A stretch of DNA of 35,163 bases from a virus: the IMG/VR virus record IMGVR_UViG_3300007522_000004, positions 1 to 35,163 of that record; one strand, 5' to 3'. The translations under genes were made by a program, and so were the position numbers. The notes beneath the pieces were generated by a model. The model worked only from the letters and a program-made list of their open reading frames with translations. It was not told where the DNA came from and did no database searches. The first letter of the stretch is position 1, and every line of letters begins with the position of its first letter. Shown here piece after piece: positions 1-35,163 of the stretch.

Positions 1-1395
1 ACTGCAATACAAGCAGAAGTTGATTTAAACACAGTTAAAGAAACGAACATTGCTCACCCTTTAGTAGAAACTGCTGTTCCAGTTGGAGCGGTATTTACAG
101 ATACAGATACAGTATATGATGATTCAGATGTATTACTGAATACAGCAGATAGGCATTCACATTTAAATAAAGTAACACTTGATAAATTTGGAGAATCAGT
201 TGGCGGACTTCCAACGTTCAATGGTTTAGACGTAGATACAACAATAGCACAGCGTGATGTCTATGATGGTTTAGATAGTTTAGATAACACAATATCATTA
301 TCAGCAAACAACGGTAAGGTACTTAAAGATGTTCAGGATACGCAACAAACAGCAATTAATTTAAAATCAAACAACGTTGCTGATATTGCAAGCACAACTA
401 AATTTCCTGTATGGAAAGTAATTACAGATTGGGCAGTAGGTTTGTTTGCTACTATTGCTAATTTGGCTTTAAAAGCAAATATAGCCTCACCAACTTTTAC
501 AGGAGTGGTAACTTTGCCAACAGGAACGCAAGGTAAAGTAGTAAAGTACACAAGTGCGGGTGTATTGGGAGATAGTGCTATTCAAGAAAGTGCTGACGGT
601 AAGGTAGGGATTGGGGCAATACCCACTCACGTTTTAGATGTAGGAGGAGGTGTTAATTCTCAAGTATTATATACAACTGGCTATCAAAATCAAATGCAAG
701 CAGCAAATGGAGCTAAGAAATTTGTATTTGTCCCGGGTAATGGGACGCAAGATGCACATTTAGAACTTTATAACAGCGAAACAGTTCTAAAAATAGTACT
801 AAATGCTGGAGTAGGAGATACTTACTTTAATGGAGGCAACTTCGGTATTGGAATTATCCCTACACAAAAACTTGACGTAGTAGGCAACATTAAACTTTCA
901 GGAATACACATTTTAGGTCAATACACAACCGCCACAGAACCTGCATACGTAAAAGGAGCGCAGTATTTCAATACGACTTTGAATAAAATTATGTTTGGAG
1001 GTGAAACTGAATGGGAAGTTTCTGCAATACAAGCAGAAGTTGATTTAAAATTGGCAAAGGCAAGCAATTTATCGGATTTAGCCTCAACTGCAACAGCAAG
1101 AGATAATTTAGCAGTAGTTCCAACAACAGCAACGGGAACTGTACTGCAGCTAAATAATATTTATGGAATTTATAAAACAACATCAGAGTGGAACGCAACT
1201 TATACCATTGGAACAAAAGTAGCAACCGCTTGGCATTATAGATTAATTGATACAACTGGGCAGACCGTTTTGCCCACAATAACAGGAGCGACCTTATTGC
1301 CTGGAAGTGATTTCAAAGTAGGCGCATCTTTTGAAATGTGGCTATATACAATGAATGGAACAGATTGTTTTTATTATTTTTTACTAATTTCATAA
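1..1395 (+). CDS. Tail fibre protein, C-terminal part (continues from 32992-35163 across the map opening)
   Basis: The frame is open from base 1 to the TAA at 1393-1395 and is the same frame as the ORF starting at 32992, so the full product is about 1158 aa (2082 + 1395 nt). This part begins inside GAVFTDTDTVYDD repeats, as seen in many phage fibre and collagen-like proteins. It then carries two GIGxxPxxxLDVxG motifs (GIGAIPTHVLDVGG and GIGIIPTQKLDVVG), typical of Bacteroidota phage fibres. A segment SAIQAEVDLKL near base 1021 repeats the TAIQAEVDLNT at base 1. The last ~80 residues look like a compact beta-rich tip domain. The role is inferred to be host surface recognition at the tail tip. 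A TTG at 442 is not a credible start because coding runs in from upstream. Confidence 0.85.
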   Translation, partial: TAIQAEVDLNTVKETNIAHPLVETAVPVGAVFTDTDTVYDDSDVLLNTADRHSHLNKVTLDKFGESVGGLPTFNGLDVDTTIAQRDVYDGLDSLDNTISLSANNGKVLKDVQDTQQTAINLKSNNVADIASTTKFPVWKVITDWAVGLFATIANLALKANIASPTFTGVVTLPTGTQGKVVKYTSAGVLGDSAIQESADGKVGIGAIPTHVLDVGGGVNSQVLYTTGYQNQMQAANGAKKFVFVPGNGTQDAHLELYNSETVLKIVLNAGVGDTYFNGGNFGIGIIPTQKLDVVGNIKLSGIHILGQYTTATEPAYVKGAQYFNTTLNKIMFGGETEWEVSAIQAEVDLKLAKASNLSDLASTATARDNLAVVPTTATGTVLQLNNIYGIYKTTSEWNATYTIGTKVATAWHYRLIDTTGQTVLPTITGATLLPGSDFKVGASFEMWLYTMNGTDCFYYFLLIS

Positions 1396-1398
1396 AAA

Positions 1399-1743
1399 AT
1401 GAGACCAATAGATTTAGCAAATAATAGAAGAAGAATAATTTCACAAGCACCTGATACAGAAGCCCCTACAGTACCTAGTTCATTAGTATTAAATAATCCA
1501 ACATCTTCTACCTTAGATTGGTCTTTTGCAGGAAGTATAGACAATACAGCTGTCGTGGACTATGTGTTAGAACTAAGAGATGAAGGATCAATCTTAATAA
1601 GAACATATACTGTGACATCAATTTCAGGAACATTTACTGGATTAAATACTGGTAAGGTTTATAAATTTAAAGCAAAAGCTAGAGATGATGCTGGAAATGA
1701 AAGTGCTTATAGTGCTTTTACTGCTTTAGTAAGTACACTATAA
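1399..1743 (+). CDS. Fibronectin type III domain protein, tail or adhesion accessory
   Basis: 114 aa. A basic N-terminal stretch (MRPIDLANNRRRIIS) and linker DTEAPTVPSSL lead into one FN3 domain at about residues 25-112, with the typical hydrophobic pattern and the late motif VYKFKAKARDDAGNESAYS. FN3 domains are common in phage structural proteins, where they are thought to bind surface glycans or act as spacers. The gene starts 3 nt after the fibre stop, so a virion-associated role next to the fibre is likely. It has no signal peptide and no transmembrane segment. The FN3 fold is fairly certain and the exact role is not. Confidence 0.75.
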   Translation: MRPIDLANNRRRIISQAPDTEAPTVPSSLVLNNPTSSTLDWSFAGSIDNTAVVDYVLELRDEGSILIRTYTVTSISGTFTGLNTGKVYKFKAKARDDAGNESAYSAFTALVSTL

Positions 1744-1757
1744 TATAATTTAAAATT

Positions 1758-1829
1758 ATGAAAAACATAGAAATAAAAATTACAGGAGCAGCCGTATTAA
1801 TAATCGGTAGCACGTTTATAGCTTCGTAA
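1758..1829 (+). pseudogene. Truncated 5' copy of the holin-like gene at 2928
   Basis: This short ORF encodes 23 aa, beginning MKNIEIKITGAAVLIIG and ending at TAA after IAS. Its first ~57 nt match the start of the intact gene at 2928 with only three or four substitutions, then similarity fades. It therefore looks like a leftover 5' fragment from a duplication or recombination event. It flanks the DUF285 cassette on the left while the intact gene flanks it on the right. A functional micro-peptide is possible but less likely. Confidence 0.65.
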
Positions 1830-1862
1830 TATATACGTAAATATGGTAAGCATAATACAAAG

Positions 1863-1883
1863 AGGTACTAACCTTATAAAAAT
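1863..1883 (+). repeat. 21-nt exact repeat shared with the tail fibre gene
   Basis: The 21 bases beginning AGGTACTAACC occur here and again inside the tail-fibre gene at 34794-34814. In both places they encode GTNLIK(I)N, here inside a 19-codon ORF (1843-1902, MVSIIQ..). The copy lies just upstream of the DUF285 gene, in a stretch that also contains the truncated holin-like fragment. It is probably a remnant of fibre-module shuffling or a short homology used for recombination. Confidence 0.6.
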
Positions 1884-1891
1884 TAACAGTG

Positions 1892-2743
1892 ATGTCGCAT
1901 AGTCTAAAAAAATATATGTTTAGTAGGCAGACTGCTGTTGTAGAATACCCTGCCTTTATAAGCACTTGGGATACGACAAAATCAGGGGTTTCAACTTCTT
2001 CTCAAATAGCATTACCATTAATTAGTTTGGGCACTTATGATTTTAAAGTATATTATTTAGGCTCTGTAATTAAAACTATTACAGCCTATACAGACAATGT
2101 CATCACATTTCCTGACGGTAGTGGGATTAAAGAAATTAATTGTGTTGGCACTTTTACAGGATTTAAATTTAACAATGATGGGGATAAATTAAAGATTAAA
2201 AGTGTTACGCAATTTGGAACAGATTTTAGATTAATTGATGGAATTGGCACTTTTTATGGCTGCTCAAATTTAACATCAATAGGAACGGACTTAGATGTTT
2301 CAGGGATTACTAATATGACGAGTATGTTTAGAAATGATTCTGTTTTTAACAGCGATTTGAGCAATTGGGAGGTTTTAAGTGTTACTCATATGTCATTTAT
2401 GTTTTATAACGCAAAAGCTTTCAACAGCGATATAAGTAATTGGGATGTTGCAGCCGTTTTTACTATGTATTATATGTTTTATAACGCAAAAGCTTTCAAC
2501 ATCGATATAAGTTTATGGGATTTTGCAGCGGTTTTAAGCTTATCAAACTTTATGCGTGCGAAAACTTCTGCCAACTATAGTTCTGCCAACTATGATGCTC
2601 TATTAACAAGATGGAGAAATAATGCGCAAGACAATCTAAGCGTAGAGATGGGTACAATTAAATACAGTTCAGCAGCAACAGCAGACCGAACTTATTTAAC
2701 AGGAACAAAAGGTTGGACTATAACTGACGGAGGACTAATATAA
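1892..2743 (+). CDS. DUF285 (BspA-like) repeat protein, probable surface or tail-tip protein
   Basis: About 283 aa from ATG 1892 (a GTG at 1889 is also in frame). The N-terminal part (FISTWDTTKSG.., residues ~20-100) resembles the region that precedes DUF285 repeats in Bacteroidota surface proteins. Residues ~125-215 carry degenerate DUF285 units (PF03382): NMTSMFRN, FNSDLSNWEV, HMSFMFYNAKAFNSDISNWDV and MYYMFYNAKAFNIDISLWDF. The end, YSSAATADRTYLTGTKGWTITDGG, is the usual DUF285 terminus. Two repeat units share nearly identical DNA (MFYNAKAFN), suggesting recent internal duplication. No signal peptide is evident. A host-binding role near the fibre genes is inferred, and the gene seems part of an inserted cassette. 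Confidence 0.8.
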   Translation: MSHSLKKYMFSRQTAVVEYPAFISTWDTTKSGVSTSSQIALPLISLGTYDFKVYYLGSVIKTITAYTDNVITFPDGSGIKEINCVGTFTGFKFNNDGDKLKIKSVTQFGTDFRLIDGIGTFYGCSNLTSIGTDLDVSGITNMTSMFRNDSVFNSDLSNWEVLSVTHMSFMFYNAKAFNSDISNWDVAAVFTMYYMFYNAKAFNIDISLWDFAAVLSLSNFMRAKTSANYSSANYDALLTRWRNNAQDNLSVEMGTIKYSSAATADRTYLTGTKGWTITDGGLI

Positions 2744-2931
2744 TGGCAATGATATACTACATAAATCACAAAGGATATTCAGACACAGCTCCTCATTATG
2801 GAGGGTATGATGCTAATACGCAGGTCATGGATACAGGAAAGAGGTGGACAAAGACTTTCCAAACAACTGATTTACAAGAAGCAAAAGACTTTTTATTAGA
2901 GCATTTTAATATAATATGGGAAGAATTATGA
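2743..2931 (+). CDS. Hypothetical 62-aa protein
   Basis: Starts in a TAATG overlap with the DUF285 gene and ends in an ATGA overlap with the holin-like gene, so it is translationally coupled on both sides. An in-frame ATG two codons on (2749) is an alternative start. The protein is soluble, acidic and aromatic-rich (IYYINHKGYSDTAPHYGGY.., ending FLLEHFNIIWEEL). I do not recognise a family. It belongs to the same cassette as the DUF285 gene, lying between the duplicated holin-like starts. Confidence 0.65.
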   Translation: MAMIYYINHKGYSDTAPHYGGYDANTQVMDTGKRWTKTFQTTDLQEAKDFLLEHFNIIWEEL

Positions 2932-3125
2932 AAAACATAGAAATAAAAATTGCAGGAGCAGCCGTTTTAATAATCGGTGGCACACTTTTAATAATGAAGG
3001 AAGAAGGACTGGCTTTGACTTCGGCAGTATTCATTTGGGGGGCTTATGAAAAGTATATGAGCTATCAAAAGGGCAAAATGATTAAGAAAAAAACTGGCTT
3101 TACTTTTAAAGAACTGAATAAATGA
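2928..3125 (+). CDS. Small membrane protein, holin candidate
   Basis: 65 aa from ATG 2928, chosen because it forms an ATGA overlap with the upstream gene (an ATG at 2916 is also in frame). Residues ~7-24 (AGAAVLIIGGTLLIM) form one hydrophobic helix and ~29-45 (LALTSAVFIWGAYEKY) a second, followed by a lysine-rich tail (KGKMIKKKTGF). Two short helices with a charged C-terminus just upstream of the endolysin fit a holin. The evidence is positional, as no family match can be checked here. A truncated copy of its 5' end lies at 1758-1829. Confidence 0.6.
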   Translation: MKNIEIKIAGAAVLIIGGTLLIMKEEGLALTSAVFIWGAYEKYMSYQKGKMIKKKTGFTFKELNK

Positions 3126-3499
3126 ATTTTTTAATAGACAATTGGCAAACTATTGCAGCAACTTTAGGAACGATAATAACTGGTTTTGTGGGATTTTTAA
3201 GCGGGAGGAAATCAAAAAAAATAAGTGAACAGGATCAACAAGCAAGTGCTTTGCAAAACATGCAGCTCGCCTATGATAAGTTTACCGAACAAACCAACAA
3301 GCAAATCGACAGAGTGATAAGCGAGCTTGATGATGTGAAAGGGGAGAATAAGGAGCAAAGGAAGGCGGTGATGGCACTTCAAAAAGACAATAGTAAACTT
3401 CATTTGGAAGTGTCTAAGCTAATGACTGAAAATAAGAAACTAAAGCAAATGATAGCTGAATTAAAGTATGAAAATGAAGTTTTACGCAAAATAAACTAA
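3122..3499 (+). CDS. N-terminally anchored coiled-coil membrane protein, lysis cassette (spanin- or holin-like)
   Basis: 125 aa. One N-terminal transmembrane segment (about residues 8-27, WQTIAATLGTIITGFVGFL) is followed by a basic GRKSKK patch and then a long charged, heptad-like coiled coil to the end. It begins in an ATGA overlap with the holin-like gene and ends directly before the endolysin ORF. An inner-membrane anchor plus extended coiled coil is the architecture of Rz-type i-spanins, though some phage holin-like proteins look similar. The lysis role is inferred from topology and neighbours. Confidence 0.6.
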   Translation: MNFLIDNWQTIAATLGTIITGFVGFLSGRKSKKISEQDQQASALQNMQLAYDKFTEQTNKQIDRVISELDDVKGENKEQRKAVMALQKDNSKLHLEVSKLMTENKKLKQMIAELKYENEVLRKIN

Positions 3500-4099
3500 A
3501 TGAACTTTCCAACAAATTGGTTTCGATGGATTTTTGATTTGAAGCCTGTAAAAATAGAAACGATGAAAGAATTATTTTTTGAAAATTACAGAAAATATAT
3601 TGATGTAGATAAAAGATTGACGCAATCCGAAGTAAAAGCAATAGAGGCATTTTTAAATTTATACGAAAGCGCAAAAAAAGATTTTACAACTCCGCAATGG
3701 ACATACATTTTTGCAACCGTTTTTCACGAAACAGCAGGAACATTCTTACCGATTAAAGAGGCTTATTGGTTAAGTGAAAATTGGAGAAAAAATAATTTAA
3801 GATACTTTCCTTTTTACGGGCGTGGTTATGTGCAAATCACTTGGGAAGCTAACTATTCAAAATTCAGCAAGTTATTAGGTATTGATTTTGTTAAATACCC
3901 CGACAGGGTAATGGAAGTAAAAAGCTCATTCTTTATTCTTACTTATGGCTTTAAGCACGGAAGTTTCACAGGGAAAAAGATTAGCGACTATATAAATGAT
4001 ACGTTAAAAGATTATGAAGGTGCAAGAAGATGTATTAATGGAAATGACAAACGGGAGCTAATTGCAAATTATGCACGTACTTTTGAGTTAATTTTATGA
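3500..4099 (+). CDS. Endolysin, glycoside hydrolase family 19-like
   Basis: 199 aa. The GH19-type muramidase/chitinase core is visible. FATVFHETAG (residues 71-80) contains the likely catalytic Glu77. YGRGYVQITW (106-115) is the conserved substrate-cleft motif, followed by NYSKFSKLLG and a helical C-terminus. The size is normal for a single-domain phage GH19 lysin. It would cleave peptidoglycan glycan strands in the periplasm. No signal peptide is present, so release should depend on the upstream membrane proteins. ATG 3500 follows the previous stop directly; Met22 (3563, MKELFFENY) may be the native start. Confidence 0.88.
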   Translation: MNFPTNWFRWIFDLKPVKIETMKELFFENYRKYIDVDKRLTQSEVKAIEAFLNLYESAKKDFTTPQWTYIFATVFHETAGTFLPIKEAYWLSENWRKNNLRYFPFYGRGYVQITWEANYSKFSKLLGIDFVKYPDRVMEVKSSFFILTYGFKHGSFTGKKISDYINDTLKDYEGARRCINGNDKRELIANYARTFELIL

Positions 4100-4164
4100 A
4101 AATAATAAAAAGGATAGCAGCGTGTTTAATATTGCTTTTGGTTATTTGGTTTTTCTTGCATTAA
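4096..4164 (+). CDS. 22-aa single-helix membrane peptide
   Basis: ATG 4096 forms an ATGA overlap with the endolysin stop, the coupling used throughout this genome. The product is basic MKIIKRIAAC followed by an uninterrupted hydrophobic run to the end (LILLLVIWFFLH), so it is one membrane helix. Placement in the lysis cassette suggests a small lysis or membrane-disrupting peptide, but this is inference. It could also be a non-functional read-through peptide. Confidence 0.45.
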   Translation: MKIIKRIAACLILLLVIWFFLH

Positions 4165-4194
4165 AAAGCCCCTAACAAGATGTTAAAGGCTTTA
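4164..4194 (+). terminator. Probable terminator after the endolysin
   Basis: AAAAGCC (4164-4170) can pair with GGCTTTa (4189-4195), and TAACA (4173-4177) with TGTTA (4181-4185), giving a bulged hairpin around an AGA loop. The T-rich tail is short (TTTATTT), so termination may be partial. It lies between the 22-aa peptide and the next gene. Confidence 0.45.
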
Positions 4195-4248
4195 TTTGGA
4201 GCAACCAACTCCATATTATGAAAAAAAATTACCTTCAAATATACAATT

Positions 4249-4923
4249 ATGAAACGTTATATCCCTTATTTTGCAGCAATTATTTTCTTAGTTCTTTTTT
4301 TAAACCAATGTTCAAAGACAAATCAAGAAAGAAACAAAGCCGATAATAAGATAGATTTTCTTACAGATAGTATAGTTTACTACAAGAACGCACAAGGAGC
4401 AGAAATAGCATCTAAAATAGCTTTACAAGGTGATAAGAAATCACTTCAAATATTACTCAACAATACTAATGATGAAAATGGACAATTAAAGGGACTTATA
4501 AAGAAGTATAAGAAAGTCATAGCGGCTGGAAATATAAAGCAAGAAATTAAAATAGATACCGTAAAAATAGTGTATAGAGATACTATACCTTTTAAATTTG
4601 AGCGCACGTGGTCAAAGATTGATAAGTTCTATGAAATTAAAGGCTCTTCGAATCAAAATGGTATTTCCTTCGATGAAATTAGAATCCCCAACACTTTGAG
4701 TTTCGCTATTGGAGATAAAAAAACAGGCTTTTTTAAAACAGAATACAGGATTGAAGCGGTTAATTCTAATGTTCACGTTAAGACTACTGGCCTGGATGCT
4801 TATACATTGTCTATTCCTAAAAAAAGATTTGGGCTTTCCTTTTTTGCAGGCTACGGGCTTTCAGAAAACGGACTATCTCCAATTATAGGAGCTGGCTTTT
4901 CCTACTCCTTTTATCAATTTTAG
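4249..4923 (+). CDS. Membrane-anchored or lipoprotein envelope protein, spanin candidate
   Basis: 224 aa. The N-terminus is a basic start, a hydrophobic stretch (residues ~7-18) and LNQC ending at Cys21, a plausible lipobox. Next come a charged helical/coiled-coil region (~22-95), a DTVKIVYRDTIPFKFERTW segment, and a glycine/aromatic-rich C-terminus (FFAGYGLSENGLSPIIGAGFSYSFYQF) resembling an outer-membrane beta-hairpin. Similar TM/coil proteins sit after lysins in many Bacteroidota phages. A role in outer-membrane disruption is inferred from topology and position, not from a recognised catalytic motif. The gene converges with the leftward operon. Confidence 0.6.
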   Translation: MKRYIPYFAAIIFLVLFLNQCSKTNQERNKADNKIDFLTDSIVYYKNAQGAEIASKIALQGDKKSLQILLNNTNDENGQLKGLIKKYKKVIAAGNIKQEIKIDTVKIVYRDTIPFKFERTWSKIDKFYEIKGSSNQNGISFDEIRIPNTLSFAIGDKKTGFFKTEYRIEAVNSNVHVKTTGLDAYTLSIPKKRFGLSFFAGYGLSENGLSPIIGAGFSYSFYQF

Positions 4924-4999
4924 TTAATTCTTCTTCCATATTGAAAGCTCCATTTTCGACTGCTCTTTTGAAACGCTCTATTTTTGTTTGCTTTTCCAT
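4883..4999 (-). CDS. Possible 38-aa protein at the end of the leftward operon
   Basis: ATG at 4999 on the minus strand reads to TAA at 4883 and gives a 38-aa charged, helix-prone peptide (MEKQTKIERFKRAVENGAFNM.., ending KRSRKSQLL). It overlaps the convergent gene 4249-4923 by 41 bp. Its leader contains a 15-nt sequence (5015-5029) found on the other strand before the DnaA-like gene. The codon pattern is plausible but the ORF is short. Confidence 0.4.
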   Translation of the reverse strand: MEKQTKIERFKRAVENGAFNMEEELTKIDKRSRKSQLL

Positions 5000-5046
5000 A
5001 GGTTTAATTTTGTAAGTTGTGATAATAGTAGTTATGTGCAAGGCTA

Positions 5047-5283
5047 TCAATCGTCATCACCGACAACTTCATCTAACATCCCTACATAAAAATCGCCACA
5101 GTCTTTTTTAAAGAGTATTTTATTTTTTAAAGATTTCTCAATATCACATTGACACAAACAACTATCCATTTCAATTTCATTATAGTAGGTTTCTTTCTCT
5201 GCCATAAATCCAAAATGCTCTAAAAACTGTCTTGGCGTTTCTATTTCTTTTTCGCCTTTGTTTATTACTATTATATTACACAT
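5047..5283 (-). CDS. Hypothetical 78-aa acidic protein
   Basis: MCNIIVINKGEKEIETPRQF..., ending MLDEVVGDDD. It contains a cysteine pair in SCLCQC near residues 43-48 and is strongly acidic at the C-terminus. I do not recognise a family. It lies in the leftward operon downstream of a 168-base gap with inverted repeats, so it may have its own promoter or depend on read-through. Confidence 0.6.
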   Translation of the reverse strand: MCNIIVINKGEKEIETPRQFLEHFGFMAEKETYYNEIEMDSCLCQCDIEKSLKNKILFKKDCGDFYVGMLDEVVGDDD

Positions 5284-5388
5284 AGTTTTAAAATTTAATT
5301 TTAGTTTTAAACCCGCCCATCACATAACACTGTATATAAAACATTGCCTTTGTGGTCTTTTTTTAAGTTAGTTAATAATTCAAAATTT

Positions 5389-5447
5389 ATTGTTTATCTG
5401 TTATGTCTTGGCTGGCAACGTTTCATATACTTAACGTTGTAAACAAT
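5389..5447. repeat. Nested inverted repeats in a 168-base intergenic gap
   Basis: ATTGTTTA (5389-5396) is the exact complement of TAAACAAT (5440-5447). Directly inside the right arm, CAACGTT (5416-5422) pairs with AACGTTG (5433-5439) around a 10-base loop. The gap 5284-5451 has no ORF. Neither side has a clean T-run, so a simple terminator is not obvious. A protein-binding palindrome, a processed RNA structure or a decayed recombination site are alternatives. Confidence 0.5.
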
Positions 5448-5451
5448 AAAA

Positions 5452-5700
5452 TTACTTTAGTATTTTAACGTCTATTAAGTTTGTAAACATTTCGTTTATG
5501 TCTATCAACTTATCTACTTCAACTATTTTAGTAGTTTTTGTCTTGATGTCGTCTAGCATAGGGTGTCCTCCATCTGTGAATTTCCAGTAGGTTACTAAAG
5601 CAGTAATTTTACAGTTTACAACACCGTGTATAGCACATTGCTCATTGCTTTTTTTATTATCTATATTCATAATTTCAAAGTTTTGTACTGAGCATAACAT
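5452..5700 (-). CDS. Hypothetical 82-aa protein with a KKxxEQCxIxGV motif
   Basis: ATG 5700 overlaps the stop of the beta-barrel gene (TGATG); Met at 5667 (MNIDNKKSNEQCAIHGV) is an alternative start. The segment KKSNEQCAIHGV matches KKAKEQCDINGV in the gene at 13418 (+). At DNA level 23 of 25 bases agree (5619-5643, reverse strand, versus 13457-13481), so the two genes share a related segment in opposite orientation. The rest of the protein is not similar. Function unknown. Confidence 0.6.
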   Translation of the reverse strand: MLCSVQNFEIMNIDNKKSNEQCAIHGVVNCKITALVTYWKFTDGGHPMLDDIKTKTTKIVEVDKLIDINEMFTNLIDVKILK

Positions 5701-6272
5701 CAAATACAGTTATCAATTATATTTATTTTAACACCAAACTTTCCACTAGGTTTAATTCTGTTTTGAAAATCATTATATTTTTCATTCCATAAAGATAGAT
5801 CCCGCCTTTCGGTCAGTTCTAAATCAAGAAATACTTTTACTTTTTTAAAAACCTTATAGCTTATTTGAAAATTTGCACCCCAACTTTGGAATCCTTCATA
5901 ATGGTCTATAACTCCATATCCAATACTGGCAGTCGTTTCAATATTTTCTAATTCTCTTTTTTGAAAGACACGTCCAAGATTAAAGGTGTAGCCAACGTTC
6001 GCGGAGTATCTTTTGTACGTTTCTTGAAGGTCTGCTATCTCTATTTCAGGAGCGATAAAAATATAACCTAAAGCTCCCTGCTTTGCCTGCCATTCGCTAC
6101 GGATTGCAATATCTAAAGTTCCTGCGCTGTTCCCGTGATTATCTCCTACAAGTAAAAGTTTAGCATCCTGTGAGATATTTATAGTTACTTTATTTTGAGA
6201 AAAGAGCGTAAAAACATTAAGCAGTAAAATGATTACTACTGCTATTTTAAAAAGTGTTATTTTAGTTTTCAT
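5700..6272 (-). CDS. Secreted outer-membrane beta-barrel-like protein
   Basis: 190 aa. A clear signal peptide spans residues ~1-26 (KITLFKIAVVIILLLNVFTLFSQ), ending in the SQN cleavage context typical of Flavobacteria. The mature part alternates polar and hydrophobic residues with aromatic girdles (LGYIFIAPEIEI, YSANVGYTFNLG, ASIGYGVIDHYEGF, SWGANFQISYKVF), as in small outer-membrane barrels, and ends with a strand-like KFGVKINI. An envelope protein in an early/regulatory operon suggests altered host surface properties, such as blocking superinfection. That is inference. It overlaps the upstream gene by ATGA. Confidence 0.65.
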   Translation of the reverse strand: MKTKITLFKIAVVIILLLNVFTLFSQNKVTINISQDAKLLLVGDNHGNSAGTLDIAIRSEWQAKQGALGYIFIAPEIEIADLQETYKRYSANVGYTFNLGRVFQKRELENIETTASIGYGVIDHYEGFQSWGANFQISYKVFKKVKVFLDLELTERRDLSLWNEKYNDFQNRIKPSGKFGVKINIIDNCI

Positions 6273-6484
6273 AATTTGTTTATTTCTTCTTTTACATTGT
6301 TTAAATATTCATCATTATAAGAATCATCATCATTGTCCATTTCTGCAAATATTTCTATTGCAATATTTCTCATTTCATTTACACAAATCAAAGCACATTG
6401 TTTTGCTCCGTGAATACCAATATCGGTATAATCAGCATCCATATACTTATCTGTTAATTCCTTTGCTTTTTCTTTTGGGATCAT
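6269..6484 (-). CDS. Hypothetical 71-aa acidic helical protein
   Basis: MIPKEKAKELTDKYMDADYT.., with GAKQCALICVNEM in the middle and an acidic end. Short proteins of the pattern KAKELxxK...AKQCALICVxE recur in Bacteroidota phages and prophages with no assigned function. It sits in the leftward operon and is coupled by ATGA to the beta-barrel gene. Confidence 0.7.
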   Translation of the reverse strand: MIPKEKAKELTDKYMDADYTDIGIHGAKQCALICVNEMRNIAIEIFAEMDNDDDSYNDEYLNNVKEEINKL

Positions 6485-6487
6485 AAT

Positions 6488-6682
6488 TTATAATTTAGTA
6501 ATAAAAAATCGGGGCTTTTCGAGCTGGATTCGCTGCTGATCCAATAGTTCAAATACTTCTATTTGTGCTTTTAGATCCCGTATGTGATTATCAATTTCAT
6601 TTCGCTCGTCTTGGTTCATATTCTCCAGGCGTTTACCGTTCACAAGCCATCTTCCGTTTATAAGTTCTATTGATAGTTTCAT
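6488..6682 (-). CDS. Hypothetical 64-aa protein
   Basis: MKLSIELINGRWLVNGKRLENM.., followed by a charged helix (DERNEIDNHIRDLKAQIEVFELLDQQRIQLEK). The N-terminus reads as a short beta-hairpin. Its start overlaps the end of the HTH gene by 4 nt. I do not recognise the family. Confidence 0.6.
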   Translation of the reverse strand: MKLSIELINGRWLVNGKRLENMNQDERNEIDNHIRDLKAQIEVFELLDQQRIQLEKPRFFITKL

Positions 6683-6879
6683 GATCTATTAAATATTTCA
6701 GCTTCACTTAATCCAGTAAGCTCTGTTATTAATTCAATCCGTTCAATAGTCGTAAGCTTGTCATTTTCGCTCTTAATCCACCTTCTAATGGTCGAATACG
6801 ATTTGCCTAACCTAAGTGATAGTTTTAATTTAATATCCTCGTTAAGGGCTTGTTTTGCTTTTTCAGTTAATTTTATCAT
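6679..6879 (-). CDS. Small helix-turn-helix DNA-binding protein, Cro/CI-like regulator candidate
   Basis: 66 aa. Residues ~19-60 form an HTH pattern: LSLRLGKSYSTIRRWIKSENDKLTTIERIELITELTGLSEAEIF, with a recognition-helix-like STIRRWIK. The protein is only a DNA-binding domain, with no dimerisation or cleavage domain, so it is more Cro-like than CI-like. It is the second gene leftward from the divergent promoter region 7077-7218, which holds repeated TTTTAG/CTAAAA half-sites, so autoregulation and control of the rightward early genes is the likely job. Confidence 0.7.
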   Translation of the reverse strand: MIKLTEKAKQALNEDIKLKLSLRLGKSYSTIRRWIKSENDKLTTIERIELITELTGLSEAEIFNRS

Positions 6880-7076
6880 TATATTTTCTCGTTTAGTTCA
6901 AAATCTAAGTCTATTTGCATTTCTTCCGCTAAATCATTTAATCCCCATATTTTTGCTTTTAATATAAGGTGATTGCAATCTTCTATCCCCTCCAGGGTGT
7001 TTATATCTATTCGGTCAAATGCGTTTCTGAGCCGTGTAGATACAAATTGATTTGATGTATTGGTTTCTGTTTTCAT
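6879..7076 (-). CDS. Hypothetical 65-aa protein, first gene of the leftward operon
   Basis: MKTETNTSNQFVSTRLRNAFDRIDINTLEGIEDC..., ending DLDFELNEKI. It is a mostly helical acidic protein. Its start is ~22 bases downstream of a good Bacteroidota-type promoter and its end meets the HTH gene start, so the two are expressed together. No family recognised. Confidence 0.65.
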   Translation of the reverse strand: MKTETNTSNQFVSTRLRNAFDRIDINTLEGIEDCNHLILKAKIWGLNDLAEEMQIDLDFELNEKI

Positions 7077-7098
7077 AGTTTAAAGTTTAAAGTTTTAA

Positions 7099-7128
7099 CA
7101 AATATACACAAACTTTTAGATATACCAA
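7099..7128 (-). promoter_or_regulatory. Leftward promoter, Bacteroidota type
   Basis: On the minus strand TATATTTG (7106 to 7099) matches the TAnnTTTG -7 consensus of Bacteroidota sigma-A promoters. A TTG (7128-7126) lies 19 nt upstream, the usual -33 distance. Transcription would begin near 7093, giving a ~17-nt leader before the ATG at 7076. Confidence 0.7.
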
Positions 7129-7158
7129 CTAAAAAAAGATATTAATTTTAGTGTCTAA
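7114..7158. promoter_or_regulatory. Candidate operator repeats between divergent promoters
   Basis: TTTTAG (7114-7119) and CTAAAA (7129-7134) form one dyad; TTTTAG (7146-7151) and CTAA (7155-7158) form a second. They lie between the leftward and rightward -7 boxes, where a repressor would control both. Spacer lengths differ (9 and 3 bases), so the actual binding unit is uncertain. The obvious ligand is the HTH protein encoded at 6679-6879. Confidence 0.45.
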
Positions 7159-7173
7159 TTGAATTAAATTGTG

Positions 7174-7181
7174 TATATTTG
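7174..7181 (+). promoter_or_regulatory. Rightward early promoter -7 box
   Basis: TATATTTG matches TAnnTTTG exactly. No clear TTG sits at the usual 19-nt distance, so it may be weaker than the leftward promoter. It lies inside the possible 5' extension of the first rightward ORF (ATG 7171), which favours the ATG at 7219 as the real start. Confidence 0.6.
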
Positions 7182-7218
7182 TATAAGCAATAAAGCTAAA
7201 ACCTTAAATAACAATATT

Positions 7219-7512
7219 ATGAAAACTACAACATTTGAAAAAAGAACAAAAGGAAATTCTAAAAATAGCAATGGATATGGCTATGCAAAAGAATTATTGA
7301 CCACCAAAGAAAGAGTTTATACTTGTCACACTTCTGGAAGTGGAAGATTTACAACAAATATAGACAGAACCGAAAATACCATTGAAATATTAAAAGACGC
7401 TGGGTTAAAATTTGCAGTTGATTTTATTACAGGGAATGACTCTCCAAGAGGTGGAAAGACAGGAAATTATATTGAATTAACTTCTAAAGGAAAAACTAAA
7501 TCAATCAAATAA
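7219..7512 (+). CDS. Hypothetical 97-aa basic early protein
   Basis: Start set at ATG 7219 because a promoter -7 box (7174-7181) overlaps the upstream ATG at 7171. The sequence MKTTTFEKRTKGNSKNSNGYGYAKELL.. is rich in Lys, Gly, Ser and Thr, and the C-terminus is basic (ELTSKGKTKSIK). First gene of the rightward early operon. The family is unknown to me; position suggests an early takeover or regulatory role. Confidence 0.65.
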   Translation: MKTTTFEKRTKGNSKNSNGYGYAKELLTTKERVYTCHTSGSGRFTTNIDRTENTIEILKDAGLKFAVDFITGNDSPRGGKTGNYIELTSKGKTKSIK

Positions 7513-7514
7513 TT

Positions 7515-7850
7515 ATGAAAATTACAAACCCAACTTTCAAAAAACTAATAGAAACTTTGTGCATTCAAGAAACGCATTCACAAGTCATATATATTAAAGG
7601 CTCTTATAAATTTTTTAACTTAGATTGCTATATAGACTTTGAGGGCGATCAAGTGATAATTGACGAATACACAATAGGCACAAACTATTTAGAAATGACA
7701 AAGGAGCAGGCACACCTTTTAGACATGACGGTTATAGAATTAAAAACCAGCTTTTTAAACAATCTTCCTGAAATTGAAGTAGAAGAAGATGTAGTTGAGA
7801 TAGTTGATTTATATGAATTTAACGGAGTTAAAAGAAGCGATTTTATATGA
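7515..7850 (+). CDS. Hypothetical 111-aa acidic early protein
   Basis: MKITNPTFKKLIETLCIQETHSQ.., then beta-rich segments (VIYIKGSYKFFNLDCYIDFEGDQVIIDEYTIG) and an acidic stretch (EIEVEEDVVEIVDLYEF). Only 2 nt separate it from the upstream gene, and its stop overlaps the next ATG (ATGA). No family recognised. Confidence 0.65.
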   Translation: MKITNPTFKKLIETLCIQETHSQVIYIKGSYKFFNLDCYIDFEGDQVIIDEYTIGTNYLEMTKEQAHLLDMTVIELKTSFLNNLPEIEVEEDVVEIVDLYEFNGVKRSDFI

Positions 7851-7999
7851 AAACTACAATATTAAAATACACAACCAGGGATGAAGCATTAAAAATGTTA
7901 AAATGGTATCTCTGTGCAAGCGACAGAATGTATGTACACACGTCTTATTTCTTCGATGAAAAAGATGAACAGCATACTATATTAATGTGTTATTATTAA
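7847..7999 (+). CDS. Hypothetical 50-aa early protein
   Basis: ATG 7847 sits in an ATGA overlap with the upstream gene. The 50-aa product (MKTTILKYTTRDEALKMLKW.., ending HTILMCYY) has a compact alpha/beta pattern. Coupling and normal codon use favour a real gene although it is short. Function unknown. Confidence 0.6.
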   Translation: MKTTILKYTTRDEALKMLKWYLCASDRMYVHTSYFFDEKDEQHTILMCYY

Positions 8000-8018
8000 A
8001 CTTAAAAACTAGAATATT

Positions 8019-8654
8019 ATGGAAAAATTACCTGCAATTAAAGACCTTTACAGCAGTAAAGACCTTGCAATTAAAAATGATGAATTTACAGTACTTATGA
8101 ATCAACCTCCGTCTAAAGACTGGGTAAAAACACATCCCTTTATAAAAGGCTACGATTACTTACCTATTGAGCGGATTGAATACCTTTTAAAGACTATCTT
8201 TAAGAAATACCGTATTGAAATACTCCGGGAGGGTACTTCGTTTAATGGCGTTTACGTTGTGGTTCGTGTTCACTATCTACATCCAATAACCAACGGGATG
8301 GAGTTTCACGACGGAATCGGAGCAGTTGAATTGCAGACTAAAAAAGGCACTTCGCCTGCCGACTTATCAAACATAAATAACGGTGCATTAGGAATGGCGT
8401 TCCCGGTTGCAAAAAGTAGAGCAGTTAAAGATGCTGCAGATCATTTAGGAAAGTTATTTGGCTCAGACCTTAACCGGAAGGATACAATGAATTATACTAT
8501 TGATTTAACGCTACAAGAATTATCACCTGAACACCCGAACTGGGATAAGTGTAAAACCGCTATTGAAAGTGGAGTTTATTCAATTGAGGACATTAAAGAA
8601 AAATACGATATTAACCAAGAAAATGAAAAAATATTATGGAAAAATTCAAAGTAA
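8019..8654 (+). CDS. Rad52/Sak-like single-strand annealing protein
   Basis: 211 aa. The core motif at about residues 100-155 (DGIGAVELQTKKGTSPADLSNINNGALGMAFPVAKSRAVKDAADHLGKLFG) has the arrangement of Rad52-superfamily phage recombinases: a strand with GA, then a helix of small residues ending RAVKDAADHLGKLFG. Such proteins anneal complementary ssDNA in replication-linked recombination. The next two genes are an exonuclease (19-nt overlap) and an SSB-like protein, completing a Red/Sak-type module. The exact superfamily branch cannot be settled by eye. Confidence 0.7.
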   Translation: MEKLPAIKDLYSSKDLAIKNDEFTVLMNQPPSKDWVKTHPFIKGYDYLPIERIEYLLKTIFKKYRIEILREGTSFNGVYVVVRVHYLHPITNGMEFHDGIGAVELQTKKGTSPADLSNINNGALGMAFPVAKSRAVKDAADHLGKLFGSDLNRKDTMNYTIDLTLQELSPEHPNWDKCKTAIESGVYSIEDIKEKYDINQENEKILWKNSK

Positions 8655-9244
8655 GAGCTTCGTCCAGCGGTTTAATAATGACGAACCCGCGTAGCAAATC
8701 AGAAACATTTAGCAAAACCACTTTAACCTTTGTTGAAGATTGGCTTAAAGAACAGATTTACGGAATCAAAAAAGATTTTTCAAGCAAGTACACGCAAAAA
8801 GGAAATCTATTAGAAGATGAGGCAATAGATAAGGCTATTGAATGGCTTGATTTGCCGTTTATTCTGAAAAACGAACTCCCATTATCGGACACGCATTTTA
8901 CAGGAACGCCTGATCTTATCTTGGAAGATGAGGTATTGGATATTAAAGTGAGTTGGGACGCTTTTACTTTTCCTCTTTTTGATAACGAGATACCTACAAA
9001 GGATTATTTCTATCAATTACAAGTGTATATGGCTTTGACGGGCAAGCGCAAAGCAAGACTTGTGTACGTTCTTTTGAACACGCCCGAAGAAATATCTCCG
9101 TGGGAATTAAAACACGATTACAATGAGCTGGATAAGAAGTACCGAATCAAAACCTTTACTATTGAATATGATGAGGTATTGATCGCCGACCTTCGTAAAA
9201 GAGTTGACCAAATTAGAGAATATTTATTAACTATTAAATTATAA
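8636..9244 (+). CDS. YqaJ/lambda-Exo-type PD-(D/E)XK exonuclease
   Basis: 202 aa. An N-terminal RASSSGLIMTNPRSK motif resembles the start of YqaJ-type nucleases. The active site is visible as GTPDLILEDEVLDIKVSWD (residues ~95-115), with Asp followed by DxK, then the conserved YFYQLQVYMALTGKRKARLVYVLLNTP region. It would resect double-stranded ends for the annealing protein encoded just upstream, overlapping by 19 nt. Length is typical of this family. Confidence 0.85.
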   Translation: MEKFKVRASSSGLIMTNPRSKSETFSKTTLTFVEDWLKEQIYGIKKDFSSKYTQKGNLLEDEAIDKAIEWLDLPFILKNELPLSDTHFTGTPDLILEDEVLDIKVSWDAFTFPLFDNEIPTKDYFYQLQVYMALTGKRKARLVYVLLNTPEEISPWELKHDYNELDKKYRIKTFTIEYDEVLIADLRKRVDQIREYLLTIKL

Positions 9245-9248
9245 AACA

Positions 9249-9566
9249 ATGAGCAGTTTATCAGAGATCTACCTTAAGGTAGAAACATTAAAAACTTTAG
9301 CCGATACTTTGGCAAAGAAAGGAGAAAAAGGAATTAGTATTACAATTTCCACAAATGAAGAAACGAATGAATATGGACAAAATATTTCGGCTTTTGTAGC
9401 TCAAACCAAAGAGGAAAGAGATGCAAAAAAAACACGTTTTTATGTAGGAAACGGAAAAGTTTTTTGGAACGACGGGAATATTACCAACGCAGCTAAAAAA
9501 GAAGAAACACACAATGCAACCCCAGAGGGGCAAGTTGCAGACGAGGAAGATGATCTTCCTTTTTAA
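9249..9566 (+). CDS. Single-stranded DNA-binding protein-like
   Basis: 105 aa. A beta-rich core (ISITISTNEE.., NISAFVAQTKEERDAKKTRFYVGNGKVFWNDGNI) is followed by a flexible region and the tail DEEDDLPF. An acidic stretch ending in Pro-Phe is the partner-binding tip of bacterial and phage SSBs. The core is shorter than a full OB-fold SSB, so it may be a minimal or divergent version. The position after the annealing protein and exonuclease supports the call, and it is the last gene before a strong terminator. Confidence 0.65.
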   Translation: MSSLSEIYLKVETLKTLADTLAKKGEKGISITISTNEETNEYGQNISAFVAQTKEERDAKKTRFYVGNGKVFWNDGNITNAAKKEETHNATPEGQVADEEDDLPF

Positions 9567-9586
9567 TATCCCCAAGATACCAATTA

Positions 9587-9611
9587 AACCGCCTATCTGG
9601 GCGGTTTTTTT
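9587..9611 (+). terminator. Intrinsic terminator ending the early recombination operon
   Basis: A perfect 7-bp stem, AACCGCC (9587-9593) with GGCGGTT (9600-9606), encloses a 6-base loop and runs directly into T7. It lies 20 bases after the SSB-like gene and separates it from the repeat-rich control region. Confidence 0.85.
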
Positions 9612-9622
9612 GTTTTATATAA

Positions 9623-9860
9623 GATTTGCAACAGTTGCAACTGTTGCAACCCCCTTAGTTGCATATAGAATATACTATTTATAAGGGTTGACAAAGATTT
9701 GCAACCGAGTTGGTTGCAAGTTGGTTAGTAGTAATTTTTTTTTTAAAATTAAAAAATATTTTTAAAAAACACGATTTGCAACCAACTTAGTTGTAAGTAT
9801 TGATTTTATAGGGTTTACGGAGTTTTTAGGGGTTGCAAATGGTTGCAACCGAGTTGCAAC
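9623..9860. repeat. Iteron array, candidate replication origin
   Basis: About eleven copies of a GTTGCAAC-like word occur in 238 bases: 9625, 9634, 9643, 9658, 9698, 9713, 9775, 9790, 9832, 9842 and 9853 (start positions). GTTGCAAC is its own reverse complement. GATTTGCAAC recurs at 9623, 9696 and 9773 (73 and 77 bases apart), and TTGCAACCGAGTTG occurs twice. An almost pure A/T tract lies at 9729-9770. Iterons plus an AT-rich element upstream of the primase-helicase operon are the classic layout of a replication origin. No ORF covers the region. Confidence 0.65.
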
Positions 9861-9922
9861 TTAAAAAAGTGCTTTATTTTGTAGGAATTTGATATTAATG
9901 TTATTTATATTGATTAATTTAT

Positions 9923-9930
9923 TATATTTG
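9923..9930 (+). promoter_or_regulatory. Promoter -7 box for the structured RNA and replication operon
   Basis: TATATTTG matches the Bacteroidota -7 consensus TAnnTTTG exactly and is identical to the boxes of the divergent early promoters. A -33 TTG at standard spacing is not clear. Transcription would begin near 9936. Confidence 0.6.
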
Positions 9931-9935
9931 TACTT

Positions 9936-10028
9936 CAAGGTGTGGAAACTGAAATCATTATTATTCCCGATAGGATTTTTTCGACCTCCACACCCGAAGA
10001 ATGAATATCGGGATTTTTATTTTTTATT
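9936..10028 (+). ncRNA. Compact ~90-nt structured RNA with its own promoter and terminator
   Basis: GGTGTGGA (9939-9946) is the exact complement of TCCACACC (9987-9994). TCCCGATA (9965-9972) is the exact complement of TATCGGGA (10006-10013). The two 8-bp helices interleave in the order 1-2-1'-2', a pseudoknot, unless they are alternatives. CCCGA (9993-9997) can also pair with TCGGG (10008-10012) to form a terminator hairpin directly before a T-rich run (10014-10029). The unit starts just after a consensus -7 box. It may be an independent small RNA, a leader that attenuates the replication operon, or a regulator of origin firing. I cannot name a family; Flavo-1 and other Bacteroidota RNA families should be tested. 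Confidence 0.6.
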
Positions 10029-10031
10029 TAT

Positions 10032-10241
10032 ATGAAACTATTTATTACAAATAAACCAGATCTTGACACGAACAAGGAATCGGCAATAATACACAAGCTG
10101 GCCTTTGCTGAAATGTCAACAAGTATAGCTGAGGGTTTTATACCGTTGGAAATATTCATAAGCTACTATTCACAAGATTTTTTATTTGAGTTTGTAAATA
10201 AAAAGAATGAATTGTTCTTTTATAAATTCACTCAAATATGA
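10032..10241 (+). CDS. Hypothetical 69-aa protein
   Basis: ATG 10032 is directly after the T-rich end of the structured RNA. MKLFITNKPDLDTNKESAIIHKL.., ending VNKKNELFFYKFTQI, is a mixed alpha/beta acidic protein with many aromatics. It is coupled by ATGA to the primase-helicase gene. Family unknown; probably an accessory replication or regulatory protein by position. Confidence 0.6.
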   Translation: MKLFITNKPDLDTNKESAIIHKLAFAEMSTSIAEGFIPLEIFISYYSQDFLFEFVNKKNELFFYKFTQI

Positions 10242-12520
10242 TAGCACTTTCACGATGTTTACGTTTACTGGACGAGGGGTTTTCGCTCATAACAGTATCG
10301 AACGATAAAGTACCTAACTATGCTTGGCTAAGCCAACAATCAAAACAGTTGTCAAAAACTGAATTTGAAAAACGTTTTAATTATAAAGGCGGGTACATAA
10401 AAAAAGACGGTACGGAAATGCCAGCAACCGAACACGTTGGAATAGTTACTGGGTTCGGCTTTCTTGAATGTTTGGATGTTGATCTAAAAGTATTCAGCAC
10501 GGCCAAAGAACAAAAAGAATGGTGGGACGAGTTTATTTCTTTTGTTGAGGATAATATTTTAGATTTTCACGATAAGTTTGTAATTACTAAAACAAGAAAT
10601 GCTGGCTTTCATATTCTTTACAAATCAAAAAGAGTTGAAGGAAATCGTAAACTCGCAAAATTAAAAGGACATAAAGAGGCTATACTTGAAACACGTGGAC
10701 GGTGGGGTTATGTGTTTATTTATGATAATTTTCTAAAGGATAAAACATATAACGATATTGATTTTATAAGTGATGAGGATCGGGATATACTTTTAAACAT
10801 TGCAGAAACCTACAATTATATTGATCCGGTAAGATTAGATGTACCTAAAAAAACAAAATCCGACTTCAAGACAAGTGAAGGAGATATTACTCCGTGGGAC
10901 GACTTTAATCAAAAAAATAAGGTTTGGGATATTGTAAGCGATGATTTTACAATCGTTAGAAACCTTAATAATAAGTACATAATAAAGCGACACAATGCTG
11001 AAAGTGCGCATAGCGGTTATATTTATAAAGACGAGGATTTGATGTACCTTTTTTCAACCGGTACAATCTACGAACACGAAAAACAATACTCCGCATTTTC
11101 TGCATACGTCCGTAAAAATTTCAACGATGATTTTTCAGAAGCTACAAAGCAAATCTATAAAGATGGATATGGAAGCCGGATAGTAAGAAAGGAAACCGAA
11201 CCAAAGGAAAAAATAATAATTAATAAAAAAGACCTTGAGTTTCCTATTGAGATATTTCCGCAGCCAATACAGACTTATATTTATGAATGTGCCACAACTT
11301 TAAATAGTAACGTAGATTATATGGGTTGCTCGATGCTTTGGTTAATTTCCCTTTGTATAGGGAACAGCTTAAAAATAGAGGTAAAAAAAGGGTGGAACGA
11401 AACCGCCGCGATATGGATGGCCGTTGTAGGAAAAGCCGGAATAGGAAAAACGCCTTCAATATCAAATATCATATTCCCTTTGGAAAAGCAAAACAATCGG
11501 GAAATTTCAAACTACATAAAGGAATTTGAAAAATATGAATACTACGAAAACCTAACGGCAAAAGAAAAAAAGGAACATCCAGAAACCCATAAACCAGTGA
11601 AAAAACAATTCATTGCAAACGATATTACACTCGAAGCATTGGTTTCTTTACACCAAGAGAATGATAATGCAGTAGGGGTTTTTAAAGATGAGCTGGCTGG
11701 CTGGTTTAAGGATATGAATAAATATAAACAGGGTTCGGATCTTGAATTTTGGTTGTCTACGTGGTCAGGCCAAAGCGTAAACCTTAACCGTATAACGCGA
11801 GCCGGTTCTTTTGTTGCAAGTCCTATGATTCCAATTTTAGGAGGTATTCAGCCGAGTATATTTAATTCATTTTATACCGAAGAAAACAAGAATAACGGTT
11901 TTATGGATAGAATGCTTTTATCATATCCCGACCTTGAAGTGGAAAAATACAACGAGGACGAAATGAATTATAATACTATACAATGGTTTCACGATACCGT
12001 AGTTTCATTTTACGAAACAATAAAACATAAAATGATCGTACGTAACAAGGATGGCCAAATAGAAAGCCACGTTGTTAAATTCAATAAGGAATCCAAAAAA
12101 GAATGGATTAGAATATTTAACGAAATAACCGAAATTCAAAATAGCGATTCGGAAAATGAATATATGAAGTCTATGCTGCCAAAACAAAAATCATATATCC
12201 CGCGCTTTGCATTAATGATTAATACAATGGATGGGTTTTTATATCAAAATAAAATACCGAGTGAGATTACCAAAGTAAGTATTTTGAAAGCTGAAAAACT
12301 AAGTAAGTATTTTATTGCAATGGCGAAGAAAGTGAAAGTTGATAGCATTGCTTCTGCGGACATAAAAAAAGTAATACGAAAAAACGAGAACAAAACCAAT
12401 AAGGAAAAATTTGAGATACTGTTTAAAGGAAATCCCGAACTTAATATTAAAGAGGTTTCTGAGCAGTTGGGAATTACCACGCAGGCTATTTATAAATACA
12501 AAAAAGAATTAGGGTTATGA
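10238..12520 (+). CDS. Primase-polymerase/DUF3987 helicase-type replication protein
   Basis: 760 aa. Residues ~1-200 resemble a bifunctional primase-polymerase (AEP) domain, with GIVTGFGFLECLDVD (Asp pair near 79-82) and ITKTRNAGFHILYKSKR with the conserved His. From ~340 to 700 it is a DUF3987-type ATPase/helicase: Walker A GKAGIGKT near residue 398, a Walker B-like GVFKDELAGW near 480, and the downstream GGIQPSIF and NGFMDRMLLSYPD motifs. The last ~40 residues are an HTH (LNIKEVSEQLGITTQAIYKYKKEL) that could bind the adjacent repeats. It should prime and unwind the phage replication fork. Coupled on both sides by ATGA. Confidence 0.85.
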   Translation: MIALSRCLRLLDEGFSLITVSNDKVPNYAWLSQQSKQLSKTEFEKRFNYKGGYIKKDGTEMPATEHVGIVTGFGFLECLDVDLKVFSTAKEQKEWWDEFISFVEDNILDFHDKFVITKTRNAGFHILYKSKRVEGNRKLAKLKGHKEAILETRGRWGYVFIYDNFLKDKTYNDIDFISDEDRDILLNIAETYNYIDPVRLDVPKKTKSDFKTSEGDITPWDDFNQKNKVWDIVSDDFTIVRNLNNKYIIKRHNAESAHSGYIYKDEDLMYLFSTGTIYEHEKQYSAFSAYVRKNFNDDFSEATKQIYKDGYGSRIVRKETEPKEKIIINKKDLEFPIEIFPQPIQTYIYECATTLNSNVDYMGCSMLWLISLCIGNSLKIEVKKGWNETAAIWMAVVGKAGIGKTPSISNIIFPLEKQNNREISNYIKEFEKYEYYENLTAKEKKEHPETHKPVKKQFIANDITLEALVSLHQENDNAVGVFKDELAGWFKDMNKYKQGSDLEFWLSTWSGQSVNLNRITRAGSFVASPMIPILGGIQPSIFNSFYTEENKNNGFMDRMLLSYPDLEVEKYNEDEMNYNTIQWFHDTVVSFYETIKHKMIVRNKDGQIESHVVKFNKESKKEWIRIFNEITEIQNSDSENEYMKSMLPKQKSYIPRFALMINTMDGFLYQNKIPSEITKVSILKAEKLSKYFIAMAKKVKVDSIASADIKKVIRKNENKTNKEKFEILFKGNPELNIKEVSEQLGITTQAIYKYKKELGL

Positions 12521-12672
12521 CATTTACTAATAAAAAATCAGAAGTAAAAAAAATACTTTCAGAAATGAAACCAGACGGTTATATTTTAAAAGGAAAAGAT
12601 AATTTAGGAAGTTTTGAAAACGAATACGATGCTCACTTAGCTTATCAAAGTGAATTAAATAAAATTATATGA
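12517..12672 (+). CDS. Hypothetical 51-aa protein
   Basis: ATG 12517 overlaps the helicase stop and the TGA at 12670-12672 overlaps the next ATG, so it is coupled on both sides. The product (MTFTNKKSEVKKILSEMKPDG.., ending YQSELNKII) is charged and helical. Function unknown, but the arrangement strongly supports translation. Confidence 0.65.
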   Translation: MTFTNKKSEVKKILSEMKPDGYILKGKDNLGSFENEYDAHLAYQSELNKII

Positions 12673-13178
12673 CCAAGGAAAATAAAATAAGATTATTGGA
12701 ATTATATTTGAAAGACAACCGATTGCGTTACCCTCGTTTCCCTGACCATGCAAGACCGATAAAAAAGTACAAAGAGAACGGAGCGAACGCCTTAACCAAT
12801 TGCGTAAAAGATTGGATTAACTTTTCAGGTGGGCAAGCAGAACGCATAAGCACAACAGGACGACCAATTGACAACACGAAAATAAGCACAGATGTTATTG
12901 GGAGGCAAAGGACAATCGGTAGTGTGGAATGGATCCCCGGGACAGGAACTAAAGGCAGCGCGGATATTTCGGCAACGATAAAACCAAAGCCGCAGGAGGG
13001 GAATCTATATTCAGCCTTTGCCGTTTCCGTTAAAATAGAAATAAAATACGGAAAAGACAAACAGTCTGACTTTCAAAAGAAATATCAAGATGCGATAAAT
13101 AATGCCGGAGGGGTTTATTTAATTGTCCGTAATATGGATGACTTTATAGATTGGCATGATAAATTCACAGGAAAATGA
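12669..13178 (+). CDS. VRR-NUC-type PD-(D/E)XK nuclease
   Basis: 169 aa. The catalytic half matches the VRR-NUC pattern: GSADISATI near residue 97 (Asp), VKIEIKYGKDKQS near 120-133 (ExK followed by the conserved QS), then FQKKYQDAINNAGGVYLIVRNMDDF. The N-terminal ~60 residues (RFPDHARPIKKYKENGANALTNCVKDWINFSGG) are less typical. These phage nucleases are proposed Holliday-junction or flap resolvases. Coupled by ATGA to both neighbours in the replication operon. Confidence 0.8.
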   Translation: MTKENKIRLLELYLKDNRLRYPRFPDHARPIKKYKENGANALTNCVKDWINFSGGQAERISTTGRPIDNTKISTDVIGRQRTIGSVEWIPGTGTKGSADISATIKPKPQEGNLYSAFAVSVKIEIKYGKDKQSDFQKKYQDAINNAGGVYLIVRNMDDFIDWHDKFTGK

Positions 13179-13405
13179 GAAACGAAGCTTATAAATACCT
13201 ACCGATACAAACATCAACTAAAGGAAATCCGTACCAAGTTATAGGAGTGTTCCGAGTGCCAAATACCACCGAATGGAATGGAAAGTTTCAAAGCGTGCAA
13301 TGGATTAGGTACGTAGATACAGGAGATAGGTTATGGCTTTGGATGGATGGCAATGGGAAAGTCACAAAGAAACAAATCAAGCAACCTGAGAATTTAATAA
13401 CTTAA
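13175..13405 (+). CDS. Hypothetical 76-aa protein
   Basis: MRNEAYKYLPIQTSTKGNPYQVIGVFRVPN.., rich in Trp (WNGKFQSVQWIRYVDTGDRLWLWMDGNGKV), suggesting a small beta-sandwich or SH3-like fold. It overlaps the nuclease gene by ATGA, so it may act with it. No family recognised. Confidence 0.65.
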   Translation: MRNEAYKYLPIQTSTKGNPYQVIGVFRVPNTTEWNGKFQSVQWIRYVDTGDRLWLWMDGNGKVTKKQIKQPENLIT

Positions 13406-13417
13406 ATAAATAATAAG

Positions 13418-13645
13418 ATGGATAAAAGAACAGAACTTAAAAATAAAAAGGCAAAAGAGCAATGTGATATAAACGGTGTTGGCATAAGTGCTGGTTTAAT
13501 GAAGTGTAATCCTTCGTTTAATGAACAAAAAACAATTAGATACAATAGCGAAACAAAAGATGTTTTTGATGAATTAGACAACTTTTTAGGGTATGGTACT
13601 TATGATGAAAAAACTAAAACATTAAGCGTTGAGCAAAAGCATTGA
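13418..13645 (+). CDS. Hypothetical 75-aa protein with a KKxxEQCxIxGV motif
   Basis: MDKRTELKNKKAKEQCDINGVGIS... The motif KKAKEQCDINGV matches KKSNEQCAIHGV in the leftward gene 5452-5700, and the DNA is 23/25 identical over that segment. The C-terminal half (DVFDELDNFLGYGTYDEKTKTLSVEQKH) is acidic and different. Function unknown. The 34-base spacer after it holds a 15-mer also found before the ORF at 4999. Confidence 0.6.
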   Translation: MDKRTELKNKKAKEQCDINGVGISAGLMKCNPSFNEQKTIRYNSETKDVFDELDNFLGYGTYDEKTKTLSVEQKH

Positions 13646-13679
13646 TGTTAACCACTATTATCACAACTAATTTTTTAAT

Positions 13680-14066
13680 ATGACTGAACTTCTAAAGATA
13701 AAGGAAATTATAGACACCAAGTACCTCCGTGATATTTCAAAGAAAACCAAAAAAAACGGAAACCCAGACCTGTTAAAAATATACTCCAAAATTGCGAAAA
13801 TAAAAACAGCATACTCCCTGGTTCAAATCGGGAATGTAATTAATCGAGACCACGCATCAGTTATAGTTCAAATTAAGCAAGCTGATAACTTCCTTGAATA
13901 CGATAAGAATTTTATAAAACAATATAATGATGTTTTAAAAATGATTCCCGACTTCACAGAACTAAAAGATATAACAAGCAATATGATAAAGCAACGGATC
14001 AAATCACATAATTTTGAGATACGGAAATTAAAAATAGAATTGAAAAATAGAAAGGGTTGCAATTAA
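13680..14066 (+). CDS. DnaA domain IV-like DNA-binding protein
   Basis: 128 aa. Residues ~40-85 (AYSLVQIGNVINRDHASVIVQIKQADNFLEYDKNF) closely resemble the DnaA C-terminal domain, including the RDHASV version of its signature helix, which contacts the DnaA box. The AAA+ domain of DnaA is absent, so this is a stand-alone DNA-binding module with a basic helical tail (HNFEIRKLKIELKNRKGCN). It is likely to recognise phage or host origin sequences, either to start phage replication or to interfere with host DnaA. It is the last gene of the replication operon. Confidence 0.65.
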   Translation: MTELLKIKEIIDTKYLRDISKKTKKNGNPDLLKIYSKIAKIKTAYSLVQIGNVINRDHASVIVQIKQADNFLEYDKNFIKQYNDVLKMIPDFTELKDITSNMIKQRIKSHNFEIRKLKIELKNRKGCN

Positions 14067-14092
14067 TTTTACTACTTTAGCGTAAACTAATA

Positions 14093-14161
14093 AATCCTTC
14101 TCCCTTCAAGAGAGGAGAAAACAAGCAGACAAAAAAGCATCTTAAGACAGCGAGAAGGGTT
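14093..14161 (+). other. Leader with mutually exclusive hairpins before the ParB/packaging operon
   Basis: In the 108-base gap before ATG 14175, TTCTCC (14098-14103) can pair with GGAGAA (14114-14119). Alternatively AATCCTTCTC (14093-14102) can pair with GAGAAGGGTT (14152-14161; 10 bp including one G-U). The two share the same left arm, so only one can form. The second is followed by TATTTTC, a weak terminator tail. An attenuator or late-gene leader is possible. Confidence 0.4.
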
Positions 14162-14174
14162 ATTTTCAAAATAA

Positions 14175-14321
14175 ATGGCATACTACGTGAAATTACCAGA
14201 TAATTACAAAGAAGGGGATAAAATAGTGTTTGATGACAACAACAGAACAGCCTCCATTTACAACCGATTGGGAGCAATCACAACAACCATCCCCACGATA
14301 AAGGTAAACAATAGCCAATGA
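14175..14321 (+). CDS. Hypothetical 48-aa protein
   Basis: ATG 14175 to TGA 14319-14321. MAYYVKLPDNYKEGDKIVFD.. then DNNRTASIYNRLGAITTTIPTIKV is a small beta-rich protein. The stop overlaps the next ATG (ATGA), consistent with an operon. Unknown function. Confidence 0.55.
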   Translation: MAYYVKLPDNYKEGDKIVFDDNNRTASIYNRLGAITTTIPTIKVNNSQ

Positions 14322-14431
14322 GCTACAGTATAGAAGTGAAAAACAATTTAGGATGTGGCTTTTTAATTGGATTTGCCTTCGTAACTGCAATAATTATATT
14401 CATAATAATAGCTAATAAACTAATAAATTGA
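14318..14431 (+). CDS. 37-aa single-pass membrane protein
   Basis: ATG 14318 overlaps the previous stop and the TGA overlaps the TTG start of the ParB-like gene. MSYSIEVKNNLGCG is followed by a single hydrophobic helix of about 20 residues (FLIGFAFVTAIIIFIIIA) and NKLIN. The double coupling supports translation. Function unknown; a membrane peptide in front of a DNA-modification-like operon is unusual. Confidence 0.55.
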   Translation: MSYSIEVKNNLGCGFLIGFAFVTAIIIFIIIANKLIN

Positions 14432-14976
14432 AAAGCAATAAGGTAACGGACTTAACATTTGACGATAAGAATTTCAATAAGGGTACACAATACGGGAAAT
14501 CCCTTATGGAGAAATCACTTTCTAAATTTGGAGCAGGGCGTTCAATCCTGATAGATAAAAACAATAAAATAATAGCAGGAAATAAAACCACCGAGAACTT
14601 CGCGGAACTAGGACTTGAAAAAGTTACTATTGTAGATGTTAGCGGTGATACTCTTGTGGCTGTTCGTAGAAACGATATTGACTTAGATACTCCCGAAGGC
14701 AGAGAGTTTGCCCTTGCAGATAATCAAACAGCAAAGGTTAACATTGAATTTGACTTTGGAACGTTGGAAAGTGAAATTGATGAAGGTATATTGGAAGAAT
14801 GGGGAATAAATACGGACGAAGAGGATGTGAAATTAACACCAGAAGATAAAGACCTTTCAGATACATTAAAGGAAACTTTTGAGGTGATCGTTCAATGTGG
14901 CAATGAAGATGAGCAAGAAGCAGTATTTAATAAATTAACAAATGATGGTTTAGTATGCCGAGTTTTAACATTGTAA
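14428..14976 (+). CDS. ParB/sulfiredoxin-like nuclease-domain protein
   Basis: 182 aa from a TTG start at 14428, which forms a TTGA overlap with the upstream stop. The core (residues ~30-100: SILIDKNNKIIAGNKTTENFAELGLEKVTIVDVSGDTLVAVRRND, then REFALADNQTAKVNIEFD) matches the phage ParB-like N-terminal domain, including the substrate-loop region (xIxGNK) and ALADNQ. The C-terminal third (EEWGINTDEEDVKLTPEDKDL, ETFEVIVQCGNEDEQEAVFNKLTNDG) is the usual phage extension. It overlaps the ABC ATPase ORF by 22 nt, implying linked function. DNA binding, nicking or a role in base modification are possible. Confidence 0.8.
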   Translation: MKSNKVTDLTFDDKNFNKGTQYGKSLMEKSLSKFGAGRSILIDKNNKIIAGNKTTENFAELGLEKVTIVDVSGDTLVAVRRNDIDLDTPEGREFALADNQTAKVNIEFDFGTLESEIDEGILEEWGINTDEEDVKLTPEDKDLSDTLKETFEVIVQCGNEDEQEAVFNKLTNDGLVCRVLTL

Positions 14977-15653
14977 GAGAAATTGAAGCTAAAGACACCT
15001 TCAGGGTTAAAAGCGTTGTAGGCGCATTTGATTTACAAACACAACATATAAAAGAGCACTTCAAAGGCAATATAGATATTGATGGCAAGGATTGGAATGT
15101 AGGTTTAATTGTCGGTAGTTCAGGAAGTGGAAAATCCACAATAGCAAATGAAGTTTTTGGAGATTGTTTTTGTAATTTCGAATACCAAGAAAGTTCTGTG
15201 ATAGATGATATGCCGAAAGGGAAAGGAGTTAAAGATATAACGAAAGTATTTACAAGTGTGGGTTTCGCAAGCCCACCGAGTTGGTTAAAGCCTTATGGGG
15301 TATTATCTAATGGTGAACGAATGAGATGTGATTTAGCAAATGCGATATTGCAGGAAAAAGAGATTATAGCTTTTGATGAATTTACTTCAGTAGTAAATAG
15401 GGAGGTTGCAAAAACAGGAAGTTACGCAATAAGTAAAGCGGTTAGAAAATTAGACAAAAAATTTATAGCTGTAAGTTGTCATTATGATATAAAAGAATGG
15501 TTGGAGCCTGATTGGATATATGATACAGATAAACAAGAGTTTTTTTTTGTGCTGGCGAAATCAAGCGACCGGAAATTAAACTCGAAATCTATCAAGCAAA
15601 CAAAGCAGATAAAGAAAGAAATTGGAAGCCATTTAAAAAGTATCATTATTTAG
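14955..15653 (+). CDS. ABC-type ATPase, zero-frame part of an ATPase-GNAT fusion
   Basis: The zero-frame ORF is 232 aa. ABC motifs are in order: Walker A GSSGSGKST (residues 54-62), ABC signature-like LSNGERM (~117), Walker B EIIAFDEF (~136-143) and H-loop SCHYD (~174-178). No membrane domain is present, so this is a soluble ABC ATPase. After the T9 run at 15540-15548 the zero frame degenerates into Ser/Lys-rich sequence ending KSIII, whereas the -1 frame continues with excellent GNAT sequence to 16069. The natural product is therefore probably a ~371-aa ATPase-GNAT protein made by frameshifting, or the homopolymer has lost one base in the read or in the genome. Confidence 0.8.
   Translation: MPSFNIVREIEAKDTFRVKSVVGAFDLQTQHIKEHFKGNIDIDGKDWNVGLIVGSSGSGKSTIANEVFGDCFCNFEYQESSVIDDMPKGKGVKDITKVFTSVGFASPPSWLKPYGVLSNGERMRCDLANAILQEKEIIAFDEFTSVVNREVAKTGSYAISKAVRKLDKKFIAVSCHYDIKEWLEPDWIYDTDKQEFFFVLAKSSDRKLNSKSIKQTKQIKKEIGSHLKSIII
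15540..15548 (+). other. T9 homopolymer, candidate -1 frameshift or transcript slippage site
   Basis: Nine T residues are read as three TTT codons in the ABC ATPase frame, so they contain an in-frame T_TTT_TTT slippery heptamer (15542-15548). Slipping back one base gives TGT GCT GGC GAA and a frame that stays open for 173 codons with GNAT homology. A single-base miscall in the homopolymer would look the same. Confidence 0.6.
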
Positions 15654-16069
15654 ATGAGAAATTACTCAAATCAAGTAGGCAGTTTTTAGGGGTAGTTAAC
15701 GGTGAGGTTGTGGCTCATACAGGAGTTATACAATTCCCAATGAGAAAAGGATGGAAAAGAATTCATAGGTTAGTTGTTCTGCCAGATTATCAAGGAATCG
15801 GAATAGGAATGAGATTTATTAATGAGGTTTCAGAGATAGTTAAAAAAGAGGGCTTTAATGTTAATTTAACAACTACAACGCCAAGTTTAATCAATGCAAT
15901 GTGTAGGGATAAGAAATGGCTATTAAAAAGAGCGGGTAGGATGGGAAATGAATCTAAAAATTGGGCAAAATACGGAACAGGTGATAAGGTTAAAAATGAA
16001 AAAACATCTAAAAAAATGGGGAAATCAGATAGCTCAAACAGAATAACATACTCTTTTAATTTTAAGTAA
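15548..16069 (+). CDS. GNAT-like acyltransferase domain, -1 frame part of the ATPase fusion
   Basis: Open in the -1 frame from the T9 run to TAA 16067-16069, 173 aa. It begins CAGEIKRPEIKLEIYQANK, then WKPFKKYHYLDEKLLKSSRQF, GVVNGEVVAHTGVIQFP and the GNAT core HRLVVLPDYQGIGIGMRF (Q-x-x-G-x-G acetyl-CoA loop). The C-terminus is basic. An ORF from ATG 15710 would lack the first half of the domain, so it is not a credible independent start. ABC ATPase-GNAT proteins of this type recur in phages beside ParB-like and terminase genes. Relation to Mom-like GNAT enzymes that modify DNA bases is a reasonable hypothesis, but acetylation of a protein is equally open. Confidence 0.75.
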   Translation, partial: CAGEIKRPEIKLEIYQANKADKERNWKPFKKYHYLDEKLLKSSRQFLGVVNGEVVAHTGVIQFPMRKGWKRIHRLVVLPDYQGIGIGMRFINEVSEIVKKEGFNVNLTTTTPSLINAMCRDKKWLLKRAGRMGNESKNWAKYGTGDKVKNEKTSKKMGKSDSSNRITYSFNFK

Positions 16070-16086
16070 ACGACGAGGAAACGAGG

Positions 16087-16443
16087 ATGAGCAAGAAATT
16101 AGACAATCTTAAGAAAGGGGTTAAGTTCCCAATACAAGATCCCACAAAGGGAGGGCGTCCTGTATCTATACGTAACCAATTAAAAGACCTACTAGAAGCG
16201 GAAGGAAACGTAACCATGCCAGCGAATCAAGTTGTAAAGGTTAATGAAGATGGGAGCGTAGTTTTAAAACTACCTACTCAAATGCAGCTTGCAATGAAGC
16301 TATCCAGTTGGGCAATGAGCAAGAAGGGCAATGATAGCCTGAAAGCTATTCAGATGATAATGGAGCAGATAGATGGTAAGCCGAAACAAGACGTAGAGGT
16401 GACTACCAATAAAAAGAAACCCCCGAAAAAACACTTTGAGTAA
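16087..16443 (+). CDS. Terminase small subunit-like protein
   Basis: 118 aa. PTKGGRPVSIRNQLKDLLEAEG is the start seen in DUF5681-type and small-terminase-like phage proteins. It is followed by a helical middle (TQMQLAMKLSSWAMSKKGNDSLKAIQMIMEQIDGKPKQ) and a basic tail. It overlaps the large terminase by 8 nt. In this position it should recognise the packaging site and recruit TerL. Assignment is by context plus the helical pattern. Confidence 0.65.
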   Translation: MSKKLDNLKKGVKFPIQDPTKGGRPVSIRNQLKDLLEAEGNVTMPANQVVKVNEDGSVVLKLPTQMQLAMKLSSWAMSKKGNDSLKAIQMIMEQIDGKPKQDVEVTTNKKKPPKKHFE

Positions 16444-17770
16444 ACCAATAGTAACATCAAAGAAATACAAGCCCCTTTGGGATTGGTCACTAGTTGAAGA
16501 AAAGCTGGAGAAAGACACAACTAAAGAAGAACAAGACTACTATACTAAACTCTCTAAGGTTGATAAAGTGATAATGACAGGCGGGAGGTATTCAGCAAAA
16601 TCCTTCGAGGTTGCAGATTGGGCAGTCGATGGAACTATACACTACGATTATAGAATACTATACACGAGATTCACCAACGTTTCAATGAGCGATAGCGTTA
16701 TTCCAGAGATTCAAGAAAAGATAGCGATTAACCACTACGAGGATTATTTGACATTCGCAAATAATAAATACAAATCACAATGCGGCGGCGGACTAATATC
16801 GTTTAAAGGAATTAAGGCGGGATCTGGCGGACAGACGGCAAACCTAAAATCATTAAAAGATTTTAATGTACAAGTAACAGACGAAGCAGAAGAAATCCCA
16901 GACTATAAAACGTTTGAAAAGGTGTACTTCTCTATACGCTCAAATGACCGAAGAAACTTATCTATTTTAATCCTAAACCCAACCACTACAGATCATTGGA
17001 TATTTGAGGAGTTCTTTAGAAAGCGAGAAGTACCAGAGGGATTCAACGGCATTAAAGATGAAATCTTATACATTCACACAAGCTATTTAGACGTTGATAG
17101 TAGGGTAAATCCGCCTAATATAATAGCAGCATTTGAGAAGATGCGGGACAACCGCCCAAAGGATTATAACGAGATTGTCCTCGGAGGTTGGATTAGCGAC
17201 CTGCAAGGGCAACTGTACAAGCGCGAGGATGTACAAACATTCAGTATAAAGGATTTTAACCTAGAAAATGTTGAAGCTGTTGTTTGCTTCATAGATGTAG
17301 CTGATCGAGGTACAGATTCCTTGAGTATGCCAATTGGCTTTTTAGTTGGGGATTTAGTTTACATTTACGATTGGTATTTTAGCCAAGATAATCAAGACAT
17401 AACCATCCCAGAGATAGCATTTAAGTCTATTGAGAATAAGATAGAACACATGGCGGTAGAGGTGAACGGTGTAGGATTGGGCTATCTTGAAGAACTACAA
17501 AAGAATGTCGGATGTATAACATATCCCTTTAGTCAGCAGACTAATAAGCACAGCCGTATGATTCAGAATAGCGGATTTGTACGTAATTATATGGTATTCC
17601 GAGATGACTATGAGGCTGGTTCTATGTACGACAAAGCTATGCGTGAGATGTTTGCGTATATGAAAGACGATAAATTAAACAGGAAAGGCTCTTACAATGA
17701 CGATGCACCAGATAGCGCAACTGGTCTTTGGATAACGTGCAAGGATTTGTTTCCAGATAAATGGATGTAA
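16436..17770 (+). CDS. terL: Terminase large subunit (PBSX/Terminase_3 type)
   Basis: 444 aa from TTG 16436, overlapping the small subunit. The ATPase Walker A-like MTGGRYSAKS is at ~46-55 and Walker B VQVTDEAEE at ~144-152. The nuclease Asp motif CFIDVADRGTD is at ~284-294 and the late acidic site DDAPDSATG at ~421-429. Length and motif order match Terminase_3 enzymes, which cut concatemers and pump DNA into the prohead. The closest described branch includes PBSX/SPP1-type headful packagers, consistent with a circularly permuted map. Confidence 0.93.
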   Translation: MSKPIVTSKKYKPLWDWSLVEEKLEKDTTKEEQDYYTKLSKVDKVIMTGGRYSAKSFEVADWAVDGTIHYDYRILYTRFTNVSMSDSVIPEIQEKIAINHYEDYLTFANNKYKSQCGGGLISFKGIKAGSGGQTANLKSLKDFNVQVTDEAEEIPDYKTFEKVYFSIRSNDRRNLSILILNPTTTDHWIFEEFFRKREVPEGFNGIKDEILYIHTSYLDVDSRVNPPNIIAAFEKMRDNRPKDYNEIVLGGWISDLQGQLYKREDVQTFSIKDFNLENVEAVVCFIDVADRGTDSLSMPIGFLVGDLVYIYDWYFSQDNQDITIPEIAFKSIENKIEHMAVEVNGVGLGYLEELQKNVGCITYPFSQQTNKHSRMIQNSGFVRNYMVFRDDYEAGSMYDKAMREMFAYMKDDKLNRKGSYNDDAPDSATGLWITCKDLFPDKWM

Positions 17771-17782
17771 TTAATAAATAAT

Positions 17783-17983
17783 TTGTATAACTCAAAAAAA
17801 AATTGTAGTATTGCAAACAGGGTGTTGTGTCTTTGTCCGAAGAAAAAGTTTCTAGGAGAAGATTTAGTTGATGGTAAAGTACTTTGTTCTTGTGGAAATA
17901 TGAATGATTTGAGCAATGGAAAGTACTATCCAAACAAACTATCACCATCCTATCAAAGCACTCTAAATAAGAAAGGTACATAA
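17783..17983 (+). CDS. Possible 66-aa zinc-ribbon-like protein directly upstream of the portal
   Basis: Begins with TTG 17783 and ends at TAA 17981-17983. Four cysteines form CLCP (16, 18) and CSCG (35, 37), a CxC-x16-CxC pattern like a small zinc ribbon. The rest is basic. It is in the same frame as the portal and separated from it by this single stop codon, so it could be a separate gene between terL and portal or, less likely, a portal extension interrupted by a nonsense codon. Confidence 0.45.
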   Translation: MYNSKKNCSIANRVLCLCPKKKFLGEDLVDGKVLCSCGNMNDLSNGKYYPNKLSPSYQSTLNKKGT

Positions 17984-18001
17984 GGTACGACCCAAATTAA
18001 G

Positions 18002-19186
18002 CTGAGTAATTGGTTTAAAAATTTCTTTTTTGAACGTGACCGAGAAGGTAACGTCTGGTATGAAATCGGCAATAAAGATGCCGACTGGGAGCTTGGCAAT
18101 AAGCTCGACTGTTTATTAACAAATCCAGTAGCATTTCGTTGTGTCGATTTAATAAGCGACTTATTTAGCCAAGCTAAGTTCACTATTAACGATAGTGATA
18201 AACACCCAATACTAGACCGACTTAATAATCCAAACCCCTTACAATCTAAACAAGACTTTTTAAGAGAATACTTATTCTTTAAGTATGCCTATGGTTGGGT
18301 ATATCAATACCCAATAAAGCCAGAAGGGATAAAAGAGCCTAGCGCAATCTACAATCTTGACCCTTCAAAAGTAAACTACAATAGCGATTTCCCTACTCGA
18401 CTAATCTTTGAGAGTGGGGATGTCGATTCTATCAATAAAAAGCAATTCAGATACAAAGAGCAGAAGCAAGATAGAACGTTTAACGTTGAGGAGGTAATTC
18501 CGTTCTTTGATATTGCGAACGGGCTATCTGACAACTTCTTATTAACAGCACCTTCCAGACTAAAGGCAATTTCCAAAAACATTAAGAACATAAACACAGC
18601 ACTAAAGGCAGAGAGCAATGCTTTAGAGAAGGCGGGGCGCTTCATTGTTTCGTCATCTGTTAAGGGCAATGCTATCTCAAGACCGCTAGATCCAAAAGAG
18701 AAAACAGAAATAGAGAACTCATTTAAAGGTTTCGGATTAGGAAAGAGCAAGGGAAATGTGACGGTAACAACAGCAGGGCTAGACGCTATTTCATTGCACG
18801 TACCTATGACACAACTAGGAATACCAGAGAGTGTAGCCGCTAATTCAATGGTAATAATGAACACCTTTGGCGTGCCTAGAGAGTTGTACACCTTAGACAA
18901 AAGCGGTGCAACTTGGGAGAATCAAAAGACTGCCTTTGTTAATCTTGCCCAAAACGTTGTGCAAAATCAATTAGATGACTTTTGTAATTCTTACAAATCA
19001 TTCTTTGAGATTGAGGGGGATTTTAAGGCAACGCTATACCACTTGCCTATTATGCAATATATCGAAGATCAGAAAGCAGATAAAGCATTGAAGCTATCTA
19101 CTGCCATACGCAACCTCTCTGGTACGAATATAGAGCCTAATCAATTCCTAGAATCAATGGGTATTAATATTGAAAGCAATGAATAA
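18002..19186 (+). CDS. Portal protein, apparently started at CTG
   Basis: The frame is open from the TAA at 17981 to TAA 19184-19186, but there is no ATG, GTG or TTG near the beginning. CTG 18002 gives (M)SNWFKNFFFERDREGNVWYE.., a typical HK97-type portal start, and ~394 aa, a normal length. The portal core is visible: CVDLISDLFSQAKF, FLREYLFFKYAYGWVY, FFDIANGLSDNFLLTAPSRL, and the C-terminal ESMGINIESNE. An ATT (17996) is the only other near-cognate option. A gene caller limited to ATG/GTG/TTG would report only the last third (from a GTG at 18758). The portal forms the dodecameric DNA gate between terL and the protease. Confidence 0.85.
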   Translation: MSNWFKNFFFERDREGNVWYEIGNKDADWELGNKLDCLLTNPVAFRCVDLISDLFSQAKFTINDSDKHPILDRLNNPNPLQSKQDFLREYLFFKYAYGWVYQYPIKPEGIKEPSAIYNLDPSKVNYNSDFPTRLIFESGDVDSINKKQFRYKEQKQDRTFNVEEVIPFFDIANGLSDNFLLTAPSRLKAISKNIKNINTALKAESNALEKAGRFIVSSSVKGNAISRPLDPKEKTEIENSFKGFGLGKSKGNVTVTTAGLDAISLHVPMTQLGIPESVAANSMVIMNTFGVPRELYTLDKSGATWENQKTAFVNLAQNVVQNQLDDFCNSYKSFFEIEGDFKATLYHLPIMQYIEDQKADKALKLSTAIRNLSGTNIEPNQFLESMGINIESNE

Positions 19187-19304
19187 GGAGTTAAAAGATA
19201 AAATACAAAAGAAAATTGACAGCGGTGTTAAAACCGTTGGGGAGATAGATTTAGAAACGCTGAAGAAGGTGATTGATAGAAAGAAAAAAACAGTAACGAA
19301 ATGA
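19179..19304 (+). CDS. Hypothetical 41-aa basic helical protein
   Basis: ATG 19179 overlaps the portal stop and its TGA overlaps the protease ATG (ATGA). The product (MNKELKDKIQKKIDSGVKTVG.., ending KKKTVTK) is lysine-rich and helical. Tight coupling on both sides supports a real gene. Unknown role in head assembly. Confidence 0.55.
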   Translation: MNKELKDKIQKKIDSGVKTVGEIDLETLKKVIDRKKKTVTK

Positions 19305-20119
19305 TTTTTTGTAAAAGTTTAGATAAGGAGTTTAGTACAAAGGCTGAAATGTTTGCGGAATTAAAAGAACGTAAAGACGAAATCAAAGCAATTAAGAAAG
19401 CCGCTGTTAAGATGACGGACGGCATACCTTCATTTACAAGTTCTATTGATACATATACAACTAAAGGACTGACGCCCGGCAAACCTATTGAGTATGGCGA
19501 TACGGTTTATCCAGTCATTAATACAACTAAATATTTAGACAGCCACGAGGATTTACACCTTGACGGTATGTGGACTAAAAGCGCAGGCGAACAAACGGGA
19601 AAGACATACCTACTTATAAACCACGATTTGAGCGTAGGTAAAGTTATAAGCCAACCCAAAGATGTTGAGATAATTGTCAAGTCAATCCCCTGGAGGGACT
19701 TAGGCAAATCATTTGATGGAAACACAGAGGCTTTGATATTCAAGTCAAAACTAACGGAAAAGTCTAACAAAGACGGCTTTTTGGCATATAAAGACAATGA
19801 CCCTGTGGAGCATTCAATTAGGATGCAATATGTTAAGATGGAGTTAGCCATCAACACTACGGAAGAAGGTTTTGAAGCAGAAAAAAAAGAGTGGGATAAA
19901 CACTATTCAGTAATTGCCAATAAGGAGTTAGCCAATGAAATGGGTTATTTTTGGGCGGTTTATGAAGCAAAAATATACAAAGAGGGGAGTATGGTGTTAG
20001 CAGGAAGCAACGATGCCACGCCTACCTTATACGACATTGAGCCGCAGAAAAGCACTCAACAAATAGCAGCCGCTAAAGCACTGCAATCAAAGCAATTTTA
20101 TATTAATCTAAATTCATAA
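19301..20119 (+). CDS. HK97-type prohead maturation protease
   Basis: 272 aa, between portal and capsid where this enzyme is expected. The S78-like core is visible as INHDLSVGKVISQPKDVEIIVKSIPWRDLGKSFDG (around 110-150), with a conserved His, then a Ser-containing SIRMQYVKMELAIN segment (~183-197). The N-terminal TYTTKGLTPGKPIEYGDTVYPVINT region is typical of Bacteroidota phage versions. It would cleave the capsid delta domain during maturation. Exact catalytic residue assignment is tentative. Confidence 0.78.
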   Translation: MIFCKSLDKEFSTKAEMFAELKERKDEIKAIKKAAVKMTDGIPSFTSSIDTYTTKGLTPGKPIEYGDTVYPVINTTKYLDSHEDLHLDGMWTKSAGEQTGKTYLLINHDLSVGKVISQPKDVEIIVKSIPWRDLGKSFDGNTEALIFKSKLTEKSNKDGFLAYKDNDPVEHSIRMQYVKMELAINTTEEGFEAEKKEWDKHYSVIANKELANEMGYFWAVYEAKIYKEGSMVLAGSNDATPTLYDIEPQKSTQQIAAAKALQSKQFYINLNS

Positions 20120-20122
20120 AAA

Positions 20123-21397
20123 ATGAATAAATGGGAAACATTCCTGAAAGACGCAGGATATACAAAAGAAACGTTTGCAGAATTAGACGCAAGCAAGATG
20201 GCGGAGCTAACGGCTGAATTTCAGACCAAGCAAATCGCAGACATTAACACGGCTATTGAAGCCAAATCTAATCCAGAGGCGGTTACTAAAATGATTGAGG
20301 ATGCAATTAAAGCAATCCCTTCATTGGAGGACAGCCAAACGGTTAAGGAATTAAAAGCAACCCTTAAAACACAAGGCGAGGCAATCACAGCAATGAAAAA
20401 TAAAGGAGGACAAGGCGAAGTTATTAGCATAGCTAAGCAAATCGCAGACAACAAAGACGAGATTAAAGCTATTGCAGGCGGTAGAGCAGGCGAAGTGGAA
20501 ATCAAAGCGTTGACAAATCTTGCTTCTGTTACTAACAACGCGCAAGGGTTCTTTTTACCAGAGATAGGGCAATTAGGTGTTAAAGAAAGAAGCCTTTACA
20601 ATGTATTGCCAAAAGTTTCAATATCAGATAACAATACAGGAGGCGTAGTTCGGTATCGTGATTGGGATGCCGCGACAACTGTAAGAGCAGCCGCGATGGT
20701 TGCCGAAGGTGCAGCCTTTCCAGAATCTACTGCTAAATGGCAATGGTATTCAGAAGACTTACGGAAAGTAGGAGATACTTTACCTGTAACGGAGGAATTT
20801 TGGGAAGATGAAGCACAAGCAGGGGCTGAGTTAGAAATGTTTTTAACTGTTAACGTAAACACTGAAATTGATTCTCAGCTTATAACTGGAGATAACACAG
20901 GTCAAAACTTAGAAGGTCTTTTAACAAGCGCACCAGCATACACAGCAGTGGCTAATGGAATTGCAGCTGCTAACTTGAAAGATTTAGTGATTAAAGTAAA
21001 GAACGATATCACAAGAACAAGAGGTTCTAAATACCGTCCAGATATTTTAATTGTTTCATCTTCTACAATGGAAGATTTAGTATTGGCTAAAGACGGAAAC
21101 AACAATTACATTTTTGATGAAAACACGGGAACAATAGGTGGTTTGGTTGTGGTTGTTGATGAAAATATGCCTGATAATAAGATTGTTATCGGTGATAGAC
21201 GATATGCTCGTATATACGAAAAGTCAGGTGTAGTAATCTCAAGAGGGATGATAGGTACTCAATTCACAGAAGATGAAATGACTATTAAGGCTCGTAAAAG
21301 AATGCTATTGCTTGTTAGAACTGTTGATAAGACAGGATTTAGAAGCGTTGCAGACGTAGATGCAGCACTTGTAACTTTGGCAACAACTCCAGTCTAA
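20123..21397 (+). CDS. HK97-fold major capsid protein
   Basis: 424 aa. Residues ~1-130 are charged and helical (AELTAEFQTKQIADINTAIEA.., IKAIPSLEDSQTVKELKATLK), as expected for a delta/scaffolding domain removed by the protease. From ~135 the HK97 fold begins: NAQGFFLPEIGQLGVKERSLYNVLPKVSI, then VVRYRDWDAA, a WQWYSEDLRKVGDTLPVTEEFWEDEA segment, and a late GGLVVVVDENMPDNKIVIGDRRYARIYEKSGVVISRG typical of the A-domain and spine. It forms the icosahedral head shell. Confidence 0.92.
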   Translation: MNKWETFLKDAGYTKETFAELDASKMAELTAEFQTKQIADINTAIEAKSNPEAVTKMIEDAIKAIPSLEDSQTVKELKATLKTQGEAITAMKNKGGQGEVISIAKQIADNKDEIKAIAGGRAGEVEIKALTNLASVTNNAQGFFLPEIGQLGVKERSLYNVLPKVSISDNNTGGVVRYRDWDAATTVRAAAMVAEGAAFPESTAKWQWYSEDLRKVGDTLPVTEEFWEDEAQAGAELEMFLTVNVNTEIDSQLITGDNTGQNLEGLLTSAPAYTAVANGIAAANLKDLVIKVKNDITRTRGSKYRPDILIVSSSTMEDLVLAKDGNNNYIFDENTGTIGGLVVVVDENMPDNKIVIGDRRYARIYEKSGVVISRGMIGTQFTEDEMTIKARKRMLLLVRTVDKTGFRSVADVDAALVTLATTPV

Positions 21398-21398
21398 A

Positions 21399-21557
21399 AT
21401 GAGTATTCAAGTAGAGTTAACGAAAGATTATGCGGGAAGCAAGAAGGGTGATAAACTTACCCTAGGAAGCATCTTGGCGACAAAACTTGTTTACAAATAC
21501 AAGGTAGCTAAATTAGCATCGGAAGATAAGCCGAAAGCAAAATCTAAGAAAAAGTAA
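21399..21557 (+). CDS. Hypothetical 52-aa protein after the capsid gene
   Basis: ATG 21399 lies one base after the capsid stop. MSIQVELTKDYAGSKKGDKLTL.. reads as a small beta-domain with a KYKVAKLASEDKP middle and a lysine-rich tail. Short GSKKGDxxxL proteins next to capsid genes are common in phages, where some act as head decoration or connector accessories. Function not proven. Confidence 0.6.
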   Translation: MSIQVELTKDYAGSKKGDKLTLGSILATKLVYKYKVAKLASEDKPKAKSKKK

Positions 21558-21558
21558 T

Positions 21559-22170
21559 ATGATCCTTACACTCACAAATTTTCAATCAAGTTACCTAAAA
21601 CTTCCAAACGCGAGGGTTTCTGCCAATGGAGCAGACTTCACGGAGGAGATACAGGCGGCTATTGATGAACGTGAGCGTGAAATACTAATCGATGGGTTAG
21701 GAATTGCACTTTATGACACTTTAGTTACTGAATATGCAGACCTAGGAACGGCATCACAGCCAATCCTAGACCTTGTAAACGGTAAAGATTATACAGTCAA
21801 CAATATAGCAGTTAGATGGGATGGGTTAATTTCTAATCCATTCCTAGGCTGTTATGTTTATTACCACTTTATGCAGGAGAAGCAGGACGTATTTACAACT
21901 ATGGGAACACAAAGCCCAGAGGCGGTAAGCAGTCAAGCGGTTTCAGCGATAGATACATCGGTAAGAAGGTATAGAAAGTTTATAAAAGGGTATCAAGGCG
22001 AGGATGGCGCACCTTTATTAATTACTACGGCTTTTGGTAGCGGTATTGATTATCAAGGTTCAAACAGCAAGATTCGCTCCTTGTATCAGTTCTTAACAGA
22101 TAAGAGTACGGACTATCCAACAGCAACGGACTTTATTGCTCACAAATCTATTAATTCTCAAGGGATATGA
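21559..22170 (+). CDS. Head-tail connector/adaptor protein
   Basis: 203 aa. MILTLTNFQSSYLKLPNARVSANGADFTEEIQAAIDEREREILIDGLG is the helical start seen in gp6-like adaptor families of Bacteroidota phages. It is followed by a long helical body with CYVYYHFMQEKQDV and a C-terminal helix bundle. The place after the capsid gene and before the tail terminator fits a ring protein below the portal. It overlaps the next gene by ATGA. Family assigned by position and pattern. Confidence 0.65.
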   Translation: MILTLTNFQSSYLKLPNARVSANGADFTEEIQAAIDEREREILIDGLGIALYDTLVTEYADLGTASQPILDLVNGKDYTVNNIAVRWDGLISNPFLGCYVYYHFMQEKQDVFTTMGTQSPEAVSSQAVSAIDTSVRRYRKFIKGYQGEDGAPLLITTAFGSGIDYQGSNSKIRSLYQFLTDKSTDYPTATDFIAHKSINSQGI

Positions 22171-22649
22171 TAATATTTGAGGACGGAATAAAGGCTTTAA
22201 TTGACAGGATAGAATCTATTGACGGATTTGCACCTAACTTTTATTGGGCTAAAGATGCTAATGACGTTAACGCGTATTTAGTTTTAAAAGACCAGCCCTA
22301 CCCCGTAATAATTTTACAGACGGGAAAGGACAAAAGCGAGGTAAAAGGTGATGGGCAATACAACGAAATCACCCGAAATGCAAAATTTGTATTGGCAGTA
22401 CGTGAATTAGATGCTTCGATGTTGAATAACGATAGATGGGAGAGTAGTTATAAGAATTTTTTAAACCCGCTTTTGGAGAGATTCTTAGAGCAGTTAAACT
22501 TTTCGAGTATTACTAGACTACCCAACGGCTATTCAGCTAGTAGAGTGCCAAACTATTCGGACGCAAGCAAGAATGCCCAGATTGATCTTTGGGATGCCGT
22601 CGAATTAGAATGTGAAATAATAATGAATAATAACTGCTTAATTCCATAA
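22167..22649 (+). CDS. Tail terminator or head-tail joining protein
   Basis: 160 aa, alpha/beta pattern: N-terminal helix (FEDGIKALIDRIESIDGF), strands PVIILQTGKDKSEV and AKFVLAVRELD, a middle helix (NPLLERFLEQLNF), and a final DLWDAVELECEIIMNN strand. Gene order (connector, this, major tail protein) points to a neck/terminator protein like gpU. No diagnostic motif. Confidence 0.55.
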   Translation: MIIFEDGIKALIDRIESIDGFAPNFYWAKDANDVNAYLVLKDQPYPVIILQTGKDKSEVKGDGQYNEITRNAKFVLAVRELDASMLNNDRWESSYKNFLNPLLERFLEQLNFSSITRLPNGYSASRVPNYSDASKNAQIDLWDAVELECEIIMNNNCLIP

Positions 22650-22651
22650 AT

Positions 22652-22822
22652 ATGGCTAAAAAAAGCGAAAAATCAAAATTAAACACCTATGAGAGGATAG
22701 CACAGGTGACGGCTAGAGTGGGAAGCAATGCAGACGGAAGTCCGAAATTGCATTTTATTAAAGGCGAGGCGATTACGCTAACACTATCACAGATTAAATC
22801 ATATAAAAACTATATAAAATGA
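22652..22822 (+). CDS. Hypothetical 56-aa protein
   Basis: ATG 22652 to TGA 22820-22822, ending in an ATGA overlap with the major tail gene. MAKKSEKSKLNTYERIAQVTARV.. is basic at the N-terminus, then LHFIKGEAITLTLSQIKSYKNYIK. Similar small basic proteins precede tail-tube genes in related phages. Function unknown. Confidence 0.6.
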   Translation: MAKKSEKSKLNTYERIAQVTARVGSNADGSPKLHFIKGEAITLTLSQIKSYKNYIK

Positions 22823-23736
22823 GTACAATAACAGAAGATATAAACAGTGGCTTATGCTCACTAGATACTATTATCGGTGCTGAAACTTCAAAAACGTGTA
22901 TTTCTCAAATTACAGCTGCTAAGGCTATTTGGGCAATTGCACCGGGAGAGAAGTTCAACGCTGGTCAAACGTATGTAAGCGAACTAAGCAGACTAATACT
23001 TGCGGGTAAGCTGCAGATATTAACAGGGGTTAATACCTTTGAAGAGAATGGAGGGGAAGATACCACCGAAACTTTAGCCGATGGTACGCAATTCTTAACC
23101 AATGAAGGGAAGTACAGCTTCTTAGCAACTTATACGAATGGAATGTTCTTTAACAAAGCATTGCACACGTTAAAGGGGTTCAGGAAATGGAATATTATTA
23201 TCGTGACGAATGAGGGTATTTGGGGTACAAAATCCACAGACGGAAGCCTTGAAGGCTTTACAACTGGAATGATACAGCCTGCTAAGTTGCAGCTAGGTTC
23301 TAATTCAGCGGGACAAAAAGAGGGGCTTATGTTCCAATTTGTAGACCGCCCAGAATTAGATAGCGATTTTGCGCACATTGTAAACACGAACGCGCGTAAA
23401 GAAACAGGAGTTACACAAATAGAGTTATCTCTTGTCAACGCTCCTGCTACCACTGACACTACGGTAGCTGTAAAGGCTGTTTTCGCTCAAAATACAAGCG
23501 AAGCATTTTCAGGCGTTGCAGATTATGCAAGTTTCATTCAATCAATTGATGGTGGGGCTTCTAATCCAACAGCAGGAGATGACAGTGTGACAAGCGGAAC
23601 GTTTGTTTTAACAGTTGCTGCATTAGCATCTGGGGAGAAAGGGCTGTTAAGTCTAGGGACTGGAAACAACTATGTAGTAGTAGGTGTTGACGGAGATCAC
23701 TACCGTTCAAACGTACTATCTTATACAGTAGTATAG
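22819..23736 (+). CDS. Major tail (tube) protein
   Basis: 305 aa, beta-rich with tail-tube-like features: TETLADGTQFLTNEGKYSFLATYTNGMFFNKALHTLKGF, WNIIIVTNEGIWGTKSTDGSLEGFTTGMIQPAKLQLGS, and a C-terminal Ig-like domain (~220-305, VKAVFAQNTSEAFSGVADYASFIQS.. NNYVVVGVDGDHYRSNVLSYTVV). An appended Ig-like domain is common in siphovirus major tail proteins. It would polymerise around the tape measure. A strong hairpin follows it, as expected for a highly expressed structural gene. Confidence 0.78.
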   Translation: MSTITEDINSGLCSLDTIIGAETSKTCISQITAAKAIWAIAPGEKFNAGQTYVSELSRLILAGKLQILTGVNTFEENGGEDTTETLADGTQFLTNEGKYSFLATYTNGMFFNKALHTLKGFRKWNIIIVTNEGIWGTKSTDGSLEGFTTGMIQPAKLQLGSNSAGQKEGLMFQFVDRPELDSDFAHIVNTNARKETGVTQIELSLVNAPATTDTTVAVKAVFAQNTSEAFSGVADYASFIQSIDGGASNPTAGDDSVTSGTFVLTVAALASGEKGLLSLGTGNNYVVVGVDGDHYRSNVLSYTVV

Positions 23737-23744
23737 TAATTTAT

Positions 23745-23764
23745 ACCCCTGCTTCGGTGGGGGT
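23745..23764 (+). terminator. UUCG-tetraloop hairpin after the major tail gene
   Basis: An 8-bp stem, ACCCCTGC (23745-23752) with GTGGGGGT (23757-23764, two G-U pairs), closes on a TTCG loop in the very stable C(UUCG)G context. The T tail is short (TTTAATAA), so it may act mainly as a 3' stabiliser or partial terminator limiting expression of downstream tail genes. Confidence 0.65.
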
Positions 23765-23777
23765 TTAATAAAGGAAT

Positions 23778-24218
23778 ATGGGTGTATCGGGCATACTTGA
23801 TGAACAATTAAAGAGTATCGAAGATGTACGGGTAAATCTTGAATCCAGAGCGTTATTTATTATCGCTGAATTACAAGAGCAGATAGTGTTTTTTAACACA
23901 AAAAGACAACTGTATGATGATGGGGTTGATTCCAAGGGATCGCTGCTAAGACCTTATACAAATTTTACAGTTCAAATAAAGCAACAGAGCGGACAAGTGT
24001 ACGACCGTACCACGCTCAAAGATACAGGCTCTTTCTACGAGGGGTTTTATATCACTGCTAAAAACGGGTTATTTCAAATTAATTCGAGCGACAGTAAAAC
24101 GCCAAAGTTAGTTAAGAAATATGGAAAGGACATTTTTGGGCTTACTGTTAATAATGAAGGAATAATAAATAAAGAGATTTTCGATCGCTTATTAGAATGG
24201 ATAATAAAAAAGATGTAA
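23778..24218 (+). CDS. Tail completion/morphogenesis-like protein, zero-frame partner at a slippery site
   Basis: 146 aa. An N-terminal helix is followed by LRPYTNFTVQIKQQSGQVYDRTTLKDTGSFYEGFYITAKNGLFQINSSDSKTPKLVKKYGKDIFGLT, which resembles phage virion-morphogenesis/tail-completion proteins (a Leu-Arg-Pro-Tyr region, LKDTGSFY, a KYG..IFGLT close). It ends at TAA 24216-24218 just after A_AAA_AAG, from which ribosomes could shift into the next frame. It lies between the major tail and tape-measure genes. Confidence 0.6.
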   Translation: MGVSGILDEQLKSIEDVRVNLESRALFIIAELQEQIVFFNTKRQLYDDGVDSKGSLLRPYTNFTVQIKQQSGQVYDRTTLKDTGSFYEGFYITAKNGLFQINSSDSKTPKLVKKYGKDIFGLTVNNEGIINKEIFDRLLEWIIKKM

Positions 24219-24796
24219 GACTTTATAAAGACTGTAGTGAGTTGCCTATGCACAATTTTGAAGAAGCAAGAAAAGACAATAATTTCAAATGGTTGGTTTA
24301 TGGTTATGACGGGTGGGGTGATATTGAAGTTCCTGAAAAGACTATTGAGATATGGGATGACATTTTAAATGAATATGCAGCACTTACTAAAAATAATAAG
24401 ACAATACAGTATTTTGAAATATGGAGTGATTTAAGTGATTTAGAAACAAGAATAATACAAGCTAATGTATTATTATTTCAGTTAGAATCCAGACCTCAAA
24501 TGGAGAAGCAATTAAAAGAATCATATATAAAAGAATTAGGGAAATGGCATTTTTTTTACAACAGTTCAAAAGACCACAATCAAGAGATAAAAAGGCTTAA
24601 AAAACATATTGGAGTAGTAAAAACAAAGCTAGTTTTGTTAGAAAGTGATAAAGAAAATTTTGAGAAGAAAAACAAAACGAGTGATTTAATAAAAATAAAA
24701 GTGGCTGTTCAAAACATTCTAAAAAGGGATATAGATTTGAGAAAAATCTCAGTCAAGGAATGGATAATAACTTTAGATAATTTACCAAAAGCATAA
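24197..24796 (+). CDS. Putative tail assembly chaperone-like protein
   Basis: 199 aa from ATG 24197, overlapping the previous ORF by 22 nt in the -1 frame, and directly before the tape measure (1-nt overlap). It starts MDNKKDVRLYKDCSELPMHNF.. and becomes a charged helical protein (ENFEKKNKTSDLIKIKVAVQNILKRDIDLRKISVKEWIITLD). Siphoviruses usually encode tail assembly chaperones at this place, often with a -1 frameshift, and a slippery heptamer is present. I recognise no specific family, so the name rests on position. Confidence 0.55.
   Translation: MDNKKDVRLYKDCSELPMHNFEEARKDNNFKWLVYGYDGWGDIEVPEKTIEIWDDILNEYAALTKNNKTIQYFEIWSDLSDLETRIIQANVLLFQLESRPQMEKQLKESYIKELGKWHFFYNSSKDHNQEIKRLKKHIGVVKTKLVLLESDKENFEKKNKTSDLIKIKVAVQNILKRDIDLRKISVKEWIITLDNLPKA
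24206..24212 (+). other. A_AAA_AAG slippery heptamer, candidate -1 frameshift site
   Basis: In the frame of gene 23778-24218 the codons are ATA ATA AAA AAG ATG TAA, so A_AAA_AAG is exactly in register two codons before the stop. A -1 shift yields AAA AAA GAT GTA, which is the frame of ORF 24197-24796. The fusion would be about 340 aa. A downstream stimulatory structure was not assessed. Confidence 0.6.
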
Positions 24797-27700
24797 TGGC
24801 AACAAATCAATATCAATCCGCAATAGACAAGGCAAATGCCGAGTTGGATAAAATGTTCTCCAAGTGGGAGGCTATTGATAAAAAAATACTTGCGGTAAGT
24901 AAAAATGCCCGTAAAACTGTTTCCAAAGATTTTAATAGTGGGATGCCCAAAGACCTTAACGAAAGGCTTAAAAAGAATGCGAAATCTAACCAACAGGTAA
25001 ATGCTGCTTTAAAAGAACAGGATAGGCTCGAAAAAGCTCTTGCAACTGCAATAGCTAAAAAGAATGCCGCATCTTCTAAAACAAATATAAACCTTCAAAA
25101 ACAAAGGGTTGAAACAAATCAATTAAATAAAGCAAGTAAAGAGGAGGCTATTCTAACTTCTAAATTATCAGGTCATTATCAAAAATTAAGTGTCGAGCTT
25201 AATAAAATGAGAAATACTTATAAAAATCTTGCTGCTAAAAAAGAACGTGGAAAGAAACTAACAGCTCAAGAAACAAAAGAATATCAAAGGCTGGGGGCTC
25301 AGGTAAGGAAGACAGATTCAGCTTTAAAAAGAATTGATAAAACAGTTGGACAATCTCAAAGAAGTGTAGGTAATTACGGGAATGCTGTAAGGGGATTAGC
25401 AGGAGGCTTTCGGTCTTTAGTTGGAGCTTTGGGTGTCACTAGCGGTATATATTTATTTGTACGTGCAATAAGCACATCTCTAGGCGTTATTAAAGATTTT
25501 GAAAAACAAAATGCAACTTTAGCAGGAGTACTACAAGTAGAGAAGTCAGAAATGAAAGCGTTGACGGATGAGTCCAGAAGGCTTGGTGAATCAACTGTTA
25601 AAACAGCTACAGAGGTTGCAGGGCTTCAGGTTGAATTTTCAAGATTAGGTTTTACCCAACAGGAAATTATTGATGTGACCGAGGCTACAATCGAGGGTTC
25701 AATCGCGATGAACTCAGAATTAGCTAATACTGCAAAACTTACAGGGGCGGTAATAAACTCAATGGATGAATTTTCATCTACAGATGCACCAGAAGTTTTA
25801 GATATATTAGCCTTATCCACAGCAAAAAGTGCTTTAGATTTTGAAAAGCTGAAAGTTTCTTTACCTAAAGTATTGGGAGCCGCGAACGCTTTAGGCGTTC
25901 CTTTTACTAAAGTTACTTCTCTTTTGGGGAAACTATCAGATGCTGGAATTGAAGCCTCAATCGCGGGTACATCGTTAAGAAAAATATTTATATCTGCCGC
26001 TAAAGAAGGAATTGATTATGAAGTTGCTTTAGATAAAGTAAGAAATAGCACGGAGAAACTAAAAACAGCAAATGAAGTATTCGATACTCGTGCCGCTATT
26101 TCCGCAGTTTTAATAGCTAAAAACGTTGGTTCGATAGCTGAACTAGAGGAGGCGTTAAACAATGCTGCTGGAACAACTAAGAGAATGGCAGAGAAGGAGC
26201 TAGACACATTGGACGGCTCTTTAAAATTGTTAAGGTCAGCTTTTGAAGGTTATATATTAGACCTAAACGACGCAAGTGGGGCTGGTGAAAGCTTAAAGAA
26301 CGGTATTGCATCTTTAGCAAAGAATTTCAAAACGATTATAAATGTAATAGTAACAACCGCTAAGGTGTGGTTATTATATAAAGCAGCGGTAATTCTTTCA
26401 AGTATTCAAACAAATATACTCACTAAGAGTTTAAATTTATCTAGCCGATCCCTTGTTATTTCCAGACTAGCATCAATTAGAGCCGCACAAGGGCTTAATG
26501 TTAGTTCAGTAGCAACGGTTAGGGCTTCATTGGCTTGGGCTAAATTAAATGCAGCAATAAAGGCTAATGCTTTTGCCATCGTTGCGGTTGCTTTATATGC
26601 GTTATATAAAATTTTCCAAAAACTAAATGTATCATTAGAAGAAACAGCTCAAAAGACAGGAGAGGTTACTACTGAATATTTAAAAAATAGGGATGCGTCA
26701 CAAAAATTAAGCAAAGAAACAAATGTTTTAATTAACCGATATGACGAATTAAAAGATAAAACAATCTTAAATAAAGATGAACAAAAGGAGCTAAATGATA
26801 TTATCCAAAATTTACTTAAAACCGTACCAGATGCAAAAATTGAATTTGACGAGTACGGAAAAATCATAGGAATAAATACTGAGAAGATAAGAGAAAATAT
26901 AAAAGCATCCAATGATTTATATGCTCAAAGAAATAGAACAGCATTAAAAGAAAATGTTAAATTACTTGGAGAATTAAACCTTCGACAAGAGGAATTAAAT
27001 GGACTTGTCGCTGGAAAAAATAAAGCGGACATAGAAAGTGTTGGAACGATTACTAAATTGAATGGAGAATATGTAACATTTATTAAAAATTTAAGTATTT
27101 TTATTACAGATTATGGAGAATTGTCATCTAAACAAATAGACAAAATTAATGAGGTAATAAAAGCGAACCGAGATAATATTAACACAACAGAAAAAAGTAT
27201 TGCTGCTCTTGGGGGTGAGAAAAGCGCACGTATTTTAGCAATCGAAGCGCTTGAAAAACAAAAGAAAGCGAATGAAGAAGAAACATCCGCAGCAGCAGCA
27301 GGGGCATTAGCATTAAAAACACTTCGCGACGAGTTGGAAGGATTAAAAGATATACTCGCGGTACTTACTAAAAAAGGTTATGAATCACTTACGGCCGAAC
27401 AAGCCAAAAGCGTAGTGGAAACACGAAAATCAATAAAAGCAAAGCAGGATGAAATTGATGCAATATTAGGTGTTACTAAATCACAAAAGGAAAATAGTAA
27501 AGCGGTTAAAAATTCAATAGCTTATTTTGGAGAATTAATATCTGAACTTGAAAAAGCAAGAGATACAACAGCATTGACTAAAGATGAATTTAACGACTTT
27601 AATGATAAAATAGACGTATTAAAAAGAAATGTATCTGAATTATCAGGTGAATTTGATGCGTTTGATAAAGAGCTTGAAGATACTTTAAATCTTCTTGATG

Positions 27701-28689
27701 ACGCCAAAGATATTTCTTTTGCTGATTTGTTTAATGAAAAAGACAATAACTTCCCAATATTTAAATTTATAGATATTGATGAAATGGAGATAGAAGAGCA
27801 AGCAGAATTTATAATTGAAAAACAAAAAGAGCTTGATGATAAAAGATTAGCTTTAAAAAAAGATTTTTATAATAACCTTGAAAACCTTGCTTTTTCATCA
27901 ATTAATGCAATATTTCAAGCCGAAGCAGATAAGTACGATGAAAGAATAGATAAAAACAATGATTTTTATGATGCTCTTTTAGATAACGACAGGCTTTCAG
28001 AAGATCAAAGATTTGCTCTTGAAAAAGAAAAAGAAAAGAGAAATCAACAATTAGAAGCTAAAAAACGGGAAATAGAAAAAAAGGCATTCCTATTCGGTCA
28101 AGCAATAGCATTGGCAAAAATAGTCATAGAAACGACTAAAGCAGTGATGGCAATAAAAGCACAAGTCGCTATTTATAATGCAAGTCTAGTAACAATACCA
28201 TTAGCAATCGCAGCAGCCGCACAAATACCCTTTGTAATTGGTTCAGGAGTAGCAGCAGCAGCGTCTATTTTAGCCACAACAATACCACAATTTAAAGAGG
28301 GACACTTATCGGGAACTCACGAGGGTATGGCTATTATTAACGATGCTCCAAGTAATAAATATCAAGAATTAGTAGAGCGTAAAAATGGGCGTATGGAAAT
28401 GTTCCAAAACCGAAACCAACCTATTTTTATGAATAAAGGGGACAAAATTCATAAAGCCACAAACACAGATGATATTTTAAGACAAGCAATAACGATGTCA
28501 ATTATAGACCAACAAGAACGCCTTTCACAAGTGCAATCAGCTCAAATAAATAATTTTAATATAGGTGAAGAGGTTTCAAAGCAAATCCAAAAAGGATTTA
28601 GCGGTGTAAAATCTCCAAAGCCATTCACTTTTGATTATTCAAAGTTTGCAAAAGAAATGTATTTAAATCAAAAATCTAATAATCTATAA
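24796..28689 (+). CDS. Tail tape measure protein
   Basis: 1297 aa, the longest gene in the window, placed before the distal tail genes. The N-terminal ~190 residues are charged coiled coil. A tape-measure core at ~195-420 includes SLGVIKDFEKQNATLAGVL, KTATEVAGLQVEFSRLGFTQQEI, NSMDEFSSTDAPEVLDILALSTAKSALDF and SIAGTSLRKIFISAAKEG. Hydrophobic segments lie near 515-535, 590-605 and 1110-1165 (ALAKIVIETTKAVMAI.., AIAAAAQIPFVIGSGVAAAASILA), as in tape measures that insert into the host membrane. Long helical repeats lie between. It sets tail length and helps DNA entry. Confidence 0.92.
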   Translation: MATNQYQSAIDKANAELDKMFSKWEAIDKKILAVSKNARKTVSKDFNSGMPKDLNERLKKNAKSNQQVNAALKEQDRLEKALATAIAKKNAASSKTNINLQKQRVETNQLNKASKEEAILTSKLSGHYQKLSVELNKMRNTYKNLAAKKERGKKLTAQETKEYQRLGAQVRKTDSALKRIDKTVGQSQRSVGNYGNAVRGLAGGFRSLVGALGVTSGIYLFVRAISTSLGVIKDFEKQNATLAGVLQVEKSEMKALTDESRRLGESTVKTATEVAGLQVEFSRLGFTQQEIIDVTEATIEGSIAMNSELANTAKLTGAVINSMDEFSSTDAPEVLDILALSTAKSALDFEKLKVSLPKVLGAANALGVPFTKVTSLLGKLSDAGIEASIAGTSLRKIFISAAKEGIDYEVALDKVRNSTEKLKTANEVFDTRAAISAVLIAKNVGSIAELEEALNNAAGTTKRMAEKELDTLDGSLKLLRSAFEGYILDLNDASGAGESLKNGIASLAKNFKTIINVIVTTAKVWLLYKAAVILSSIQTNILTKSLNLSSRSLVISRLASIRAAQGLNVSSVATVRASLAWAKLNAAIKANAFAIVAVALYALYKIFQKLNVSLEETAQKTGEVTTEYLKNRDASQKLSKETNVLINRYDELKDKTILNKDEQKELNDIIQNLLKTVPDAKIEFDEYGKIIGINTEKIRENIKASNDLYAQRNRTALKENVKLLGELNLRQEELNGLVAGKNKADIESVGTITKLNGEYVTFIKNLSIFITDYGELSSKQIDKINEVIKANRDNINTTEKSIAALGGEKSARILAIEALEKQKKANEEETSAAAAGALALKTLRDELEGLKDILAVLTKKGYESLTAEQAKSVVETRKSIKAKQDEIDAILGVTKSQKENSKAVKNSIAYFGELISELEKARDTTALTKDEFNDFNDKIDVLKRNVSELSGEFDAFDKELEDTLNLLDDAKDISFADLFNEKDNNFPIFKFIDIDEMEIEEQAEFIIEKQKELDDKRLALKKDFYNNLENLAFSSINAIFQAEADKYDERIDKNNDFYDALLDNDRLSEDQRFALEKEKEKRNQQLEAKKREIEKKAFLFGQAIALAKIVIETTKAVMAIKAQVAIYNASLVTIPLAIAAAAQIPFVIGSGVAAAASILATTIPQFKEGHLSGTHEGMAIINDAPSNKYQELVERKNGRMEMFQNRNQPIFMNKGDKIHKATNTDDILRQAITMSIIDQQERLSQVQSAQINNFNIGEEVSKQIQKGFSGVKSPKPFTFDYSKFAKEMYLNQKSNNL

Positions 28690-30773
28690 TGCACCCATTT
28701 TTAAAAAATACACGCTTCACTTTTGAAACTCCTACACAAACGTATGAGGTTCAAGACGCGCCTATTAATAGCGATCAGGTGGAAATGGATATAAAAAGAA
28801 GCACCAAAACCGACGGCATTATGCTTGTGACTACTTTGAACGAGCAATATATTAAAAAAGCAAAAGATTTTATTATTAATGAGTATGGAAAACAAGGTGC
28901 AGATGGTTATTTAAAGCGCACGCGGGAAGAAAAGCAAAACAATAACTACATAATAACTAATACTGACTTTATAGACTTTAACAGCTTAAAATGGGATAAA
29001 AGCACGATTACAGGTGATTTTGTAGAAAATCCATTGTATGAGATATTGGATAAAAATAGTCGTGAAGATTTTGAATTAGACAGGCTTACCGATATAAATG
29101 GAAATGCCATACCTGCATTGACACGTTCCAAAATGGCTTGGAAAAACAGGGCTATATTTTTACGCAGTGAAGGGCATTCAGAGCCTTATTCACAAAATGT
29201 TACATCTGTACCAGCCCCACAAAGTGTCTTTATAACTCCCTTAATGACTGCAAATCCAGTAAGTGATGAAGATTTTGTTGGCGTTTTTTCTCATTATTAT
29301 GATATTTATAATGATAATGCTTCAGTTTCAAATATTTTTCACTTAGATACCAATAGGGAGAAGCACTTAAAACTAGATATTAATGTAAACGTAACTATTA
29401 ATGCGGATGAATCTATCGCAGCAGGGTTGTTATTAATTCGATATGAAAATGGTACAGATTTAGACCTTTTGTCCTACAACACGTTAGTGGAAGGATCCGC
29501 TTCAACACATATAGTGTATTCAGGAACAATAGATATTGACCTTTTACAAGGGCAAAGCCTAGCATTAGGTATTCCAGTTGAATTTACTGAACAAACTTTA
29601 GGTATTGACGTTGACGAATTCGATATTATCCAAACAGAGGACAGCTTTTATGAAACCGATATTCCTGAAGAAAAAAACGTTGATTGCATCTCTCTTTACG
29701 ATGCCTTTGAAAGGATAGTCGAAATACTATCTCCAAATATTACTTTTAAAAGCGACCATATTACAGATAATTGGGCTAACTTAGTCATATTTTCTGGCGA
29801 AACGTCAAGGCATATGTATTATACAAATGAAGATACGGGAGTTACAACCATTGCACCATTGGCAACGGTAAGTTTTGACAGCCTTTTTAAACTACTATTT
29901 ACAATTAATCCCGTTGCTTTTGGGCTTAGAATGGAAGGGAGTAAGACTATTTTAGAGGTTGAGGACATTGGATATTTCTTTGATGACGAAAAGACCGTGA
30001 ATTTAGGAACTATATCAGACCTTGAATATAAAATAAACAAAGATAAAGTTTACTCTCGTATTAAAGCAGGCTATTCCAAGAGTGGTAAAAATGAAGATGT
30101 GTTCGGATATAATGCGACGCATACGGTAAATACTTATTCATTGCCTGCAAATAAAACAGACAACACCTACGACGCTACTTGTGATTTCAGAACAGACCCG
30201 ACGGAAGCGGAACTTTGTTACAGGAAGCAATTTAGCAAATATCCCGATTCGGACACCCAGTACGATACTGATGTTTTTGCTGTTGATTGTTCGCTCACAA
30301 ATGGCGTTTACACGCCTAAACCTTATGAAGCAGACTTCTCAAGTGTTACAGGGCTATACAGGAAAGATACGGCTTATAATTTCAATTTAAGCCCTATGAA
30401 TTGTGCTTTAAGACACGGTAAGAATTTTAAGCAAGAGTATAATAAATCTTTTTACATTGATGGTAAAATGCGCTACACCTCTACGGAGGGGAGTCCAGAG
30501 ATGTCAACAACTAAAATAGGGGGAGTTGCAAGACCTGAAAATTCAGATGTATTGCTAAGCGATCTTGAAAGAGGGCTTTACACTCCCGTAATAGTAGACG
30601 GCAAAACAATAATCACACCTGAATTAGTGGCTCAATTAAAAGGTGGAATACCTAAGAGAAATTATTACAAAACTTTTCCTTTTAAAGATTTTAACGGAAA
30701 TCAAAGTTACGGGTATTTACTATCAGCTAAAATAGGAGATGAAATTAAAATAGAATTAGCATTAAAATACTAA
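28689..30773 (+). CDS. Distal tail/baseplate hub-like protein
   Basis: 694 aa, following the tape measure with a TAATG overlap. The N-terminus (MHPFLKNTRFTFETPTQTYEVQDAPINSDQVEMDIKRSTKTDG) resembles the first beta domain of Bacteroidota tail hub proteins. The middle has beta-sandwich stretches (LKLDINVNVTINADESIAAGLLLIRYENG), and ~330-420 (VDCISLYDAFERIVEILSPNITFKSDH.., SFDSLFKLLFTINPVAFGLRMEG) suits a hub domain. By gene order it fills the Dit/Tal position. No enzymatic motif seen. Confidence 0.65.
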   Translation: MHPFLKNTRFTFETPTQTYEVQDAPINSDQVEMDIKRSTKTDGIMLVTTLNEQYIKKAKDFIINEYGKQGADGYLKRTREEKQNNNYIITNTDFIDFNSLKWDKSTITGDFVENPLYEILDKNSREDFELDRLTDINGNAIPALTRSKMAWKNRAIFLRSEGHSEPYSQNVTSVPAPQSVFITPLMTANPVSDEDFVGVFSHYYDIYNDNASVSNIFHLDTNREKHLKLDINVNVTINADESIAAGLLLIRYENGTDLDLLSYNTLVEGSASTHIVYSGTIDIDLLQGQSLALGIPVEFTEQTLGIDVDEFDIIQTEDSFYETDIPEEKNVDCISLYDAFERIVEILSPNITFKSDHITDNWANLVIFSGETSRHMYYTNEDTGVTTIAPLATVSFDSLFKLLFTINPVAFGLRMEGSKTILEVEDIGYFFDDEKTVNLGTISDLEYKINKDKVYSRIKAGYSKSGKNEDVFGYNATHTVNTYSLPANKTDNTYDATCDFRTDPTEAELCYRKQFSKYPDSDTQYDTDVFAVDCSLTNGVYTPKPYEADFSSVTGLYRKDTAYNFNLSPMNCALRHGKNFKQEYNKSFYIDGKMRYTSTEGSPEMSTTKIGGVARPENSDVLLSDLERGLYTPVIVDGKTIITPELVAQLKGGIPKRNYYKTFPFKDFNGNQSYGYLLSAKIGDEIKIELALKY

Positions 30774-30774
30774 T

Positions 30775-32808
30775 ATGGCATCGAACATAATATTAACATT
30801 TGGAACACAAACGGGGGACGTTAGTAATGAAACCATTGATGTTACTGGCAACGGTCAACTTTCAACCTTTGTGCCTACACGCTATAAAAGCGGGCTTGTT
30901 ACTATAAACGCAAACATTGCAAAGCAGGTATATGAATATTATAATGCCTTTCAGTTAGATTATAATCGAGATGAAAAGTATAACATTACATACGATTCCA
31001 CAACGGTTACCATTGAGCACCCATTAAATGCACATTTCGATTCTTTTGTAGATGGAACACATAATACCACCACTTTTATTACCACAGGCACAGGGGTAGA
31101 TGCGAGACCAGACCCTATTTTGCTTGAGGTATTGGATTATGCTGCAAATACTTCTGACTTTTGCGATACTACTTTAGGAACTTTTGGATTCAACAGAGAT
31201 GTAGTTTCTTTAAAAATAGAGCAAAGCGGAGTCGTTTTATTTGAAGATGCATCTTTCAATAATAGCACAAAAACATTGGCAGTACCAAGAAGCAGTATTA
31301 ATGTGAAAGTGACGGCTGAAGCATCTGTTTATAATACTATTTCTCCCGACTATTCAGAGATTTTAGACGTAGATGTAAATGAAAATTCAATCGGAGCAAC
31401 GGTTACTATTTACGCCAACACCTTCTTGCATCTTACAGCGCATCAATATGCGATAGTTACAACGTTAGATGAAGATCCAACCTTTCAGGCTTCCAATATC
31501 TTCACGTCTGTAACGGAAGGTGATTTTTATGCTGTTATAAAAGATAACTTTAATTGTATAAAGTATCAGAGTTTTAGCATTACAACGAATGAAAACCCTT
31601 TTATAATACCTAAAAAATTCTTTATAAGTGGTAAAAATAGCATTCGGTTCGCAAATAGAGCAACGGGATTAACTTCTAATCCGTTTAACTTCCTTAGCTG
31701 GGAAAATCCCTTTGCAGTTAAGTCAAGCGCGATGAAAAACACCTATTCAAAGGGGCAGAAATTTAACATTCAATTTAAAAGCAGCTATACAAATCATACC
31801 GTTCAGGTAATTAATGCATGTGGTAATAATTTAGTGGAAAGTGAAATATTTATTGTTCCACAATTGAGAACTGATAATATTAACAGAAACACCTATTTAG
31901 AAGCTGATATATCTTACAGCGCGACACTACAACGTTCTGTTATTTCCTTTACTCCGGGCAATACGTATAATTCATCGGGAACGGTAACGGGCACACATAG
32001 CTATGATGGTTATCTCCCCGCTTTTTATGAAGAAGGAACGCCTTTAATAATCAATGACAATCTAGCGGCTGTCATAATAGACACATATACGGAAGCGGGC
32101 GTTGAGTATGCAGTTACAAATATTAGTTCAAATATAGCAGCGTCAGGGGTTAAAGTTGAAAGCATACATACAGAATTGCCTTATGAAACATATGATTTTC
32201 AGGTAAACACAAGCACAATCGATTTTGATCTGTTCTTTATAAGAATTATAGCTTTAAAAGCTAATAACGACACAGCTCAACTCTATGATAGCGAGGTTGT
32301 AGAGGTAATACCAGAGGTAGATTTTGTGGTTAGCAAATGGCACATAATGGATTCTTGGAGCGAAAGCAATGATACCGAATTAGATGCTTATCCGACGCCT
32401 TCTTTCACAGATACAAATGATCTTGAATGGTTTTCATTTTTAAGAAACTTAGAATTTCATACGCCTTTAGTGCGCATATCGGAAGCTGATATTGACACTC
32501 AAAAATTAGACAATAGAGAGACTAAGATTGATTTTAAGTCAAGAAAAATTTATGAAATGGGATTAGTTGAATTTCCTAGTGAAATTGCTGGGAATATAGC
32601 AGACGTTTTTAACGAGTTTGAATACCATAAGATTGATGGGATAATTTATACAACTATTTCAAAAGCAGACATTGAGCATAAAGGACAAAGGGCAATTGTA
32701 AAAGTGCAATTGGCGGTTGTAGATATGTCAAGCGAGTTTGGATTAGTTCAGCAAAGTTTACCCGGCACAGGACCGGCTAATAGTTTTTATCCTGTTGTGG
32801 TGGGTTAA
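30775..32808 (+). CDS. Large beta-rich tail protein
   Basis: 677 aa, beginning 1 nt after the hub-like gene. Threonine- and asparagine-rich beta sequence throughout, with Ig-like stretches (e.g. TLAVPRSSINVKVTAEASVYNTI; GDFYAVIKDNFNCIKYQSFSI). A segment TSNPFNFLSWENPFAVKSSAMKNTYSKGQKFNIQFKSSYTNHTVQVINACGN (~300-350) looks like a separate binding domain. The C-terminal 150 residues are less repetitive. Position between hub and fibre suggests a baseplate or receptor-binding component. No named family recognised. Confidence 0.65.
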   Translation: MASNIILTFGTQTGDVSNETIDVTGNGQLSTFVPTRYKSGLVTINANIAKQVYEYYNAFQLDYNRDEKYNITYDSTTVTIEHPLNAHFDSFVDGTHNTTTFITTGTGVDARPDPILLEVLDYAANTSDFCDTTLGTFGFNRDVVSLKIEQSGVVLFEDASFNNSTKTLAVPRSSINVKVTAEASVYNTISPDYSEILDVDVNENSIGATVTIYANTFLHLTAHQYAIVTTLDEDPTFQASNIFTSVTEGDFYAVIKDNFNCIKYQSFSITTNENPFIIPKKFFISGKNSIRFANRATGLTSNPFNFLSWENPFAVKSSAMKNTYSKGQKFNIQFKSSYTNHTVQVINACGNNLVESEIFIVPQLRTDNINRNTYLEADISYSATLQRSVISFTPGNTYNSSGTVTGTHSYDGYLPAFYEEGTPLIINDNLAAVIIDTYTEAGVEYAVTNISSNIAASGVKVESIHTELPYETYDFQVNTSTIDFDLFFIRIIALKANNDTAQLYDSEVVEVIPEVDFVVSKWHIMDSWSESNDTELDAYPTPSFTDTNDLEWFSFLRNLEFHTPLVRISEADIDTQKLDNRETKIDFKSRKIYEMGLVEFPSEIAGNIADVFNEFEYHKIDGIIYTTISKADIEHKGQRAIVKVQLAVVDMSSEFGLVQQSLPGTGPANSFYPVVVG

Positions 32809-32971
32809 TGAGTTGTTCGATTTTCATATCACGAACTCGATTTTCAAAGGCTTCATTGGCGATTTTAACGCATTCGTCTATTTGTTTGAGGTCAAGGGAT
32901 GTTAAAGACTTAGATTTTTTAGAACGAAGCATAAAGTAAAGAATGACAAAAAATATAATTGCGAAAAGCAT
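32777..32971 (-). CDS. Antisense small membrane protein in the tail module
   Basis: 64 aa from ATG 32971 (GTG at 33007 would add 12 residues). MLFAIIFFVILYFML is a single N-terminal helix, followed by basic RSKKSKS and a charged cytoplasm-like tail (LDLKQIDECVKIANEAFENRVRDMKIEQL..). It is the only minus-strand gene in the late region and fills the 183-base gap between two tail genes, overlapping the end of the upstream one by 32 nt. A TAnnTTTG box (32984 to 32977) faces it directly upstream. Function unknown; a superinfection-exclusion or other moron protein is a guess. Confidence 0.55.
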   Translation of the reverse strand: MLFAIIFFVILYFMLRSKKSKSLTSLDLKQIDECVKIANEAFENRVRDMKIEQLINPPQQDKNY

Positions 32972-32991
32972 AAACACAAATATACGATAAA

Positions 32992-35163
32992 ATGAGTTTA
33001 ATAACACTTCAGGAACAGGTAAACGCGATTCAGCTTAGGGTTGATGCGCTACAGGAGATTGAAAATCTAACGGTGCGCGCTGCTGCGGATGGCTCGGAGT
33101 ACATTGTGGTAAATGTAGCTGGGCTTGATTATAAAATGCTGGGGAATGTTTTGTTCGGCAATCGGTTTGTGGCAAAAGTAGCAGATTATACTTTAGCGGT
33201 AGCGGATAAAAACTCTACCATACTATTTAGGGGCGATGACCTTACTATGACTATCCCCAACTCTTTAGGGATGCAAATAGGCGATAAAATAAGGGCAATA
33301 ACCTACGGAACAGGCTTTGCCTTTGGGGGCAGCGTTACCACTATTTCACCTGCCTTAACCTATGGAAATGGGATGGTTTACGATATTGTGAAAACTGATA
33401 CCGATGAATTTAGTATTGTGCAAATTGGAGCAGCAGATTTTACAGTAGATGTAGAACACGTATCGCTTGCGGGAACAGATAGCACTAGAACCTATGAACG
33501 TAGACTTATTGATAAATTAAATAGTAGAACGGCTGTTGTAATTGACAGACCAAGAAAATATATTATTTCTGGTTCGGTTGGTTACACGTATATAAGAGAA
33601 GAATATTGGCACGAAGCAGGGGCAGGGACTTTTGGAACATTAGAAACACAATTTCCAACAACCCAAGACGCGTCTAATGTTGGATTAATCAATCGAACGG
33701 TTCTTGAAACGGTTGGAGATCCAAACGATTTAGCCGTAGCAACCAGTATTGAGGATTCTATAAATAGCGGAGGTGAATACCTTACGACGGTTAGGCGAAT
33801 TTTCAGAAGAACTATTGGTGGTGTTGAAAAAACTTATTTCTATTTAGGTGTTCAAGAAATAATTGGAGGTACAAATACTGATGTTATTGCAGCAGATTTT
33901 GAGGATATAACAAGCGATGGCACAACGCCAACAGGAACAACGCCAACAATGGCTGCAGAATACGTTTCTTTACTTGCAGCTGCCGATGTAAAATTGAGCA
34001 ACCCTTTAGGCTTTAGATTTAATACGAGAACGCCCAACACGCAAGACACTTTTACGATTGGCACATACGCTTTAAACGGGAAAGCAGAAGGCGTCATTGA
34101 CACAACGGGTAAGACTGAATTTCCTAAAGTACAAGGGCTATGGCTCTTTACAATTTCAGGAACGGGAGGAACAGCCACTTTAACTATTGGAGCTTTTGAC
34201 TATACAATTACTTTTGACACAGATGAAGATACTACTGTTTCAGCATTTGTAACAGCACAGGCAGCTACTATTTTGGCAGATACGGGATTTGTAGTTACAG
34301 GCGATGGTGATGTCTTAGTGCTTTTAGGAAGTAGCACAGCTGATGTATCAATTGCAAATTTAACGGTAGATTTAGATGGTAGCATATCGAGTGGCAGCAA
34401 GCCTATCAAGTATATGGGATTCACTCAATTTCAAGCCGACAAACTTTATGATATTTATTTGCGCTATGACGGCTTTTATATTAATGTAGAATTTAAGCTG
34501 CGGGAAATTTTAAAAAATCTGCAATACGCTTGGAATGCCAACACAATCCTAAAAGCAATCCACAATGCCGCCACAATCTTTACAGAAGGATTTACCACAA
34601 CGATTAATCCAAACACCCAAACGTATCAAGACAATTTTGAGGGCTTCTTAGACAACAGCGGAGGGGCAGCAGACGCAAGCATAGTTTGCACGGCAGCAGC
34701 GGGATGGACTTATAGTGTAAATGGAGCAGCGGCGGTAGCAAGTGGCACATTTACAATAGACGCAAAAGGACTATGCTACATAGCTCGAAAATTAGGTACT
34801 AACCTTATAAAAATAAATATTGCTACTGCTACAGATACAGTTTATGATGATACTGATGTGTTGAAAGATGCTGATACAGTTAGCCCTGTTACTGGGGTAA
34901 ATAAACTAATCACCCAAGCAGATGTAACTGGTGGTGGTGATATGTCTAAATCTACTTATGATATTACAAATAATGGTATAGTAGATGATTCTGAAAAAGT
35001 TAATGGTTTAACAGTACAGACAGCAGTACCGTTAGGTGCAGTATTTACAGATACAGATACAGTATATGATGATACTGCAATACAAGCAGAAGTTGATTTA
35101 AACACAGTTAAAGAAACGAACATTGCTCACCCTTTAGTAGAAACTGCTGTTCCAGTTGGAGCG
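32992..35163 (+). CDS. Tail fibre protein, N-terminal part (continues at base 1)
   Basis: ATG 32992 opens MSLITLQEQVNAIQLRVDALQ (a short coiled coil for trimerisation). No stop occurs to the window end (724 codons). Because the last 90 bases equal bases 1-90 in the same frame, the gene continues to 1395 for ~1158 aa in total. The sequence is Thr/Ala/Gly-rich with fibre-like beta repeats; a long helix at ~500-525 (FKLREILKNLQYAWNANTILKAIHNAATIF) may be a hinge. The GAVFTDTDTVYDD repeats begin near 34830. Inferred function is receptor recognition. The gene is easily missed by callers because it runs off the contig. Confidence 0.88.
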   Translation, partial: MSLITLQEQVNAIQLRVDALQEIENLTVRAAADGSEYIVVNVAGLDYKMLGNVLFGNRFVAKVADYTLAVADKNSTILFRGDDLTMTIPNSLGMQIGDKIRAITYGTGFAFGGSVTTISPALTYGNGMVYDIVKTDTDEFSIVQIGAADFTVDVEHVSLAGTDSTRTYERRLIDKLNSRTAVVIDRPRKYIISGSVGYTYIREEYWHEAGAGTFGTLETQFPTTQDASNVGLINRTVLETVGDPNDLAVATSIEDSINSGGEYLTTVRRIFRRTIGGVEKTYFYLGVQEIIGGTNTDVIAADFEDITSDGTTPTGTTPTMAAEYVSLLAAADVKLSNPLGFRFNTRTPNTQDTFTIGTYALNGKAEGVIDTTGKTEFPKVQGLWLFTISGTGGTATLTIGAFDYTITFDTDEDTTVSAFVTAQAATILADTGFVVTGDGDVLVLLGSSTADVSIANLTVDLDGSISSGSKPIKYMGFTQFQADKLYDIYLRYDGFYINVEFKLREILKNLQYAWNANTILKAIHNAATIFTEGFTTTINPNTQTYQDNFEGFLDNSGGAADASIVCTAAAGWTYSVNGAAAVASGTFTIDAKGLCYIARKLGTNLIKINIATATDTVYDDTDVLKDADTVSPVTGVNKLITQADVTGGGDMSKSTYDITNNGIVDDSEKVNGLTVQTAVPLGAVFTDTDTVYDDTAIQAEVDLNTVKETNIAHPLVETAVPVGA
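35041..35073 (+). repeat. 33-nt direct repeat within the fibre gene
   Basis: The 33 bases here (encoding VFTDTDTVYDD) recur exactly at 91-123, i.e. 123 bp further on in the circular map. A diverged third copy (ATDTVYDDTDVL) is near 34831-34866. Internal tandem repeats of this kind allow changes in fibre length by recombination. Confidence 0.8.
35074..35163. repeat. 90-bp terminal redundancy (identical to 1-90)
   Basis: Bases 35074-35163 equal bases 1-90 without mismatch, and reading frames agree across the join. This is what an assembler leaves when a circular or circularly permuted genome is closed, so the unique length is 35,073 bp. The alternative, a real internal repeat of the fibre gene at which assembly broke, cannot be excluded because the neighbourhood contains genuine repeats. 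Confidence 0.8.

Follow-up and report, generated by a model that had tools for sequence, protein, structure and literature searches.

A probable kissing-loop transcription attenuator in the leaders of early genes of flavobacterial phages

In a 35,163-nt stretch of viral DNA (positions 1 to 35,163 of IMG/VR record IMGVR_UViG_3300007522_000004; hereafter the window), we describe a structured element at positions 9936-10028 that is, with a probability of roughly 60%, the 5′ leader of a primase-helicase operon and would act as a kissing-loop transcription attenuator. The original prediction for this element, made from the letters of the DNA, had already considered that it might attenuate the helicase operon, and this is also the reading favored here. 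The element is single-copy in the 35 kb window record and, across its relatives, is probably a built-in brake on replication and homing-endonuclease genes.

Both perfect 8-bp helices that the original prediction had placed here, H1 and H2, are present in the window sequence and interleaved, with a promoter box before them and a T-rich tail after them; the CCCGA/TCGGG that had been counted as a third pairing is actually the core of H2, which is also the terminator stem. The idea of a pseudoknot RNA stands insofar as the RNA is structured and pseudoknotted in topology, and gives way in its details: a kissing loop is the better description of the fold, one in which the two helices would be a loop-loop helix and a terminator stem (P2), with two hairpins, P1 and P3, that had gone unseen. 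The helices, the kissing pair, the T-tract, the place between promoter and ATG and the classes of downstream gene were all computed here. The gene order runs from an SSB-like gene through an ordinary terminator, iterons and the element to a 69-aa ORF and a DUF3987/primase-helicase gene, as follows:

9249-9566: SSB-like protein with an acidic DDLPF C-terminal tail; no Pfam match
9586-9612, + strand: ordinary terminator ending the upstream SSB-like operon
9626-9860: iteron-like TTGCAAC/GTTGCAA cluster between the SSB-like gene and the leader
9923-9930, + strand: −7 box TATATTTG of the Bacteroidota promoter type TAnnTTTG, the presumed leader promoter
9934-9953, + strand: P1, the 5′ hairpin (TTCA 9934-9937 with TGAA 9950-9953), whose loop at 9938-9949 carries the 5′ kissing arm
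9939-9946 and 9987-9994, + strand: H1, the kissing pair, GGTGTGGA with TCCACACC, perfect complements read from the sequence
9965-9972 and 10006-10013, + strand: H2, the P2 terminator stem, TCCCGATA with TATCGGGA, perfect complements
9977-10001, + strand: P3, the apical stem-loop (TTTTTCG 9977-9983 with CGAAGAA 9995-10001), with the 3′ kissing arm in its loop
10014-10029, + strand: T-tract of the predicted intrinsic terminator, directly 3′ of P2
10032-10241, + strand: 69-aa ORF of the MKLFITNK family, the first gene after the leader
10238-12520, + strand: Prim-pol/DUF3987 primase-helicase gene, the presumed main target of the leader

Because the ordinary terminator at 9586-9612 closes the SSB-like operon, the helicase operon requires a promoter of its own; a clear −33 element was not seen in the window at the usual distance from the TATATTTG box. 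At the other end of the element, a stem followed immediately by a T-tract, the arrangement of an intrinsic terminator, is predicted from the letters. The co-directional ATG at 10032 lies 18 nt after the end of P2 at 10013, and the 69-aa ORF that it opens, whose family has relatives at 23 further viral loci and for which Pfam and PHROG matches were not found, overlaps the helicase gene by 4 nt. The helicase itself is annotated by DUF3987 (E 3e-50), phrog_2373 (DNA helicase) and phrog_19930 (polymerase/primase). At the position of the iterons, close relatives carry differing repeat words, GGTTTAAA in several of the loci L002-L020 and TGTAACATGTTACA in L077.

Within the 150 nt after the box, none of 2000 dinucleotide shuffles equaled the interleaved helices beside the T-tract of the window (stacking energy −33.8 kcal/mol, against −30.7 for the best shuffle), which bears out the earlier view that a chance origin is unlikely. 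Plain minimum free energy (MFE) folding is unimpressive (z only −1.9) and as a sole criterion would have discarded the element, so that its support comes from comparison. By ViennaRNA folding, the P2-P3 hairpin of the window reaches −17.0 kcal/mol; P1 is weak, its 4 bp being equaled by 24% of flank shuffles, and the 7 bp of P3 are equaled by 12%.

For this comparison, 80 viral loci with a related helicase were collected and the DNA upstream of the helicase was compared. The same plan recurs there in entirely different letters. In the nearest relative, L002, whose helicase is 86% identical, the helices are GCTGTGGC/GCCACAGC and ACCCTCTT/AAGAGGGT (positions 2085-2155), with double changes relative to the window at 6 of 16 base pairs and none broken. 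At a strict cut-off, the element is found at 47 of the 76 helicase loci with at least 300 nt upstream, against 1 in shuffles, and at several of the remaining loci the element has a shorter T-tract or a longer loop and so falls below this cut-off. T-tracts are weak in some relatives (L002, L007, L033-L039). A long variant, in which GTGAGAA/TTCTCAC are the kissing arms and the P2 loop is greatly extended, exceeds the length limits of the descriptor; it lies directly upstream of the helicase in L066, L067, L071, L074 and L076. A scan at −28 or better returned 71 real against 1 shuffled arrangement, and 160 against 9 passed without any T criterion; the scan gave 175 distinct candidates, 144 of them with an ORF start within 30 nt downstream. 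Moreover, when viral contigs were searched with a pattern free of complementarity, TATATTTG...GAGTAG...CGAAA, kissing arms and a terminator were present, among the matches listed, at 55 of 80 kept loci, against 6 when shuffled. Two other search patterns were dropped, one as over-strict and one as too unspecific (5/79), and blastn of the RNA against phage records returned the AT-rich promoter region only, with insignificant E-values.

In most members, a small hairpin (P1) close to where transcription presumably starts presents the 5′ kissing arm in its loop; the 3′ arm occupies the loop of P3, an apical stem on top of the terminator stem P2. Covariation in homologs, a check that had been proposed with the original prediction, revealed massive compensatory change. 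In a MAFFT alignment of 22 members of one subfamily (A1), 91.1% of pairs are standard and 22 of 23 pairs have changed on both sides; the covariation score of 0.685, compared with 0.210 in shuffles, was reached by none of 500 shuffles; one-column slides fell to 0.09-0.18, and the slid controls as a whole lay at 0.05-0.18. All 7 pairs of the kissing helix and all 9 of P2 covary, P1 (helix 1) covaries strongly, P3 (helix 4) is kept in relatives, and RNAalifold recovers P1, P2 and P3 unprompted. P2 has many G-U pairs, and these point to an RNA of this strand. Members of the subfamily also have in common a GAGUA/GAAA internal loop where P2 meets P3; it may resemble a bulged-G (loop E) motif.

The kissing contact itself was examined with a covariance model of the AGUA/GAA subfamily (R1) that includes P1, P2 and P3 and leaves the kissing pairs out. 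Run over 100 loci, R1 gave 47 distinct held-out matches. In 70% of them the element's own P1 and P3 loops can form at least 6 Watson-Crick pairs; for loops taken from two different elements the share is 4%. The AGUA/GAA internal loop is absent from the window element, and at E 10 the window has no R1 match (without filtering, R1 aligns in register at 11.5 bits); the window is therefore a divergent member, whose membership rests on architecture, position and covariation with L002. The weak z of the fold and the weak P1 of the window are what chance pairing within an AT-rich intergenic region could draw on, yet covariation refutes that explanation, with the shuffles, the held-out kissing test and the helicase-locus scan also against it, and we give it practically no credence.

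A TAnnTTTG box stands just upstream of all 17 R1 matches in loci that had not been selected for a box (5% expected from shuffles). After P2, the frequency of T is 0.6-0.84 at positions +1 to +8 and then about 0.3, with no T criterion in the selection. A co-directional ORF starts within 30 nt, at distances of 7-28 nt, after 63 of 69 strong elements (91%), whereas this holds for only 23 of 186 ordinary terminators (12%) on the same contigs. This difference argues for a cis leader rather than a free-standing non-coding RNA; moreover, a further promoter would not fit ahead of the downstream ORF, whose mRNA must therefore traverse the element; the element is thus a leader and not a neighboring gene.

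Two other roles for an RNA in this position have to be weighed. The leader could shield the 5′ end of the mRNA from decay or tune ribosome access at the AU-rich start, with termination a minor matter; since P1 begins close to the presumed start site, the 5′ end would be largely paired, and both a median of 11 nt from box to kissing arm and an ATG only 7-28 nt behind the stem fit such a role. Against it, the sharp T-tract abuts P2 as intrinsic terminators need, and an ordinary phage leader, upstream of 21606 in the snusmum6-1 genome, lacks a T-tract, so that we regard protection or translational tuning as unlikely. The second role, a trans-acting small RNA, had also been raised in the original prediction: promoter and terminator would yield a discrete, probably stable product of about 90 nt, the loops of which would base-pair with RNAs of the host or the phage, and kissing sequences do differ in 24 of 24 pairs of same-contig copies. 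Such differences are expected by chance, however, as only 2.5% of pairs between contigs share a kissing sequence (the comparison with 0/24 is for the same reason uninformative on avoidance of shared sequences within a genome). Helix sequences are exchanged freely even among close relatives, which a conserved target would forbid, and the strong coupling to a downstream ORF start also speaks against a free-standing RNA, making action in trans distinctly improbable. Attenuation through a leader peptide was considered as well and is not general, an ATG before P2 being present in only 46 of 144 leaders.

The genes led by these elements are of early type (initiators, primase-helicases, homing endonucleases and others). 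They were counted as blastp clusters with one representative annotated per cluster:

30 cases: replication initiators (phrog_270)
25 cases: DUF3987 primase-helicases
12 cases: NUMOD4-HNH homing endonucleases
11 cases: small MKLFITNK-related family
9 cases: another small protein family
8 cases: BT4734/PriCT primases
Single cases or small groups: ERF, Mom, methylase-helicase, and a GIY-YIG-like protein (MUG113/T5orf172 domains)

No structural genes were recognized among the identified downstream families. Two further small families repeatedly follow the leader, beginning MSKDLFQLMRQQE (L005 921+) and MKTLFENLKEEHK (L104 1133+), and for neither were Pfam or PHROG matches found. Free-standing homing endonucleases (NUMOD4-HNH, GIY-YIG-like) lie near the cassette at L199 3276-4058, L016 6364+, L017 7718+ and L073 5509+; as each carries its own promoter-leader-terminator unit, the cassette may travel with them.

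This range of genes bears on a further explanation, in which the element would belong to a replication origin, as a primer RNA, a single-stranded DNA structure or, as had been suggested from the iterons, a plasmid-like antisense device for copy control. Iterons do adjoin the window copy, and a large share of copies lie upstream of replication initiators or primases. Yet elements also precede homing endonucleases, Mom, ERF and other genes, and one phage holds three copies; an antisense promoter is not enriched (17 of 144 elements, against 15% in shuffles, for the −7 box type only), and the G-U pairs and the promoter indicate an RNA made from one strand. An origin function is accordingly very improbable.

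Eighteen loci hold two or three elements with differing kissing sequences. Among cultured phages, the complete genome of Flavobacterium phage snusmum6-1 (vB_FspS_snusmum6-1, NC_048841) has three, with boxes at 9708, 13649 and 14684; one element each is present in Olleya phage Harreka_1, in Flavobacterium phage 11b and in the 3.3-kb stretch examined of Polaribacter phage Danklef_1. The annotated start of snusmum6-1 gp33 falls inside an RNA element (L357 9791-9827, NC_048841), and a start some 36 nt further on, at an ATG that follows the terminator and opens a 456-aa frame (MTDYEKF...), suits the family better. The element was not found in Flavobacterium phage 6H, in the first 40 kb of Cellulophaga phi38:1, or in the portions examined of Tenacibaculum phage JQ and Riemerella phage PT33. 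Bacterial genomes hardly ever carry it: R1, with limited sensitivity, matched only a phage-like contig of one (G001) among about 600 Bacteroidota genomes, and the exact pattern gave 2 matches in 395 such genomes, one without the element and the sole true one on a contig that also bears a phage helicase.

Under the favored reading, a kissing-loop attenuator, RNA polymerase would start some 5-7 nt after the TATATTTG box, and the first 20 or so nucleotides would form hairpin P1, the loop of which would be a waiting probe of 6-8 nt. Once made, the P3 loop would kiss the P1 loop, holding the 5′ half of the long P2-P3 hairpin; P2 would close as the last nucleotides emerge, and we infer that the polymerase stops there in vivo, in the T-tract before the ATG. 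The kissing contact presumably favors rather than hinders termination, although its part is a proposal because P2-P3 alone, at −17 kcal/mol, looks sufficient. Downstream genes would be expressed from read-through transcripts only, which would make the kissing contact the natural control point: read-through, which is probably regulated, would change if either kissing loop (P1 or P3) or the internal loop were occupied or delayed. A switch between pseudoknot and terminator, as had originally been envisaged, finds no support because P2, the terminator stem, itself belongs to the interleaved pair of helices, which can form at the same time; a conserved antiterminator alternative fold was likewise not found.

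As for the trigger, the most economical candidate would be an early protein made by the phage, or else an altered RNA polymerase, because copies of unrelated sequence serve different genes of one phage. Since copies within a phage differ in all helices, a common trigger would read the shape, the internal loop or the A-rich linker, or act on the polymerase. More tentatively, the elements might constitute a phage-specific class, a cis kissing-loop terminator used as a sequence-flexible cassette before many early genes and jointly relieved by one phage-encoded or phage-modified antitermination factor that recognizes the kissing fold rather than sequence; such a structure-coded regulon in flavobacterial phages is conceivable, if doubtful.

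Transcriptional control in Bacteroidota phages is almost unexplored, and a covariation-supported RNA family is now at hand, with 175 distinct candidates, several per phage and also in cultured phages, that would gate replication and homing-endonuclease genes and make the timing of early genes in flavobacterial phages testable. Furthermore, because the fold persists through free variation of its kissing and stem sequences, the leaders could supply mutually non-interfering attenuators for engineering in the phylum.

The kissing-loop leaders of flavobacterial phages appear to be an undescribed family, matched by no Rfam family or paper. Rfam 15, the database check proposed with the original prediction, gave no family at gathering threshold in the window or 14 relatives, Flavo-1 and other Bacteroidota families included, and relaxed searches gave only hits far below threshold. 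On L157, the matches to RT-14 and TEG147 fell far short of the gathering scores, and a CopA-like antisense RNA (RF00042) reached 16.2 bits (E 2.2) against a gathering score of 60. A type III toxin-antitoxin RNA was also set aside, ToxI being tandem pseudoknot repeats by an endoRNase toxin and the present element a single copy with a primase-helicase downstream. In literature on pseudoknot, kissing and terminator RNAs in phages and Bacteroidetes, of which coverage was partial so that an earlier description elsewhere is possible, no description was found, and the papers on the host phages are silent on terminators and promoters.

Several known systems share parts of this design. The STAXI motif (PMC2864571), likewise a pseudoknot RNA-like element, occurs close to genes that handle DNA, SSB for example, and on mobile elements. 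It forms a tandem array, whereas the element of flavobacterial phages is one leader equipped with a promoter and a terminator. The H-type pseudoknot riboswitches preQ1 and SAM-II likewise have interleaved helices within about 90 nt of a 5′ leader; the phage leader differs in having no Rfam match, in the kissing loop made by P1 and P3, and in a 3′ helix that is a terminator with a T-tract. Loop-loop (kissing) riboswitches, the purine riboswitch among them, are cis leaders with two hairpins joined by loop-loop pairing and a transcription terminator as output, but the phage leader has no conserved ligand core and no Rfam match, its helix and kissing sequences vary freely, and the terminator hairpin itself bears one kissing loop. 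The put RNAs of HK022 are phage leader RNAs near early-operon promoters that influence termination in cis; compared by description only, they lack a terminator of their own and act on distant ones, unlike the phage leader. In the rep-mRNA attenuators of pT181 and pIP501, hairpin loops of the leader enter kissing contacts and an intrinsic terminator precedes the start codon. Attenuators of this type (PMC4878617) resemble the phage leader in standing before a replication gene, in their kissing hairpin loops and in a terminator just before the start codon, an architecture that the phage sequences also appear to have. In the plasmids, however, the kissing partner is a second, antisense RNA acting in trans, and the outcome depends on a competing fold; in the phage elements the antisense promoter facing the leader that this scheme calls for is not enriched, the partner loop lies in cis and the leader also stands before genes other than those of replication.
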